Shown piece after piece: positions 1 to 64,000 of a stretch of DNA of 64,000 bases. Positions within the stretch are counted from its first letter, which is position 1; every line of letters begins with the position of its first letter. This stretch comes from Flavobacteriaceae bacterium (lineage in GTDB: Bacteria; Bacteroidota; Bacteroidia; Flavobacteriales; Flavobacteriaceae), in assembly GCA_023257625.1 (NCBI GenBank), contig JALRBW010000022.1, positions 1-64,000 of the forward strand, given 5' to 3'. Position numbers and translations under genes: made by a program. The notes under the pieces were generated by a model. The model worked only from the letters and a program-made list of their open reading frames with translations. It had not been told where the DNA came from and searched no databases.

Positions 1-86
1 TCTAAACCCTTGTAAATATTGATGAAGTTATCAACATTAGCTTGTGAAAAATTAAGATGAAAACTGATGGAAATTAAAGTCTATGT

Positions 87-1757
87 TTAAGATTTATAAC
101 TATTAGAATGTACTTTTAAAACAGCCCTTCCACTAGGATCATTTTGATTTTGAAAAGCAGCATCCCATGCTAAGGCAACAGGTGTGCTACATGCAACTGA
201 TGGCACAGATGGAACGCTTAAAGCAGCTGCATCACTTGGAAAGTGAGATTCAAAAATTAATCGATAATAAAACTCTTCTTTGTTTTGTGGGGTTTGAACT
301 GGGAATCGATAATGTGCATTTTGCATTTGTTCATCTGTCACTTCCTGATTTACCATTTCTTTTAAAGTGTCAATCCAACTATATCCTACTCCATCTGAAA
401 ATTGTTCTTTTTGACGCCATGCTATGCTTGCAGGTAAATAGTTTTCAAAAGCCTTGCGTAGAACCCATTTTTCCATACGATCAGAGGTAATCATTTTGTC
501 TTTGGGATTAAGTCGCATTGCTACTTCTATAAATTCTTTGTCTAAAAAAGGAACCCTCCCTTCTATTCCCCAAGCTGCAAGAGATTTATTCGCCCTTAAA
601 CAATCATATTGATGTAATTTTTCTAGCTTTCTAACGGTTTCTTCGTGAAATTCTTGAGCATTAGGCGCTTTGTGGAAATAAAGATATCCACCAAAAAGCT
701 CATCGGCTCCTTCACCAGATAATACCATCTTAATTCCAAGTGATTTTATAGCACGTGCCATAAGGAACATGGGTGTTGAAGCCCTTACAGTTGTGATATC
801 ATATGTCTCTAAATGATAAATTACTTCACGAATAGCATCGAGTCCTTCTTGAATTGTAAATTTTATTTCATGATGAATAGTACCGATATGCTTGGCTACT
901 TCTTGAGCTGCAGCCAAATCTGGTGATCCTTCTAAACCAACTGAAAAAGAATGAAGTTGGGGCCACCAAGCAGCTTGTTGGTCGTCAGTTTCAATTCGAT
1001 TTGCAGCAAACTTTTTCGCTAATGCAGAAGTGATCGATGAATCAAGTCCCCCTGATAATAATACACCATATGGCACATCACTCATTAATTGACGATGAAC
1101 AGCATCTGAAAGGGCATTGTGAAGTTCTTCTATTGAAGTAGAATTATCTTTCACTGAATCATATTTTTTCCATTTCGGAGTATACCATTGAGTCATGTTT
1201 TTATCCTTACTATGGTAATAATGACCTGGAGGAAATAATTCTATTTTAGAACAAACTCCTTCAAGGGCTTTTAACTCTGAAGCAACGTAAAATGTTCCAT
1301 TACCATCCCACCCCATATATAAGGGGATGATTCCAATATGATCACGAGCAATAAAATAAGAATCGTTTTCAGCGTCGTAGATTGCAAAAGAAAATATTCC
1401 GTTGAGTTTATTAAGGAAATCAACACCATCTTCTTGATATAAGGCTAATAGAACCTCACAATCAGATTGAGTTTTAAAGTTATATGAACCCACTAAGGTT
1501 TTACGTAAATCACGGTGATTATAAATTTCCCCATTAGCAGCTAAAATATATTGTCCCGATGGGCTAATTAAGGGTTGTTTTCCTGATGTTGGGTCTACAA
1601 TAGCCAATCGTTCATGAGACAATATAGCTTTGTCTGATGCATAAATTCCGCTCCAATCTGGTCCTCTATGTCTTAATTTTTTGGACATTTCTAATATTTG
1701 GGGACGCAGAGATTCAGAAGATTGTTTAAGTTCAAAAGCACAAAGAATTCCACACAT
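87..1757 (-). CDS. asnB: Asparagine synthase B (glutamine-hydrolysing)
   Basis: Makes asparagine from aspartate, glutamine and ATP in the cytoplasm. The N-terminal class II glutaminase domain starts with the Cys2 nucleophile (MCGIL) and carries RHRGPDWSG at about residues 29-37 and ANGEIYNH at 74-81. The synthetase half has the PP-loop SGGLDSS at 235-241. Length is 556 residues, close to E. coli AsnB (554). An in-frame TTG lies six codons upstream, but Cys2 must become the N-terminus, so the ATG at 1757 is the start. A -7 element 15 bases upstream of it agrees. It lies downstream of the amidohydrolase on the same strand with a 145-base gap, so it is probably a separate unit. Confidence 0.97.
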   Translation of the reverse strand: MCGILCAFELKQSSESLRPQILEMSKKLRHRGPDWSGIYASDKAILSHERLAIVDPTSGKQPLISPSGQYILAANGEIYNHRDLRKTLVGSYNFKTQSDCEVLLALYQEDGVDFLNKLNGIFSFAIYDAENDSYFIARDHIGIIPLYMGWDGNGTFYVASELKALEGVCSKIELFPPGHYYHSKDKNMTQWYTPKWKKYDSVKDNSTSIEELHNALSDAVHRQLMSDVPYGVLLSGGLDSSITSALAKKFAANRIETDDQQAAWWPQLHSFSVGLEGSPDLAAAQEVAKHIGTIHHEIKFTIQEGLDAIREVIYHLETYDITTVRASTPMFLMARAIKSLGIKMVLSGEGADELFGGYLYFHKAPNAQEFHEETVRKLEKLHQYDCLRANKSLAAWGIEGRVPFLDKEFIEVAMRLNPKDKMITSDRMEKWVLRKAFENYLPASIAWRQKEQFSDGVGYSWIDTLKEMVNQEVTDEQMQNAHYRFPVQTPQNKEEFYYRLIFESHFPSDAAALSVPSVPSVACSTPVALAWDAAFQNQNDPSGRAVLKVHSNSYKS

Positions 1758-1772
1758 GATTATATTTTTTGT

Positions 1773-1780
1773 CAAAAATA
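1773..1780 (-). promoter_or_regulatory. Putative -7 promoter element of asnB
   Basis: The minus strand reads TATTTTTG, matching the Bacteroidota -7 consensus TAnnTTTG, 15 bases before the asnB ATG. A second match (TAATTTTG) lies at 1853-1860. No clear -33 TTG was found. The predicted leader is roughly ten bases, which would exclude the upstream TTG as a start. Confidence 0.45.
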
Positions 1781-1902
1781 GTTTAATAATTAATTTTATA
1801 AAACTAAATTAAAGTTTTAACTAACTTTATTAACTAAATATTCAAAATTAATATAAATTCATTCGAATCATATATTATCAACAAAAGGATTGTTAAAATT
1901 GT

Positions 1903-3540
1903 TTAATTGATTCTATTGCTATAAACAATATTCCCATCAACTAAGGTTGCAACCACTCGTGCTTTAAGAACTCTTTTATCAGAAACCTTCATAATATCGC
2001 GATCAAGAATAACAAAATCAGCAACTTTACCAGGTTCAATTGATCCTTTTTCGTTTTCTTCAAAATTAGCGTAGGCCCCCCAAATTGTCATTCCACGCAT
2101 AGCATCAGTTCTTGAAAGTTTGTTTTCTTTTAGATATCCTTCTTCAGGATATTGATTTGCATCTTGCCTAAAAACAGCTGCATAAAAAGTCATAAAAGGA
2201 TTTACTTCTTCAACAGGAAAATCCGTTCCCAAGGCAATCCGACCAGAACGCTCGAGGAGCGCTTGATTGGCATAGGCACCATATAATCGGTCTTTACCTA
2301 AACGCTCTTCTGCCCAGTACATATCACTAGTAGCGTGAGTGGGTTGAACGGAAGGAATGATTTTACGATTAAAAAGAGAGATATCCACCGTATCAATAAT
2401 TTGAGCGTGCTCAATTCTCCAACGCGGATCATCAACCAAAGACAGTGCTTTCCGGTAGGCATTTAAAACAGCATGATTTGCAGCATCGCCTATGGCATGA
2501 GCATTCATTTGAAATGGGGTTGTAGAAAGTTTATAAGCTAATTTTTCAAGTGAATCTATTGATGTTATAAATTCACCGTTATGTCCCTCTAAATCACTAT
2601 ATGAAGATTTTAATGCTGCTCCTCTAGATCCTAATGCACCATCGGCATATACTTTAAATGAACGGACATTTAATTTTTCTGTTTTAATTGGCCCCTTACT
2701 TAAATAATACTCTAAATTCCCTTTTGTATTAGACACCATTGCATAAACGCGAATAGTTAGTTGTCCTGATTTTTGAAGGCTATCAATAAGTGTAATATCC
2801 TCACGATCCATTCCTGCTACAGAAACAGTTGTAAGTCCGTTTGCAAAAGCAATTTCCTCAGCATCTTTGAGGGCTTTGATTTTTTCTTCAACCGTTGGCT
2901 GTGGCAATACTTCGGTAATCAGTCGCATCGGGGCATCTACTAAAACGCCGGTTAACTTACCCTTTTCTTTGATTATCGTTCCCCCTTCTACAAAAGTATC
3001 TTCATTGATACCGGCCATTTCCAAAGCTTTTTGGTTGACAAGCATCGCATGACCATCTATTCTTTTTAACACCACGGGGATATCTGGAAATAGTTGGTCT
3101 AATTTTTCTTTAGTTGGTAATTTTTTATTTTCCCAATCATTTTGATCCCAACCTCTTCCCATAAGGACAGTTGCTTTGGATTGATTAGAAAATTGCTGTA
3201 TTCTAGTGAGAACTTCTTCAAAACTTTTTGTCCCTACTAAATCCGCTTGCTGAAGACTTAAGCCGAGACTTAAAAAATGACAATGAGAATCAATAAAGCC
3301 TGGAAATACTGCTAATTCTTGTAAATCAAGTGTTTTTTTTGCCTCGTATCGATTTAATAATTCTTCACCTCCTACGTCAATGAACTTTCCATTATTAACA
3401 ACAAATGCTGATGCTATGCCTCTAGTTTCTCCCATGGTGTAAACTGTGGCATTATGAACAATTAAATCAACTTTATTTTGACAAGAAGTCAATGAAAATA
3501 AGATAATTACTATATAAATAGATAATCTAGAATTTTTCAT
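1903..3540 (-). CDS. YtcJ-like amidohydrolase (amidohydrolase 3 family), lipoprotein
   Basis: Metal-dependent hydrolase of the amidohydrolase superfamily; the substrate cannot be told from sequence. The N-terminus has a lipoprotein signal peptide (MKNSRLSIYIVII...LTSC, lipid-attachment Cys20), so it should be a membrane-anchored envelope protein. Metal ligands are suggested by FIDSHCHFLSLG near residue 80, a central conserved HAIGD and a late GTDFPVE. The C-terminal small beta domain ends in a typical VADFVILDRD segment. Length is 545 residues, normal for the family. An ORF extension of 14 codons exists, but the start at 3540 places the signal peptide at the N-terminus and follows two tandem -7-like boxes. 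Confidence 0.9.
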   Translation of the reverse strand: MKNSRLSIYIVIILFSLTSCQNKVDLIVHNATVYTMGETRGIASAFVVNNGKFIDVGGEELLNRYEAKKTLDLQELAVFPGFIDSHCHFLSLGLSLQQADLVGTKSFEEVLTRIQQFSNQSKATVLMGRGWDQNDWENKKLPTKEKLDQLFPDIPVVLKRIDGHAMLVNQKALEMAGINEDTFVEGGTIIKEKGKLTGVLVDAPMRLITEVLPQPTVEEKIKALKDAEEIAFANGLTTVSVAGMDREDITLIDSLQKSGQLTIRVYAMVSNTKGNLEYYLSKGPIKTEKLNVRSFKVYADGALGSRGAALKSSYSDLEGHNGEFITSIDSLEKLAYKLSTTPFQMNAHAIGDAANHAVLNAYRKALSLVDDPRWRIEHAQIIDTVDISLFNRKIIPSVQPTHATSDMYWAEERLGKDRLYGAYANQALLERSGRIALGTDFPVEEVNPFMTFYAAVFRQDANQYPEEGYLKENKLSRTDAMRGMTIWGAYANFEENEKGSIEPGKVADFVILDRDIMKVSDKRVLKARVVATLVDGNIVYSNRIN

Positions 3541-3569
3541 ACAAAGTATAATGGGGTTAAATTTTCGAG

Positions 3570-3587
3570 CAAATTTACACAAATTTA
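3570..3587 (-). promoter_or_regulatory. Two tandem -7-like boxes upstream of the amidohydrolase gene
   Basis: CAAATTTA occurs at 3570-3577 and again at 3580-3587, which is TAAATTTG twice on the minus strand. Either fits the Bacteroidota -7 consensus and would start transcription roughly 20-35 bases before the ATG at 3540. Confidence 0.4.
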
Positions 3588-3632
3588 AATGGTAGAGTGA
3601 AAAAAATAATTACACACTTAAAGTTGATGTTT

Positions 3633-5402
3633 TTAGTATTGCAAATCAAGTTTATAAAGTATTCCACCTAAAAGTAAAAATGATGGTTCTGGATAGTTTG
3701 CCCACCTTCCATTTAACCCTTTACTAGAAATTTTACTTTTAAGAAATACATCAAATTGATTAATCAACTTGTAAGAAATATGAAAGTTTGATTGAGCAAA
3801 TAAGGATAACTTATTTTCTAAAAAGGGCACATTTTCCAATTGTTGATTGACAAATATGGGTCTAAAGGCACTACTTCTATCACCAAAAGCTCTTCCGTTA
3901 AATGTAAAAACAATCTTATCTTTCCATGTAAGTTGGCCTTCCCATGCCATTTCAAATCCAGGTGTATTCCATAAGATCTGATTTTCTTGGGGTTCAAAAT
4001 ATCGGTATTTAGTTTCAAAACGAACAAAATTATTTTTTGCTACGTCTAAACGTAAACTAGATTTAATTCCATAGTACCGAACAAAAGCAAATTGATTTTC
4101 AAATGCATTAGACAAACGGTAAGGGACAGATTCATTTTGGATATCAAAAGGAAGTCGTTGGAAGTATAAAAAATTATCAACTTCGTCATAAAGAACTCCA
4201 AAATCAAAATTAACAATTGAAGCTAAACTTGATTTTACACCCAATGCAGCATTAAATTGTTCAAAAGAAGGACGTAACTTAGTAGTTGGAGATAAATATG
4301 GATTCTCAATAAATGAACTTCGATAACTATTGGGTTTAACACCTCCTAAAGCTTGCGCATAAGGAGTTAAAATTGCATTTTGCTTTTGGTATACTATCTC
4401 AACTTTAGGATAATATAATAACGAATTTACACCATCCACCGACCCTGCTACGTAAGCAATTCCTGCGCCTAATTTGAACTTTACGTCAGATTGCGTTCTT
4501 TGCCATTGTATTTCACTTCCTAGTATACCGTAGGTGTATTGTTCATTACTTTTTTCATAATACGAATTTTCAAAAATGGTATTAAGTCCATTAGCAATTA
4601 GGTTAGCTTGTAAGTTATCCTTTGAAATTTCAAAATTAAATTCACTTCGTAATCCTATTTGTTGTTCTGTAGAACCAAAATTATCAGAAGTATGATTGAC
4701 TTGAAATTCTATACTTCGGATATTAAAATCGTACCAATTCCAGTCTGTTCTCAGTTCAAAAAGATTGCGCTTGCTTTTTGAATCGATGTTATTAATAAGA
4801 AGTGGGTCCCAATCTTGGTCATATAATCCAAAATAATTATGGGTATAATTTTTAAATTGCAAAGTAGTGTGAGTATTATAGTCTTTACTCCTTAAGTTAT
4901 GTTGAAATGCAATTCGACTAAAACTTTGATCCCCGTCAATTAATGAGTTATTGATTTTTCCCTTAAATCCATCACGATAAAAATGGACTCCCAGTCTTTG
5001 CTGACGATCTATTGTATAAACACTTGAAACATCAAACAACATCTGATTCATGGATCCCAATCCTCCACTAAATAAAGTGTTGTAGGGAATAGAGGACTCT
5101 CTTTTTTTAAGGTTTAAAGGATTCGCTTTATTGGGCTGAAAAGTAGAAATAACTGGGGTCTCAATGATAGAAAAATCTAAAGATTTAGAGGATTGCACCA
5201 AACTATCAGAAATTACAGGATTTATTTTTATTTGAAAAGCATCGGAAAGGCTTGGAGTATAAGATTTTATTACAAGTACTTCTTGAGTTCCAATGCCTTC
5301 CTGTTCACTATCTTGAGCTAATACGGGTATACTTAGGAAAAATATGCTGTAAATAAATAATAATGAAATAGAATTATACATCATGTTATTGTCCTTTTTC
5401 AT
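3633..5402 (-). CDS. Outer-membrane beta-barrel protein paired with the upstream TPR protein
   Basis: A 589-residue secreted protein with a signal peptide (hydrophobic stretch about residues 11-28 ending in VLA before QD). A short N-terminal segment (EVLVIKSYTPSLSDAF) precedes a long run of alternating polar and aromatic stretches typical of an outer-membrane barrel. It resembles proteins annotated in flavobacteria as TonB-dependent receptor, but I see no plug or carboxypeptidase-like domain, so TonB dependence is doubtful. The start overlaps the end of the TPR gene by 17 bases. Two further ATGs lie at 5384 and 5381, so the exact start is uncertain. Translational coupling to the TPR gene suggests that the two proteins act together. 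Confidence 0.8.
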   Translation of the reverse strand: MKKDNNMMYNSISLLFIYSIFFLSIPVLAQDSEQEGIGTQEVLVIKSYTPSLSDAFQIKINPVISDSLVQSSKSLDFSIIETPVISTFQPNKANPLNLKKRESSIPYNTLFSGGLGSMNQMLFDVSSVYTIDRQQRLGVHFYRDGFKGKINNSLIDGDQSFSRIAFQHNLRSKDYNTHTTLQFKNYTHNYFGLYDQDWDPLLINNIDSKSKRNLFELRTDWNWYDFNIRSIEFQVNHTSDNFGSTEQQIGLRSEFNFEISKDNLQANLIANGLNTIFENSYYEKSNEQYTYGILGSEIQWQRTQSDVKFKLGAGIAYVAGSVDGVNSLLYYPKVEIVYQKQNAILTPYAQALGGVKPNSYRSSFIENPYLSPTTKLRPSFEQFNAALGVKSSLASIVNFDFGVLYDEVDNFLYFQRLPFDIQNESVPYRLSNAFENQFAFVRYYGIKSSLRLDVAKNNFVRFETKYRYFEPQENQILWNTPGFEMAWEGQLTWKDKIVFTFNGRAFGDRSSAFRPIFVNQQLENVPFLENKLSLFAQSNFHISYKLINQFDVFLKSKISSKGLNGRWANYPEPSFLLLGGILYKLDLQY

Positions 5403-8394
5403 TTAATTGAGACGCTTTCTGAAATTCATCTAAAAGCTTCGAAGCCTCATCATTAATAGCTTCAAATTGATCAAAATTTTCTAAAATAGACTCTAACACA
5501 AAAATAGCTTGAAACGAATCTTCCAAAGCCCAATAATTTTTTGCCAATAGAACCAATGCTTTTGCATTCCAGTACCCTGACCCGCCAATACTTAAGGCTA
5601 TTTTTTGAATATATTCATTGGATTTAGTATAGCTATTTGATTCATATAACTTTAGTGCCTTAAAATAAAAAGCTTCAGCTGCCCACTCAGCTTTTGGTGC
5701 ATTTTCTAATTTCTCAAACATTAACCCTGCAGTTTCAATATCTCCACTTAACATAGCCGCTTTTGCTTTTAAATAACGTGCATCCCAAAGTAAAACTTCC
5801 TCAAGTTCAGATAATTGAAATACTTTTTCAACACATTGCAAAGTCTTGTCATAATTTTTACTTTCAAAATAGGCGTGCATTAAATTTAGAAGGGCAAAGC
5901 GTTTATTTTCTTCAGAAGTGGCAACCTCCTCTAGTTTCTCAAGATAAGGAATGGAAAGTAGTAATTGTGATTGATTTTTTAATATAGTAATTGATCGAAC
6001 TAAAGCCTTTTCAGTATAAATAGATACTTCTGATTCAACTAAAATCGCATAATAATCCAATGCTTTTTCAAACATTTCATTTGAAAAATTGAGTTCAGCA
6101 AGATAAAAAGTGACTGGAATTGAAAATATTCCCTTTGAAAAAGTACTCAAATAATCTTCAAATAGTTTTTCTGCAATTTTAAACTTTCCAGACAAGAACT
6201 GTTTTTCTGCAGCATCAAATGTTGTTTTTTCTAGGTCTATATCAGTTAATGATTCAAGATTTTGACTTTTTAACCACGTTGAAAATTCATTTACTTGTCC
6301 AATATCAATTGCTATTTCTCTAAGTGTCCGAATCCCTTGTTCTGCAACAGCATAACCTTTATATCGAACTACTATATCTTGTAAAAGAGTTTGGGCTTTT
6401 TCTAATTGATTATCATTATAGAGGATCAATGCTTTGTTTAATGATGATTGTGCAAGGTAAGGGCTACGTTGATATGACGAAAGCAAATCATCATAACTTA
6501 TAATTGCCTTTTGGTTTTCACCTATTAAACTATATGCTATTGCAAGTTCAAATAATGCGTCATCCACCAGTGGATCTGTTTTATAACGCTCAATTAATTT
6601 TGTTAGGGTTTCAATTTTCTGTGCATTTCTACCTATAAAACCATAACTAATTGCCTTTTGAAAAGTAGGATAGGCTCCATTGGACTCATCAAAAGCAATT
6701 GCAGTATTATAGTGTTCCATTGCAGGCCAATATTGCTTCAAAGCAAAATTACAATCACCTATTCTCAAAAATGTATCTCGTTGGATTGGAGCAGAAAATG
6801 TACTGTTGTTAAGATTAAATGTTTCAAAAGCAGCGAGTGCTGACTCGTATTCATTTAATTTAAAATAAGTATATCCTATGTCGTATTGCAAACGATCAGC
6901 TATTTCAATTTTACCTGACATAGGATGGTTCTTAAACTCCTTAAAAAACGATAGTGCTTGGTCGAATTTATTCAATTCATACAATGACTTACCCAACCAA
7001 TACAAAGCATATGCCTGAAGAAATTTGTTTTCTTTATTTTTCTGTGCTAATCGAAATGATTTTTCAGCATTTTTATAATCTGCTGAATTATATGAAGCTA
7101 TTCCTTTTAATACATAAACTTTTTGAAGAGTATAGTCATTTTTAAAATCACCTTTTTCCTCTAAAATAGAAATAGCTGCATCATAATTTGCATTTTGTGT
7201 ATAAGAATCAATCAATAATTCTTCTATTAATTCAACTGATTCATTTTTAGGGTAACGCTCAAGAAAGGACACCAAAACGTTTGGGGTTTCTTCAAATGGA
7301 TTCCCAATTTCATAACTTAATTTTGCATAATTCAAAAAGGCATTTTCCTGCAAAATTGAATCAAAACCCATATTAAATGCACTTTTAAAAGCAGTGAGAG
7401 CAGCTGGTTTGTTCCCTATTTTTAAATAACAATCTGCCAAATGATAATATGCATTTTGAGACAATGCATTTTTTTCACCTACAATTTTATTAAACTGGTC
7501 CATTGCATTTTCATATTCACCAACACGATAGTAAGTATAACCTAATTGATATAAATCTTCGTTTGACCATTTCCCTTTTTTACCTTTAAAATTTTTTAAA
7601 TAACCTAAAGCGTTTTGATATTGCTTTAAGTTAAAATAACTCTCACCAATAATTTTAGAAAGTTCTGAATAGGTGTCTTCTGTCCCATTAGTCAAAATTT
7701 CTTTCCCTAATGCAATGGCCTGTTCAAACCGACCCAATCTAAAATTCATATCGGCTTGGAAATATCTTAGATTTTCTTTTTGCTCTCTATCTGAAGTAGC
7801 AGAAAATTCTGTAAAAGCATTATCATAATCATTAAGTTGATAGGCTATATGGCCTAAATAATAATGGGCATCCGATTCAAAATTTTTATTTGTTTTAACT
7901 TTTTCTAAAAAAGGTTTTGCTTGGGCATATCTTCCTGCAGAAAATAAACTATATCCTTTATTAAATTGAAAAGTAGGTTGCTCTAATTTAGGAACATATG
8001 ATTCATCAATTTTTAAATACCATTTTAAAGCATAACGATACTCTTCATTGGCAAAATAATAATTTGCAACATCAAAATCTATAGCTAGAGACTCCCTTTC
8101 AGTGGGGTAATTCTCTTTAAATAGTGTCAGCATTTTTTCTGCACCCGATAAGTTTAATCGAAGTGCATTTGACAATGTATTGAATTGTTTTTTTCTAAAT
8201 GTATTTGGAGTTTCGTAAATACTTGTTTCTAAAATTGAAGCTTGCCAAGATGCATGGTAATATCCTGCTCCAAAATAATGTTGTCCTCGATCTAAAAAAG
8301 TAGAACTATCATAGATTTGAGCATGGAGATTTAATGGAATAAATACAATTAAAATTCCAAAAATCCTCTTCCATATTACATCATTTCTCATCAA
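5386..8394 (-). CDS. Large periplasmic tetratricopeptide-repeat protein
   Basis: A 1002-residue protein with a signal peptide (MMRNDVIWKR..., cleavage after LHA about residue 25) followed by repeated helical TPR-like units through almost the whole length. Recurring motifs such as YYLGHIAYQLNDYDNA, YQLGYTYYRVGEYENA and YDIGYTYFKLNEYESA place helix pairs at about 34-residue intervals. No enzymatic domain is visible. It is predicted to be a periplasmic scaffold for protein-protein contacts. It is co-transcribed with the downstream barrel gene, with overlapping ends, and divergent from ftsE. The start could be either of two adjacent ATGs (8394 or 8391). Confidence 0.88.
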   Translation of the reverse strand: MMRNDVIWKRIFGILIVFIPLNLHAQIYDSSTFLDRGQHYFGAGYYHASWQASILETSIYETPNTFRKKQFNTLSNALRLNLSGAEKMLTLFKENYPTERESLAIDFDVANYYFANEEYRYALKWYLKIDESYVPKLEQPTFQFNKGYSLFSAGRYAQAKPFLEKVKTNKNFESDAHYYLGHIAYQLNDYDNAFTEFSATSDREQKENLRYFQADMNFRLGRFEQAIALGKEILTNGTEDTYSELSKIIGESYFNLKQYQNALGYLKNFKGKKGKWSNEDLYQLGYTYYRVGEYENAMDQFNKIVGEKNALSQNAYYHLADCYLKIGNKPAALTAFKSAFNMGFDSILQENAFLNYAKLSYEIGNPFEETPNVLVSFLERYPKNESVELIEELLIDSYTQNANYDAAISILEEKGDFKNDYTLQKVYVLKGIASYNSADYKNAEKSFRLAQKNKENKFLQAYALYWLGKSLYELNKFDQALSFFKEFKNHPMSGKIEIADRLQYDIGYTYFKLNEYESALAAFETFNLNNSTFSAPIQRDTFLRIGDCNFALKQYWPAMEHYNTAIAFDESNGAYPTFQKAISYGFIGRNAQKIETLTKLIERYKTDPLVDDALFELAIAYSLIGENQKAIISYDDLLSSYQRSPYLAQSSLNKALILYNDNQLEKAQTLLQDIVVRYKGYAVAEQGIRTLREIAIDIGQVNEFSTWLKSQNLESLTDIDLEKTTFDAAEKQFLSGKFKIAEKLFEDYLSTFSKGIFSIPVTFYLAELNFSNEMFEKALDYYAILVESEVSIYTEKALVRSITILKNQSQLLLSIPYLEKLEEVATSEENKRFALLNLMHAYFESKNYDKTLQCVEKVFQLSELEEVLLWDARYLKAKAAMLSGDIETAGLMFEKLENAPKAEWAAEAFYFKALKLYESNSYTKSNEYIQKIALSIGGSGYWNAKALVLLAKNYWALEDSFQAIFVLESILENFDQFEAINDEASKLLDEFQKASQLNEKGQ

Positions 8395-8517
8395 CGCTAA
8401 AGGTATTGCATTCCTTATAATATTGATAACGACAATAGAAGTATAAACGTATATTTTATCAACAATTTTAGGGGTAAAAGGAGAAAAAAAGTACCTTTAG
8501 CTAAATCTTATAACTGG

Positions 8518-9204
8518 ATGCAAACTTCCGTATTAAGGCTAGATAAAGCCACTATATATAACGATCAAAACTTGATTTTTTCCTCAATAGATTTTACAGT
8601 ATCAAAAGGAGATTTTGTGTTTTTGATTGGCAAAACAGGTTCTGGAAAAAGTTCACTACTTAAAGTATTTTATGGTGATTTAATTTTAAGCCAAGGTACC
8701 GGTTCAATTGTAGGATATGATTTGACCAAATTAAAAGATAGAGATATTCCTTTATTACGCAGAAAACTTGGTATTGTTTTTCAAGATTTTAAATTATTAC
8801 CTGATCGGACGGTTTTTGAAAATTTATTATTTGTTCTTAAAGCAACTGGATGGAATGATCATTCTCAAATAAATGAACGTATAGCTGATGTTCTTAAACA
8901 AGTAAATGTGATCAATAGTGAGAAAAAATTTCCATTTGAATTGTCAGGTGGAGAACAGCAACGGATTGCAATTGCGAGAGCATTGTTAAATCACCCCGAA
9001 ATAATATTGGCTGATGAGCCTACCGGAAATCTAGACCCTGAAACTAGTCAAGAAATAATGCAGCTTTTCAGAAATCTACACCAATCAGGAATCAGTATTA
9101 TAATGGCTACCCATGATTATAACATGATCATGAAATTTCCTGGTAAAATTTATCAGTGTGGTCAAGGTCAGCTTAAAGAAGTAGTAGCAAAAAAAGCGAA
9201 TTAG
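8518..9204 (+). CDS. ftsE: Cell-division ABC transporter ATPase FtsE
   Basis: The 228-residue ATPase partner of the FtsX permease. FtsEX couples cytosolic ATP hydrolysis to activation of periplasmic peptidoglycan hydrolases during division. Walker A is GKTGSGKSS (38-46), Q-loop Gln89, signature LSGGEQQR (142-149), Walker B IILADEP (162-168), and the switch His is in MATHD near 198. The length equals typical FtsE. No ftsX lies in this window. The 3' end overlaps the convergent bipA stop by four bases. Confidence 0.88.
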   Translation: MQTSVLRLDKATIYNDQNLIFSSIDFTVSKGDFVFLIGKTGSGKSSLLKVFYGDLILSQGTGSIVGYDLTKLKDRDIPLLRRKLGIVFQDFKLLPDRTVFENLLFVLKATGWNDHSQINERIADVLKQVNVINSEKKFPFELSGGEQQRIAIARALLNHPEIILADEPTGNLDPETSQEIMQLFRNLHQSGISIIMATHDYNMIMKFPGKIYQCGQGQLKEVVAKKAN

Positions 9205-10997
9205 GATTTTTGCCTCTTTCGTTCATTTTCATCCAAAAATATTTTACGTAAACGTAATGAATTTGGAGTTACCTCTACATATTCATCTTTTTGAATATAT
9301 TCTAAAGCTTCTTCTAATGAAAATTTAATAGGAGGAGCAATTTTTACTTTATCATCTGAACCTGATGCACGAACATTTGAGAGCTTTTTTGTTTTAGTAA
9401 CATTTACAACTAAATCATCTTGACGTGTATTTTCACCGATGACCTGCCCTGCATAAATAGGTTCATTTGGAGCAACAAAAAATTTCCCACGTTCTTGTAG
9501 TTTATCTAAAGAATAAGGAATTGCTGCACCCTTTTCCATGGAAATTAAAGATCCGTTTATACGTCCTGGAATTTCTCCTTTATATGGACTATATTCCTCA
9601 AAACGATGATTCATAATTGCTTCTCCAGCTGTAGCAGTCAATAATTGATTTCTCAATCCAATTATTCCTCGAGAGGGTATTTTAAAATCGCATACCATTC
9701 TAGTCCCTTTTGGTTTCATACCCACCATTTCTCCTTTCCGTAAAGTAACCATTTCAATTGCTTTTCCGGATACTTCTTCGGGTAAATCAATAGTAAGTTC
9801 TTCTAAAGGTTCCATTTTAACCCCATTGATTTCTTTAATTATTACCTGAGGTTGTCCAATTTGAAGCTCAAACCCCTCTCTACGCATAGTTTCAATAAGT
9901 ACCGAAAGATGTAATACTCCCCTTCCGTAGACTATAAATTTATCAGCGCTATCCGTAAATTTTAAGCGCATGGCTAGGTTTTTTTCGAGTTCTTTTTCTA
10001 AGCGCTCTCTTAAGTGACGTGAAGTGATAAACTTTCCTTCTTTTCCAAAAAAGGGAGAATCATTAATTGTGAACAACATACTCATTGTAGGCTCATCAAT
10101 TGCAATTGAAGGTAAAGCTTCAGGGGCTAAAAAATCTGCAATGGTGTCTCCAATTTCAAAATCCTCTAAACCTACAATTGCACATAAATCACCTGCGTTA
10201 ACACGTTCAACTTTTTTACGCCCTAAACCTTCAAATAAATGCAGCTCCTTAATTTTAGATGGCATTTGGCCACCTTCTCTTTTCATAAGCTGCACTTTCA
10301 TCCCACTTTCTAAAAACCCTCTTTGTAATCGTCCAATTGCAATACGACCCGTAAATGAAGAATAATCAAGGGAGGTAATCAACATTTGTGTATTACCTTC
10401 TTTTATAATTGGACTGGGTACATGCTCTAAAACCATATCTAATAAGGGTTCTATAGATGTGGTCTGCTTATTCCAATCCGTACTCATCCAATTGTGTTTG
10501 GCAGAGCCATAAACAGTGGGAAAATCCAGTTGCCATTCTTCGGCTTCCAATTCAAACATTAAATCAAAAACTTTTTCGTGAACAGCTTCGGGAGTACAGT
10601 TTTCTTTATCCACTTTATTAATCACTACTATCGGTTTTAATTTTAGTTCTAACGCTTTTTTTAACACAAATCGCGTTTGAGGCATCGGACCTTCAAAAGC
10701 GTCAACAAGAAGTAAAACGCCATCTGCCATGTTAAGTACACGTTCTACTTCACCTCCGAAATCAGCATGCCCAGGAGTATCTATTATATTAATTTTTGTT
10801 CCTTTATAAGTTACTGCAACATTCTTGGAAAGAATAGTGATACCCCGTTCACGTTCTAAATCATTATTATCAAGGATCAATTCTCCTGTTTTTTCATTTG
10901 AACGAAATAAATTGCAGTGATGTAGTATTTTGTCTACAAGTGTTGTCTTACCGTGGTCAACGTGTGCAATTATTGCAATATTTTTAATGGCTGACAT
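9201..10997 (-). CDS. typA: Ribosome-associated GTPase BipA/TypA
   Basis: A translational GTPase of the EF-G group that binds the ribosome and helps 50S assembly and growth under stress. The G1 motif AHVDHGKTT is at 11-19, the switch region carries ERERGITI, G3 is DTPGHADF and G4 is NKVDK. It is followed by the beta-barrel, the EF-G-like domain and the BipA-specific C-terminal domain. At 598 residues the length is normal for the family. A promoter box lies 16 bases upstream of the ATG. It overlaps the convergent ftsE end by four bases. Confidence 0.97.
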
Positions 10998-11013
10998 AGA
11001 GTTTTAAAAGCCG

Positions 11014-11021
11014 CAAATATA
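11014..11021 (-). promoter_or_regulatory. Putative -7 promoter element of bipA/typA
   Basis: The minus strand reads TATATTTG, an exact TAnnTTTG match, 16 bases before the bipA ATG. No convincing -33 element is seen. Confidence 0.5.
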
Positions 11022-11105
11022 CTACTATTAGTCATGTAAAAATATTTCTAGAATGTTTTGTTTGCTTTCATTTTTCCTTTGACATAAGTTTTTATTTTTA
11101 AAAAA

Positions 11106-11124
11106 ATACATGTATTAAATGTAT
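11106..11124. promoter_or_regulatory. Inverted repeat before the VIT-family gene
   Basis: ATACATGTAT (11106-11115) is a perfect 10-base palindrome, and ATACAT (11106-11111) pairs with ATGTAT (11119-11124) across seven bases. The element ends 20 bases before the ATG of the VIT gene, so it could be an operator. No regulator is identified. Confidence 0.3.
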
Positions 11125-11144
11125 ATTTAGATAATATCAAACTC

Positions 11145-11858
11145 ATGGAAAACAAAGAAAAAACGATTGATAACTACTTAGCACAACATTATATTCATAG
11201 AAGCAACTGGCTAAGAGCAGCCGTTTTAGGTGCGAATGATGGTATCTTATCTACTACTAGTATTGCAATTGGTGTTGCAGCGGCAACAGATAACAGGTCA
11301 GCTATACTTTTAGCTACTCTGGCTGGTTTAGTTGCTGGTGCACTTTCTATGGCGGCAGGAGAATATGTTTCAGTGAGTTCACAAACTGATGTTGAAAATG
11401 CAGATATTGAGCGTGAAAAGATTGAATTAGAAGAAGATCCAGAGGCAGAAAGATTGTTACTAGCTAAAATTTATGAAGAACGAGGTTTAAAAAAAGAGAC
11501 TGCATTAAAAGTAGCCAATGAACTTACAGAAAATAATGCTTTAGAAGCTCATATACGTGATGAGTTAGGAATTACAGACTTACATAAAGCGAATCCGCTT
11601 GAAGCAGCATTTGCTTCCTGTGGTGCATTTAGTCTTGGAGGTGCATTACCTCTACTGATTACAATTTTCATCCCTTTAAATTCAATGATTTCTAGTCTTT
11701 ACGGATTCTCAGTAGTTTTTCTTGCTCTTTTAGGAGCACTTTCTGCAAAATTTGGAGGATCTAGTCCCCTAAAAGCAGTCTTAAGAATTACACTGTGGGG
11801 AACCGTAGCCATGGGAATAACCGCGGGGGTAGGTTATCTATTTGGGTTTCAAGTTTAA
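11145..11858 (+). CDS. VIT1/CCC1-family membrane transporter (iron/manganese)
   Basis: A 237-residue integral membrane protein of the VIT1/CCC1 family, whose characterised members move Fe2+ or Mn2+ out of the cytosol. The first helix pair has the family signature NWLRAAVLGANDGILSTTS and the second MAAGEYVSVSSQTD. An acidic, charged cytosolic region of about 65 residues with several EE/ER pairs (metal-binding domain position) follows. Three more hydrophobic segments fill residues 150-237. The metal is not deducible from sequence. It stands alone with a palindromic element upstream, and its stop overlaps that of convergent aroQ by four bases. Confidence 0.9.
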   Translation: MENKEKTIDNYLAQHYIHRSNWLRAAVLGANDGILSTTSIAIGVAAATDNRSAILLATLAGLVAGALSMAAGEYVSVSSQTDVENADIEREKIELEEDPEAERLLLAKIYEERGLKKETALKVANELTENNALEAHIRDELGITDLHKANPLEAAFASCGAFSLGGALPLLITIFIPLNSMISSLYGFSVVFLALLGALSAKFGGSSPLKAVLRITLWGTVAMGITAGVGYLFGFQV

Positions 11859-12277
11859 TTTTTAATAAGAACACTTTCAACCCCTAAACGATAAGAATCT
11901 AAACCAAATCCAATTATTAATCCTTTGGCAACAGGTGTTATGTATGATTTATGTCTGAAATCTTCTCGAGCAAAAGTGTTGGATATGTGGATTTCAATAA
12001 CATCACTATCAATACTTTTGATTGCATCACCAATAGCGACTGAGGTATGGGTATATGCACCTGCATTAAGTAAAATAACATCTACATCAAATCCCACTTT
12101 ATGAAGATAATTTATCAATTCTCCTTCTATATTAGATTGAAAATAATTAAACTCAATTGTTGGGAAACGCTCTTGTAGGGTTTTAAAATACGCTTCAAAA
12201 GTTTGATTCCCATAAATGTTAGGTTCACGTTTACCCAACAGATTTAAGTTTGGACCATTGACAATACTAATCTTCAT
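11855..12277 (-). CDS. aroQ: 3-dehydroquinate dehydratase, type II
   Basis: Third step of the shikimate pathway: dehydrates 3-dehydroquinate to 3-dehydroshikimate as a dodecamer in the cytosol. N-terminal NGPNLNLLGKREPNIYG contains the catalytic Tyr22 and the lid arginine. NAGAYTHTS lies at 71-79, and EIHISN at 95-100 carries the catalytic His97. Length is 140 residues, normal for type II enzymes. It is divergent from xerD with a 56-base gap, a common flavobacterial arrangement. Confidence 0.97.
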   Translation of the reverse strand: MKISIVNGPNLNLLGKREPNIYGNQTFEAYFKTLQERFPTIEFNYFQSNIEGELINYLHKVGFDVDVILLNAGAYTHTSVAIGDAIKSIDSDVIEIHISNTFAREDFRHKSYITPVAKGLIIGFGLDSYRLGVESVLIKN

Positions 12278-12333
12278 TTTAATTATTTTAGTAAAAGTAT
12301 TGAAATTAGTGTAATCCCCCTAACAGCATTCTA

Positions 12334-13236
12334 TTGAATTGGCAACTTGCGCTTTCCGAATTTCAAATGTACCTCAAAATAGAGCGGGGACTTTCTGAAA
12401 ATTCTATCCAGAACTACAGTTTTGATGTTCAAAATTTAGTTCATTTTATAGAAACCTTTCAAATTAAAGAAAATCCCATTCAAATTACTTCTGAAACCGT
12501 ACAAAAATTTATTTATGAATCTGCTAAGGAAGTAAGTGCTCGTACACAAGCTAGACGAATTTCAGGACTTCGTCGATTTTTTGATTTTTTGATTTTTGAA
12601 AAGTACCGTGACAGTAATCCTACTGATTTAATTGAAGCACCCAAGCTTGGACGTAAACTACCCGATGTGTTAACAGTTGAAGAAATTGAATTGATATTAG
12701 ACCAAATAGATCTGGGGCAACCCTTAGGACATCGAAATAGAGCTATTTTTGAAACCCTTTATGGTTGTGGTATGCGTGTGTCTGAAATCACTCAGTTAAC
12801 ACTTTCAAATTTGATGTTTAAAGAAGAATTAATTCGGATAACAGGAAAAGGAAATAAACAGCGGTTAGTACCTATGGGTAAATATGCAAAAAAATATTTG
12901 TCAATTTACATTAATGAAAATAGAGTGTTCCAAAAAAAAGATTTTAAATATCGAGATTTTGTGTTTTTAAATCAAAATGGAAAAGCCATGACTAGGCAAA
13001 TGATTTTTACTATTATTAAATCTTTAGCTGAAAAAGCAAATCTTAAAAAAGCCATTAGTCCACATTCCTTTCGACATTCCTTTGCAACTCATTTATTAGA
13101 AAACGGAGCCGATTTACGAACAATTCAGTTGCTCCTTGGTCATGAAAGCATTACCACTACTGAAGTTTACACACATTTAGATACTCAGCATTTAAGAAAA
13201 GTAGTAGAAAAATTTCACCCTCGAAATCCCCTCTAG
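12334..13236 (+). CDS. xerD: Site-specific tyrosine recombinase XerD
   Basis: One of the two recombinases that resolve chromosome dimers at dif. The SAM-like DNA-binding domain covers about residues 1-90. The catalytic domain has the full set of residues: Arg148 (GCGMRVSEI), Lys172 (TGKGNKQR), His244 and Arg247 (PHSFRHSFATH), His270 (LLGHES) and nucleophile Tyr279 (TEVYTHLD). Length is 300 residues. The start appears to be TTG at 12334: it gives the conserved N-terminus (W-x8-F-x2-YL-x3-RGLS), and the first ATG downstream removes part of it. The XerC/XerD choice rests on gene context. Confidence 0.93.
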   Translation: MNWQLALSEFQMYLKIERGLSENSIQNYSFDVQNLVHFIETFQIKENPIQITSETVQKFIYESAKEVSARTQARRISGLRRFFDFLIFEKYRDSNPTDLIEAPKLGRKLPDVLTVEEIELILDQIDLGQPLGHRNRAIFETLYGCGMRVSEITQLTLSNLMFKEELIRITGKGNKQRLVPMGKYAKKYLSIYINENRVFQKKDFKYRDFVFLNQNGKAMTRQMIFTIIKSLAEKANLKKAISPHSFRHSFATHLLENGADLRTIQLLLGHESITTTEVYTHLDTQHLRKVVEKFHPRNPL

Positions 13237-13934
13237 GAAATTACAAGACGAAACCCCTCGCCGTGAATATTTAAAATCTGAACTTTTGGATCTACACTCA
13301 AATATTTTCTCAATTTGGCAATATAAACATCCATACTTCTTGAGGTAAAGTAATTATCATCACGCCAAATTTTATTTAATGCGATATCTCGAGGAAGTAA
13401 ATCATTTATATGCAATACCAAGAGGCGTAAAAGTTGATTTTCTTTTGGAGATAATTTTATTGAATCGCCATCTTTGTGCTGCAATGTGCGTAATTTAGAG
13501 TTAAATGAAAATTCATTAAAACTAAATTCAAATCGATCATCTACAGGCAATATAGGAGCCTTACTTCGGTTTAGAACCGCTTTTATTTTTGCCAATAAAA
13601 CATCCGAGTCAAAGGGTTTGGTCAAATAATCATCCGCTCCAATTTTAAAACCTTTTAAAACATCCTCTTTTAAATGTTTAGCTGTTAAAAAGAATATAGG
13701 AACAACTTCATTTATTTCCCTTATTTCTTTTGCTAAAGTAAAACCGTCTTTATAGGGCATCATTACATCTAAGACACAAAGATCAAAATCTTCCTTTTTA
13801 AATTTTTCAAACCCTTCAATCCCATTTTTAGCTAAGGTTATATCGTAATCATTAAGGCTTAAATATTCTTTTAAAATGCTTCCAAAATTGGGATCATCTT
13901 CTACTATAAGTATTTTTTTATTGATTTCTTTCAT
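13233..13934 (-). CDS. OmpR-family response regulator (RprY-like)
   Basis: DNA-binding response regulator of 233 residues. The receiver domain (about 7-122) has the acidic pair EDD at 12-14, phosphoacceptor Asp56 (LDVMMP) and Lys of the YLTKPF motif near 106. The C-terminal winged-helix domain spans about 135-233. It is the partner of the histidine kinase 16 bases upstream on the same strand, an arrangement resembling the RprX-RprY pair of Bacteroides. Targets are unknown. Its end overlaps the xerD stop by four bases (shared CTAG). Confidence 0.92.
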   Translation of the reverse strand: MKEINKKILIVEDDPNFGSILKEYLSLNDYDITLAKNGIEGFEKFKKEDFDLCVLDVMMPYKDGFTLAKEIREINEVVPIFFLTAKHLKEDVLKGFKIGADDYLTKPFDSDVLLAKIKAVLNRSKAPILPVDDRFEFSFNEFSFNSKLRTLQHKDGDSIKLSPKENQLLRLLVLHINDLLPRDIALNKIWRDDNYFTSRSMDVYIAKLRKYLSVDPKVQILNIHGEGFRLVIS

Positions 13935-13950
13935 ATTATATGAGGCATTA

Positions 13951-15534
13951 TTATTTTTTTAAGGGGAGTGTTATTGTAAATGTAGTTCCTATATTTTTTT
14001 TGCTTTCCAAATGAATCGCTCCTTTATGAATATCTATAATTTTTTTTACATAGGCCAACCCTAGACCATGTCCTTTTACATTATGAATATTTCCAGAGGT
14101 GGCTCTATAAAATTTATCAAAAACCTTTTTTTGAATAGAAGGTGTCATTCCAATTCCATTATCTTTTACTTTTAAAAGAATGCACCCATCTTCGTTAAAC
14201 GTCTCTATTGCTATCTTGGGCTGTTTTTCACAATATTTTACCGCATTGTCTAATAAATTTATTACAATATTAGTTAGATGACTTTTATTGCCGTAAATCA
14301 AGGCGTCTTTTGCATTCCAATGATTGTTAATTAGTCCTTTTTTATCTTCTAAAATTAATTTTATATGACTCACTGCCTCTTCAACAATAGCATGCAAATT
14401 AATCCCTTCCATAGGTAGTGGATCAGAGCTTTTTTCCAATTGAGAGATTCGTAAAACATTTTCAACTTGTGATAACATTCGGCTATTTTCTTCACGAATC
14501 ATTTTTACATATTGAGTCACTTTTTCTGGAACATGAAGCGATTTAGGATTTGAAATAGCGTCTAATGCTAAATTAATTGTAGCTATGGGAGTTTTAAATT
14601 CATGAGACATATTATTGATGAAGTCAGTTTTCATTTCTGAAATCTTCTTTTGTCGAATAATTTGAAATAAGGCACTTGAAGAAACCAATACAATAAAAAG
14701 AGTAAAAAAGAGGGTCAATCCGCCCAATCCAATAATTGATGAAAAAACATATTGCTCTTTTTCAGGAAATGAAACAACTAATTCATATCGATTCGAACCG
14801 TCTTGATTTAAAAATATTGGAGTGGTATATCGAAAACCTTTTTGATATTCTGAATAATTATTTGAGATTATTTTCGTGGCTAATCCGTTGTCATATATAC
14901 CAAATTCATAAGGTGTGCTAATATTTTTTGAATCAAATTCACGTTTTAAAACAAAATCCAATTCCTTAGCACTTATCCGTTTATGTAAAGGGGTATTAGA
15001 GGTGTAATTCAAAAAGGCGCTACGAATACGTTGATTGGCTACATTCATCCTTTCAATAGTTTTAATCTTTTCAATGGAACTTGCTAAGTTATTTTCTCGA
15101 TTAAACACATCATTTTTATTGATAATGGTTGTGTTCTTAACCTGCTTTACATCCGTTACTGTATCAATAGTATCCCCCAATTTAGGATCTAAATAAGGTT
15201 TTATTTTATAATCTTCTTCAAGAATACCATAGGCATAATATGAAATTAAATTATTGGTTTTATCTTCATCTAAAAACAAAAAAACGTTAGCAAAACTTGC
15301 ATTATCAGGAGTATCTAAAGAATCGATCAGATTTTCATAAGCACTTATATAATCATTTAACTCACGCTCTTGTATTTCTTCTGCTACATTTTGTATACTT
15401 TGTTTTACCGCTAAAGAGAACTCCTCTTCTTTATCATTCCATGCAGAATAAATCCAATAGCCTTGTAATACAATAATTCCTAAAATGGAAATTATCATAA
15501 AAACGACTAAGTAAACAAATAAAGACTTTTTCAT
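13951..15534 (-). CDS. Sensor histidine kinase (RprX-like)
   Basis: Membrane histidine kinase of 527 residues. TM1 spans about 7-29, a roughly 235-residue periplasmic sensor region follows, and TM2 is at about 265-288. The dimerisation domain has phospho-acceptor His311 in NNMSHEFKTP. The ATPase domain has the N box (NLLDNAVKYC), G1 (DNGIGM) and G2 (GHGLGLAYVKKI). No HAMP domain is obvious between TM2 and the H box. It is predicted to phosphorylate the regulator encoded just downstream. The stimulus is unknown. Confidence 0.93.
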   Translation of the reverse strand: MKKSLFVYLVVFMIISILGIIVLQGYWIYSAWNDKEEEFSLAVKQSIQNVAEEIQERELNDYISAYENLIDSLDTPDNASFANVFLFLDEDKTNNLISYYAYGILEEDYKIKPYLDPKLGDTIDTVTDVKQVKNTTIINKNDVFNRENNLASSIEKIKTIERMNVANQRIRSAFLNYTSNTPLHKRISAKELDFVLKREFDSKNISTPYEFGIYDNGLATKIISNNYSEYQKGFRYTTPIFLNQDGSNRYELVVSFPEKEQYVFSSIIGLGGLTLFFTLFIVLVSSSALFQIIRQKKISEMKTDFINNMSHEFKTPIATINLALDAISNPKSLHVPEKVTQYVKMIREENSRMLSQVENVLRISQLEKSSDPLPMEGINLHAIVEEAVSHIKLILEDKKGLINNHWNAKDALIYGNKSHLTNIVINLLDNAVKYCEKQPKIAIETFNEDGCILLKVKDNGIGMTPSIQKKVFDKFYRATSGNIHNVKGHGLGLAYVKKIIDIHKGAIHLESKKNIGTTFTITLPLKK

Positions 15535-15620
15535 AAGGGCTAGATTCTAATGCAAAGGGATTAGAACTGTTTTTTTTGCAAATTTCATTTTTTTTATCGC
15601 ATAAAAGTGTCAAAAAGATG

Positions 15621-16211
15621 TTAATCTCTATTCTGACTTAAAAGTTCATCTAGAATTTGGGCCGCTTGACTGAAGGTATGTTCAATATATCTATTTTCAA
15701 TTACATAATCAGCTATTTTTCTTTTTTTAGCTTCTGGCCATTGCTGATTTATTCGGGCTAAAACCGAGATTTTATCAACTTTATCACGTTCCATAACACG
15801 TTGAATACGAACATCTTCAGGTGAAGATACATATATAACGGCATCACAATCTTTTGAAGCGCCAGATTCAAACAAAATAGCTGCCTCTTTAATTATCAAA
15901 TCCACCTGAGAGTTTTCGTTGACAAAATTCTTAAAATCTTTATCAACTGCAGGGTGTACAATATTATTAAGGGCTTTTAATGCGCTTGTGTTTGCAAAAA
16001 CAAAATCACCTAATTTTTTCCGGTTTATTGAACCATCAGAATGTAAATAAGCTTTTCCAAATTCTTCAATGATCTTACTTTTCAAAGGTCCCTCAATAAG
16101 TCTTCTGCCAGAAGCATCAGCATCATAACAGGGAATACCTTGATTTGAAAACCAATTTAATAGCGTAGATTTTCCACTTCCAATTCCTCCAGTAAGTCCA
16201 ATAATTTTCAT
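15621..16211 (-). CDS. coaE: Dephospho-CoA kinase
   Basis: Last step of CoA synthesis: phosphorylates the 3'-OH of dephospho-CoA. The P-loop GGIGSGKST is near the N-terminus and CYDADASGRRLIE matches the substrate-binding region of the family. Length is 196 residues. An in-frame TTG three codons upstream is less likely than the ATG at 16211, which sits five bases after the preceding small ORF and has AAGGGA just before it. coaBC (about 4 kb away) and panB elsewhere in the window belong to the same pathway. Confidence 0.95.
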   Translation of the reverse strand: MKIIGLTGGIGSGKSTLLNWFSNQGIPCYDADASGRRLIEGPLKSKIIEEFGKAYLHSDGSINRKKLGDFVFANTSALKALNNIVHPAVDKDFKNFVNENSQVDLIIKEAAILFESGASKDCDAVIYVSSPEDVRIQRVMERDKVDKISVLARINQQWPEAKKRKIADYVIENRYIEHTFSQAAQILDELLSQNRD

Positions 16212-16216
16212 TCCCT

Positions 16217-16405
16217 TCAAAGATATTTTGACTTAGGGGCATCTAACCATACCATTTCAAAAGTTTTAACAACTTTAAATGTTTTTGAAAGTTGTGTTCT
16301 CATTACTAGCACAATAGAAAGGTGAACAAAAAATAAAAAATAAGTTCTACCTAATAAAGGGCCTGATTGTATTAGAGGCAAAGCATCATTTTCTTTTGAT
16401 TTCAT
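16217..16405 (-). pseudogene. Possible N-terminal remnant of a YbbR/CdaR-like protein
   Basis: A 62-codon ORF packed between fabI (22 bases) and coaE (5 bases) on the same strand. It encodes a basic or polar start, one hydrophobic segment (about 21-36) and then LSKTFKVVKTFE...DAPKSKYL. From memory this resembles the start of flavobacterial YbbR-like proteins: a single membrane anchor, an LSK motif, a beta strand, then a PxxK turn. Such proteins are normally around 300 residues and are commonly encoded just before coaE. If right, about four fifths of the gene has been lost. It could also be an unrelated small membrane protein or a chance ORF. Confidence 0.4.
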
Positions 16406-16427
16406 ATGCCTTTTTAAAGCAAATTGT

Positions 16428-17243
16428 TTACTCTTTGCTTATTTCATCAATAATTTCTTGACTTACTCCAACTCCTGAAAATCCACCGTCATGGTAAAGA
16501 TTTTGAAGTGTAACTCTACGAGTATAGTCTGAGAATAAAGAGACAATATAATCCGCACAATCTTCTGCTGTGGCATTCCCTAGTGGAGACATTTTTTCAG
16601 CGTATTTTAAAAATCCTTCTAATCCAGCTACACCTTTACCTGCTGTAGTTAGTGTTGGTGATTGTGAAATTGTATTTACTCTCACTTTTTTATTCTTTCC
16701 AAAGAAATAGCCAAAACTTCGTGCAATAGATTCTAAGTAGGCTTTATTGTCAGCCATGTCATTATAATTAGGGAACGTCCGTTGAGCAGCAATATAGGAT
16801 AATGCAATGATACTTCCCCATTCATTCATTGCGTCTTTTTGATACAACGACTGCATTAATTTATGGAAAGAAACTGCTGAAACATCCCAGCCCTTCTCTA
16901 ACCAATCATAATTTAAATCTGTGTAGTGTTTTCCTTTTCTAACGTTTACTGACATCCCAATAGAATGTAATACAAAATCCAATTTACCCCCTAAAATATC
17001 TTGAGCTTGATCGATTAAAGAATTTAAATCCTCAACACTTGTGGCATCTGCAGGAATAACCTTTGAGTTTGTTTTGTTAGCTAAAGTATTGATTGTTCCC
17101 ATACGCATGGCTACAGGAGCATTTGTTAATACAAATTTTCCACCTGCTAAGTGAACTGATTCTGCTGTTTTCCATGCAATAGATTGATCATCTAAAGCGC
17201 CAAAAATAATTCCCCTTTTTCCTTCTAATATTTTATGTGACAT
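16428..17243 (-). CDS. fabI: Enoyl-[acyl-carrier-protein] reductase (NADH)
   Basis: Final reduction in each round of type II fatty-acid elongation. A short-chain-dehydrogenase fold of 271 residues with the FabI-type nucleotide-binding loop GALDDQSIAW. The catalytic set is Tyr150, Tyr160 and Lys167 (SYIAAQRTFPNYNDMADNK), with the spacing known for E. coli FabI (Tyr146, Tyr156, Lys163). It lies 28 bases after recN and is likely the distal part of that operon. Confidence 0.96.
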   Translation of the reverse strand: MSHKILEGKRGIIFGALDDQSIAWKTAESVHLAGGKFVLTNAPVAMRMGTINTLANKTNSKVIPADATSVEDLNSLIDQAQDILGGKLDFVLHSIGMSVNVRKGKHYTDLNYDWLEKGWDVSAVSFHKLMQSLYQKDAMNEWGSIIALSYIAAQRTFPNYNDMADNKAYLESIARSFGYFFGKNKKVRVNTISQSPTLTTAGKGVAGLEGFLKYAEKMSPLGNATAEDCADYIVSLFSDYTRRVTLQNLYHDGGFSGVGVSQEIIDEISKE

Positions 17244-17271
17244 AAATTTTAATTTGATTTTAAAGATACAG

Positions 17272-18924
17272 TTAATTCATTAATTGTTTAGCGTGAGCAA
17301 CTGCTGTTGGTGTTACTTGATTACCAGAAAGCATTATTGCTATTTCATGTATTCGTTCTTCAAAATTTAATGGCCGTAAACGCGTAAAGGTTTTTCCTTC
17401 AAGAGTTGTTTTTTCAACTTTTAAATGATGTTTACCCTTTGCAGCAACTTGGGGTAAATGGGTTATGGTAAAAACTTGTAAATTTTTTGATAAAGCGCTC
17501 ATTACTTCAGCAACTCGATCAGATATTTGACCTGATACTCCAGTATCAATTTCATCAAAAATTAAAGTGGGTAATTTTTTATACTGGGAAAGTATACTTT
17601 TAATGGCCAACATAATTCGAGATAACTCTCCGCCTGACGCAACTTTTTTTAACGGCTTAAATTCTCCACCTAGGTTAGCGTTAAATAAAAAAGTTAATTC
17701 ATCACTGCCAAAAGGCAAAAAGGAGGATGTTGATTTCATTTCAATTTTAAATTGAGCTTCTTTCATCCCCATTTGATCTAGATATTTTTTGATTTCCTTT
17801 TCTAGTATTGGAATAGCCTTATTTCGATTAGATTTTAATTTTTCAGTTATGGAAAGAAGTGATGATAACAATGAATTTATTTCGTTATTTACCTTATCGT
17901 ATTGCTGTTCTAAGTTTAATGATTGTTCTAGTTCCTTTTCTAGGTTATCTTTTATTTTAAGTAATTCTAATGTAGAGTTTACATGATGCTTAAGAAAAAG
18001 GGAATGTAATTGATCCCATTGTTCATCAAGATGCTTAAGTGTTTCTGGATCAGCTTCTAATTGGTCTAGATGATGTTTGGAAGCTTCTAAAAGATCTTCA
18101 ATTTCGACTACAGAATTTTGAGTCTGTTGAGATAAAGAATCAAAATGATCTGATTTTTGAGACAACCCGTAAATCAATTGTCTCAAACGATAGAGCTGAT
18201 CCATAATTCCTACTTCTTCTTGCTCAATGAGCTGAATTATCTCAGAAAGGGTAATCCCTAAATATTCAACTGAATTTAAAAGTGTGCGTTTTCGTTCTAA
18301 CTCTTCTTCTTTTCCAGCAACTAAATTTGCTTCTTGAAGTTCGTTAAATAAAAATTGATTTAAATTGTAGTCTTCTTGAGATTGCTTTTGGAGTAACAAA
18401 AGCTGATCCTTTTCATTGAGTGTTTTTTTGTATTTAGATAAAGTGCTCTGATAATTTATCACTAACTCTTGATTTCCTGCAAGGGCGTCTAATAAGTAAA
18501 ATTGAAAATCACCCTCTCCGAGTTGAAGATTATCGTGCTGCGAATGAATGTCAATTAAAGCTGCGGCAATTTCTTCTAAAACATTTAAATTAACGGGAGT
18601 GTCATTTACAAAAGCCCTTGATTTTCCTTGGGGCAATAACTCTCTTCTAACTACAGTTATGGAATCATAATCTAAATCTAGGGCTTCAAAAAGAGATTGT
18701 AATCCGTAACGTTCAATAGAAAAAGTTGCTTCAACAACACATTTTTTTTCAGGATCAAGTAAACTGGTTAAATCAGCACGTTTGCCTAAAACCAAGGACA
18801 ATCCTCCTAATAAAATAGACTTTCCTGCTCCTGTTTCTCCAGTAATACAAGTAAGACCCTCGGAAAAAGAAACTTCAAGCTGATCTATTAGCGCAAAGTT
18901 TGAAATATATAGGTGAGTTAACAC
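17272..18924 (-). CDS. recN: DNA repair protein RecN
   Basis: SMC-like ATPase for double-strand break repair. The N-terminal Walker A is GETGAGKSILL at about 30-40. A long coiled-coil and hinge region covers about 150-380. The C-terminal ATPase half has the signature ASGGELSR and Walker B LIFDEIDTGVSG. Length is 550 residues, normal. It follows the DUF4835 gene by 51 bases. No LexA-type operator is evident. Confidence 0.96.
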   Translation of the reverse strand: MLTHLYISNFALIDQLEVSFSEGLTCITGETGAGKSILLGGLSLVLGKRADLTSLLDPEKKCVVEATFSIERYGLQSLFEALDLDYDSITVVRRELLPQGKSRAFVNDTPVNLNVLEEIAAALIDIHSQHDNLQLGEGDFQFYLLDALAGNQELVINYQSTLSKYKKTLNEKDQLLLLQKQSQEDYNLNQFLFNELQEANLVAGKEEELERKRTLLNSVEYLGITLSEIIQLIEQEEVGIMDQLYRLRQLIYGLSQKSDHFDSLSQQTQNSVVEIEDLLEASKHHLDQLEADPETLKHLDEQWDQLHSLFLKHHVNSTLELLKIKDNLEKELEQSLNLEQQYDKVNNEINSLLSSLLSITEKLKSNRNKAIPILEKEIKKYLDQMGMKEAQFKIEMKSTSSFLPFGSDELTFLFNANLGGEFKPLKKVASGGELSRIMLAIKSILSQYKKLPTLIFDEIDTGVSGQISDRVAEVMSALSKNLQVFTITHLPQVAAKGKHHLKVEKTTLEGKTFTRLRPLNFEERIHEIAIMLSGNQVTPTAVAHAKQLMN

Positions 18925-18975
18925 AGTTTTAGACTGATTTTTTTGTGCTTAAATATACAATTATTCAAAAATAAT

Positions 18976-19866
18976 TCAGGCTTTGATTTGTTTCCAGCGA
19001 GCTGTAAAAAAGGGTGCTATTTTCCTTAATATAGATTCAGTTTGATCAAAATCAACTGCTGGTCCATCACTAAATAAACTGACAATTTCTTCAACTTTTG
19101 CATCAAAAAACATTTGAAGCAAAAAAGCATTTGGCCTTCGTTGATATAAGGGTTCCAATTGTTGTATTGCTTTCATAATTGCCGTTTTCCCCTGTTCAGG
19201 TAATTGGGTCATTTGATCAAGTCCTTCCCGATGATATGTGTATAATGATTCACGATATTCTCTAAAACTATTGGAACGCATAGAATCAATTAACCAAAAT
19301 CTATTCCGTGTTCCATCTGAGGGTTTCCATCCAGATTGAGAGGAGGACTGAGCTAAATTGACAATTTGAAAAGCTTGTTCAAAATATGAATTGCCTCCAT
19401 AAAGGTCAAAACTATCTGCATCTAAACCTAAGATGATGTATGCATAAAAACTAATTAAAGAAACCAAATTTGACTCAAAACTTGCACGGTTAAAAAACAA
19501 GGGTTGAAATTCTTGATACGAAAAAACAATGTCTTTGTCTAAAAAATTTAATACCGGACTATCGTAATTTGAATCAAATACTGGACGCTGAGATTGAACT
19601 TGAAGTGTAGCTTCAAAACGATCGCTGTTGTATGAAGTTAAATTTAATACAAATGAACAACGTATTCGCTCTTGATCTTGAAAGGATTGATTCGTCCAAA
19701 CTTGAGTATTTATAAATTCATTTAAAGAGCGTTCTAATGTTCTAAATATTTGTTGATTGGTTTGGTTTACCAAATCTGAGTTTACAACTACTTGTGCACT
19801 TAGCTCTTGAGCTTTTATGTTGTTATTTAAAAATAGTAATATCAATAAAAATGTAGGTATTTTCAT
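18976..19866 (-). CDS. DUF4835-family secreted protein
   Basis: A 296-residue protein with a signal peptide (MKIPTFLLILLFLNNNIKAQ) and no recognised catalytic motif. Size, position between coaBC and recN, and the opening ELSAQVVVNSDLVNQTN match the family annotated as DUF4835 in Bacteroidota. Function is unknown. The conserved operon with bamD suggests a role in the envelope, but that is inference. It overlaps the coaBC stop by four bases. Confidence 0.85.
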   Translation of the reverse strand: MKIPTFLLILLFLNNNIKAQELSAQVVVNSDLVNQTNQQIFRTLERSLNEFINTQVWTNQSFQDQERIRCSFVLNLTSYNSDRFEATLQVQSQRPVFDSNYDSPVLNFLDKDIVFSYQEFQPLFFNRASFESNLVSLISFYAYIILGLDADSFDLYGGNSYFEQAFQIVNLAQSSSQSGWKPSDGTRNRFWLIDSMRSNSFREYRESLYTYHREGLDQMTQLPEQGKTAIMKAIQQLEPLYQRRPNAFLLQMFFDAKVEEIVSLFSDGPAVDFDQTESILRKIAPFFTARWKQIKA

Positions 19867-21065
19867 TCAGCTAAAATTTGTTCGAAAATATGTTTAGCGC
19901 ATTCTTCTTTTGAAAGAAGTGGGAAAGAATGTGAAGTTAAATCTGCATGAATGTAAGTTATTTTATTCGTTGATCCAGAAAAGCCTGCACCCTTATCTTT
20001 AAGTGAATTTAATACAATACCATCTAAATTTTTATTCAACAATTTTGTTCTTGCATTTTCAAGTTCATTTTCCGTTTCTAATGCAAACCCTATCACTTTT
20101 TGATTTTTTTTATGTGCACCCATATAAGCTAAAATATCAGGTGTATGAGTTAATTGAAGGGTTAAGTCGCCATTGCTTTTTTTAATTTTTTGAACTGCTG
20201 ATTTTATTGGCTTATAATCAGCAACAGCAGCTGCAGCAATAGCTATATCTACTTTTTTGAATACTTTTTGAACAGCATTCATCATATCTTCTGCAGAAAC
20301 TACCGAAATTAATGTAAGATCAGGATGTTCAATTTTTTCAATTGTTGGTCCAGAAACTAAAACAACATTAGCCCCTAACAATAGCGCCTCTTTAGCTAGT
20401 GCAAATCCCATTTTACCTGAAGCATAATTTCCAATAAAACGAACTGGGTCAATGGCTTCAAAGGTTGGCCCTGCTGTTAAAAGAATAGTTTTTTTAAAGA
20501 GAGGCTTATTTTTGGTGAAATGTGATTTTATATACGTTAGAATTGTATCAAGTTCAAGCATTCTACCTTTTCCTTCTAAACCACTTGCTAAAGCACCTTC
20601 TCCTACTGGAAGTACATAATTTCCATAGGAAGTTAGTTGGGATATATTTTTTTGTGTAGTAGGATGAGCATACATGTCCAAGTCCATTGCAGGTGCAACC
20701 CAAACCGGACATTTTGCTGAAAGATAAACTCCTAATAATAAGTTATTACAGCGTCCGTGTGCCATGGCAGATAATGTGTTTGATGTAGCAGGAGCAATCA
20801 AAAATAAATCTGCCCATAGCCCTAAAGCAACATGATCATTCCATTTTGGATTATCATTGCCCTCAGCAATAAAACTAGATAAAACTGGATTTTTGGAAAC
20901 TGTAGCTAAAGTTAAAGGAGTAACAAATTCTTTCGCTGAGGGTGTCATTACAACTTTTACCTCTGCTCCTTCTTTAATTAAACTTCTAACTAATTCAGGG
21001 GTTTTATATGCAGCGATTCCACCCGTAATACCGAGCAAAATTTTCTTACCCCTTAACGCATTCAT
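19863..21065 (-). CDS. coaBC: Bifunctional phosphopantothenoylcysteine decarboxylase/phosphopantothenate-cysteine ligase
   Basis: Two steps of CoA synthesis on one chain. The CoaC flavoprotein domain (about 1-180) has the FMN loop GITGGIAAYK, catalytic His78 (DHVALGLWAD) and PAMDLDM (125-131). The CoaB domain (about 188-400) has TAGPTFEAIDPVRFIGNYASGKMG. Two E. coli CoaC active-site positions differ: the PxMNxxMW Asn is Asp128, and the ACG cysteine is Ser161 (ASG). I recall the same variants in other Bacteroidota, so the enzyme is probably functional. It is three bases after the omega-like gene. Confidence 0.95.
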   Translation of the reverse strand: MNALRGKKILLGITGGIAAYKTPELVRSLIKEGAEVKVVMTPSAKEFVTPLTLATVSKNPVLSSFIAEGNDNPKWNDHVALGLWADLFLIAPATSNTLSAMAHGRCNNLLLGVYLSAKCPVWVAPAMDLDMYAHPTTQKNISQLTSYGNYVLPVGEGALASGLEGKGRMLELDTILTYIKSHFTKNKPLFKKTILLTAGPTFEAIDPVRFIGNYASGKMGFALAKEALLLGANVVLVSGPTIEKIEHPDLTLISVVSAEDMMNAVQKVFKKVDIAIAAAAVADYKPIKSAVQKIKKSNGDLTLQLTHTPDILAYMGAHKKNQKVIGFALETENELENARTKLLNKNLDGIVLNSLKDKGAGFSGSTNKITYIHADLTSHSFPLLSKEECAKHIFEQILAE

Positions 21066-21068
21066 AAC

Positions 21069-21398
21069 CTAGTCGTTAGATTCGTCGGTGTGGCGAAAAT
21101 AAACCTTTTCATTTAACCATTCTTCAATAGCCATGGCATGAGGCTTAGGAAGTCTTTCATAAAAACGAGACACTTCAATTTGCTCTTTATTTTCAAAAAT
21201 TTCTTCTAAACTATCAGTATGTGTTGCAAATTCATCTAATTTTTCATGTAATTCTTTTTTGATGTCTAAATTGATTTGAACAGATCGTTTAGAAATTACA
21301 GAAACAGCTTTATAAATATTATCTGTAAAAGACTCAATTGCTTCACGGTTATAGGTTTTTGTTGATGGGGATGCCTTGGATTCTCTGTACTTTGTCAT
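21069..21398 (-). CDS. rpoZ: RNA polymerase omega-subunit-like protein (RpoZ family of Bacteroidota)
   Basis: A 109-residue soluble protein. Its core (NIYKAVSVISKRSVQIN near 27-44) has the omega-type helix, and it continues with a charged region and the lineage-typical KPHAMAIEEWLN tail. Omega binds the beta' C-terminus and aids polymerase assembly. Divergence from E. coli omega is large, so the call leans on gene order (bamD-rpoZ-coaBC), which is conserved in flavobacteria. Confidence 0.85.
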   Translation of the reverse strand: MTKYRESKASPSTKTYNREAIESFTDNIYKAVSVISKRSVQINLDIKKELHEKLDEFATHTDSLEEIFENKEQIEVSRFYERLPKPHAMAIEEWLNEKVYFRHTDESND

Positions 21399-21402
21399 AG
21401 TT

Positions 21403-22227
21403 TTATTTAGATAGTGTTGTTGTCGTTTTTATTTCTTCAAGTGAGGCGTTTATCACTTCCATTTTTTTATTTAAATCTTCTATAAAAGGAGATTCAGGAT
21501 AATAACGTAAAATGAGTTGATATTGTTGCTGTAACTCTTCTAAACGTTCTAGTTTTTTTGATAGTATACTGTTAATTGCTATTTCATACGAAGATAGGAA
21601 TTTGATATACAATGACTCTTCTCTAAATTTTGTCCCTGGAAATCCCCCAATAAAATTTTCAATAGCCTTAATAGCTGCTTTATAGTCACGAATTGTATTA
21701 TATTGTTTTGCTATTTCAAAATCTTTTTGTTCTAATTTTTCCTGAAGTTCAGATATCATTTGATTTGCTTCTTCGGCATATTCTGAATTAGGATACAAAT
21801 TTAAAAAAACCTGAAGTTTTTCAATTGCCGTATAAGTATCTTCTTGATCTAAACTATAAATTGGGGAAAGATGATAATAACTTTTAGCAGCTTTAAAACT
21901 CGCTTCTTGTATTCTATCACTTTTGGGATAACTTTTAATGAAGTTTTCAAACTGATAAGCCGCTAAGTAATAACTTTTGGTTTGTAAATAGGATTCTGCA
22001 AAGAAAAAAATTATTCTTTGTGCTTGAGGTTTTCCTCGATAAGCAGGAACAATTTGTTCTAATAAACGATTAGCTTTTCGGTATTCACCATTATTAAAAT
22101 AAGTTTCTGCTTCTTTATACTTTTCTGCGTTATCATCACTGTTAAGTAATTTTTGATACTCTGAACAGGAAAACAAAGAAAGGATTGTCACTAAAAGTAG
22201 AATCTTAAATTGAAGCCTTTGTTTCAT
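21403..22227 (-). CDS. bamD: Outer-membrane assembly lipoprotein BamD
   Basis: Essential part of the BAM complex that inserts beta-barrels in the outer membrane. A lipoprotein signal peptide ends in LSLFSC (lipid Cys21), followed by five TPR-like repeats over about 30-230 (FNNGEYRKANRLLEQ and similar). Length from the ATG at 22227 is 274 residues. A longer reading frame of 16 more codons would bury the signal peptide and is rejected. It sits 66 bases after dapA and four before rpoZ. Confidence 0.93.
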   Translation of the reverse strand: MKQRLQFKILLLVTILSLFSCSEYQKLLNSDDNAEKYKEAETYFNNGEYRKANRLLEQIVPAYRGKPQAQRIIFFFAESYLQTKSYYLAAYQFENFIKSYPKSDRIQEASFKAAKSYYHLSPIYSLDQEDTYTAIEKLQVFLNLYPNSEYAEEANQMISELQEKLEQKDFEIAKQYNTIRDYKAAIKAIENFIGGFPGTKFREESLYIKFLSSYEIAINSILSKKLERLEELQQQYQLILRYYPESPFIEDLNKKMEVINASLEEIKTTTTLSK

Positions 22228-22293
22228 GCTGCGAAAGTAGTAAATATCAATGATATAAGAAATTTTAATTCCCAATACATTGTTAAAAACTCT

Positions 22294-23184
22294 TTAGGAA
22301 TTATGCTGTAAAAGTGTTGCCTCCAAAACACTTTCAATGCGATTAGAGAGTCCTTTACTGGCCTGTACTAAGGGTAAACGAACAGATTGGTTACAAAGTG
22401 ATAAACTTTTCATTAATGCTTTAACACCTACGGGATTACCCTCTTCAAAAAGAAGCTGAATTATGTCGAGTAACTGATAATGCATCTTATATGCTTTTTC
22501 TAACTCTCCTTGTTCTACATAATAAAACATACGCTTTATAGGTATGGGTAAGGCATTCCCTAAAACTGAAATAGTACCCACTGCACCCGATAGGAGCATC
22601 GGAAGAGTAAGAGCATCATCACCTGAAATTACCTGTACATGTGATGGACAATCTTTTAATATTTCTTCAGCTTGAGCCATGTCACCGCTAGCTTCTTTTA
22701 TGGCAATAATATTATCATAATCATTAGCTAATCGCAAAAAGGTTTTAGAAAATACTGCTGCTCCAGTCCTAGAAGGAACATTATACACAATTAAGGGAAT
22801 TGGACTTACTTGAGCTAAATGTGCATAGTGCTGATAAATTCCTTCCTGTGTGGGTTTGTTATAATAAGGAGATACAGAAAGAATGGCTTGAAATGGTGAT
22901 AGGTCTGTTTGTATTATTTCTTCGATTACTGCAGCGGTATTATTTCCACCAATACCAATAACAAGGGGTAAGTTTCTGTTATTCGCTTTGATGACCGCTG
23001 CAATAACTTCTTTTTTTTCAAGAGATGACAAACATGACACCTCTGCAGTAGTTCCTAAAACAACCAGATAATCCGCTCCACCAGAAATAATGTTTTTTAT
23101 TATTCTTGGTATTGCATCAAAATCAATTTCACCTTCTGAAGTGAAGGGGGTAACTAAAGCAACTCCTAAACCTTTAAGATTCAT
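22294..23184 (-). CDS. dapA: 4-hydroxy-tetrahydrodipicolinate synthase
   Basis: Condenses pyruvate with aspartate semialdehyde, the first committed step to diaminopimelate and lysine. TIM barrel of 296 residues with GTTAE at 44-48, Tyr134 and Arg139 in YNVPSRTG and Schiff-base Lys163 in IAIKEASGD. dapF of the same pathway lies about 10 kb away. It overlaps the DUF6913 stop by four bases. Confidence 0.97.
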   Translation of the reverse strand: MNLKGLGVALVTPFTSEGEIDFDAIPRIIKNIISGGADYLVVLGTTAEVSCLSSLEKKEVIAAVIKANNRNLPLVIGIGGNNTAAVIEEIIQTDLSPFQAILSVSPYYNKPTQEGIYQHYAHLAQVSPIPLIVYNVPSRTGAAVFSKTFLRLANDYDNIIAIKEASGDMAQAEEILKDCPSHVQVISGDDALTLPMLLSGAVGTISVLGNALPIPIKRMFYYVEQGELEKAYKMHYQLLDIIQLLFEEGNPVGVKALMKSLSLCNQSVRLPLVQASKGLSNRIESVLEATLLQHNS

Positions 23185-23714
23185 TTTTTGGTTTTAATTA
23201 ATGCATTTACATAAATGGAACATTCAGATAGAAATTGGTGATTATCTGAAGTCTCTAATGTAAAAAGAATGTCGTTTAATCGTGAATCAACAGTAGAGAA
23301 ACCCATTCTGTATTGGGCATTGAATGAAGCGCTTACTAGTTCAATAAATACAGAGGATTGGTTAAAAAAATTTAAAAGTAAATCATAAGGCTTATTAAAT
23401 AAAGGCTGCCATTCATTAGGTATACTACCCCAAAGACCTATTTTCGTTCTTGAAAAATTAAATCGATTTTTAATTTTTAACTCTGGCATCTCTATCTCTT
23501 TTTTACTAACAACTACCACTGTGATGTTCTCCAATAAAATTTTATTCTTTAAGGCAAAATCGAATAACAGCTGCTCATCAAGTTTTACCTCTTCAGGAAT
23601 TATAATTAGCAGTGTTTTAAAAGAAGGAGAATTTTTTTTTGACTTTTTGACCAGTTCAGAAAGTTTTTCTCTTCTTTTGAATCGCAACACTAGGTTGGCT
23701 ATTCCATTTACCAT
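23181..23714 (-). CDS. DUF6913-like protein of unknown function
   Basis: A 177-residue soluble protein with no signal peptide or recognised motif. It has a basic N-terminus (RFKRREKLSELVKKSKKN) and alternating strand/helix patches. The position directly before dapA matches the family I recall as DUF6913 in flavobacteria. It is the first gene of a probable seven- or eight-gene operon running to recN or fabI. A -7 element lies ten bases before its ATG. Confidence 0.75.
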   Translation of the reverse strand: MVNGIANLVLRFKRREKLSELVKKSKKNSPSFKTLLIIIPEEVKLDEQLLFDFALKNKILLENITVVVVSKKEIEMPELKIKNRFNFSRTKIGLWGSIPNEWQPLFNKPYDLLLNFFNQSSVFIELVSASFNAQYRMGFSTVDSRLNDILFTLETSDNHQFLSECSIYVNALIKTKK

Positions 23715-23724
23715 TTTATTGTTT

Positions 23725-23732
23725 CAAAAGTA
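23725..23732 (-). promoter_or_regulatory. Putative -7 promoter element of the DUF6913-dapA-bamD-rpoZ-coaBC operon
   Basis: The minus strand reads TACTTTTG (TAnnTTTG) with only ten bases between it and the ATG, implying a very short leader. No clear -33 TTG was seen. Confidence 0.5.
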
Positions 23733-23811
23733 TTGATTGTGAACTATCACTCATAATTTTTCCCCATTTTAAGTCTATATTTTAATAAAATGTTACATAT
23801 ATAACATAATC

Positions 23812-25815
<2,004 letters not shown>

Positions 25816-26667
25816 TTATATTTTTTGTAAACACACCATTCTTCGTTTCCCAAAGATATCTAATCGCTCGGAATAGGTATATTCTTTTTTGTTTTCTACA
25901 TCCTTTTTTAATACTTCAATATAAAGTGGATTAACCTCAAAAAAAAGTCTTCCGTATTGTTTTAAACAATGATCAGCATATTCTATTATTTTTTTGTAAA
26001 AGACTAAGGGATCCTCTCCTTCAACGAATAGGGCTATATGCGGTTCGTGATTCAACACATTTTTTTTCATTTGATTTTTTTCTTTTGGCATAATGTATGG
26101 GGGATTTGACACAATGGCATCTACTTCCCCAAACCCTTTTTCCCATTCTAATATATTTTGCTGACTCCATTCAACGGCAACATTGTTTCGTAAACCATTT
26201 TTTTTAGCAATTTGTAGTGTATCTGGATGAATATCTACACCAATCACCTTGAAATGAGGTAATTCTTTAGCTAAAGAAATAGCTATACAACCACTTCCAG
26301 TTCCGATATCTACTACTGTTTTAGGGTTTTGCTCCGCGCTGTAGATTTCCAATACCCATTCTACCAATTCTTCAGTTTCAGGTCGAGGGATTAAAACATC
26401 GGGAGTTACAATAAGATCTAAGGATCTAAAATAAGCAAAACCAGTTATGTATTGAATTGGTTTTTCATCAAGTAAATTATGAAGCGCATTATTTAGTAGC
26501 TGAACATGATTAACATCTATTATTTTTTCAGGATAAAGTGCAATTTGCGTAGAATCTAAATTAATAAAGTGAGAAAGCAAAATTTTAAAATAAAAATCAA
26601 TTTCATTTTGATTATATAAATGCTTTAATTTTTCCCTATAAAGAGTTCTCCCTTCGGTTAACGTCAT
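25816..26667 (-). CDS. prmC: Release factor glutamine methyltransferase
   Basis: N5-methylates the glutamine of the GGQ motif in release factors. The SAM motif is VVDIGTGSGCIAI (118-130) and the catalytic motif is NPPY at 188-191. Length is 283 residues from the ATG at 26667. That ATG overlaps the TGA of the upstream acetyltransferase gene (ATGA), which argues for this start over one 16 codons upstream. Confidence 0.94.
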   Translation of the reverse strand: MTLTEGRTLYREKLKHLYNQNEIDFYFKILLSHFINLDSTQIALYPEKIIDVNHVQLLNNALHNLLDEKPIQYITGFAYFRSLDLIVTPDVLIPRPETEELVEWVLEIYSAEQNPKTVVDIGTGSGCIAISLAKELPHFKVIGVDIHPDTLQIAKKNGLRNNVAVEWSQQNILEWEKGFGEVDAIVSNPPYIMPKEKNQMKKNVLNHEPHIALFVEGEDPLVFYKKIIEYADHCLKQYGRLFFEVNPLYIEVLKKDVENKKEYTYSERLDIFGKRRMVCLQKI

Positions 26668-27143
26668 ATTAATTTCTTTGTCATCCAAATTGGGCACGAA
26701 GTATGACCTGTGCACCCCATGGAATGATTAATATAAGAAAAACCCATTTTTTTATACAACTTTTGAGCATCCAACATATTGGGCATGGTTTCAATGTAAC
26801 ACAAGCTAAAATCATGCTCTATTGCAAAATCCAAACACAATTGAATCATCTGGTTTCCCTTTCCAATTCCTCTTGCCTCTGGTAAAAAATACATTTTTTG
26901 CAACTCGCAAATAGATGGATCTTCACCTTTTAATGGTGCGATTCCGGCACCTCCAAAAAGAACCCCCTCACTTTCAACAACAAAATATTTTGATCTTGAA
27001 AAGTCATAAGCTTCATACATTGCGTCTAACTCTTTATCTGCATAAGCTGTACCTATTTTAGGAACACCCATTTCAAGCAAGACTTTGCGTATGACTTTAG
27101 CTATTTCATTATTGTCAGTCTTTTGTATGGGTCGAATATACAT
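26664..27143 (-). CDS. GNAT-family N-acetyltransferase
   Basis: A 159-residue GNAT protein. The acetyl-CoA loop is seen as LPEARGIGKGNQMIQ (the RGxGxG-type pattern) and the C-terminal ETMPNMLDAQKLYKKMGF is typical of the family. The substrate is unknown. It is translationally coupled to prmC, giving the order GNAT-prmC-ligA on the minus strand. Confidence 0.88.
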   Translation of the reverse strand: MYIRPIQKTDNNEIAKVIRKVLLEMGVPKIGTAYADKELDAMYEAYDFSRSKYFVVESEGVLFGGAGIAPLKGEDPSICELQKMYFLPEARGIGKGNQMIQLCLDFAIEHDFSLCYIETMPNMLDAQKLYKKMGFSYINHSMGCTGHTSCPIWMTKKLI

Positions 27144-27159
27144 TCCTTAGTTTTTGTTA

Positions 27160-27167
27160 TAAATTTG
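27160..27167 (+). promoter_or_regulatory. Putative -7 promoter element of ribD
   Basis: TAAATTTG matches TAnnTTTG. A transcription start a few bases downstream leaves about 20 bases before the TTG at 27196, which is compatible with that non-ATG start. Confidence 0.4.
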
Positions 27168-27195
27168 TAAGCAAGTTAAGTGCACTTTAAAAGCC

Positions 27196-28278
27196 TTGCA
27201 AATTAACACCCAAGAAGATTTGAACAATAATTTAGACCTTATTTATATGGAGCGTTGCCTTCAATTAGCCAGAAAAGGTCTGGGAACTACATCGCCTAAT
27301 CCAATGGTAGGTTGTGTTATTGTTTACAATCAAAAAATAATTGGAGAAGGTTGGCATCATAAAGCAGGAGAAGCTCATGCAGAGGTTAATGCAATTCATG
27401 AAGTTTTAGATAAATCCCTTTTAAAAAAAAGTACACTTTATGTAAATCTTGAGCCATGCTCTCATTATGGAAAAACTCCACCTTGTTCTAATTTGATTGT
27501 TAAATATAAAATACCCAATGTAGTAGTAGCTACCCTTGACCCTAATCCTAAAGTTTCGGGTAGAGGGATCGATGTATTAAAAGCATCGGGGTGTAATGTT
27601 ACTTTGGGCGTGTTAGAAAAAGAGGCTATTGAATTGAATCGTCGTTTTATAACTTTCCATCAAAAAAAACGTCCTTACATTATTTTAAAATGGGCGCAAA
27701 CCAAAGACAAATTCATTGCGCCTCAAAATTCAAAAAACACTATTCCAAAAGTGTTTTGGATTAGCAATTTAAAATCTCAACAACTTGCACATAAATGGAG
27801 AAGTGAAGAAGCATCCATTTTAGTTGGTGTAAATACAGTGATAGCTGATAACCCTCAACTTACAACAAGAAATTGGAAAGGAAAACATCCAGTCCGCTTA
27901 ATTCTCGACCCCAACAATAAAACTCCAAAGGATACTTTTGTATTCTCAGATATTTACCCCACCCTATTTTTCACAAAAGAATATGATAATCATAAAAGTG
28001 GTACAAAAAAAAACATCGTTCTAAGTCCTTATACAATTGATTCACTTATGAAATATTGTTGGGAAAAGGAATATACTTCAATTTTGGTTGAAGGAGGCCA
28101 AAAAACTATTCAAAATTTTATTAATAATAACCTTTGGGATGAAGCACGTGTTTTTACTTCATCCTTATTTCTGATAAATGGCATTAAGGCTCCTCAACTA
28201 ATGAGAGAACCATATAAAAAAATCCAAATAAGAGACAATGTGCTTAGTCTTTATCAAAATCAAAAAGACGAACTATAA
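27196..28278 (+). CDS. ribD: Bifunctional riboflavin deaminase/reductase RibD
   Basis: Second and third steps of riboflavin synthesis. The zinc deaminase domain (about 15-160) has HAEVNAI (His61, Glu63) and PCSHYGKTPPC (Cys88, Cys97). The reductase domain (about 165-360) has SILVGVNTVIADNPQLTTR and LVEGGQ. The start is not ATG: family proteins have several residues before the YM-x-R motif, which here are available only from TTG at 27196 or 27220. An ATG at 27247 would begin exactly at that Met. The 3' end overlaps the convergent thioesterase by 35 bases. Confidence 0.93.
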   Translation: MQINTQEDLNNNLDLIYMERCLQLARKGLGTTSPNPMVGCVIVYNQKIIGEGWHHKAGEAHAEVNAIHEVLDKSLLKKSTLYVNLEPCSHYGKTPPCSNLIVKYKIPNVVVATLDPNPKVSGRGIDVLKASGCNVTLGVLEKEAIELNRRFITFHQKKRPYIILKWAQTKDKFIAPQNSKNTIPKVFWISNLKSQQLAHKWRSEEASILVGVNTVIADNPQLTTRNWKGKHPVRLILDPNNKTPKDTFVFSDIYPTLFFTKEYDNHKSGTKKNIVLSPYTIDSLMKYCWEKEYTSILVEGGQKTIQNFINNNLWDEARVFTSSLFLINGIKAPQLMREPYKKIQIRDNVLSLYQNQKDEL

Positions 28279-28651
28279 TTTCTGGACAACGCATAGGGCG
28301 ATTTGTTTTTGCGGATAAAAAAGCTAGTACCGTATTACCATGACAAATCAACTTTCCATTTTGGTTGTATAAATAGTAATCAAATTCAAGTGTTGCTTTT
28401 GGGTTTTTTACCAAAATAACTTCTACAGTAAAACAATCACCAAAAAAAAGAGGAAATTTATATACAAGGTTTGCTCGAACAACGGGCATGAAAATTCCTT
28501 CTTGCTCCATTTTTGAATATGAAACCCCTAAACTAGAGAGCCAATCTAACCTTGCCTTCTCAAAATAAAGTAAATAATTGCTATGATGAACAAATTTCAT
28601 TTGGTCTGTTTCAGCATAACGTACAGGTGTTGAGCAAGTTGTGAATTTCAT
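28244..28651 (-). CDS. YbgC/FadM-type acyl-CoA thioesterase (4HBT hotdog)
   Basis: A 135-residue hotdog-fold thioesterase. The catalytic loop RYAETDQMKFVHHSNYLLYFE carries the conserved Asp16 and the following His-Asn-Y pattern of the YbgC group. The substrate is unknown; family members hydrolyse short or long acyl-CoA. The last eleven or so codons overlap the end of ribD in the opposite direction. Confidence 0.9.
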   Translation of the reverse strand: MKFTTCSTPVRYAETDQMKFVHHSNYLLYFEKARLDWLSSLGVSYSKMEQEGIFMPVVRANLVYKFPLFFGDCFTVEVILVKNPKATLEFDYYLYNQNGKLICHGNTVLAFLSAKTNRPMRCPEIIVRLFDFDKD

Positions 28652-28775
28652 ATTTTTTTTTAGTTATTAGAGAAGTTTTTTTTATTTTACATCACCCAAT
28701 CAAGCATCAGAATTTCTAAAAAAAAAAGTTATAATTCAATAGGTATTTGATTTTTTTTTTGATTTTTTTTGAAAC

Positions 28776-28790
28776 ATATTTGTCAAATAT
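28776..28790. promoter_or_regulatory. Perfect 7-1-7 palindrome upstream of dnaA
   Basis: ATATTTG-T-CAAATAT, 48 bases before the dnaA ATG, in a very AT-rich tract with two long T runs (28750-28770). It could be an operator or part of the dnaA promoter. I found no match to the DnaA box TTATCCACA in this gap, so I do not call an origin. Confidence 0.35.
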
Positions 28791-28838
28791 TAAATTCAAC
28801 TATAAACCAATCTTAATTAAATTCACTTTTTAAACTAA

Positions 28839-30266
28839 ATGAGTACTACTGCAGCTTCGGTTTGGGAAAATTGTCTTTCTTTTATAAAAGACAATATTCA
28901 ACCTCAGGCCTACAAAACATGGTTTCTTCCTATTGTTCCAGTTAAGCTAAATGAAAACGTTCTCAGCATACAAGTTCCAAGTAAATTTTTCTATGAATGG
29001 TTAGAAGAGCACTATGTAAAACTTTTAAAAACTGGCCTTCAAAAAGAATTAGGAAAAGATGCCCGTTTGGTATATTCCATAAGAATGGAAAATACATTTG
29101 GAAACAAAACTCCCTTTACTGAAAATATTCCTAGTAATAATAGGTCTCAACTCACACCTCAAGAGGTTGATGCTCCCTTAAATACAAATTCTGGTGAACT
29201 TAAAAATCCATTTATTATTCCAGGAATTAAAAACCTACAGATTGAGTCTCAATTAAATCCAAACTATAATTTTGATAACTTTTTAGAAGGTGATTCTAAT
29301 CGTTTAGCTCGATCTGCTGGTCTAGCTGTAGCTTCTAAACCTGGAGGCACTTCTTTTAATCCATTGCTTATTTTTGGTGGAGTAGGACTTGGAAAAACAC
29401 ATTTGGCACATGCAATTGGAGTTGAGATTAAAGAAAAATATCAAGATAAAACAGTACTGTATATATCTGCAGAAAAGTTTACCCAACAATATATAGAAGC
29501 TGTAAAGAAAAATACACGTAATGATTTTATTCATTTTTATCAACTATTAGATGTTTTAATCATTGATGATGTTCAATTCTTATCAGGTAAAACAGGCACC
29601 CAGGATGTCTTTTTCCATATTTTTAATCATTTACACCAAAATGGAAAGCAGGTTATTCTGACTTCTGACAAAGCTCCTGTGGATATGCAAGACATCGAAC
29701 AACGCTTGCTATCTAGATTCAAATGGGGCCTATCTGCAGAATTGCAGCTTCCCAATTATGAAACACGAATATCCATACTTAAAAATAAACTATACCGTGA
29801 TGGTGTTGATATTGACGATTCTATCATTGAATATGTAGCAAAAAACATCAAAACCAACGTACGTGAATTAGAGGGAGCTATAATTTCTTTAATTGCACAA
29901 TCTTCATTCAATCGTGCAGAAATCACAATTGAATTAGCTCAAGAGGTAGTGATGAAGTTTGTAAAAAATACCAAAAGAGAAGTTTCTATCGATTACATAC
30001 AAAAAGTGGTTTCAGAATATTTTCAGATGGACGTTGAAACACTTCAATCAAAAACCCGAAGACGTCATATCGTTCAGGCCAGACAATTAGCTATGTATTT
30101 TGCTAAAAAGTTCACCAAAGCTTCTCTTGCAAGTATTGGTAATCAAATTGGAAAAAGAGACCATGCTACTGTACTGCATGCTTGTAAAACTGTAGATAAC
30201 CTTAGTTTTACAGATAAACAATTCAGAAAATACGTTGAAGACCTCAACCAAAAACTAACCCTCTAA
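28839..30266 (+). CDS. dnaA: Chromosomal replication initiator DnaA
   Basis: AAA+ initiator that binds DnaA boxes and opens the origin. The N-terminal DnaB-interaction domain spans about 1-80 and a low-complexity linker about 85-140. The ATPase domain has Walker A GGVGLGKTH (180-188) and Walker B LIIDDVQFL. The C-terminal helix-turn-helix has the signature KRDHATVLHACKTV. Length is 475 residues. It heads an operon with the phosphatase (10 bases) and the RsmI-like gene. Confidence 0.98.
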   Translation: MSTTAASVWENCLSFIKDNIQPQAYKTWFLPIVPVKLNENVLSIQVPSKFFYEWLEEHYVKLLKTGLQKELGKDARLVYSIRMENTFGNKTPFTENIPSNNRSQLTPQEVDAPLNTNSGELKNPFIIPGIKNLQIESQLNPNYNFDNFLEGDSNRLARSAGLAVASKPGGTSFNPLLIFGGVGLGKTHLAHAIGVEIKEKYQDKTVLYISAEKFTQQYIEAVKKNTRNDFIHFYQLLDVLIIDDVQFLSGKTGTQDVFFHIFNHLHQNGKQVILTSDKAPVDMQDIEQRLLSRFKWGLSAELQLPNYETRISILKNKLYRDGVDIDDSIIEYVAKNIKTNVRELEGAIISLIAQSSFNRAEITIELAQEVVMKFVKNTKREVSIDYIQKVVSEYFQMDVETLQSKTRRRHIVQARQLAMYFAKKFTKASLASIGNQIGKRDHATVLHACKTVDNLSFTDKQFRKYVEDLNQKLTL

Positions 30267-30276
30267 CTTCCTTTTC

Positions 30277-30726
30277 ATGGAAACAACAAAAGTACTCATG
30301 GTATGCTTGGGTAATATTTGTCGTTCTCCTCTAGCTCAAGGTATCTTTGAAGAAAAAACCAAAAACCTTTCTTTTCAAGTGGACTCAGCAGGTACAGCTG
30401 GATACCATATTGGAAGCGCTCCTGATCACAGAAGTATTGCCGTAGCTCTCAATCATGGGATTGATCTTAGAAACCAAAAAGCAAGAAAATTTGAATCTTG
30501 TGATTTTGATAAATTTGATTACATATTTGTCATGGATAAAAGTAATTATAAAGACGTTTTAGCGCTCGCCACATCAGTGGAGATGGCAAAAAAAGTACAT
30601 CTTTTTTTACCTAATGGTAATGAAGTTCCTGATCCGTATTATGGAGATACAGAAGGTTTTGAACACTGTTTCAAACTTCTTAATGAAGCTTCTGAGTACT
30701 GGATAAAAAACATGGAAAATGAGTAA
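30277..30726 (+). CDS. Low-molecular-weight protein tyrosine phosphatase
   Basis: A 149-residue phosphatase with the CX5R loop VCLGNICRSP (Cys10, Arg16, Ser17) and the general acid Asp in VPDPYYGD near 115. Physiological substrates are unknown. It follows dnaA by ten bases and overlaps the next gene by eight. Confidence 0.94.
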   Translation: METTKVLMVCLGNICRSPLAQGIFEEKTKNLSFQVDSAGTAGYHIGSAPDHRSIAVALNHGIDLRNQKARKFESCDFDKFDYIFVMDKSNYKDVLALATSVEMAKKVHLFLPNGNEVPDPYYGDTEGFEHCFKLLNEASEYWIKNMENE

Positions 30727-31447
30727 AAATATATTTGCAAAGGGTATTCTTCACCTTATCCCTACTCCGCTCGGCGAAAATCCACCTTTAGAAGTACTAC
30801 CCCTTTCAGTTAAAAAAGCTGTAGAAAATCTAAATTATTACATAGTAGAAAATGAAAAAATAGCTCGTCGTTTTATTAAAAAAATAACCCCACAAAAAAA
30901 TCAAGAAGATCTTATTCTTTTTCCATTAAATAAATACACCGCACAACAAGAGATTGACACATATTTACACCCTTGTTTGAATGGAATTTCTATTGGATTA
31001 ATGTCAGATGCAGGCTGTCCAGGGATTGCAGATCCAGGAGCCGCTATTGTATCTAAAGCTCATGCTAATGAAATTAAAGTCATGCCTCATGTAGGCCCCT
31101 CTTCCATCATACTAGCTTTAATGAGTTCAGGGTTAAATGGTCAAAATTTTGCATTTAATGGTTATTTACCTATTGATAAAAAACAGCGAAGTCAAAGTAT
31201 TTTACGTTATGAAAAAGAAGCTTTACGAAATCAACAAGCCCAGCTTTTTATTGAAACTCCATACAGGAGTGATGCTTTATTTCAAGAACTAATTCTTACG
31301 CTTTCCCCAACTACTTTACTCTGTGTGGCCTGTAACCTAAATCAAAATGATGAGTTTGTGCTTACCCAATCGGTTCATCAGTGGAAAAAATTCATTCCTA
31401 ATTTTAATAAGCGCCCTTGTATATTTATTGTAGACACGGGGTTTTAA
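30719..31447 (+). CDS. RsmI-like SAM-dependent methyltransferase (tetrapyrrole methylase fold)
   Basis: A 242-residue protein of the RsmI/tetrapyrrole methylase group: LHLIPTPLGE at the N-terminus, LMSDAGCPGIADPGA (the GxPxxxDPG-type loop) near 97-111 and GPSSIILALMSSGL near 123-136. It lacks the standard RsmI opening YVVATPIGNL and is shorter than RsmI, so it is a lineage variant whose target may not be C1402 of 16S rRNA. It overlaps the phosphatase start region by eight bases and the convergent mltG stop by four. Confidence 0.85.
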   Translation: MSKNIFAKGILHLIPTPLGENPPLEVLPLSVKKAVENLNYYIVENEKIARRFIKKITPQKNQEDLILFPLNKYTAQQEIDTYLHPCLNGISIGLMSDAGCPGIADPGAAIVSKAHANEIKVMPHVGPSSIILALMSSGLNGQNFAFNGYLPIDKKQRSQSILRYEKEALRNQQAQLFIETPYRSDALFQELILTLSPTTLLCVACNLNQNDEFVLTQSVHQWKKFIPNFNKRPCIFIVDTGF

Positions 31448-32487
31448 CGAAATATTTTCTGTTGATTAAGCCATTGAGTGTACATTAACTTATTCTGATT
31501 GTGTTCCATCAAACTACTTGCAAATAAGTGATATCCAGGTTTTTCAGGTGCAGCCACAAAATATAGAAAATTGTGTTCTTCAGCATTTAATACAGCATCT
31601 ATTGATGATAAATCAGGCATGGCAATGGGTCCAGGAGGTAAACCTTTTACTTTATAAGTATTGTAGGGTGAATCAAGTTCTAAATCGCGGTATAAAACCC
31701 TTTTTACAGTGTAGTCAAAATCACCCATAGACTCTTTAATAGTATAAATTACCGTTGGGTCTGCTTGTAGCTTCATTCCTTTATTAAGTCTGTTCAAATA
31801 GACCCCTGCAATGATAGGCTGTTCTTCTTTTTTTACAGACTCTTTTACTACAATTGAAGCTAAAATTGAGACTTGAATTGGAGTTAACTTTAAAGATTTA
31901 GCCTTAGATCGGCGTTCTTCATTCCAAAATTGTTGATAAAAATCCCAGATTTTTGCCCTAAAGTCTTCGCCTGAACTTTGCCAATACAAATCATAAGTAT
32001 TAGGTAAATACAAACATAAAGCCGTTTCTTTTGTAAATCCTTTCTCATATAAAAATTCGGTGTCTAAAAAAGTTTCCAACAAAGACAAACTATCAGGTTC
32101 AATTTGTTCTGCAATTCGTCCAGCTAAATTTTCTATTCGCTCTTGATTATTAAAGGTCACTTTAACTGGCAAAGGATTGCCTCTAAGTTCATTGATGATT
32201 TCATTATTATTCATCCCACGCAATAATTTAAACTTACCTGATCTCAATCGAGAAGCATATCCCTTTTTTTCAGCAGCAATTCGAAATAAATCTACAGATT
32301 TTAACAGAGGGGATAGATTTATAGATAATGAGTCTATACTATCATCGTGGTCAATAAACAAATATGAGGAATCGTTTTCAAATGCTGTATTACTCCAAAA
32401 GAAAACCTGATAAAAATAGAAGATAAAACTACCCCCAAGGATAACACCTATGATACTAATAAATAAAAATATTTTGCGTCTATACAT
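31444..32487 (-). CDS. mltG: Endolytic murein transglycosylase MltG
   Basis: Cleaves nascent glycan strands, probably setting their length. One N-terminal membrane segment (MYRRKIFLFISIIGVILGG) is followed by a LysM-like region and the YceG catalytic domain. The catalytic Glu lies in ASIVVKESVKKEEQP, followed by AGVYLNRLNKGMKLQADPTVIY. Length is 347 residues from the ATG at 32487. Upstream in-frame ATGs at 32535, 32520 and 32517 would overlap the acetyltransferase gene further and add a non-signal extension. Confidence 0.9.
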   Translation of the reverse strand: MYRRKIFLFISIIGVILGGSFIFYFYQVFFWSNTAFENDSSYLFIDHDDSIDSLSINLSPLLKSVDLFRIAAEKKGYASRLRSGKFKLLRGMNNNEIINELRGNPLPVKVTFNNQERIENLAGRIAEQIEPDSLSLLETFLDTEFLYEKGFTKETALCLYLPNTYDLYWQSSGEDFRAKIWDFYQQFWNEERRSKAKSLKLTPIQVSILASIVVKESVKKEEQPIIAGVYLNRLNKGMKLQADPTVIYTIKESMGDFDYTVKRVLYRDLELDSPYNTYKVKGLPPGPIAMPDLSSIDAVLNAEEHNFLYFVAAPEKPGYHLFASSLMEHNQNKLMYTQWLNQQKIFR

Positions 32488-32998
32488 TCTTATATTCTTT
32501 TTGAAAAAGGTATTCATCATGATAACTTCCGTCATAAAAGTTCCAATTTTTTTTAACCCCTACCCGTTCAAACCCCGAAGAAGAAAACAACTGGATACTT
32601 GGTTGATTTTCAGCGCCTATATTAGCGTATAAATTTTTGATATTCAATTTATTAATAGCATATATTTCAAGTAATAATAAAGATTTTTTTCCATAGCCCA
32701 TATTTCGATATTCTTCTAAAATTACAATCCCCACACCGGCACGTTGATGAACAATTTCGAAATCAAAAAGATCAATAAATCCAATTGGAATTTGTGTTGC
32801 GTTTGTAATCACAAAACGCTTTTGTCCCACATCAAAAACAGAACGATGTTGATTTTCTATGTAGGCCGAAAGAACTTCCTCAGAATAAGGAATATTTTGA
32901 TTAGAATAGCGCCATAACTTTGGATCATTTTCAATAGCAACTAATACCTCAAAGTCTTTAGGCTGAAGAGAACGTAATTGAACAGACTGCAAACTCAT
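32480..32998 (-). CDS. GNAT-family N-acetyltransferase
   Basis: A 172-residue acetyltransferase resembling the RimJ/RimL group: LRSLQPKDFEVLVAIENDP at the N-terminus, acetyl-CoA loop EEYRNMGYGKKSL and late ENQPSIQLFSSSGFERVG. The substrate is unknown. It is the middle gene of dapF-GNAT-mltG, overlapping dapF by four bases (ATGA) and mltG by eight. Confidence 0.88.
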   Translation of the reverse strand: MSLQSVQLRSLQPKDFEVLVAIENDPKLWRYSNQNIPYSEEVLSAYIENQHRSVFDVGQKRFVITNATQIPIGFIDLFDFEIVHQRAGVGIVILEEYRNMGYGKKSLLLLEIYAINKLNIKNLYANIGAENQPSIQLFSSSGFERVGVKKNWNFYDGSYHDEYLFQKEYKNV

Positions 32999-33780
32999 AA
33001 GGTTAGACTTCCTGAAAAAACAAATTTGGCTGGGCCTTCAAGGAAAATAGAATGGTACCCTGTATTGTCTTTTTTAAACTCAACAATTAAGTTTCCTCCC
33101 AAAGCTTCAAGATGTATTTTCTCTAATTTTGGAAAATTTCCCCAACAATCAATTGCAAGGGCACTTGCAACTGCCCCTGTACCACAGGCAAGTGTCTCTC
33201 CTTCTACTCCCCTTTCATACGTTCGAATCCTAAAATATGAATCTCTTATATGTTCAATAAAATTCACGTTTATTCCTTCTTTTTTGAAAGAAGGTGAATA
33301 TCTAATTGTAGCGCCTTCTTTTTCTACATCAAGGTTAGATAAATTGTTTGCAAGAATAACGTAATGAGGGGAACCAGTATTGGTAATTATGGCCTCGTTT
33401 TGCTTTTGTACTTCACTTACATTTTGCATTTTTAATCTTACTTGCTCCTTACCTAACCAGGCTGCTTGATGCATTCCATCTGAAGCTATAAAGGAGGTAC
33501 TAGTTGAAATGATTTTTTTATGAAAAGCAAATGCAACTGCACATCGACCACCGTTCCCACAAAGCGTGCTCAAGTTACCATCTGAATTAAAATAAATCAT
33601 TTCAAAGTCAGCATTAGGGTGTGTATTAATGAAAATTACACCATCTGCTCCAATACCTTTATGCCGATCACATAAAAAGCGGAGTTGGTTAGTATCTAAA
33701 GTGGAAAAGCTTCCTTTTCGATTGTCTAGAATAACGAAATCATTTCCTGCCCCTTGATATTTTTCAAATGTAAGAACCAT
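32995..33780 (-). CDS. dapF: Diaminopimelate epimerase
   Basis: Converts LL- to meso-diaminopimelate for lysine and peptidoglycan. The two catalytic cysteines are present: Cys74 in STLCGNGGR and Cys199 in LACGTGAVAS. The N-terminus MVLTFEKYQGAGNDFV is standard. Length is 261 residues. First gene of an operon with an acetyltransferase and mltG. The -7 element is only four bases before the ATG, which predicts a leaderless or nearly leaderless mRNA. Confidence 0.97.
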   Translation of the reverse strand: MVLTFEKYQGAGNDFVILDNRKGSFSTLDTNQLRFLCDRHKGIGADGVIFINTHPNADFEMIYFNSDGNLSTLCGNGGRCAVAFAFHKKIISTSTSFIASDGMHQAAWLGKEQVRLKMQNVSEVQKQNEAIITNTGSPHYVILANNLSNLDVEKEGATIRYSPSFKKEGINVNFIEHIRDSYFRIRTYERGVEGETLACGTGAVASALAIDCWGNFPKLEKIHLEALGGNLIVEFKKDNTGYHSIFLEGPAKFVFSGSLTL

Positions 33781-33784
33781 TGAT

Positions 33785-33792
33785 CAAATATA
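33785..33792 (-). promoter_or_regulatory. Putative -7 promoter element of dapF (leaderless)
   Basis: The minus strand reads TATATTTG, an exact consensus match, with four bases between it and the dapF ATG. Transcription would be expected to start at or next to the A of the start codon. Confidence 0.45.
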
Positions 33793-33851
33793 AACAAAAT
33801 TGAACCCTGTTAAAGCTGAGTTAAATGAATTTAAAAAAGTGTGCATTTTAC

Positions 33852-33859
33852 TATTTTTG
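33852..33859 (+). promoter_or_regulatory. Putative -7 promoter element of the HtrA protease gene
   Basis: TATTTTTG matches TAnnTTTG and lies 15 bases before the ATG at 33875. It falls inside the longer reading frame that begins at 33800, so it argues against that longer start. Confidence 0.45.
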
Positions 33860-33874
33860 GGAAAAAAATTTAAC

Positions 33875-35266
33875 ATGAAATCAATTTTTAAAACTACAGT
33901 TATTGCACTTGTAAGTGCTGTTTTCAGTATTTTTTTATATGATACACTTGTTGTTGAATTGCCACATTCCTCGATCCAACAATCTGAAAACCCTACTTTA
34001 ATTCCAACTAATTACACCTTTACTTCTCCTGGTATAGCTGCTGAATCAACAGATTTTACAGTTGCTGCTGAAAAAACAATTCATGCTGTTGTACACGTAA
34101 AAAATACAAGTACGGGGTCATCTAATATCCCATCATTCTATCGATTTTTTTATAGTGATGATGAAATGCCAGAACGTATAGGAACAGGTTCAGGTGTCAT
34201 TGTTTCACCCGATGGTTACATTATAACAAACAATCATGTAATTGAAAATTATTCTGAAATTGAAGTAACAACCAACGATAACAAAACCTATAAAGCCCGT
34301 GTTATAGGTGCAGATCCAGAAACTGATATCGCTGTTTTAAAAATTAACTCAGAGGATAAGTTCCCTTATGTTTATTTTGGTGATTCTGACACAACACGAA
34401 TTGGTGAATGGGTTTTAGCAGTTGGAAATCCGTTCAATTTAAATTCCACTGTTACCGCTGGAATTATAAGTGCAAAATCTAGAGATTTAAACACGCGTGA
34501 TGGTAAAAACGAATCCTACATTCAAACAGATGCTGCAGTTAATAGAGGAAATAGCGGAGGTGCTCTAGTCAATACTCGTGGTGAATTGATTGGAATCAAT
34601 ACAGCCATATCCTCTATGACTGGAGGTTTTGTTGGATACTCTTTTGCTGTACCGAGTAATATTGCTAGAAAAGTTTTTGAAGACCTAATAGAGTTTGGAG
34701 ATGTTCAACGTGGTTTACTAGGTGTTATGGGCCAGGCATTAAATTCTGATCTAGCCTCTCGCTTTGAAGTTGAAGAAACTGAAGGGTTTTACGTTACTGA
34801 ACTAGAAAAAGGAATGGGAGCGGAAAATGCAGGTATAAGCCCAGGAGATATCATTAAGAGTGTAGATGGGGTTTCAATCAATAAGTTTGCTGATTTATCG
34901 GGTTATTTGTCAACAAAAAGACCAGGAGAGATCGTTACAATAAAGTATAACAGAAAAGGAGCTTTGAATACCGCAAAGGTTAAATTAGAAAAAATTAACC
35001 GTGCGAGTTTCTATTATATGGAAGTTCGAGAATTAACCCCTGAACAAAAGAAACAATACAATATTGATTACGGTCTATATATTTCTCAAATGAATAATCG
35101 TAGGCTTTATCAAAATGGCATAGATAATGGATATATCATATTAGAAGTTAATGACCGAAAAGTAAGTACATTATCAGATGTAAAAAATTGGGCTCCTGCT
35201 GACATTCAAAATATTTTATTCTTAAATCCTGAAGGGGGAAAAGAAAAAATTCTGCTTCAATATTAA
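33875..35266 (+). CDS. HtrA/DegP-family periplasmic serine protease
   Basis: Trypsin-like envelope protease/chaperone of 463 residues. An N-terminal membrane or signal segment spans about 4-22. The catalytic triad is His121 (TNNHVIEN), Asp151 (ETDIAVLKI) and Ser227 (NRGNSGGAL). One clear PDZ domain spans about 285-375 and a shorter second one about 390-463. The ORF could start at 33800, but the ATG at 33875 puts the signal segment at the N-terminus and follows a promoter box. It ends at a strong terminator, so it appears monocistronic. Confidence 0.95.
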   Translation: MKSIFKTTVIALVSAVFSIFLYDTLVVELPHSSIQQSENPTLIPTNYTFTSPGIAAESTDFTVAAEKTIHAVVHVKNTSTGSSNIPSFYRFFYSDDEMPERIGTGSGVIVSPDGYIITNNHVIENYSEIEVTTNDNKTYKARVIGADPETDIAVLKINSEDKFPYVYFGDSDTTRIGEWVLAVGNPFNLNSTVTAGIISAKSRDLNTRDGKNESYIQTDAAVNRGNSGGALVNTRGELIGINTAISSMTGGFVGYSFAVPSNIARKVFEDLIEFGDVQRGLLGVMGQALNSDLASRFEVEETEGFYVTELEKGMGAENAGISPGDIIKSVDGVSINKFADLSGYLSTKRPGEIVTIKYNRKGALNTAKVKLEKINRASFYYMEVRELTPEQKKQYNIDYGLYISQMNNRRLYQNGIDNGYIILEVNDRKVSTLSDVKNWAPADIQNILFLNPEGGKEKILLQY

Positions 35267-35283
35267 TTAATAGAAGTATATAG

Positions 35284-35314
35284 AAAAAAGTCGCCCTCTA
35301 GGCGACTTTTTTTT
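35284..35314 (+). terminator. Intrinsic terminator after the HtrA gene
   Basis: Stem AAGTCGCC/GGCGACTT with loop CTCTA, flanked by an A run upstream and eight T downstream. It starts 17 bases after the stop codon. Confidence 0.88.
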
Positions 35315-35339
35315 ATTTTTACAATTGAAATTCTTCACT

Positions 35340-36014
35340 ATGCGGATTGATATCATAACACTCTTTCCAGAATTACTTTCAAGTCCCTTTGAAACATCAA
35401 TTCTAAAGCGTGCCCTAACTGCAGGTGTTGCACAAGTAAATTTCCATAATCTTCGAGACTATAGCATAAACAAACAAAAGCAAGTAGATGATTATCCATT
35501 CGGTGGCGGAGCTGGAATGGTAATGATGATCGAACCAATTGATCGGTGCATTACCCATCTCAAAAAACAACGTAATTACGATGCTGTAATTTATTTAACG
35601 CCCGATGGTGAAACATTAAATCAAAAAATTGCCAATCGTTTCGCAACTACTCAACATCTAATTTTATTATGCGGTCATTATAAAGGAGTAGATCAACGCG
35701 TTCGAGATCATTTAATAACACATGAAATTTCAATAGGTGATTTTGTGCTTTCAGGTGGTGAACTAGCTGCTGCTGTTTTTTGTGATAGCGTTATCCGATT
35801 ACTACCTGGTGTTTTAGGCGATGAGTCCTCTGCCCTAACAGATAGTTTTCAAGATGACTTGCTTGCACCGCCTATATACACTCGGCCAGCAACATACAAT
35901 GGCTGGAATGTACCCGAAATTTTAATTTCTGGAAACACCCCTAAAGTAGAGGCTTGGAGAGATGAACAAGCACTAGATCGGACCCATCGTCTACGCCCAG
36001 ACCTTTTAAAATAA
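35340..36014 (+). CDS. trmD: tRNA (guanine37-N1)-methyltransferase
   Basis: Methylates G37 of tRNAs with SAM to prevent frameshifting. It has [12 protein letters not shown] at the start, [24 protein letters not shown] and the trefoil-knot SAM site [12 protein letters not shown] (seen as [11 protein letters not shown]). Length is 224 residues. The ATG at 35340 is preferred over one five codons upstream because it gives the standard N-terminus. Followed four bases later by a small lipoprotein gene. Confidence 0.96.
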
Positions 36015-36018
36015 CGCC

Positions 36019-36396
36019 ATGAATTTCCCTCATTTGCTTTTGGGATATTTTACTTTTATTTGCTTAGGATGCCATAAAGGATCATTTATAAATTATGATG
36101 AATTGTTATTTTGTACAGAACAATTTGTTACAATAACAATCCAAATTAAAGGATTGCCCCCTTCTGATTTCTATACTATCCGATTAGCAACCATGGATAC
36201 TCTGAGATCTGATTTTATTTATGAAAATTATTACCCTGTTGTAAATGATAACCTTGTTAAACAACTTCAACGAAATCAAACCGAAGCTTTTGTTTTTATT
36301 GGTTTACGCCCTGAAAACCCCATTTTTGAAACTTTTGAAATCCTATCGGACGGCTGTCATGTTATAAAAATAAATGGGGCAGATACAATAGATTAA
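36019..36396 (+). CDS. Small putative lipoprotein of unknown function
   Basis: A 125-residue protein with a short hydrophobic start ending in FICLGC, which could be a lipobox (Cys18 lipidated). The rest is mostly beta-like, with no recognised motif. It lies four bases after trmD and before the rplS promoter, so it is probably co-transcribed with trmD. Codon use looks like its neighbours. I do not recognise the family. Confidence 0.6.
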   Translation: MNFPHLLLGYFTFICLGCHKGSFINYDELLFCTEQFVTITIQIKGLPPSDFYTIRLATMDTLRSDFIYENYYPVVNDNLVKQLQRNQTEAFVFIGLRPENPIFETFEILSDGCHVIKINGADTID

Positions 36397-36409
36397 AAAA
36401 TGAAAGAAG

Positions 36410-36439
36410 TTGTACAGATAAAAATAAATTTTAATTTTG
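36410..36439 (+). promoter_or_regulatory. Promoter of rplS (-33 TTG, -7 TAATTTTG)
   Basis: TTG at 36410-36412 and TAATTTTG at 36432-36439 are separated by 19 bases, the spacing expected for the Bacteroidota housekeeping sigma factor. Predicted transcription start is about 36445, giving a leader of about 62 bases. Confidence 0.65.
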
Positions 36440-36442
36440 CAC

Positions 36443-36474
36443 CACGAAAAGATTAACCGCTGGCGAAAATCGTG
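36443..36474 (+). ncRNA. Candidate structured leader of rplS (possible L19 autoregulation)
   Basis: The rplS leader contains CACGA (36443-36447) pairing with TCGTG (36470-36474). An alternative inner pairing is GATT (36451-36454) with AATC (36468-36471) around ACCGCTGGCG. It lies between the predicted transcription start and the rplS ATG. Ribosomal-protein leaders often bind their own product. The fold is short, so this is a candidate only. Confidence 0.35.
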
Positions 36475-36507
36475 AATGTTGACTTTTAAAATTAAATTAT
36501 TCAAGAT

Positions 36508-36861
36508 ATGGAATCCATTATCAACTTCGTTCAAAACCAGTTTATTGAAAAAAAAGATTTTCCAGAATTTGGCACTGGCGACACATTAACAGTTTACTAC
36601 CAAATCAGAGAAGGTGAAAAAGTACGTACTCAGTTTTTTAAAGGAGTCGTAATTCAAATTAAAGGTCATGGGCTTTCAAAAACCTTTACGATTCGAAAAA
36701 TGTCAGGTACAGTAGGTGTAGAACGTATTTTCCCAATTAATATGCCTGGTCTTGAAAAAATAGAAATGAACAAGAAAGGTAAAGTGCGTCAATCACGTAT
36801 TTATTATTTTAAAGATTTACGTGGTAAAAAGGCAAGAATTAAAGAAGCGCGTATAGATTAA
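36508..36861 (+). CDS. rplS: 50S ribosomal protein L19
   Basis: A 117-residue protein at the 30S-50S interface. Typical L19 segments are seen: FGTGDTLTVYYQIREGEKVRTQ, FKGVVIQIKGHG and the KVRQSRIYYFKDLRGKKARIKE tail. It has its own promoter and leader and ends at a hairpin terminator. The trmD-rplS neighbourhood is conserved widely in bacteria. Confidence 0.97.
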   Translation: MESIINFVQNQFIEKKDFPEFGTGDTLTVYYQIREGEKVRTQFFKGVVIQIKGHGLSKTFTIRKMSGTVGVERIFPINMPGLEKIEMNKKGKVRQSRIYYFKDLRGKKARIKEARID

Positions 36862-36895
36862 CTTTTTTTTGATTCTCTTTCTATCTAATGATATT

Positions 36896-36927
36896 GCCAG
36901 TTTGTTATTTCAGACTGGCTTTTTTTA
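36896..36927 (+). terminator. Intrinsic terminator after rplS
   Basis: GCCAGT (36896-36901) pairs with ACTGGC (36914-36919), followed by a run of eight T starting at 36920. Confidence 0.8.
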
Positions 36928-36962
36928 TTGAACATTTTAGGTATTAAATTAAGTCTAGCCCT

Positions 36963-36970
36963 TATATTTG
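36963..36970 (+). promoter_or_regulatory. Putative -7 promoter element of icd
   Basis: TATATTTG, an exact TAnnTTTG match, 28 bases before the icd ATG. No clear -33 TTG at the right spacing. Confidence 0.5.
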
Positions 36971-36998
36971 CAACCGAAATCAAAAAGTAAACTTAATC

Positions 36999-38228
36999 AT
37001 GGCGAAAATTAAAGTCGCAAACCCAGTAGTAGAAATGGATGGGGATGAAATGACCCGAATTATTTGGAAATTCATTAAAGAACAACTTATACTTCCTTAT
37101 ATCGATTTAGATATAAAATATTATGATCTTTCAGTAACCTCTAGAGATGAAACTCAAGATCAAATAACAATTGATGCAGCAAATGCCATAAAGCAATACA
37201 ATGTTGGTATTAAGTGCGCAACAATTACTCCAGATGAAGATCGCGTAAAAGAATTTAAGTTAGCTAAGATGTGGCGTTCACCTAATGGAACCATTCGCAA
37301 TATAGTGGGAGGAACGGTTTTTAGGGAACCCATAATTATGAAAAATATACCTCGATATGTTCAAGGTTGGACAAAGCCCATCTGTATTGGTAGACATGCC
37401 TTTGGAGATCAATACAAAGCTACTGATACAGTCACAGTTGGGAAAGGAACGCTTACTCTTACATTTACTCCTGATGAAGGAGGTGAACCACAAACTTGGG
37501 AAGTCTATCGATTTGAAGAAAATGGAGTGGCTATGGCGATGTATAATATAGATTCTTCCATTTATGGATTTGCCCGATCTTGCATGAACCTTGCCTTAGA
37601 TAAGGGTTGGCCGCTTTATTTTTCTACTAAAAACACTATCCTAAAATCGTATGATGGTCGATTTAAAGATATTTTTCAAGAAGTATATGAAAATGAGTTT
37701 CAATCAAAATTTGAGGCTGCAGGAATTCACTATGAGCACCGTTTAATTGACGACATGGTAGCTGCAGCAATGAAATGGAATGGTGGATTTGTTTGGGCAT
37801 GTAAAAATTATGATGGAGATGTTCAATCCGATACTGTAGCTCAAGGTTTCGGATCGCTTGGATTGATGACTTCGACATTAGTAACTCCAGACGGAATCAC
37901 AATGGAAGCCGAAGCTGCTCACGGTACGGTAACACGCCACTACCGACAGCACCAACAAGGAAAAGCTACTTCAACCAATCCAATAGCTTCAATTTTTGCA
38001 TGGACACGCGGATTGGCACATCGTGGTAAATTAGATAATAATTCAGATTTAATTTCTTTTTGCCAAACCCTAGAAGAAGTATGTATAGAAACTGTGGAAA
38101 GCGGTAAAATGACTAAGGATTTAGCTATTTTAATCCACGAGGAAAAATTAAATGATTCTCATTTTTTGACTACTCAAGCGTTCTTAGATGCTTTAAAAGA
38201 AAATCTTGATAACAAATGGAGCGCTTAA
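36999..38228 (+). CDS. icd: NADP-dependent isocitrate dehydrogenase (homodimeric, eukaryotic-like type)
   Basis: Oxidatively decarboxylates isocitrate to 2-oxoglutarate in the TCA cycle. 409 residues. The start [23 protein letters not shown], the substrate loop [19 protein letters not shown] and [18 protein letters not shown] (seen as [11 protein letters not shown]) are those of the NADP enzymes resembling mammalian IDH1/2, not the E. coli type. Monocistronic with promoter and terminator. fumC, another TCA gene, lies about 7.5 kb away. Confidence 0.95.
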
Positions 38229-38251
38229 CCATTTTATAAAAGTGAAAATTC

Positions 38252-38287
38252 AAACCCTGCAATATCTCATTGTGGGGTTTCTTTTTT
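38252..38287 (+). terminator. Intrinsic terminator after icd
   Basis: AAACCCTGCAA (38252-38262) pairs with TTGTGGGGTTT (38270-38280), with one mismatch, across a seven-base loop. It is followed by CTTTTTT. Confidence 0.75.
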
Positions 38288-38312
38288 AAATTCGTTAAAA
38301 TTTTTCGAAAAA

Positions 38313-39125
38313 ATGAAATTTGAAAAAATAACTGAACAATCTTCAAACCATAATGATCTAGAAAAAAAGACCATTAAGGAGTTATTGACTGGAATACACC
38401 AGGAGGATCAAAATGCTGTTGCTGCTGTAGGTAAAGTGTTACATCAAATAGAACCTTTAATTCAAGCAGTAGTGAAAGCCCAAAAAAATGGAGGACGATT
38501 ATTTTACATTGGTGCAGGAACGAGTGGACGATTAGGAGTGCTAGATGCCTCCGAATGCCCACCTACCTTTGGAACACTACCAGAACGAGTAATTGGATTA
38601 ATTGCAGGTGGAGACAATGCGCTTAGAAATTCTATTGAACATGCAGAAGATGATCCCAACCAAGCATGGTTAGATTTAACAGAATATTCAATTCAAATAA
38701 ATGATATCGTAGTAGGTATTGCCGCTTCTGGTTCAACACCTTATGTTGTTGGCGGACTATCAAAATGCCAACAAATGGGAATAACAACTGGCTGTATAAC
38801 TTGCAATCAAGGTTCACCCTTAGCTAAAGTAAGCCATTATCCAATTGAAGTTATTGTAGGGCCTGAATTTATTACTGGAAGTTCAAGAATGAAAGCGGGA
38901 ACAGCTCAGAAACTTATTTTAAACATGATTACAACAGCAACGATGATTCAACTTGGCCACGTGAAAGGTAATAAAATGGTTGATATGCAAATGAGTAACG
39001 AAAAATTAGTGGGACGAGCAGAACGGATTGTTATGAGTGAACTTCATATAAGTCAAGAAGAAGCAAAACAATTATTAGCAAAGTATAAAAGTATTCGTGG
39101 TGCAATTGAAGCTTATTCACGATGA
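38313..39125 (+). CDS. murQ: N-acetylmuramic acid 6-phosphate etherase
   Basis: Cleaves the lactyl ether of MurNAc-6-phosphate in cell-wall recycling. SIS-domain sugar-phosphate site GAGTSGRLGVLDASECPPTFG with the active-site Glu81, second Glu112 in EHAEDD, and ITGSSRMKAGTAQKLILNM. 270 residues, slightly shorter than the usual near-300 (C-terminus trimmed). No PTS or other MurNAc-uptake gene is adjacent. Its stop overlaps the next gene's start. Confidence 0.95.
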   Translation: MKFEKITEQSSNHNDLEKKTIKELLTGIHQEDQNAVAAVGKVLHQIEPLIQAVVKAQKNGGRLFYIGAGTSGRLGVLDASECPPTFGTLPERVIGLIAGGDNALRNSIEHAEDDPNQAWLDLTEYSIQINDIVVGIAASGSTPYVVGGLSKCQQMGITTGCITCNQGSPLAKVSHYPIEVIVGPEFITGSSRMKAGTAQKLILNMITTATMIQLGHVKGNKMVDMQMSNEKLVGRAERIVMSELHISQEEAKQLLAKYKSIRGAIEAYSR

Positions 39126-39352
39126 ATAAAACACTACTTCAAAAAGGAATAAAACGACTTGCTTTTGCCCTACCTCTTTGTTTTATTGGACCAGTGGTTG
39201 TTCATCAAGCTTTTCAAAACAAAACTCATGCGCTTTATATTCCTGTTCTTTTATCAGGCATGTTATTACTAGCACTTGCTTTTTTTTATGGCTTGACGGG
39301 AATAAAAACTTTGGTTAATGCACTATTAGGTAAACGAAAAACAAATCTTTAA
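39122..39352 (+). CDS. DUF6095-like small membrane protein
   Basis: 76 residues with two hydrophobic segments (about 11-30 and 37-58) and a basic C-terminus (GKRKTNL). The phrase FALPLCFIGPVVVHQAF and the position right after murQ (four-base overlap, ATGA) match the family I recall as DUF6095 in flavobacteria. Function unknown. The coupling suggests a link to murQ or simply shared transcription. Confidence 0.75.
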   Translation: MNKTLLQKGIKRLAFALPLCFIGPVVVHQAFQNKTHALYIPVLLSGMLLLALAFFYGLTGIKTLVNALLGKRKTNL

Positions 39353-39360
39353 ACTAACGA

Positions 39361-39391
39361 TTGCGTGCTAGTTTACAACCCACTATCTTTG
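39361..39391 (+). promoter_or_regulatory. Promoter of the thrS-infC-rpmI-rplT operon
   Basis: TTG at 39361-39363 and TATCTTTG at 39384-39391, 20 bases apart, fit the -33/-7 pattern. The ATG of thrS is 20 bases downstream of the -7 box. Upstream in-frame codons overlap the promoter, which supports the start at 39412. Confidence 0.65.
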
Positions 39392-39411
39392 CACCGCATT
39401 TTATCTTAAAT

Positions 39412-41358
39412 ATGATTGAAATTCAATTTCCTGACGGAAACAAAAGAAGTTATACTTCAGGGATTACTCCAATTGAAATTGCTCAAAGTATTAGTGAAGG
39501 TCTTGCCAGAAATGTATTAACTGTTAAATTTAATGGACAGACAGTTGAAAGTATAACTCCACTCACAGAAAGCGGAAGTATTCAATTGTTTACTTGGAAT
39601 GATAAAGAAGGAAAAACTGCTTTTTGGCATTCTTCTGCACATGTATTAGCTCAAGCCCTTTTAGCTTTGTATCCTGATTGTAAATTAACAATTGGTCCAG
39701 CCATAGAAAACGGATTTTATTATGATGCAGACTTTGGAGAAAACAGCATCACAGAAAAAGATTTACAAGATATAGAATTGAAGTTTTTAGAGTTTGCACG
39801 TCAAAAATTTGAATTTAAAATGCGAAGTGTCTCTAAATCAGATGCCCTTGAATATTATAATAAGTCAAATAATCCTTTCAAGGTAGAGTTAATTCAAAAT
39901 TTAGAAGACGGAACAATCACCTTTTGCGATCATGCAGATTTTACTGATCTCTGTCGGGGTGGTCATATTCCTAATACTGGTTTTATCAAAGCAGTAAAAC
40001 TTACAAATATTGCGGGAGCCTATTGGAGAGGAGATGAAACTAAACCTCAACTTACTCGAGTATATGGCATTAGCTTTCCCAAACAAAAAGACCTAACCGA
40101 TTATCTTGCCCTATTAGAGGAGGCTAAAAAAAGAGATCATCGTAAATTAGGAAAAGAATTAGAGCTTTTTACCTTTTCGCAAAAAGTAGGACAAGGCCTT
40201 CCCTTATGGTTGCCTAAAGGAGCTGCATTAAGAGAACGACTTGAAAATTTTTTAAAAAAGGCTCAAAATAAAGCAGGTTATGAGCAAGTTATATCGCCCC
40301 ACATCGGAAATAAAGAACTTTACATAACTTCTGGTCACTATGAAAAATATGGTGCCGATAGCTTTCAGCCAATTCATACCCCAGCAGAAGGAGAAGAGTT
40401 TTTATTAAAACCAATGAATTGCCCTCACCATTGTGAAATATACAAAGCAAAACCTTGGAGTTATCGCGATCTTCCAAAACGTTATGCTGAATTTGGTACC
40501 GTTTATAGATATGAACAGAGCGGTGAATTGCATGGATTGACTCGTGTACGTGGTTTTACCCAAGACGATGCACACATATTTTGTATGCCCGAACAATTGG
40601 ATGAAGAATTTAAAAAAGTTATTGACCTAGTACTTTATGTTTTCGGAGCCTTAGGATTTGAAAATTTTACTGCACAAGTGTCTTTACGTGATCCTGAAAA
40701 GCCTGAAAAATATATCGGATCTAACAGCAATTGGGATTTAGCAGAAGAAGCTATTATCAATGCAGCTAAAGAAAAAGGGTTGAATTATGTTATCGAGACT
40801 GGTGAAGCGGCTTTTTATGGTCCTAAATTAGATTTTATGGTAAAAGATGCTCTTGGAAGACAATGGCAATTAGGAACGATACAAGTTGATTACAACCTCC
40901 CTGAGCGTTTTGATTTACAATATAAAGGTAGTGATAATGAGCTCCACCGACCAGTTATGATTCATCGTGCACCCTTTGGAAGTATGGAACGTTTTGTAGC
41001 AATTTTATTGGAACATACCGGAGGAAATTTTCCTCTTTGGCTTATGCCTAATCAGGTCAATATTCTATGTGTAAGTGAAAAATATAAAAATTACGCTCAA
41101 AAAGTTTTAAATTTCTTGGAAAATCACGAAATTCGCGCCCTCTTAGATGACCGTAATGAAACCATTGGAAAGAAAATCAGAGAGTCTGAAATGGCCAAAA
41201 TTCCTTACATGTTAATTCTAGGAGAGCAAGAGGCTGAAAAACAAACTGTTTCACTCCGTAAACATCACGAAGGAGATTTAGGTAGTTTTTCTCTTGAAGA
41301 GATTGCAAAACAAATTAAAAATGAGATACAAAGTAGCCTTGTGCGCTTTGATGTTTAA
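39412..41358 (+). CDS. thrS: Threonyl-tRNA synthetase
   Basis: Charges tRNA-Thr. 648 residues with all domains: N-terminal TGS (about 1-60), editing domain with HSSAH (near 72-76) and CRGGH, class II catalytic core ([41 protein letters not shown]) and C-terminal anticodon-binding domain. The longer frame from 39361 overlaps the promoter and is rejected. First gene of the operon, 16 bases before the proposed infC start. Confidence 0.97.
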
Positions 41359-41374
41359 CTAAAACCGAGAAGAC

Positions 41375-41929
41375 ATAGCAATACGTAGACGCAGAAGTAC
41401 CGCTCCTGGAAGAGTGATCAAACAAGATCAGCACAGAATTAATGAAAAAATTACTGCTGCTGAAGTTCGTTTGGTTGGCGATAATATTGAGGTTGGAGTT
41501 TATCCTCTTCGAAAAGCGTTAGCTATTGCAGAAGATTTTGGTCTAGATTTGGTCGAAATTTCTCCAAATGCAGTGCCTCCAGTTTGTAAAATATTAGAAT
41601 ATAAAAAGTTTTTATACGAGCAGAAAAAAAGAGAAAAAGTCTTAAAAGCTAAAACGAGTAAAATTGTGATTAAGGAAATTCGTTTTGGACCAAATACAGA
41701 CGAACACGATTATGAATTTAAAAAGAAACACGCAGAAAAGTTTCTAAAAGAAGGAGCCAAATTAAAAGCGTTTGTTTTTTTTAAAGGACGTTCAATCGTA
41801 TTTAAAGAGCAAGGTCAAATTTTATTGCTCCGATTAGCGCAAGATTTGGAAGACCTTGGTAAAGTAGAACAGATGCCCATTTTGGAGGGGAAAAAAATGA
41901 GTATTTTACTCGCTCCAAAGAAAAAATAA
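41375..41929 (+). CDS. infC: Translation initiation factor IF-3, probable AUA start
   Basis: Binds 30S and checks start codons and initiator tRNA. The N-terminal domain has HRINEKI...[13 protein letters not shown] and the C-terminal domain [25 protein letters not shown]. The first standard start in frame (GTG, 41414) would cut off 13 residues. Reading upstream in the same frame from ATA at 41375 gives (M)[13 protein letters not shown], the N-terminus expected for Bacteroidota IF-3 as I recall it. Between the stop at 41360 and the GTG there is no ATG, GTG, TTG or ATT in frame; a second ATA lies two codons later. A rare start codon that IF-3 discriminates against would give autoregulation, as known for AUU in E. 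coli. 184 residues. Confidence 0.9.
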
Positions 41930-41941
41930 AATAGAGTCGAT

Positions 41942-42139
41942 ATGCCAAAAATGAAAACAAAATCAAGCGCCAAAAAACGGTTTAAAGTAACCGGAAGTGG
42001 TAAAATTAAGCGTAAGCACGCATTTAAAAGCCACATTTTGACCAAAAAATCAAAAAAGCGCAAACTGAAACTAACCCATGCTGGATTAGTTCATGAAAGT
42101 GATGTAAATAGCATCAAAGAACAATTACGCCTCAAATAA
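41942..42139 (+). CDS. rpmI: 50S ribosomal protein L35
   Basis: 65 residues, very basic, starting [21 protein letters not shown] with [20 protein letters not shown] following, which is diagnostic for L35. Twelve bases after infC. Confidence 0.97.
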
Positions 42140-42220
42140 CCCGGTTTATTCAATTTTTTAACAACCCGAAGTAAGGCCTAAAAGTGTTGTAATACCGCCT
42201 CCTTCAAAAAAACAAAAAAA
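42140..42220 (+). promoter_or_regulatory. 81-base rpmI-rplT spacer with possible L20-responsive fold
   Basis: Contains ACAAC (42161-42165) pairing with GTTGT (42186-42190) and, outside it, CGGT (42142-42145) with ACCG (42194-42197). In several bacteria L20 represses its own operon through leader RNA. This fold is weak and only a candidate. Confidence 0.2.
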
Positions 42221-42565
42221 ATGCCAAGATCAGTAAATTCAGTAGCCTCAAGAGCAAGAAGAAAAAAACTTCTTAAACAAGCCAAAGGATTCTTTGGAAG
42301 ACGAAAAAACGTTTGGACCGTTGCCAAAAATGCGGTTGAAAAAGCAATGGTTTATGCTTACAGAGACCGCAAAACCAAAAAACGTAACTTTAGAGCTTTA
42401 TGGATTGCTCGTATAAATGCCGGTGCTCGACTCAATGGCATGTCATACAGCCAATTCATTGGAAAAGCTAAAGCTAATGACATAGCGTTAAACAGAAAGG
42501 TACTCGCTGATTTAGCTATGAACCACCCAGATGCTTTTAAAGCTATAGTAGAAAAAATTAAGTAA
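42221..42565 (+). CDS. rplT: 50S ribosomal protein L20
   Basis: 114 residues starting [31 protein letters not shown], typical of L20, with [23 protein letters not shown] in the globular half. An early 50S assembly protein and often the regulator of the infC-rpmI-rplT operon. The stop codon lies inside the terminator stem. Confidence 0.97.
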
Positions 42566-42598
42566 AGAAAATACTACCTACGGGTAGTATTTTCTTTT
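42564..42598 (+). terminator. Strong intrinsic terminator after rplT
   Basis: A perfect 15-base stem (42564-42578 with 42583-42597) closed by TACG. The C(UACG)G tetraloop belongs to the very stable UNCG class. The end of the stem is T-rich. Confidence 0.92.
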
Positions 42599-42980
42599 AT
42601 GTTTACACTATTCTTAACCTAGGTTATTTTAAATCAAGTGGGGCTCTTATTGTTCTGAAAAAAAATAGTTTTTGAGTTTAAAATGCCTCTCTATTTGGAC
42701 GCTCATCAACTTAGTATAAGATTAATAAACATACTTTTTAAAACAAATAAATTATTTTTTTTTATTGATCTGAAAAAATGAATCAGAAAAAAAACTCTTT
42801 CAGATTAAAGAACTGAAGTATTAGAATTTTTAATATAAAATTCTAAAAGCATAGAATATCTTGTGTTGAAAGTGAAATATAATTCATTATTAGCCCACCC
42901 CTTTAAAAATTTAATAAATTATTTGAATGCTCATTAAACTATTGTTTTTATTCTAAGTCAAAAGGCTTTAAAAATTATTA
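42599..42980. other. Gene-free interval of 382 bases before the TonB-receptor-like gene
   Basis: AT-rich and the longest gap in the window. I see no convincing ORF (the best is about 32 codons), no tRNA and no clear TAnnTTTG box. It holds several CTGAAA/TTTCAG repeats around 42770-42815 and the inverted repeat listed separately. Length and structure suggest regulation of the downstream receptor gene. Confidence 0.5.
42821..42846. repeat. Perfect 10-base inverted repeat upstream of the receptor gene
   Basis: TTAGAATTTT (42821-42830) and AAAATTCTAA (42837-42846) around a six-base spacer. It ends 134 bases before the ATG of the barrel gene. Could be a regulator site or an RNA hairpin in the leader. 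Confidence 0.5.
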
Positions 42981-45440
42981 ATGAAAAAAATATTTTTCTT
43001 TGCCCTAATTTTATTATCAAACACCATAAGTTTTGGTCAACGCCCGGGGAGTATGCCTCAGGGTGCAGGAATACCAAAAATTAACTTAAAAGGAAATGTT
43101 ATTGATGTTGAAACCCAGCAACCGCTTGAGTATGCAACTATTTCATTAGTAAATAATCGTTTTCCCGATCGTATTCAAGGTGGTATTACAGATTCTAAAG
43201 GTTTTTTTGATATCGAAATTATACCTGGTCAATATAAAATAACTATAGAATATATCGGATTTGATAAAATTGAATTAGAAAACCAAACCTTTAGAGAAAA
43301 TTCAGACTTGGGTATTATACCACTAACCATAAATACAGAAGCTCTTGATGAAGTTGAACTTGTTGGTGAACGTACTGAAGTTGAAATTCGATTAGACAAA
43401 AGGATTTACAATGTAGGGAGAGACATTACTGTAAGAGGTGGTTCTGTGGCCGATGTACTAGATAATGTACCGTCAGTATCAGTAGACGTAGAGGGTAATA
43501 TAGCCTTACGAGGTAATGAAAATGTTAGAATATTAATTAATGGTAAGCCATCAGGGCTAGTAGGGCTTTCTGGTCCACAAGGTCTTCGCTCACTTCCTGC
43601 CGAATCAATCGAAAAAGTAGAAGTAGTTACTTCTCCCTCAGCACGATATGAAGCCTCAGGTACAGCTGGTATTTTAAATATTATCCTAAAAAAACAGGAA
43701 TTGGAGGGTTTTAATGGTTCTTTTATAGTAAACGGAGGTTTACCAAAAACACTTGGAGGTAATGCTACCTTAAATTGGAGAACTGATAAAATTAATTTCT
43801 TTAGTACATTTTCTTTACGTGACGGAGAATCTAGAGGAGGAGGTGTTTTTGAAAGCGAAAACTTCAATCCTGTAAGCTTTGTCAATGAATCGAGGGATTT
43901 TCAAAGGATAAACAAAAATGCTTTTTTAAACTTAGGAGCTGAATATTACTTCAATGATAATACATCATTAACTGTAAGTGGATTTAAACGAAAAAGCAAC
44001 AACTCCAGTAATAATATAACAGAAATTGACAATTTAGATCGATTTGGTTCACTTTTAAATTCATATGGTAGATATCAAGATGAAAATGAATTGGATAATT
44101 CACAACAATTCACAGCCAACTTTACTAAAAAGTTTGATGATAAAGGCCATGAATTAATCATTGAAGTTCAAACTGAAAAAAGTACAGAAGATGAATCTGA
44201 CTTAGCAACTAACACAGACACCTTTAATCAAGAATCTACAACTGATGAACTTCAAAAAAGAACCTTATTACAATTAGATTACGTTTTCCCAATTGATGAA
44301 AATACTCAGTTTGAATTAGGGTATCGAGGTGATTTAAGCCAACAAGAAACGGATTATGATGTTTTTGATTTACTCAATTCTGGAAAAACCGTAAATCAAG
44401 ACTTAACCAACTTTTTAGGATTTACCCAAAATGTGCATGCTGCTTACACTCAATTTGGTAAAAAAATAAATCAATTTTCTTATTTATTTGGATTACGGGT
44501 AGAAAATACTCATATTGAAATTGATCAAAAAACATCGAATATTTATAAAGAAAAAGACTATACAGACTGGTTTCCTACAGTTAATTTATCTTATGAATTT
44601 AATGAAAAGGAAAATATTACTCTTGGTTTTAGTCGACGCATAAGTAGACCCCGTTCATGGTCATTAAATCCATTCCGATCGTTAACAAGCTTAACATTTT
44701 ATCGACAAGGAAATCCTGATTTGGATCCCTCCTATTCAAACTTGTTTGATGTAGGATATTTGAAACGCTGGGAGAAATTTACTTTTAATGGTTCTTTATA
44801 CTATCAAAAAGCTACCCAAGTAATTGAACGTATCACAGAATCTACTGGAGAGTTGGTAGTAATAAGTGAAAATCCACTTGTTGAACTTCCTCAATTCAGA
44901 TCCACCTCTGTTAATCTTTCTGAGAATCACAGAACAGGAACAGAATTTACGCTTACTTATACCCCAACTCGTAAAGTAAGAGTGAGTGGTAACTTTAATG
45001 TTTTTAATTCAAACACAATTGGTTCGTATAATGGTATAATTTTAGATAGAGAGATTATAAGTTGGTTTGCTAGAATGAACAGTAGTTTCCCTTTACCTTT
45101 TGGAATAGATACTCAGTTAAGAGGATTTTATTTTGGACCAAATGCTAACGCTCAAACTGAATCTAAAGGAGTATTTACTTTATCAGGTGCTTTAAATAAA
45201 TCACTATTGAATAAAAAAGGAACACTTTCCTTTAATGCAAGTGATATACTCAATTCTAGTAAACGTAAAAGTACTACCATTACAGATAATTTTATAAACT
45301 ATTCTGAATTTCAATGGAGACAGCCCACTTACATACTTACTTTTACTTATCGCATTAATGAAAGAAATATGGATAGAAGAAGAAGAGGTAGACAATCTTT
45401 TGACTCAGATGGTGGCGGAGGTGACGAACCCGACTTCTAA
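42981..45440 (+). CDS. TonB-dependent-receptor-like outer-membrane protein (OMP_b-brl_3 type)
   Basis: 819 residues. Signal peptide (MKKIFFFALILLSNTISFGQ), carboxypeptidase-D-like beta-sandwich (about 35-115: LKGNVIDVETQQPLEYATISLV), plug domain (about 120-235: RGGSVADVLDNVPSVSVDVEGNIALRGNENVRILINGKP), then a 22-strand-type barrel ending near 790. The tail is unusual: DRRRRGRQSFDSDGGGGDEPDF. The ligand is unknown, since no SusD-like, siderophore or metal gene is adjacent. Carboxypeptidase-like plus plug plus barrel is the usual layout of this flavobacterial family. A shared terminator follows. Confidence 0.92.
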   Translation: MKKIFFFALILLSNTISFGQRPGSMPQGAGIPKINLKGNVIDVETQQPLEYATISLVNNRFPDRIQGGITDSKGFFDIEIIPGQYKITIEYIGFDKIELENQTFRENSDLGIIPLTINTEALDEVELVGERTEVEIRLDKRIYNVGRDITVRGGSVADVLDNVPSVSVDVEGNIALRGNENVRILINGKPSGLVGLSGPQGLRSLPAESIEKVEVVTSPSARYEASGTAGILNIILKKQELEGFNGSFIVNGGLPKTLGGNATLNWRTDKINFFSTFSLRDGESRGGGVFESENFNPVSFVNESRDFQRINKNAFLNLGAEYYFNDNTSLTVSGFKRKSNNSSNNITEIDNLDRFGSLLNSYGRYQDENELDNSQQFTANFTKKFDDKGHELIIEVQTEKSTEDESDLATNTDTFNQESTTDELQKRTLLQLDYVFPIDENTQFELGYRGDLSQQETDYDVFDLLNSGKTVNQDLTNFLGFTQNVHAAYTQFGKKINQFSYLFGLRVENTHIEIDQKTSNIYKEKDYTDWFPTVNLSYEFNEKENITLGFSRRISRPRSWSLNPFRSLTSLTFYRQGNPDLDPSYSNLFDVGYLKRWEKFTFNGSLYYQKATQVIERITESTGELVVISENPLVELPQFRSTSVNLSENHRTGTEFTLTYTPTRKVRVSGNFNVFNSNTIGSYNGIILDREIISWFARMNSSFPLPFGIDTQLRGFYFGPNANAQTESKGVFTLSGALNKSLLNKKGTLSFNASDILNSSKRKSTTITDNFINYSEFQWRQPTYILTFTYRINERNMDRRRRGRQSFDSDGGGGDEPDF

Positions 45441-45444
45441 TCAT

Positions 45445-45476
45445 AAAAAAAGTGAGCTTAAAAGCTCCCTTTTTTT
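45445..45476. terminator. Bidirectional terminator between the receptor gene and the small membrane-protein gene
   Basis: A7-G-t-GAGCTT-aa-AAGCTC-c-CTTTTTTT reads as a hairpin with a U tract on both strands. It serves the receptor gene on the plus strand and the small convergent gene on the minus strand, whose stop codon lies in the T run. Confidence 0.75.
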
Positions 45477-45654
45477 ATTTCTTTTGTTCGGCTAAAAATT
45501 TCTCTTTATCTCGACCATATTTTAAATATTCTCTAATAGAACCTATTAACCAATAAGGGATAACAAAAGTGAGCAAAAAAATCATTAACCAAAAACCTAT
45601 GGTCAAAATGGTTAAGAAAGCTAAAAATCCGAGGTATTGATCAAATTCAAACAT
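45475..45654 (-). CDS. Small membrane protein, 59 residues
   Basis: A short ORF read directly from the minus strand: ATG at 45654, TAA at 45477-45475. It starts MFEFDQYLGFLAF, continues with a strongly hydrophobic stretch to about residue 38 (one or two membrane helices, with LTFVIPYWLIGSI near the end) and finishes with a charged tail (REYLKYGRDKEKFLAEQKK). Support: a TAnnTTTG box (TAATTTTG, 45678-45671) 16 bases before the ATG, a terminator at the stop, and a membrane-plus-charged-tail design unlikely by chance. Family and function not recognised. Confidence 0.75.
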   Translation of the reverse strand: MFEFDQYLGFLAFLTILTIGFWLMIFLLTFVIPYWLIGSIREYLKYGRDKEKFLAEQKK

Positions 45655-45670
45655 GGTTTTATTTTAGTTT

Positions 45671-45678
45671 CAAAATTA
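45671..45678 (-). promoter_or_regulatory. Putative -7 promoter element of the 59-residue membrane protein gene
   Basis: The minus strand reads TAATTTTG, an exact consensus match, 16 bases before the ATG at 45654. Confidence 0.45.
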
Positions 45679-45775
45679 AAACATTTTTTTGTGTCCTCCC
45701 TTTACATTCCTAATAAAATTTCAATTGGAAATTTAAAAATTATGATGGAATAAAAGAGGTTTCTATTAAAGCTAG

Positions 45776-45783
45776 TATTTTTG
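45776..45783 (+). promoter_or_regulatory. Putative -7 promoter element of fumC
   Basis: TATTTTTG matches TAnnTTTG and lies 15 bases before the fumC ATG. Confidence 0.5.
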
Positions 45784-45798
45784 TCTAAAATTTAAATC

Positions 45799-47193
45799 AT
45801 GGAATACCGGATTGAAAAAGATACAATTGGAGAAATAAACGTTCCTAAGGATGTATATTGGGGTGCTCAAACTGAACGTTCACGAACAAATTTCAAAATT
45901 GGTATACCCGGCTCAATGCCAAAAGAAATTATTGAAGGATTTGCATACTTAAAAAAAGCTGCAGCCTACACCAATCATGAACTTGGAGTTTTAGAAAAAA
46001 ATAAACGTGATTTAATTGCTAGGGTGTGTGATGAAATTTTAGCGGGTCAACACGATGATCAATTTCCATTAGTAATTTGGCAAACTGGTTCTGGAACCCA
46101 AAGTAACATGAACATAAATGAGGTGATTGCAAACAGAGCTCATGTAATTGAGGGAAATATACTGGGTCAAGGGCAAAAAACATTAGCACCAAATGATGAT
46201 GTAAATAAATCACAATCCTCTAATGATACCTTCCCAACAGCAATGCACATTGCTGCCTACAAAAAAATTATTGAAACTACCCTTCCTGGGGTCAAAAAAC
46301 TTCGCGATGCTTTAAACCAAAAAGCAAACTCTTTTTCTTCTGTAGTAAAAATTGGACGTACCCATTTAATGGATGCTACTCCATTAACTTTAGGGCAAGA
46401 ATTTTCAGGATATGTATCTCAACTTGATTATGGAATAAAAGCCCTTCAAGGGACTTTAGCGCATCTTTCTGAAATAGCGCTTGGAGGAACGGCAGTTGGA
46501 ACAGGAATCAATACCCCCAAAGGGTATTCAGAAAAAGTTGCTGACTACATAAGTACATTTACAGGACATCCCTTTGTTACCGCAAAAAATAAATTTGAAG
46601 CTCTTGCTGCTCATGATGCACTAGTAGAATCTCATGGAGCCTTACGTCAATTAGCGGTTTCGTTAAATAAAATTGCAAATGATATTCGGATGCTTGCCTC
46701 TGGGCCTCGTTCTGGAATAGGAGAAATAATTATTCCTGCAAATGAACCTGGAAGTTCAATCATGCCGGGGAAAGTAAATCCTACTCAAAGTGAAGCCTTG
46801 ACTATGGTATGTGCCCAAGTTATTGGGAATGATGTAGCGATTGCTTTTGGAGGGGCTCAAGGACACTATGAACTGAATGTTTTTAAACCTATGATGGCTT
46901 CTAATATTATCGAATCTGCTCAATTAATTGGTGATGCTTGTATCAGTTTTTCTGAAAATTGTGTTGAAGGAATTGAACCCAATCATTCGCGCATTCAAAC
47001 GCTTCTAAATAATTCCTTAATGTTAGTAACCGCATTAAATACAAAAATAGGATATTATAAAGCCGCCGAAATAGCAAATAAAGCCCACCAAGACAACACC
47101 ACTCTTAAAGAAGCCGCTGTAACATTAGGGTATGTTACACCTGAAGAATTTGATGATTGGGTACGTCCTGAAGATATGATAGGGAATGGTTAA
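45799..47193 (+). CDS. fumC: Fumarate hydratase class II
   Basis: Interconverts fumarate and malate in the TCA cycle. 464 residues with the superfamily signature [27 protein letters not shown] near 105 and [22 protein letters not shown] near 190. Standard FumC length. Its end overlaps the next acetyltransferase gene by eight bases. Confidence 0.97.
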
Positions 47194-47671
47194 TAATTTA
47201 AATTTTATCCCCTATTCTTCTATTTATGCTGAAACATTTAAAGCCCTAAATGTAGAGTGGCTTTCTCATTATTTTGAAATAGAGCCTTATGATGAAAAAG
47301 TGCTCAGCAATCCAAAAGAAGAAATTTTAGATCCTGGCGGATTCATTTTTATGGTTAAAAAAGAGCTTGAAATTATTGGCACTTTTGCTTTTATTAAAAA
47401 GGGAGAAGGTCTTTTCGAATTCAGTAAAATGGCTGTCACACCTTCCCTTAGAGGAATAGGTATTGGCAATAAAATTATGCAATTTGCTATCCAATTTGCA
47501 GAACAACACCATTGGAATAAATTGATTTTATATTCAAATACTTCTTTAGAAAATTCTATTTACCTCTACAGAAAATATGGCTTTCATGAAATCCCCATAG
47601 ATTCAACTAAACTTTATGCAAGAGGAAATATTAAAATGGAACTCGATTTGAAAGCAAATTCGCTTTATTAA
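47186..47671 (+). CDS. GNAT-family N-acetyltransferase
   Basis: 161 residues. Core [22 protein letters not shown] is the acetyl-CoA loop (RGxGxG pattern) and [21 protein letters not shown] the C-terminal part. Substrate unknown. Translationally coupled to fumC by an eight-base overlap, and its stop overlaps convergent ettA by four bases. Confidence 0.9.
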
Positions 47672-49362
47672 TCGCGAGTCAATCTGCGGTATTGAATTCT
47701 TTTTGGCAAAACATCTTGTCCAAGTCGTTTCTTTTTATTTTCTAAATAGTCAGAATAAGAACCTTCAAAAAAGTAAACTTGTGAATTGCCTTCGAAGGCG
47801 AGAATGTGAGTACAAATTCGATCTAAAAACCATCGGTCGTGTGATATAACAACTGCACAACCTGCAAAGCTCTCTAGTCCTTCTTCTAATGCGCGCAGCG
47901 TATTTACATCTAGGTCATTAGTTGGTTCATCCAATAATAACACATTTCCTTCTTCCTTTAAGGTCATCGCTAAATGCAGTCGATTGCGTTCACCGCCAGA
48001 TAATGTACTAACCTTTTTGTTCTGTTCGCTGCCACTAAAGTTAAAACGACTTAAAAAAGCTCTTGAGTTAATCTGACGCCCACCCAGTTGAATAAGTTCT
48101 TGTTCATTACTAAAATTCTGCCAGATCGATTTTTCTGGATTAATATTTGAATGAGACTGGTCAACATAGGCAATTTTAACTGTATCCCCAACTGTAAACT
48201 TTCCACCATCAGCTGTTTCTTCACCCATAATCATTTTGAATACAGTTGATTTCCCTGCACCATTGGGACCAATTACCCCAACAATACCTGCTTGAGGCAA
48301 AGTAAAGTTTAGATCATCATACAATAATTTTTCACCATAGGCTTTAGCAACATTTGAAGCTTCAATAACCTTGGTACCCAAACGAGGTCCATTAGGTATA
48401 AATATTTCCAATTTTTCATCAACCTGCTTCTGATCTTGACTCATTAACTTGTCGTAATTAGACAAACGTGCTTTTTGTTTTGTTTGTCTGCCTTTTGGTG
48501 CCATTCTTACCCATTCCAGCTCACGTTCAAGTGTTTTTTGGCGTTTTGAAGCTTGCTTTTGTTCCTGTGAAAGTCGTTTCGCCTTTTGATCAAGCCAAGA
48601 AGAATAATTTCCTTTCCATGGAATTCCTTCTCCTCGATCTAATTCCAATATCCATCCTGCAACATTGTCCAGAAAGTATCGATCATGTGTAACAGCTATT
48701 ACTGTACCTTGATATTGTGCCAAATGATGTTCAAGCCAATGAACAGATTCTGCATCTAAGTGGTTTGTAGGTTCATCTAACAATAACACATCAGGTTTTT
48801 TAAGAAGTAATCGACACAAGGCAACGCGTCGACGTTCTCCTCCAGATAAAACATTAATTTTTTGATCGCCTGGAGGTGTTCGCAAAGCATCCATAGCAAT
48901 TTCTAATTGAGTATCAAGTTCCCAAGCATTTGTAGCATCAATTTGATCTTGTAGCTTAGCTTGTCTATCCATTAAAGATTGCATTTTATTTGCATCTTCA
49001 TAAATTTCAGGTAATGCAAATTGATCGTTAATCGCATTGTATTCTTCTAATATGGCAACTGTTGAAGCAACGCCTTCTTTTACAATTTCAAGAACCGTTT
49101 TATTTTCATCCATTAGTGGTTCTTGTTCTAAATATCCTACGCTATAGTCTTTAGAGAAAACAACATCCCCTTGAAAATTTTTATCAATTCCAGCAATAAT
49201 TTTTAAAAGAGTGGATTTTCCTGAACCATTTAATCCTAAAATTCCAATTTTTGCACCGTAAAAAAAACTAAGATATATGTTTTTAATTACGGGCTGATTT
49301 GCTCCAGAGTACGTTTTAGATACCCCATTCATGGAGAAAATTATTTTTTTATCGTCAGCCAT
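47668..49362 (-). CDS. ettA: Energy-dependent translational throttle protein EttA (ABC-F)
   Basis: A soluble ABC-F ATPase that binds the ribosomal E site and gates elongation according to ATP level. Two ABC cassettes: Walker A GLNGSGKST (about 42-50) and GPNGAGKST (about 360-368), signatures LSGGERRRV and LSGGERNRL, with the charged linker between them (ELEWVRMAPKGRQTKQKARL). 564 residues, near the E. coli length (555). Two bases after the small membrane-protein gene on the same strand. Confidence 0.95.
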   Translation of the reverse strand: MADDKKIIFSMNGVSKTYSGANQPVIKNIYLSFFYGAKIGILGLNGSGKSTLLKIIAGIDKNFQGDVVFSKDYSVGYLEQEPLMDENKTVLEIVKEGVASTVAILEEYNAINDQFALPEIYEDANKMQSLMDRQAKLQDQIDATNAWELDTQLEIAMDALRTPPGDQKINVLSGGERRRVALCRLLLKKPDVLLLDEPTNHLDAESVHWLEHHLAQYQGTVIAVTHDRYFLDNVAGWILELDRGEGIPWKGNYSSWLDQKAKRLSQEQKQASKRQKTLERELEWVRMAPKGRQTKQKARLSNYDKLMSQDQKQVDEKLEIFIPNGPRLGTKVIEASNVAKAYGEKLLYDDLNFTLPQAGIVGVIGPNGAGKSTVFKMIMGEETADGGKFTVGDTVKIAYVDQSHSNINPEKSIWQNFSNEQELIQLGGRQINSRAFLSRFNFSGSEQNKKVSTLSGGERNRLHLAMTLKEEGNVLLLDEPTNDLDVNTLRALEEGLESFAGCAVVISHDRWFLDRICTHILAFEGNSQVYFFEGSYSDYLENKKKRLGQDVLPKRIQYRRLTRD

Positions 49363-49364
49363 AT

Positions 49365-49544
49365 CTAAATTCTTCCCCTCAAGGCATTAAAAGCCCAAGC
49401 TATTGCATAAAATCCTACCCCTGTAATTGAGAATCCAATTGCGTATTCTGGATATTTCAATACGCCAATAAGTATTAACGCACTTCCTAGTATAGCAATA
49501 ACTAATGCAGTATATCCAACTATTTTATTTTTGTTTAAACTCAT
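49365..49544 (-). CDS. CAL67264-family small membrane protein
   Basis: 59 residues with two hydrophobic segments (about 8-28 and 34-52), starting MSLNKNKIVGYTALVIAILG and ending FNALRGRI. The ending and size match the small flavobacterial family I recall under the name CAL67264. Function unknown. A longer frame (18 codons more) exists, but the ATG at 49544 fits the family length. Two bases before ettA, so likely co-transcribed. Confidence 0.8.
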   Translation of the reverse strand: MSLNKNKIVGYTALVIAILGSALILIGVLKYPEYAIGFSITGVGFYAIAWAFNALRGRI

Positions 49545-49634
49545 TTTTATAAATGTGACTGACACAAATATCGAATAATTATTTAAAATCCAAGCCATAG
49601 AAATTAGTACTTTCGTAGCAAGACTCCAAAAACT

Positions 49635-51263
49635 ATGAGTGAAAAAAAACTTGAAGGAGAAATTAACAAGGATACCCTCAAAATGGCTTGGGCAGAATTT
49701 CAGGCAAGAATTAGAAAAATTAAAAATGGAGGGGGCAAAGAAAGGTTAAAGAAATTAGAAGAAAAGGGGAAACTTTCAGCACGTCAACGTATTGATTTAT
49801 TGGTAGATAATCCTAAAGAGGTACATGAAATTGGTGTTTTAGCTGCAGAAGGAATGTATGAGGATTATGGTGGCTGCCCCGCGGCAGGTGTAATTGTTGT
49901 TATTGCAAAAGTAAGTGGTAAAAGTTGTGTAATTGTGGCAAATGATGCAACCGTAAAGGCTGGAGCATGGTTTCCTATGACCGCAAAAAAGAATTTACGT
50001 GCACAAGAAATTGCACTTGAAAACCGAATTCCAATAATTTATTTGGTGGATAGTGCAGGTATTTTTCTGCCTCTACAAGACCAATTGTTTGCCGATAAAG
50101 AACATTTCGGACGAATTTTTAGAAATAATGCCAAAATGAGCAGTAAAGGTATTGTCCAAATTGCTGCTATAATGGGAAGTTGCGTAGCAGGTGGAGCATA
50201 TTTACCAATAATGTCTGATGAAGCTATTATTGTTGAAAAAACGGGAAGTATTTTTTTAGCAGGAAGTTACCTTGTCAAAGCTGCAATTGGTGAAGAGGTT
50301 GATAATGAAACATTAGGAGGTGCTGATACTCACAGTGGAATTAGTGGAGTTACCGATTATAAAGTAAAAACAGACCAAGAGGCAATTGAAAAAATTAAAA
50401 GCTTAATTCATAAAATAGGACATACACCTACCGCAGGATTTCAACGAATTCAACCTAAATTACCTGAACTACCAAGTGAAACTCTTTACAATCTTCTCCC
50501 AAAATCAAGTACTCAACCTTACGACACCTATGAAATCCTTAATGCATTAGTAGATGCTCATTCCCTTGACGAATACAAAAAAGAATATGGACAAACGTTG
50601 ATTACAGCCTATGCGTGTATTGATGGTTGGTCTATAGGAATAGTTGCCAATCAACGAAAAGTTGTTAAAAATAAAAAAGGAGAAATGCAATTTGGTGGCG
50701 TTATTTATGGTGATGCTGCAGATAAGGCAACCCGTTTTATTGCAAATTGCAATCAACGAAATATTCCATTATTATTTTTGCAAGATGTTACCGGATTTAT
50801 GGTAGGAAGTAAAGCTGAACATGCAGGAATTATTAAAGACGGAGCAAAAATGGTAAACGCGGTTGCCAACTCCGTTGTACCAAAATTTACTGTGGTTTTA
50901 CGCAATTCATTTGGAGCCGGTAATTACGCAATGTGTGGTAAAGCCTATGACCCTAGACTAATACTAGCATGGCCTACGTCTAAAATGGCAGTAATGGGTG
51001 GTCAACAAGCAGCAGAAGTTTTATTACAAATTGAAAAAGCCTCTATTACCTCCCAAAATGGAAAAGTAAAAGACGAAACCCTTAGAAAAACTATATTAAA
51101 TCGATATGAGGCCAAAACGGACATCCTTTATGCTGCCTCACAACTTTGGGTGGATGCAGTAATAGATCCTACAGAAACAAGAAACTGGATTAGTTTAGGG
51201 ATAGAATTAGCCAATCATGCCCCAAATAATGAAAAATTTAATTTAGGAATATTACAAGTCTAA
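49635..51263 (+). CDS. Acyl-CoA carboxylase carboxyltransferase (beta) subunit
   Basis: 542 residues of the crotonase-fold carboxyltransferase family, which transfers CO2 from carboxybiotin to acyl-CoA. N-terminal LSARQRIDLLVD, the first oxyanion region GSCVAGGAYLPIMSDEAI and the second RNSFGAGNYAMCGKAYDPRLILAWP. The best match by eye is methylcrotonyl-CoA carboxylase beta or the similar beta subunits of Bacteroidota; propionyl-CoA is also possible. The biotin carboxylase and biotin carrier partners are not in the window. Convergent 12-base overlap with menE. Confidence 0.85.
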   Translation: MSEKKLEGEINKDTLKMAWAEFQARIRKIKNGGGKERLKKLEEKGKLSARQRIDLLVDNPKEVHEIGVLAAEGMYEDYGGCPAAGVIVVIAKVSGKSCVIVANDATVKAGAWFPMTAKKNLRAQEIALENRIPIIYLVDSAGIFLPLQDQLFADKEHFGRIFRNNAKMSSKGIVQIAAIMGSCVAGGAYLPIMSDEAIIVEKTGSIFLAGSYLVKAAIGEEVDNETLGGADTHSGISGVTDYKVKTDQEAIEKIKSLIHKIGHTPTAGFQRIQPKLPELPSETLYNLLPKSSTQPYDTYEILNALVDAHSLDEYKKEYGQTLITAYACIDGWSIGIVANQRKVVKNKKGEMQFGGVIYGDAADKATRFIANCNQRNIPLLFLQDVTGFMVGSKAEHAGIIKDGAKMVNAVANSVVPKFTVVLRNSFGAGNYAMCGKAYDPRLILAWPTSKMAVMGGQQAAEVLLQIEKASITSQNGKVKDETLRKTILNRYEAKTDILYAASQLWVDAVIDPTETRNWISLGIELANHAPNNEKFNLGILQV

Positions 51264-52343
51264 ACTAAAAATGGGTTTTAATGCTAAAGTTTTAGCTCTT
51301 TTTACTTTTCCGCTATGTGTTTCTTCGAAAGTTGAATACACAAGTAGTTTTTTGGGTCGTTCATAAGCCGATAACCTATCAAATGTTTTGATTTTTTTAG
51401 CTATTTCTTCCCACTGACTTCCTGCTTGATCTTTTATTGCCAAAATAACTTTTTCCCCTAGAGTTTGATCTGGTATACTTCCAATAAAAAAAGAATGAGA
51501 AAGAATCTCTGCAAGTGATTGCTCAATTTGCTCAGGATGTAATTTTACACCCCCTGAATTGATTAAATTATCTATTCTTCCAATCAGACGGAAAGTTTTT
51601 GAATCAATAATTTCAATTTGATCATTGGTTACCAAATCAATGACATCCAACAAAGGAGCATTAATTACCAAACATTGCCTTTCGTCTTGATGAATTTTGA
51701 TGTGGGGTAAGCATTTAAATGTACCTAAGGGATCACGCATTGTTCTAACTGCAATGTGAGATAATGTTTCTGTCATTCCATACGTTTCATAAACATTTAC
51801 TCCCGTTTCAAGAAGTGCCTTTTGCAGTGTAAAAGAAATGGGTGCACCACCGACTATCAATGTTTTAATTTGTGCCATTTGAGATAACGAATGATAAGCC
51901 TGCATTGGCGTCATGGCTACAAAATCATATAATTTTTCATTTTTATGAAAAGGGTTTCGAGAAGGAGAGATCAAGTCAAGTGAAAAACCCAAAATCATAG
52001 CACGTATTAACATCATTTTCCCTGCAATAAAATTTGCTGGTAGACAATGTAAGGCGGTATCTCCAACTGAAACATTAAAAAAATTGCCTGTAGCTATTGC
52101 ACTATTTACTAAGGCTTGCTTTTTAAATGCCATTCGTTTTGGAAAAGCAGTTGTTCCTGATGTCTCTAAAAAAATAATCTCCGAGGAATCTAACCAATCC
52201 ATTAAAAAATCACCTAAATAACGTTCAAATTGATCACCTTCTTTTATAAAGCTATAAGCAACTTCTTTTAATCCTTCACGATTATAATGAAATCCATTTA
52301 ATCGGAACCGGTTATGCACTTTTGTATATTCTGGCAATAGCAT
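51252..52343 (-). CDS. menE: o-Succinylbenzoate-CoA ligase-like AMP-binding enzyme
   Basis: Activates o-succinylbenzoate to its CoA ester in menaquinone synthesis. AMP-binding P-loop TSGTTAFPKR (61-70), the motif ETYGMTETLSH and the hinge region RIDNLINSGGVKLHPEQIE. 363 residues, shorter than the 450-500 of E. coli MenE because the N-terminal part is reduced, which is usual in Bacteroidota. The men operon context makes the substrate assignment likely. Confidence 0.88.
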   Translation of the reverse strand: MLLPEYTKVHNRFRLNGFHYNREGLKEVAYSFIKEGDQFERYLGDFLMDWLDSSEIIFLETSGTTAFPKRMAFKKQALVNSAIATGNFFNVSVGDTALHCLPANFIAGKMMLIRAMILGFSLDLISPSRNPFHKNEKLYDFVAMTPMQAYHSLSQMAQIKTLIVGGAPISFTLQKALLETGVNVYETYGMTETLSHIAVRTMRDPLGTFKCLPHIKIHQDERQCLVINAPLLDVIDLVTNDQIEIIDSKTFRLIGRIDNLINSGGVKLHPEQIEQSLAEILSHSFFIGSIPDQTLGEKVILAIKDQAGSQWEEIAKKIKTFDRLSAYERPKKLLVYSTFEETHSGKVKRAKTLALKPIFSLDL

Positions 52344-52344
52344 A

Positions 52345-53244
52345 TTAAAAGCGATTTATCAATTTAATTTTCCAATCTGTCCACCGATATTTTTTATAAC
52401 AAGCCCACAAAAAAATAGGGTATAATAAAAGTAGTGTTACAAATAATTCTGCTCCTAATGAAGGTGTTGAAGTATCAATCAAAACAGATTCTGTTTGAAA
52501 TGCTGTCCAATCAGAGGTAACTAAAAGTGCTGTTATTAAATTGTTCGCAGCATGAAAACCTAAAGCTAATTCTATGCCCTGATCCATTAAAGTTAGAATT
52601 CCTAAAAATAATCCAGTTCCAATGTAATAGACTAAAATCCAATACCCTAATTTTTCTACTTCTGGATTAAAAAGATGTAAACTTCCAAAAATAATAGAAG
52701 TAAATATTAAGGGGAGCCATGAATTTCTAAATAACCCACCAAATCCTTGGAGTAAATAACCCCTAAAAATATATTCTTCTAAACTGGATTGGATGGGAAT
52801 TAAAATTATACCTATTAAAAACAAAAGGGCAAATGGACCTGCTTTAAAATTCCATATAAAATTTTCAGGTTGGATTGCATAATCTATACCAACAAAAGTT
52901 AATGTTGCAGCGCCCCAACCGCTAAAGGAGAATAAAACGCGTTTCCAATCTATTGAAGAACGAGAAGTTGCAATACTTTGTAACGTTCTATTGTGGAGTT
53001 TTGTTACAACTAACCATAGGCCTAAAAATCCAATAACAAATGGGAGTAATAATAGTACTAATTGAAGGTTTTTATCTAAAGCACGGATATTTTCCATAGG
53101 ATCAGAACCATTAGAAACTCCATTTTCTAAAACCACTACTGTTAAAGGAATTTGACCAAAAAAGGTAAAAAGTATAATCACTAACGATCCTAATAAATAA
53201 AACCAAAATGGATTTTTATGCGAAATAGATTGTTGTAAAAACAT
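52345..53244 (-). CDS. CPBP-family intramembrane metalloprotease
   Basis: 299 residues with about eight hydrophobic segments. The Abi/CPBP motifs are present: EEYIFRGYLLQGF (Glu-Glu and Arg) near 160, FGSLHLFNPE and GFHAANN for the metal-binding histidines. Substrate unknown. It is embedded in the men operon, with no gap to menC and one base to menE. It may just be co-transcribed. Confidence 0.9.
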   Translation of the reverse strand: MFLQQSISHKNPFWFYLLGSLVIILFTFFGQIPLTVVVLENGVSNGSDPMENIRALDKNLQLVLLLLPFVIGFLGLWLVVTKLHNRTLQSIATSRSSIDWKRVLFSFSGWGAATLTFVGIDYAIQPENFIWNFKAGPFALLFLIGIILIPIQSSLEEYIFRGYLLQGFGGLFRNSWLPLIFTSIIFGSLHLFNPEVEKLGYWILVYYIGTGLFLGILTLMDQGIELALGFHAANNLITALLVTSDWTAFQTESVLIDTSTPSLGAELFVTLLLLYPIFLWACYKKYRWTDWKIKLINRF

Positions 53245-54273
53245 TTAAAATTCTTTTTGCCAAGGTATTGATTTTGATAGGCCTAAACAACCCTTATCAA
53301 TATAAAGTGGACCTTCAATATTATTAGTATATAATGATCCTGTGCCTAAACCTTGAGGCTTTGTTATTCCGAGAGTATAGGTCCATTGGGCTATTGCATT
53401 TAACCCTAAATTACTTTCTAAAGCACTGGTTACCCACCACCCTATTTTTTGTGATTCTGCGCATTTTATCCATTCTTCTGAAGCAGAAAATCCTCCTAAT
53501 AAACTTGGCTTCAAAATCAAATAGTGAGGCTTTATAGTTGAGAGTAATTTTATTTTATTATTTGTGCTATTAATTCCTATCAATTCTTCATCTAAAGCAA
53601 TTGGTAGCGAACTTTTATGACACAATTCTGCCATAGTTTCCCATTGGCCAGGCGCAATTGGTTGTTCAATAGAATGTAAATCAAAATCACAAAGATGATT
53701 CAATTTATTTAAGGCTTCTTGGGGGGAAAAAGCACCATTTGCATCTACTCTAATCTGAATGGTTTCGGCATTATATCGATTTCTGATGTACTTTAATAAT
53801 TGAAGTTCGGTTTGAAAGTCAAGAGCTCCTATCTTTAACTTTATGCAATTATAACCGGCTTCCAAAAGGCCATCAATTTGAGATTTCATATAATCAAAAT
53901 TTCCCATCCAAACCAATCCATTAATTGGAATTTTTGCTTTTCCAGCGGTAAAATGAGAAGGAAATAAAGTATAGGCATCTGAGCTTTTAAGGGAACGTAT
54001 AGCCATTTCTACTCCCATTTCTATAGCGGGCCATGAAGTCAAATCAGGCAATGGATTCCCATTTAAAAGTGCATTACTTACCCTCATTAAGGTAGATTCA
54101 AATTCAGGGCGATCATCTGGACTCAACCCCGGAAGAAGGCTACATTCACCAATTCCTCTTTTCGTTGATTCCTCAAGTACAATTAACCAACTCGTTTTTT
54201 CTGTTAAAATTCCTCTTGACGTACCGCTAGGTCGCACAAATTGAAAAGAGCGCTTTTTAACAGTTACTTTCAT
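53245..54273 (-). CDS. menC: o-Succinylbenzoate synthase
   Basis: Enolase-superfamily enzyme that dehydrates SHCHC to o-succinylbenzoate. The catalytic set is complete: KLK at 145-147, metal ligands Asp177 (RVDANG), Glu203 (SIEQP) and Asp228 (ALDEE), and Lys255 (LILKPSLLGG). 342 residues. Overlaps the menA stop by one base. Relatives with racemase activity exist, so the name also rests on the operon. Confidence 0.92.
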   Translation of the reverse strand: MKVTVKKRSFQFVRPSGTSRGILTEKTSWLIVLEESTKRGIGECSLLPGLSPDDRPEFESTLMRVSNALLNGNPLPDLTSWPAIEMGVEMAIRSLKSSDAYTLFPSHFTAGKAKIPINGLVWMGNFDYMKSQIDGLLEAGYNCIKLKIGALDFQTELQLLKYIRNRYNAETIQIRVDANGAFSPQEALNKLNHLCDFDLHSIEQPIAPGQWETMAELCHKSSLPIALDEELIGINSTNNKIKLLSTIKPHYLILKPSLLGGFSASEEWIKCAESQKIGWWVTSALESNLGLNAIAQWTYTLGITKPQGLGTGSLYTNNIEGPLYIDKGCLGLSKSIPWQKEF

Positions 54274-55178
54274 TAGTTTAAATAAAAGGTAATGAAGAGT
54301 GAAAATGATATAGCAAAAGTAGATAAGGCTACTATTTTTAGTTCAGGATCTAGATCTTTTGGTTTAGTATTATTAATCACGCGCTTTAAATGAAAAACCA
54401 ATGGTATACAAGAGAGTAAAGGAAGTCCAAAATTAAGGGGTTGCGTTTTGTATAAGAATATAAAAAATCCTAAAAGTGCGCCCATTATTAAAAAGATATG
54501 ATACCGCTTTGCATTTTTAACCCCTAATATAACAGCTACAGTGCGTTTTCCTGCAACCTTATCACTTTCAATATCTCGCATATTATTTAAATTCAATACA
54601 GCTACAGAGAGATTCCCAATAACAAAAACTAATAAAACTGCATCTATAGAAAGTGAATTTTTTTGAAGAAAAAAGGATCCAAGTACACTTAGTCCCCCAA
54701 AAAAGAGAAAAACAAAAATATCTCCCCATCCATAATAACCGTAGGCATTGTTACCAATGGTATATTTTACTGCAGCCCAAATACTTGCAACACTCAATAC
54801 TACAAAGAGAAAAATATATTGCCAAGAATTACCTCCTAGAGCTAAAAAAATGAGAGTAATGGCTACTAAAAAAGCTAATCCGGCTGTGAATTGTATTCCT
54901 TTTTTTAGAGAATCTCTTGAGAGTAATCCAGCTTGAAATACTCTTTCTGGGCCAATACGTTGTGCATTATCAGTACCTTTAATACCATCACCATAATCGT
55001 TTGCAAAGTTAGAGAGGACTTGAAATAACATTGCCGAAAGCATCATTAGTGAAAAAAGAATCCAAGAAAATTCGCGGTTAGATAGGCAAAGGGCATTACC
55101 TGAAATAATTCCAGCTACAGAAAGGGGCAGTGTCCGTAGTCGAGCAGCCCGTATCCAAATCTTTACATTTTGAAGCAT
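54273..55178 (-). CDS. menA: 1,4-dihydroxy-2-naphthoate polyprenyltransferase
   Basis: UbiA-family membrane enzyme that attaches the prenyl chain to DHNA. 301 residues with about eight membrane segments. First Asp-rich motif NFANDYGDGIKGTDNAQRIG (about 57-76) and second NLNNMRDIESDKVAGKRT near 196-213. Two bases after menB and one base overlapping menC. Confidence 0.95.
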   Translation of the reverse strand: MLQNVKIWIRAARLRTLPLSVAGIISGNALCLSNREFSWILFSLMMLSAMLFQVLSNFANDYGDGIKGTDNAQRIGPERVFQAGLLSRDSLKKGIQFTAGLAFLVAITLIFLALGGNSWQYIFLFVVLSVASIWAAVKYTIGNNAYGYYGWGDIFVFLFFGGLSVLGSFFLQKNSLSIDAVLLVFVIGNLSVAVLNLNNMRDIESDKVAGKRTVAVILGVKNAKRYHIFLIMGALLGFFIFLYKTQPLNFGLPLLSCIPLVFHLKRVINNTKPKDLDPELKIVALSTFAISFSLFITFYLN

Positions 55179-55180
55179 GC

Positions 55181-55996
55181 TTAAGGAAATTTTGGATATT
55201 TTTTGAAATTAGGTGCTCTTTTTTCTAAAAAAGCTTGTTTTCCTTCTTGTGCTTCTTCCATAAGGTAATACATCAAAGTTGCATCTCCTGCAAGTTGCAT
55301 TAATCCATGTTGTCCATCTAATTCTGCATTTAACGAACGTTTAATCATTCTCAAAGCTAATGGACTTCGTTGTTGCATAATCGCACACCATTCCATAACG
55401 GTATCCTCAAGTTGATCAAAGGGTACAACTTTATTAACCATTCCCATTTCCATTGCTTCTTGAGCAGAATATTGTTGACATAAAAACCAAATTTCTCTTG
55501 CTTTTTTTTGACCTACATGTCGGGCCAAGTAAGAAGACCCAAAACCACCATCAAAACTGCCTACCTTAGGACCTGTTTGTCCAAAGATTGCATTTTCACT
55601 AGCAATTGTTAAATCACAAACAACATGTAAAACATGTCCGCCCCCAATGGCATATCCATTTACCATGGCAATAACAGGTTTGGGGAGCTCACGTATACGT
55701 TTATGTAAATCCAACACATTTAGTCTGGGAACGCCGTCTTCACCCACGTAACCCCCTACTCCTTTTACATTTTGATCTCCTCCACTGCAAAATGCTTTAT
55801 TACCTATACCGGTAAGAACTACTACATCAATATCAGAACGTTCACGACAAATTTCCATGGCTTCTAACATTTGGATATTGGTTTCAGGACGAAAGGCGTT
55901 ATATACTTGAGGTCTGTTGATTGTAATTTTGGCTACTCCTTCACAAAATTCAAATAGAATATCACTGTAAGTAGCAATTGTTTCCCATTTTCTCAT
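55181..55996 (-). CDS. menB: 1,4-dihydroxy-2-naphthoyl-CoA synthase
   Basis: Crotonase-fold enzyme that closes the naphthoquinone ring. 271 residues with [55 protein letters not shown] and GMVNKVVP, all typical of MenB. 28 bases after menD. Confidence 0.97.
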
Positions 55997-56024
55997 TTGA
56001 ATAATTTTTTTACGAAATTAAAGA

Positions 56025-57794
56025 TTAGTTGGTCATTGATTTAAAATAATTGAACAATACCTGATCATTCAATTGACGAGGTGTCTCAATTTCAATAAGC
56101 TTTGGTCGTTTATCATTTGCAAAAAAACGAGTAAGCTTTTCTTTCAATCGCCACTTTGAACGGATTATTTGGTAGTCAATATCGAATGTTTTAGCAATGT
56201 ATTTTGCATTACGATGATGTAACGTTTCAAAATAGGTGTCAAATATTGGTGTATCTTTTTCTCCGGGTAAAATTCTAAAAATTCCTCCCCCATTATTATT
56301 AATTAAAATGATTTTAAAATTTGAAGGTATATGGTTATTCCACAATCCATTACAATCATAAAAAAAACTCAAATCGCCTGTGACAAGAAGTGTGGGCAAA
56401 GCATTGATTTGAGCTGCTCCAACAGCAGTAGAAGTACTTCCGTCTATTCCACTTGTACCTCGATTACTAAAAATTTGAATTCCTTTAGGCCAATTCAAAA
56501 GTTGCGTATATCTAATTGAAGAACTGTTTGAAACTTGAAGATGATAAGAAGGCGGGATTACCTCTGATAGAGTTTTAAAAACATAAAAATCTGAAAATGG
56601 TAGAGTCTTTAAATATTCTTGTCCTCTATCCTTAAATTTATTGTAAATAGTTAAAACAGTAGTTTGAAAAGAACTATTAATATTACTCGAAAAATTCGTA
56701 TATATACTTTTTAAAAAGGCATTTGGAGAACATTTAAAATGCTGATTCAAACAATAATAAGTATTGTATGCTTTTTTAGGATCGACATGCCAATGCTGTT
56801 CAGGATGGTTTTTGCGAAGAAAGGCTTTAATTTTTTTGGAAACTACCATTCCTCCAATAGTTAATAATATTGAGGGGGTTATAGATTTTAAATCAGTCTC
56901 AATTTGCTCCAAGGGTGCCATAAGAGTGTCTATTGAAGCTATTCCCTTTTTTATAAAGGTGTTTGAGGTAGTTTCTGTAAAAACAACTACGGATGAATCA
57001 TCACACAGCTGGTTTACCCAATCTTCATCCAATTGATTTGGCGCTAATTGTCCAATAATTACCCACTTTTTTGGTGCTGCGTGCCATAGGGATTTAAAAG
57101 TACTCATTTCATTTTCTGAAATTGATTCTTCTTTTCTCTGTAAGGAATAATCTTTTAAAGGAAATTCCGTTTCTGTCATTCCGTATAAAGGCTCTTCCAT
57201 TGGAATATTTAAATGAACTGGTCCATTACGTAGTATAGCAGCTGATAGCACCCTAACAATTTCCTTTTCATTATGCTGTTGGTGTTTGTATTGAACATCT
57301 TCAACAACCTTTTGCTTTGCCCCGTTGGTTAAAAATGTCTGAAGAGGATTTGCAATTAGTGTTGAAGTAGCATGAATTACATCTGGAAGTAGAGAGGCTT
57401 GTGCTTCTATGTGAGAAGAGAAAATATTTTCTTGACGTATGGTTTGCCCATCACCAATATCAATATTGTGAGGCATCCTATCGGCAGATAAAACCACTAA
57501 AGGAATATTACTATAATAGGCTTCTGCTATGGCAGGATAAAAATTAAGAATTGCAGATCCTGAGGTACATACCAATGCAACAGGATGGTTTAACTGTTGT
57601 GCCATACCCAATGCGAAGAATGCAGCAGCACGCTCATCAACTATACTGTACGTAATGAAATTAGGATGTGAAACAAACCCATTTGTTAAAGGGGCATTTC
57701 TTGAGCCCGGACAAATTACAACACGTTGGATGTTAAAGGAGCTACAAATGCGAACCACAGTTTGCGCTATAGGAATAGAAGGGTATTTTTGCAT
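56025..57794 (-). CDS. menD: 2-succinyl-5-enolpyruvyl-6-hydroxy-3-cyclohexene-1-carboxylate synthase
   Basis: ThDP enzyme joining isochorismate and 2-oxoglutarate, the committed step to menaquinone. 589 residues with ThDP-activating Glu in DERAAAFFALGMA, LVCTSGSAILNFYPAIAEA and the ThDP-Mg motif GDLSFFYDCNGLWNN (GDx...N). The ATG at 57794 is preferred over GTG five codons upstream (57809), because a -7 element (57816-57823) would put transcription initiation at about the GTG. A separate promoter inside the men cluster is therefore possible. Confidence 0.95.
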   Translation of the reverse strand: MQKYPSIPIAQTVVRICSSFNIQRVVICPGSRNAPLTNGFVSHPNFITYSIVDERAAAFFALGMAQQLNHPVALVCTSGSAILNFYPAIAEAYYSNIPLVVLSADRMPHNIDIGDGQTIRQENIFSSHIEAQASLLPDVIHATSTLIANPLQTFLTNGAKQKVVEDVQYKHQQHNEKEIVRVLSAAILRNGPVHLNIPMEEPLYGMTETEFPLKDYSLQRKEESISENEMSTFKSLWHAAPKKWVIIGQLAPNQLDEDWVNQLCDDSSVVVFTETTSNTFIKKGIASIDTLMAPLEQIETDLKSITPSILLTIGGMVVSKKIKAFLRKNHPEQHWHVDPKKAYNTYYCLNQHFKCSPNAFLKSIYTNFSSNINSSFQTTVLTIYNKFKDRGQEYLKTLPFSDFYVFKTLSEVIPPSYHLQVSNSSSIRYTQLLNWPKGIQIFSNRGTSGIDGSTSTAVGAAQINALPTLLVTGDLSFFYDCNGLWNNHIPSNFKIILINNNGGGIFRILPGEKDTPIFDTYFETLHHRNAKYIAKTFDIDYQIIRSKWRLKEKLTRFFANDKRPKLIEIETPRQLNDQVLFNYFKSMTN

Positions 57795-57815
57795 ATCATT
57801 CTTCACCACCGGTCA

Positions 57816-57823
57816 CAAAAGTA
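57816..57823 (-). promoter_or_regulatory. Putative -7 promoter element of menD
   Basis: The minus strand reads TACTTTTG (TAnnTTTG), 21 bases before the menD ATG. It touches the distal arm of a large dyad. Confidence 0.45.
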
Positions 57824-57878
57824 CAAAACAAGCTGGTTTAAACCTTTTTAAAAAGGGTGTTTAACCAAATTTTTGTAC
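57821..57878. promoter_or_regulatory. 58-base imperfect dyad at the menD promoter
   Basis: GTACAAAA (57821-57828) mirrors TTTTGTAC (57871-57878). Inside, TGGTTTAAAC (57834-57843) mirrors GTTTAACCA (57859-57867), and the centre is TTTTTAAAAA (57845-57854). The two 29-base arms are related by dyad symmetry with several mismatches. Its position over the -7 to -60 region suggests an operator. Confidence 0.45.
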
Positions 57879-57923
57879 CTTTCGTCTACCCAAATCCTTG
57901 AATTTAAACCCTACCGGCACTGA

Positions 57924-57959
57924 AACCCTAAACTATCGGGTTTTGGTGTTTTTAGGGTT
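57924..57959 (-). repeat. 9-base inverted repeat between menF and menD
   Basis: AACCCTAAA (57924-57932) and TTTAGGGTT (57951-57959) pair across 18 bases. It is 42 bases after the menF stop. There is no T run after it on the minus strand, so a terminator role is uncertain. It may be an attenuator or processing hairpin. Confidence 0.35.
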
Positions 57960-58000
57960 ACTGTTTTCCTACAAAATAAATACTTATTCTTTTTAAAAAT

Positions 58001-59035
58001 TCAACCTGAGATAGTTTTTAATTTTCGTTGTGTTTCTTCCCATTCTTTTTGCGGATCACTATCTTTTGTAATACCCGCACCTGCATACATTAATACTTTA
58101 TTTGAAAAATATTGAGCGCAACGTAAATTGACAAATAATTGAATTGAATCATTTGATATTGGACCAAAGAATCCTGTGTAAAAAGAACGATTATAACCCT
58201 CATATTGGCTAATAAAAGTCAAGGCTTCTTTTTTAGGAATTCCTCCAACTGCTGGTGTGGGATGTAAACTTTTTACTATTTCTCCGATGTGATTTTTGTT
58301 TTTAGGAAAAATAAAGTTTGTGCATAAATGAACCAAATGCCCTGCTTTCCTTGAATGTGTTTCTCCTTTTTTAACTTCATTTTGAGCATAATGTTGCAAC
58401 AAGTCCTTTTCAATTTGTTGGACCACTAACTCTTGTTCGTTTTTTTCTTTTTTAGTCCATCTGGGAATAGAAGTTTTAGCCAGTTGGGTAGCGGCAAGTG
58501 CCATAGTAGTAAACCTTTGACCCTCTGAAGAAATAAGTTGTTCAGGACTTGCTCCAAACCAAGTTCCCACTTTAGGATGAACAAAAAGATACACCATTGC
58601 GTTTGGATAATTTTGTTCTAAAGACAAAAAAAGTTCTTCAAGGGGTTTATTGGCTTTACCTTTGACTCTGCGTGTTAAAACAACTTTTTTAAATTTCCCT
58701 AAAGCAATTTCTTTTTTTGCTTTTTCAACTTTATTTTTAAATACTACTCGATCCTCTTCTTTTTCAGAATATGAAATTAGTTGTGAGAATGATTTTCCTT
58801 TCTTAGAAATCGAAATGCGCTCTGAATTTGTGTTTGGAATAAAAGGGATAATTGAGGCTTTATCAAAAGGAGCCATTATAAAACCATTTACATTTAAATC
58901 GATTGAAGTATTTAATATGTTATCCTTTTGGTAATAAAGTTGAATAAACGAATCCTCAGGTAATCGAAACACTACAAATGCATTATTCTCATAAATGCGT
59001 TTTTTTAAGTGTTCTCGCAATGTGTTGTAAGTCAT
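58001..59035 (-). CDS. menF: Isochorismate synthase (chorismate-binding family)
   Basis: Converts chorismate to isochorismate, the entry to menaquinone synthesis. 344 residues. C-terminal chorismate-binding domain with KVVLTRRVKGKA, GTWFGASPEQLIS, HPTPAVGGIPKKEAL, YNRSFYTGFFGP and the final YAGAGITKDSDPQKEWEETQRKLKT. It is shorter than E. coli MenF (431), as in many Bacteroidota. An entC-type siderophore role is unlikely given the operon. Confidence 0.92.
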   Translation of the reverse strand: MTYNTLREHLKKRIYENNAFVVFRLPEDSFIQLYYQKDNILNTSIDLNVNGFIMAPFDKASIIPFIPNTNSERISISKKGKSFSQLISYSEKEEDRVVFKNKVEKAKKEIALGKFKKVVLTRRVKGKANKPLEELFLSLEQNYPNAMVYLFVHPKVGTWFGASPEQLISSEGQRFTTMALAATQLAKTSIPRWTKKEKNEQELVVQQIEKDLLQHYAQNEVKKGETHSRKAGHLVHLCTNFIFPKNKNHIGEIVKSLHPTPAVGGIPKKEALTFISQYEGYNRSFYTGFFGPISNDSIQLFVNLRCAQYFSNKVLMYAGAGITKDSDPQKEWEETQRKLKTISG

Positions 59036-59038
59036 TTG

Positions 59039-59452
59039 CTATTTACTTCTAGCTATAGTTGTTAGGGTACAAAGTGTTATCAATTGACTATCCTCGTCTT
59101 CAATTCTTATTTCCCAAAGTTGAAGGGTTTTACCTTGATGTTGTGGTCTTGCAGTTGCATAAACATACCCTGAATGAGCACTCTTAAGATGTCGGGCAGT
59201 GATTTCAATGCCACGCACTTGCATATTAGGATCTCGATTTAAAATAAAAACAGCAGCACTTCCCACGCTTTCAGCTAGAGCTGCAGTAGCACCACCGTGT
59301 AATATACCGTCAGGTTGATGCACTTTTGAAGTGACAGGCATGCGTGCAGTTAGAAAATCTTCTCCTACGTCAATAAAATCAATGGATAAGGTTTCCATAA
59401 GGGTGTTTTTGCAAATGGCATTTGCCATTTTTAGTATTTCATTCTTTTCCAT
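59039..59452 (-). CDS. PaaI-type hotdog thioesterase, candidate DHNA-CoA hydrolase
   Basis: 137 residues, hotdog fold, with the active-site HGG at 52-54 and Glu61 (LHGGATAALAES), the arrangement of the PaaI/YdiI/EntH group. YdiI-like enzymes hydrolyse DHNA-CoA in menaquinone synthesis. The gene lies three bases before menF at the head of the men cluster, and no other DHNA-CoA thioesterase is seen there. The function is inferred from context. Confidence 0.85.
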   Translation of the reverse strand: MEKNEILKMANAICKNTLMETLSIDFIDVGEDFLTARMPVTSKVHQPDGILHGGATAALAESVGSAAVFILNRDPNMQVRGIEITARHLKSAHSGYVYATARPQHQGKTLQLWEIRIEDEDSQLITLCTLTTIARSK

Positions 59453-59472
59453 TGTTCTCTTTTTGCTAAAAT

Positions 59473-59508
59473 AAGAAAACCTTCTGTAGCCTTACAGAAG
59501 GTTTTCTT
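59473..59508 (-). terminator. Strong intrinsic terminator after dnaK
   Basis: A perfect 16-base stem (59473-59488 with 59493-59508) with a four-base loop. On the minus strand the stem ends in a T-rich tract. It begins 18 bases after the dnaK stop. Confidence 0.88.
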
Positions 59509-59526
59509 TAGTAATTGAAAAAGTGT

Positions 59527-61431
59527 TTATTTCACTTCTTCAAAATCAACATCTTGCACATCGTCTCCTTTTGCAGCAGAAGCATTAGGCTCTGATTGTC
59601 CATCTTGTTTTCCTGTATTTCCGGACTCAGCTTGCGCTTTGTACATTTCTTCTGATGCATTTTTCCAAGCTTCATTAATAGCTTCAAGTGATTTATCAAT
59701 AGCTTCAATATCTTTAGTTGCATGAGCTTTTTTCAAATCTGCTAATGCTGTTTCAATAGGTGTTTTTTTATCTACTGATAGTTTGTCTCCAAATTCCTTT
59801 AATTGCTTCTCTGTTTGGAAAATCATCTGATCGGCACTATTCAATTTATCAACTTGTTCTTTTGCTTTTTTATCGGCATCAGCATTTGCTTCAGCTTCTT
59901 GTTTCATACGTTCAATTTCTTCTTCAGTCAAACCTGATGATGCTTCGATTCGAATGTCCTGAGATTTGTTTGTGGCTTTATCTAGAGCACTTACCTTAAT
60001 TATCCCATTGGCATCTATATCAAAGGTTACTTCAATTTGAGGCGTTCCTCTTGGGGCTGGAGGTATACCATCTAAATGAAACCGTCCGATTGTTTTATTA
60101 TCATTGGCCATTGAACGCTCACCTTGTAAAACATGAATTTCTACTGAAGGTTGACTATCTGCAGCGGTAGAAAATACTTGTGATTTTTTAGTTGGAATTG
60201 TAGTATTAGATTCAATTAAACGAGTCATAACCCCTCCCATTGTTTCAATTCCTAATGAGAGTGGTGTTACATCTAGTAAAAGAACATCTTTTACATCACC
60301 CGATAAAACTCCACCTTGAATGGCTGCTCCAACAGCAACTACTTCATCAGGATTTACTCCTTTTGAGGGTTTTTTCCCAAAGAATTTCTCTACCTCCTCT
60401 TGAATTACAGGAATACGTGTAGATCCACCTACTAAAATTATTTCATCGATATCTGATTTGGAAAGTCCCGCATCTTCTAAAGCTTTTTTAACTGGAGCCA
60501 TTGAGCGCTTGACTAACTCGTCTGCTAATTTTTCAAAATTTGCACGAGTTAAAGAGGTCACTAAGTGTTTAGGCCCTGTTTCAGTAGCAGTCACATAAGG
60601 CAAGTTAATTTCTGTTTGTGTGGAAGAAGACAATTCAATTTTAGCTTTTTCAGCAGCTTCTTTTAACCTTTGAAGTGCCATTGGATCCTTACGCAAGTCA
60701 ATTTCTTCATCTTTGATAAAAGTTTCAGCCAAAAAGTCAATAATTACTTGGTCAAAATCATCTCCACCTAAGTGGGTATCTCCATTGGTTGAAAGTACTT
60801 CAAAAACACCATCTCCCAACTCTAAAATTGAAATATCAAACGTACCACCCCCAAGATCGTAAACAGCTATTTTTTTGTCAGAACCACCTTTATCTAAACC
60901 ATAGGCCAGAGCAGCCGCAGTAGGCTCATTAATTATTCTTTGCACTTTTAATCCGGCAATTTCACCTGCTTCTTTTGTAGCTTGACGTTGTGAATCATTA
61001 AAATAGGCAGGTACTGTAATAACAGCTTCCGTAACATCTTGTCCTAGATAATCTTCTGCTGTTTTCTTCATTTTTTGAAGTGTCATTGCAGAAAGCTCCT
61101 GTGGACTATATAGGCGACCATCAATATCCACTCTGGGTGTATCATTATCTCCTTTTACTACTTTGTAAGCAACAGAGGATACTTCTTTTTTAGATTCAGA
61201 AAACTTATTCCCCATAAAGCGCTTAATAGATGCTATCGTTTTGGTGGGATTAGTCACTGCTTGCCGTTTGGCTGGGTCACCCACTTTTATTTCGCCTCCA
61301 TCTACAAATGCAATAACTGAGGGCGTAGTTCTTTTTCCTTCAGCATTGGGTATTACTACAGGCTCATTTCCTTCCATTACGGATACACATGAATTCGTAG
61401 TGCCTAAATCAATTCCAATTATTTTACTCAT
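59527..61431 (-). CDS. dnaK: Chaperone DnaK (Hsp70)
   Basis: ATP-driven chaperone working with DnaJ and GrpE. 634 residues: nucleotide-binding domain starting [14 protein letters not shown], with [17 protein letters not shown] and [11 protein letters not shown], then the substrate-binding domain ([13 protein letters not shown], about 390) and the lid and tail ending [11 protein letters not shown], whose acidic end is the EEVD-like form. No dnaJ or grpE is adjacent. It appears monocistronic, with a terminator downstream and a TGNCA-rich region upstream. Confidence 0.98.
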
Positions 61432-61450
61432 GATATTTTTAAATAGGTTG

Positions 61451-61505
61451 TGTCATAAACATTGTCAAGCATTATGCCAAAATAAAATTACTGACACCTT
61501 GGCAG
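61451..61505 (-). promoter_or_regulatory. Cluster of five TGNCA motifs upstream of dnaK, candidate heat-shock control region
   Basis: TGTCA at 61451 and 61463, TGCCA at 61475, TGACA at 61492 and TGGCA at 61500. The last two form the near-palindrome CTGACA-CCT-TGGCAG (61491-61505, one mismatched pair). The first three are spaced exactly 12 bases apart. The cluster lies 20-74 bases before the dnaK ATG. No CIRCE or sigma-32-type promoter is seen. Confidence 0.45.
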
Positions 61506-61589
61506 TTTAATTTATTTTATTCTAAAGTTTAGTTTTTTGAAAAATTAAACGCCCTTAAAATCCAAAATCATTGTGATAAAAAGAAATAC

Positions 61590-61597
61590 TATTTTTG
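61590..61597 (+). promoter_or_regulatory. Putative -7 promoter element of panB
   Basis: TATTTTTG matches TAnnTTTG, ten bases before the panB ATG (16 if translation starts at the third codon). A TTG at 61571-61573 is a possible -33 element, with spacing of only 16 bases. Confidence 0.45.
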
Positions 61598-61607
61598 ATA
61601 AAAAAAT

Positions 61608-62426
61608 ATGTCAATGTCTAAGAAAACATATTCTCGAATCACAACTAAAACACTTCAAGAGTTAAAAAAGCAGGGTGAAAAAATTGCTATGCTCACAGCA
61701 TATGATTTTACATTAGCTGGACTTGTAGATCAAGCAGGTGTAGATGTTATATTAGTTGGCGACTCAGCGTCAAACGTTATGGCAGGCCATGAAACTACAC
61801 TTCCCATTACACTTGATCAAATGATCTATCATGCGAGCAGCGTTGTTCGTGGTGTCAAGCGGGCATTAGTAGTTGTTGATTTACCCTTTGGAGCGTATCA
61901 AGCCGATTCTAAAGAAGCGTTGCGTTCTGCCATAAGAATTATGAAAGAATCAGGGGCACATGCTGTTAAACTGGAAGGTGGTTTTGAAGTAAAAGAATCT
62001 ATTGAGCGTATATTAAAAGCTGGAATTCCTGTTATGGGTCATTTAGGACTTACCCCTCAATCGATATACAAATTTGGAACTTATACTGTTCGAGCTAAAG
62101 AAAACCAAGAGGCGGAACAATTACTTTTTGATGTAAAAATGCTTGAATCTTTAGGGTGCTTTGGTATAGTACTTGAAAAAATTCCTGCTCAATTAGCTGA
62201 AAAAGCAGCTAACTCAGTAGAAATTCCTATAATTGGCATTGGAGCCGGTAAACATGTAGATGGTCAGGTTTTGGTTCTTCACGATATGCTGGGTATGAGT
62301 AAAGAATTTAGTCCCCGATTTCTTCGTCGTTATGCTGACTTACACAGTATTATTCATTCTGCTGTGGCTAATTATTCCTCAGATGTCAAAACCCACGATT
62401 TTCCTAATGCTAATGAACAATATTAA
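61608..62426 (+). CDS. panB: 3-methyl-2-oxobutanoate hydroxymethyltransferase
   Basis: First step of pantothenate synthesis: adds a hydroxymethyl group from methylene-THF to 2-oxoisovalerate. 272 residues with [48 protein letters not shown] and [20 protein letters not shown]. The start could be Met1 or Met3. Linked by function to coaBC and coaE, which are elsewhere in the window. One base is shared by neither gene, and rluA begins directly after the stop. Confidence 0.96.
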
Positions 62427-63128
62427 ATGTCCTTTACTAGTTTAGAATCGCGTATTTTGTTTGAAGACAACCATCTAATTATGGTCAACAAAATTTCGGG
62501 TGAATTAGTTCAAGGTGATCAAACTGGAGATATCCCATTGGTTGAAAAAGTAAAAAGTTATCTTAAGAAGAAATACAATAAACCGGGGGCTGTTTTTTTA
62601 GGAGTAGTTCATCGAATTGACAGACCTACTTCTGGTATTATCCTCTTTGCTAAAACATCTAAAGCGTTAACTCGTTTGAATGAACAATTTAAAAATAGAC
62701 TGCCCAACAAAAGTTATTGGGCAATTGTATCTAAAAATTTTCCTGATCAAAATGGAAAACTTATCCATTGGATGACTAGAAACACTCAACAAAATAAATC
62801 TAAAGCGCATTCAAAACCTGTCCCTAATGCCAAAGAAGCTCGTTTACATTATGTGAAATTAATTGAATTGGATAGATATTCTATACTTGAAATAAAGTTA
62901 GAAACTGGAAGACACCATCAAATTAGAGCCCAATTAAGTGAATTTGGTTTTCCAATAGTGGGTGATCTAAAATATGGAGCGGCAAGAAGCAATAAAGATG
63001 GTAGCATCTGTCTTCACGCTAAAAAGTTACAGATTGATCATCCTGTTACTCAAAAAACAATTACCATTTCCGCTGAGTTACCTGAAAGTGGGATATGGAA
63101 GGTCGTTCCTTTCGATTTAGTGAATTAG
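62427..63128 (+). CDS. RluA-family RNA pseudouridine synthase
   Basis: 233 residues. The catalytic motif is HRIDRPTSGI (Asp65) and the later LETGRHHQIRAQLSEFGFPIVGDLKYGA is diagnostic of the family. There is no N-terminal S4 domain, so it belongs to the short YqcB/TruC-like class. The target uridine cannot be predicted. It follows the panB stop directly and its last 68 bases overlap a convergent gene. Confidence 0.93.
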   Translation: MSFTSLESRILFEDNHLIMVNKISGELVQGDQTGDIPLVEKVKSYLKKKYNKPGAVFLGVVHRIDRPTSGIILFAKTSKALTRLNEQFKNRLPNKSYWAIVSKNFPDQNGKLIHWMTRNTQQNKSKAHSKPVPNAKEARLHYVKLIELDRYSILEIKLETGRHHQIRAQLSEFGFPIVGDLKYGAARSNKDGSICLHAKKLQIDHPVTQKTITISAELPESGIWKVVPFDLVN

Positions 63129-64000
63129 CCTTATCCCTAATAATTTGAGCTATTGAAACATTTTTTATTTTACTTTCCAACCATGATAAAATATCAAGAT
63201 ATAAGAAAGACCGACGTTCATAAGGATCGAATTCATATTGTTTAAGCTCGTCATATAGTTTCTCAAATGCACCCTTAAGTTCATTAGGAAAAATATCTCC
63301 TAACCCTCTTACAAAACGAATCATAGCTTTTTGTACTTCATGCAAGTCATTCATTTTAATTAAGAACTTATAGGTTTCACGTAATTGAGATTCTAAATGA
63401 TAATCAAAACCAGCTTCATAATGAGCAAAAATGTTTAAAACCCTTGAGAAACAAAGTAAATCCTCACGCATTTTTAAACGTTTATTACTAATAATTTTGT
63501 CAAGATAAGCAATACAATTTTCATAATCTTGAACTCCAAAATATACACATGCGATTTTATAATAAAACAACATTACATGATGAGGGTCAATTTGGTTTTG
63601 ATATTCTTTTATTCCTTTTTTAATTTCAGGAATTAAGATTTGAGCTTCTTCAAAAGTACCTTCTAGAAAATGTAAATTAAGTCGATTACTATATTGAATT
63701 AAAAAATTTAATACGCTTAAATTATCATTGTTTGGAAAATTTGTACCCTTAGTTTGAAGAATCATTTGATGTAACACTTCTTTAAATTTAGAAGGGTACT
63801 TCAAAAGTGATAAACTCTCCATTAAATAGTTATTCCCCTTTAAGTAAAATACAGGGTGAATTTCTATCATTTGAGGGTTTTCCTCAAACATTTCAACCCA
63901 TTTTGCAGCATTACGGTAGGTAGAAAGAAAATCTTGAATCAAAAAGCTGTACCAAACATGGGCCTTGTAATACCATAATTTTTCACGAAAACCAAGAGTT
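63061..64000 (-). CDS. Hypothetical helical protein, 5' end beyond the window
   Basis: At least 313 codons. The frame stays open to the right edge (reading in as TLGFREKLWYYKAHVWYSF), so the N-terminus is outside the window and the in-frame TTG at 63942 is not the start. The sequence is mostly alpha-helical with aromatic-rich helices (YYKIACVYFGVQDYENCIAYLDK is TPR-like), suggesting a repeat scaffold, possibly TPR. There is no catalytic motif. The 3' end overlaps rluA by 68 bases in the opposite direction. Confidence 0.75.
   Translation of the reverse strand, partial: TLGFREKLWYYKAHVWYSFLIQDFLSTYRNAAKWVEMFEENPQMIEIHPVFYLKGNNYLMESLSLLKYPSKFKEVLHQMILQTKGTNFPNNDNLSVLNFLIQYSNRLNLHFLEGTFEEAQILIPEIKKGIKEYQNQIDPHHVMLFYYKIACVYFGVQDYENCIAYLDKIISNKRLKMREDLLCFSRVLNIFAHYEAGFDYHLESQLRETYKFLIKMNDLHEVQKAMIRFVRGLGDIFPNELKGAFEKLYDELKQYEFDPYERRSFLYLDILSWLESKIKNVSIAQIIRDKANSLNRKERPSISHFQVTQRKW

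Follow-up and report, generated by a model that had tools for sequence, protein, structure and literature searches.

A sigma-54 promoter and a helically phased TGNCA dyad in the probable control of dnaK and other heat-shock genes in Flavobacteriaceae

Heat-shock control in Bacteroidota that lack HrcA is poorly described in the literature consulted, and the crowding of TGNCA pentamers before dnaK at this flavobacterial locus raises the question of what reads them. The initial annotation had counted five TGNCA in about 54 bases, and all five are indeed present (at 61451, 61463, 61475, 61492 and 61500), forming the densest cluster among the 181 TGNCA of the window, by which we mean the whole 64-kb stretch of DNA that was analysed. 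Among 100 first-order Markov sequences as long as the window, only one reached five TGNCA in any 55 bases, and the triple TGNCA-N7-TGNCA-N7-TGNCA occurs once in the window against 0.01 expected. The dnaK gene is encoded on the minus strand and starts with an ATG at 61431, so that the control region must be read in reverse; in the dnaK sense it reads ...aaacTGCCAaggTGTCAgtaattttatttTGGCAtaatgcTTGACaatgtttatgacacaacctatttaaaaatatcATG, and it comprises the following features:

59527 to 61431, minus strand: dnaK (634 aa), the controlled gene, identified by NCBIfam DnaK equivalogs
61432 to 61607: intergenic region with the control elements, from dnaK (minus) to a divergent ORF at 61608 (plus), delimited by ORF positions
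61451 to 61455: fifth TGNCA, close to the transcription start, which is predicted at about 61453; found at the same place in 1 of 80 regions
61464 to 61479, minus strand: sigma-54 -24/-12 promoter TGGCAT-AATGC-TTGAC, read from 61479 to 61464 and recognised by its conservation before dnaK
61492 to 61504: candidate activator dyad TGCCA-AGG-TGTCA (consensus TGACA-N3-TGTCA), recognised by conservation, symmetry and phasing

The five words are real, but they are split over different elements. The pentamer at 61475-61479 is the -24 box in the dnaK sense, and that at 61463-61467 overlaps the -12 box, a place at which 20 of 80 regions carry a TGNCA. The window itself is the sole carrier of the copy at 61451 (a pentamer lies at most three bases off in 3/80), which is probably incidental rather than conserved. 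The single phased repeat proposed by the initial annotation thus dissolves: the 12-base steps are exact as positions, yet their spacing is that of the -24 and -12 boxes in a sigma-54 promoter, the very promoter that holds two of the pentamers on the dnaK strand where no recognisable promoter had been seen. What endures of the proposed regulator site is the near-palindrome, that is, the TGNCA-N3-TGNCA dyad, without the remaining pentamers.

The sigma-54 promoter before dnaK

The sigma-54 consensus is TGGCAC-N5-TTGC. Its GG-N10-G core is present at dnaK as TGGCAT-AATGC-TTGA (61479-61465), its GG occupying 61478-61477 and the -12 box having its G at 61466; the base after this final G is an A, here and in 69% of dnaK regions, and a -12 box that mostly reads TTGA instead of TTGC counts against a sigma-54 assignment. 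Conservation was assessed on 81 regions upstream of dnaK, none longer than 160 bases, namely the window and the best 80 of 582 dnaK relatives, most of which are titled Flavobacteriaceae, Flavobacteriales, Bacteroidia, Bacteroidetes or a flavobacterial genus. In this set TGGCA[CT]-N5-TTG is found in 80/81 regions (Markov control mean 0.09), the lone exception, L073, having AGGCAC at the box, and promoter and dyad stand together in 73/81 (control mean 0.005); these counts come from related sequences in which the patterns were first seen and do not represent independent events. Among 26 additional class genomes, drawn from 17 further families, 25 have a looser box at most 130 bases before dnaK; three of the 25 have C or G for the first T, and the twenty-sixth genome has TGGCAA. 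Taken by itself, TGGCAYN5TTG is uninformative in the window's own genome (30 matches, control 15), where dnaK and lon are the sole chaperone or protease genes behind its intergenic matches.

The housekeeping -7 box is TANNTTTG. It occurs in only 2 of the 81 dnaK regions (window plus best 80 of 582), against a control mean of 11.7, and given this rarity dnaK may be without a second promoter. A housekeeping promoter at dnaK was ruled out on the same count, the box being depleted rather than enriched. That the locus harbours nothing other than an ordinary housekeeping promoter or a chance cluster of TGNCA has in its favour that TGNCA-N3-TGNCA by itself falls short of significance in the window (2 against 0.79 expected); the depletion of TANNTTTG and the recurrence of the promoter element in 80/81 and 25/26 dnaK regions make its likelihood practically negligible.

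The dyad and its helical phase

On its upstream side the -24 box is separated from the dyad by 12 bases, and the dyad has its centre near -44 in the usual sigma-54 numbering. It is found in 74 of the 81 dnaK regions (window plus best 80 of 582; control mean 0.28), with symmetric A/T at its free positions in 44 of the 74, so that the motif before dnaK holds in relatives. Exact dyads lie within 200 bases before dnaK in 7 of the 26 further genomes of the class and are absent from that stretch in the other 19; with the box in 25/26 and the exact dyad in 7/26, the promoter is the more widely conserved of the two. A separately measured groES set of 38 regions has the TGG[CT]A-N8-G box in 36 and the dyad in 28, and yields 27 distances; that the exact dyad was not found in 10 of these 38 regions, nor in the 19 dnaK regions just named, counts against a role of the dyad as the general activator site.

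The distances between dyad and TGG are distributed in an orderly manner. In 73 dnaK regions (window plus best 80 of 582) they amount to 11-13 bases (52 regions), 33-34 (3), 43-44 (7) and 53-56 (11), and before groES to 22-23, 32-34, 42-44, 53, 64-65 and 75-76. The 19 distinct values of both sets fit one ladder with a best period of 10.6 over seven turns, the overall steps being 11-13, 22-23, 32-34, 42-44, 53-56, 64-65 and 75-76. An equal fit was attained by 0 of 20,000 random sets of 19 distances from 11-76, although neighbouring distances are not independent and the true odds are therefore less extreme. The 26-genome dnaK set was kept out of the ladder, and its seven dyads, at 12, 23, 63, 64, 65, 65 and 76 bases, all fall on it or one base off. 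Distances in whole turns mean that the dyad holds one helix face relative to the sigma-54 box, and a phase kept at changing distance is what an activator that touches the polymerase needs.

Classical enhancers of enhancer-binding ATPases (EBPs), the activators of sigma-54 promoters, lie at about -80 to -150. This feature, which is usual for EBPs and not strictly defining, is lacking at dnaK, where 52 of 73 dyads (window plus best 80 of 582) are 11-13 bases from TGG; other dyads in phase lie farther off, up to 56 bases at dnaK and up to 76 at groES. A dyad near -44 lies closer than is usual for an EBP and speaks against an activator of this type, and it is here that a repressor might be invoked: the dyad would serve an unnamed protein as an operator that overlaps the sigma-54 polymerase at its upstream edge, while the EBP would act without specific DNA or elsewhere. 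The commonest position does abut the polymerase, as such an operator should; however, the phase is unchanged in dyads that lie at 22-76 bases, too far off for a simple steric block, and one groES-linked EBP bearing an HTH is conserved throughout the class. We consider a repressor of this kind unlikely. For the EBP reading, it is the long linker of the candidate protein described below that may let the dyad sit so close.

Target genes and the candidate activator

TGNCA-N3-TGNCA is enriched in the window's own genome (1.93 Mb, 90.9% complete), where it occurs 22 times and the reversed control 8 times. Seven of the 22 dyads were judged intergenic, five of them outside any ORF of at least 80 aa, and the dnaK dyad and one hairpin dyad inside an ORF of only 89-90 aa, taken as spurious. 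The seven comprise those at groES-groEL, hsp20, htpG, grpE-dnaJ and dnaK, where the identities of the chaperone genes were confirmed and where each dyad is followed by GG-N10-G, plus two in hairpins.

dnaK: dyad and GG-N10-G, TGGCATAATGCTTGA
groES: dyad and GG-N10-G, TGGCACGATTTATGA
grpE: dyad and GG-N10-G, TGGCAACACTTTTGT
hsp20: dyad and GG-N10-G, TGGTTCTTTTTTTGC
htpG: dyad and GG-N10-G, TGGTATTTTTTTTGA

The two hairpin dyads, at L114 and L119 (near 1501), belong to hairpins TGACACNGTGTCA followed by T runs and were set aside as terminators, and those at C71:5082 (in a gyrA-like ORF, named by eye) and C71:36058 (in lon) were not counted as regulatory, being inside coding sequence.

The initial annotation had named groES, clpB, hsp20, lon and htpG as genes before which to look for the motif, and the outcome is uneven across these genes. 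At groES, hsp20 and htpG the dyad is exact. At clpB there is an imperfect element, TGACA-tta-aGTCA-N12-TGGAAT-N5-TTGC, at the same distance as at dnaK and with TGGAATACGTTTTGC; it was spotted by eye with the pattern already known and counts only as probable, so that clpB is probably under the same control. At lon a promoter-like TGGCACAACTATTGT comes without a dyad, which counts against a control common to all of these genes. The lon box itself, TGGCACAACTATTG, at C71:36206-36193 on the minus strand (L146), is a good sigma-54-like box 110 bases before the gene.

The composite TGNCAN3TGNCA-N12-TGGYA was sought in 59 genomes of the order and gave 35 matches, spread over 26 genomes, where the control gave 2. 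Of 30 matches inspected as loci, 29 precede chaperone genes, with 13 before grpE, 8 before dnaK (one of them the window's own, from which the pattern was derived), 8 before htpG and 1 before secA. This last, L212 in genome G018, has the composite as dyad-N12-TGGCA and is the only one of the 30 at a gene other than dnaK, grpE or htpG. On the other side of the balance, the strict composite was not found in 33 of the 59 genomes, all seven reduced symbionts among them. The idea of a regulator site dedicated to heat shock in this lineage nevertheless finds support in a dyad that is enriched before other heat-shock genes and conserved before dnaK; the two outcomes that the initial annotation had named as refuting it did not occur.

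As for the protein that reads the dyad, there is one rpoN copy in each of 21 genomes, the window's own included (PF04552, E 5.8e-52, with the RpoN box ARRTVAKYR). PF00158 has eight matches above cut-off in the own genome, two of them strong, and an HTH is found in only one of these two.

C17:24040-25305: candidate activator EBP, 422 aa, with AAA+ domain, GAFTGA loop, linker and Fis-type HTH
C67:76852-78015 (G000; L144:6853-8016), minus strand: second EBP-like protein, 387 aa, with receiver and AAA+ domain (PF00158)

The C17 EBP matches PF00158 (E 2.8e-65) and PF02954, the Fis-type HTH (E 1.3e-12), and carries GESGVGKE (Walker A) and GAFTGA with a linker of about 110 residues; no N-terminal sensor domain was found in it. 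Its gene lies in the cluster miaB-EBP-lptE-like-x-secG-groES-groEL, in which miaB, lptE and secG were named by eye. Of 20 relatives, 19 contain a match at 56-95% identity (in two pieces in two of these), the exception being a genome that is 56% complete, and all 29 of the other class genomes compared contain one at 53-70%, listed over residues 5-313 only in one case; outside the class the best match stays at 43-53% in 21/21 genomes and stops before the HTH in 14. Across 49 aligned EBPs, LGISERTLYRK in the HTH is kept in 47 and the loop G[AS]FTGA likewise in 47 (29 GAFTGA, 18 GSFTGA, one GSFTSA and one incomplete protein without a loop match). Regions taken beside the EBP contain groES in 19 of 20 cases, and regions taken around groES contain the EBP within the fetched 7-10 kb in 9 of 15, the EBP lying outside the fetched stretch in the other six, which weakens the linkage argument. 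The linker includes a conserved stretch at residues of about 281-303, EREILYKVLFDMKSDLNDLKKLT, in which Pfam finds no domain; it is possibly a site for a regulator or chaperone, and a candidate for the signal-receiving part.

The second EBP-like protein shares its gene neighbourhood with dnaJ and grpE, adjoining an mscS-like gene (named by eye), and could on these grounds be proposed as the activator. Pfam, however, finds no DNA-binding domain in it, and its loop is GAFTTA instead of GAFTGA, so that it would make a poor reader of the dyad; we deem this reading highly improbable. Weaker matches similar in extent to this second protein, at about 40-44% identity to the C17 EBP, are found in many relatives. 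The C17 EBP, the sole HTH-bearing EBP found where the dyads need a reader, is for that reason the strong candidate for the regulator that the initial annotation had left unnamed, and we infer that it binds the dyad. Bigger genomes carry further EBPs, with seven matches in G016, and the completeness of the own genome stands at 90.9%; the link between EBP and dyad accordingly rests on exclusion and linkage.

A different reader would be RprY, an OmpR-family response regulator, bound to the dyad as a repressor while some EBP elsewhere serves sigma-54. OmpR-type sites are usually tandem direct repeats, whereas the dyad is mostly inverted, as judged by A/T at its free positions (44/74; window plus best 80 of 582), and it keeps phase with the sigma-54 box over seven turns, as befits an activator touching the polymerase. 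In Porphyromonas gingivalis, EMSA and expression data place RprY at the dnaK, groES and clpB promoters, where it is a proposed repressor (PMC3646045, in the part available), and rprX/rprY are essential in Bacteroides fragilis (PMC4072883, likewise). The same account nonetheless reports no binding of RprY to the htpG promoter, yet htpG has the dyad here and accounts for 8 of the 30 composite loci; neither 'motif' nor 'consensus' occurs in the available main text of PMC3646045. On balance, RprY as reader of the dyad appears decidedly unlikely.

It thus seems to us very probable that sigma-54 (RpoN) together with the C17 EBP at the phased dyad controls the heat-shock genes, dnaK among them. Promoter, dyad, phasing, regulon, and the presence and linkage of the EBP gene in the class are computational observations; the mechanism built on them is a proposal. 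RNA polymerase with sigma-54 would sit on TGGCAT-N5-TTGAC before dnaK in a closed complex, and the C17 EBP, held on a fixed helix face by the TGNCA-N3-TGNCA dyad, would open this complex with ATP; the same pair would serve groESL, grpE-dnaJ, hsp20, htpG and probably clpB. Lacking a sensor domain, the EBP would probably be kept in check through its AAA+ domain or its conserved linker, either by free chaperone or by a partner. Sigma-32 and PspF/PspA are feedback loops, and such chaperone titration, a speculative means of heat sensing, would create a loop like theirs.

Reduced genomes, HrcA/CIRCE and comparison with known systems

Seven reduced genomes of one family, G087 with 345 kb and six of about 600 kb, all keep rpoN, the EBP and the -24/-12 box before dnaK (GGGCAT in G087), while no exact dyad was found in the 200 bases before dnaK in any of the seven. 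In G087 (L327:8005-11446) the EBP gene stands directly 5' of groES-groEL, and groES has a perfect TGACA-N3-TGTCA dyad and a TGGCA box, TGACAttaTGTCA-N23-TGGCATATTTTTGGA; in the two 600-kb genomes examined, dyads precede groES at 42 and 43 bases. Judged by their size and family, these genomes appear to be like those of flavobacterial insect symbionts such as Blattabacterium. The accessible part of PMC3971599 describes the retention of RpoN in Walczuchella, Uzinura and Blattabacterium as unusual among insect symbionts and offers a nitrogen-related role as a guess. Heat shock fits the reduced-genome data better than a nitrogen role as the reason for RpoN, and the present findings offer a possible answer to that published puzzle.

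RpoH is not known from the phylum. HrcA/CIRCE, which controls groESL and dnaK in many bacteria, is ruled out as the regulator here, HrcA being found in 0 of 43 genomes of the class, the window's own included; the initial annotation had seen no CIRCE element. Outside the class HrcA is present in 15 of 21 genomes, and 30 listed groES loci, one per genome, show a CIRCE-like repeat (loose pattern) in 21. In seven of the nine without CIRCE there is, at -77 to -100, a sigma-54-like box, e.g. TGGTACGGTAGTTGC or TGGCACAGCCTTTGC (L151, L153, L154, L156, L158, L168 and L173), and the TGNCA dyad was found with none of these seven boxes. CIRCE-like repeats and boxes near -77 to -100 never occur together before the 30 outside-class groES; besides these, L152 (no CIRCE) has a weak box match at -183 and L178 (with CIRCE) one at -152. 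Where both could be compared, CIRCE is found in 9 of 10 HrcA-bearing genomes and a sigma-54 box in 4 of 5 HrcA-lacking ones.

Taken further, these data evoke a broader picture whose chances we regard as evenly balanced. The class would run its core heat shock through sigma-54 and one dedicated, sensor-less EBP at a helically phased dyad that can abut the polymerase; free chaperone would probably be the thermometer, and the arrangement would have replaced HrcA/CIRCE. If this pair supplies even the basal DnaK and GroESL, the system is probably essential, and this would explain the persistence of RpoN in flavobacterial insect symbionts of 0.3-0.6 Mb. The finding gives a candidate protein, a site, a regulon and a phasing rule, each of them testable.

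Sigma-54 promoters before GroEL/ES, IbpA, GrpE, DnaJ and DnaK of Bacteroidota, peaking in Flavobacteriia, have already been predicted (Carrera-Reyna et al. 2025, PMC12316311, as far as available); the available part also cites a Blattabacterium paper for sigma-54-dependent grpE/groES. That regulon differs from ours in that no activator or enhancer is named for the chaperones in the available text, 'UAS' occurring 0 times in its main text. RpoN is not mentioned in the accessible text of PMC5592932, nor named in the accessible main text of PMC4072883, and among the open-access papers listed no earlier description of the activator, the dyad or the phasing was found. The activator, its phased site, the exchange with HrcA/CIRCE and the reason why small symbionts keep RpoN are apparently new.

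As to known systems, the RprY regulon, in the part of its description available, shares the same chaperone promoters and differs in being that of a response regulator and proposed repressor. HrcA/CIRCE is alike in governing groESL and dnaK and unlike in that its regulator is missing from all 43 class genomes. PspF is alike in being an EBP without N-terminal regulatory domain that drives a stress regulon; its best-known targets are membrane-stress genes, the C17 EBP differs by its long linker before the HTH, and against the NCBIfam PspF equivalogs the latter reaches 261 bits (cut-off 443.55) and 214 bits (cut-off 529). With sigma-54/EBP systems of the NtrC/NifA/PspF class at large, the one proposed here shares -24/-12 boxes 12 bases apart, rpoN, an AAA+ EBP with a GAFTGA loop, a Fis HTH, a dyad site and dependence on the helix face, on which NtrC likewise depends. 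Unlike them, its targets are core cytosolic chaperones, its dnaK dyad usually lies at about -44 with a -12 box that is mostly TTGA, and its EBP is present in all 29 genomes of the class examined, reduced symbionts included.
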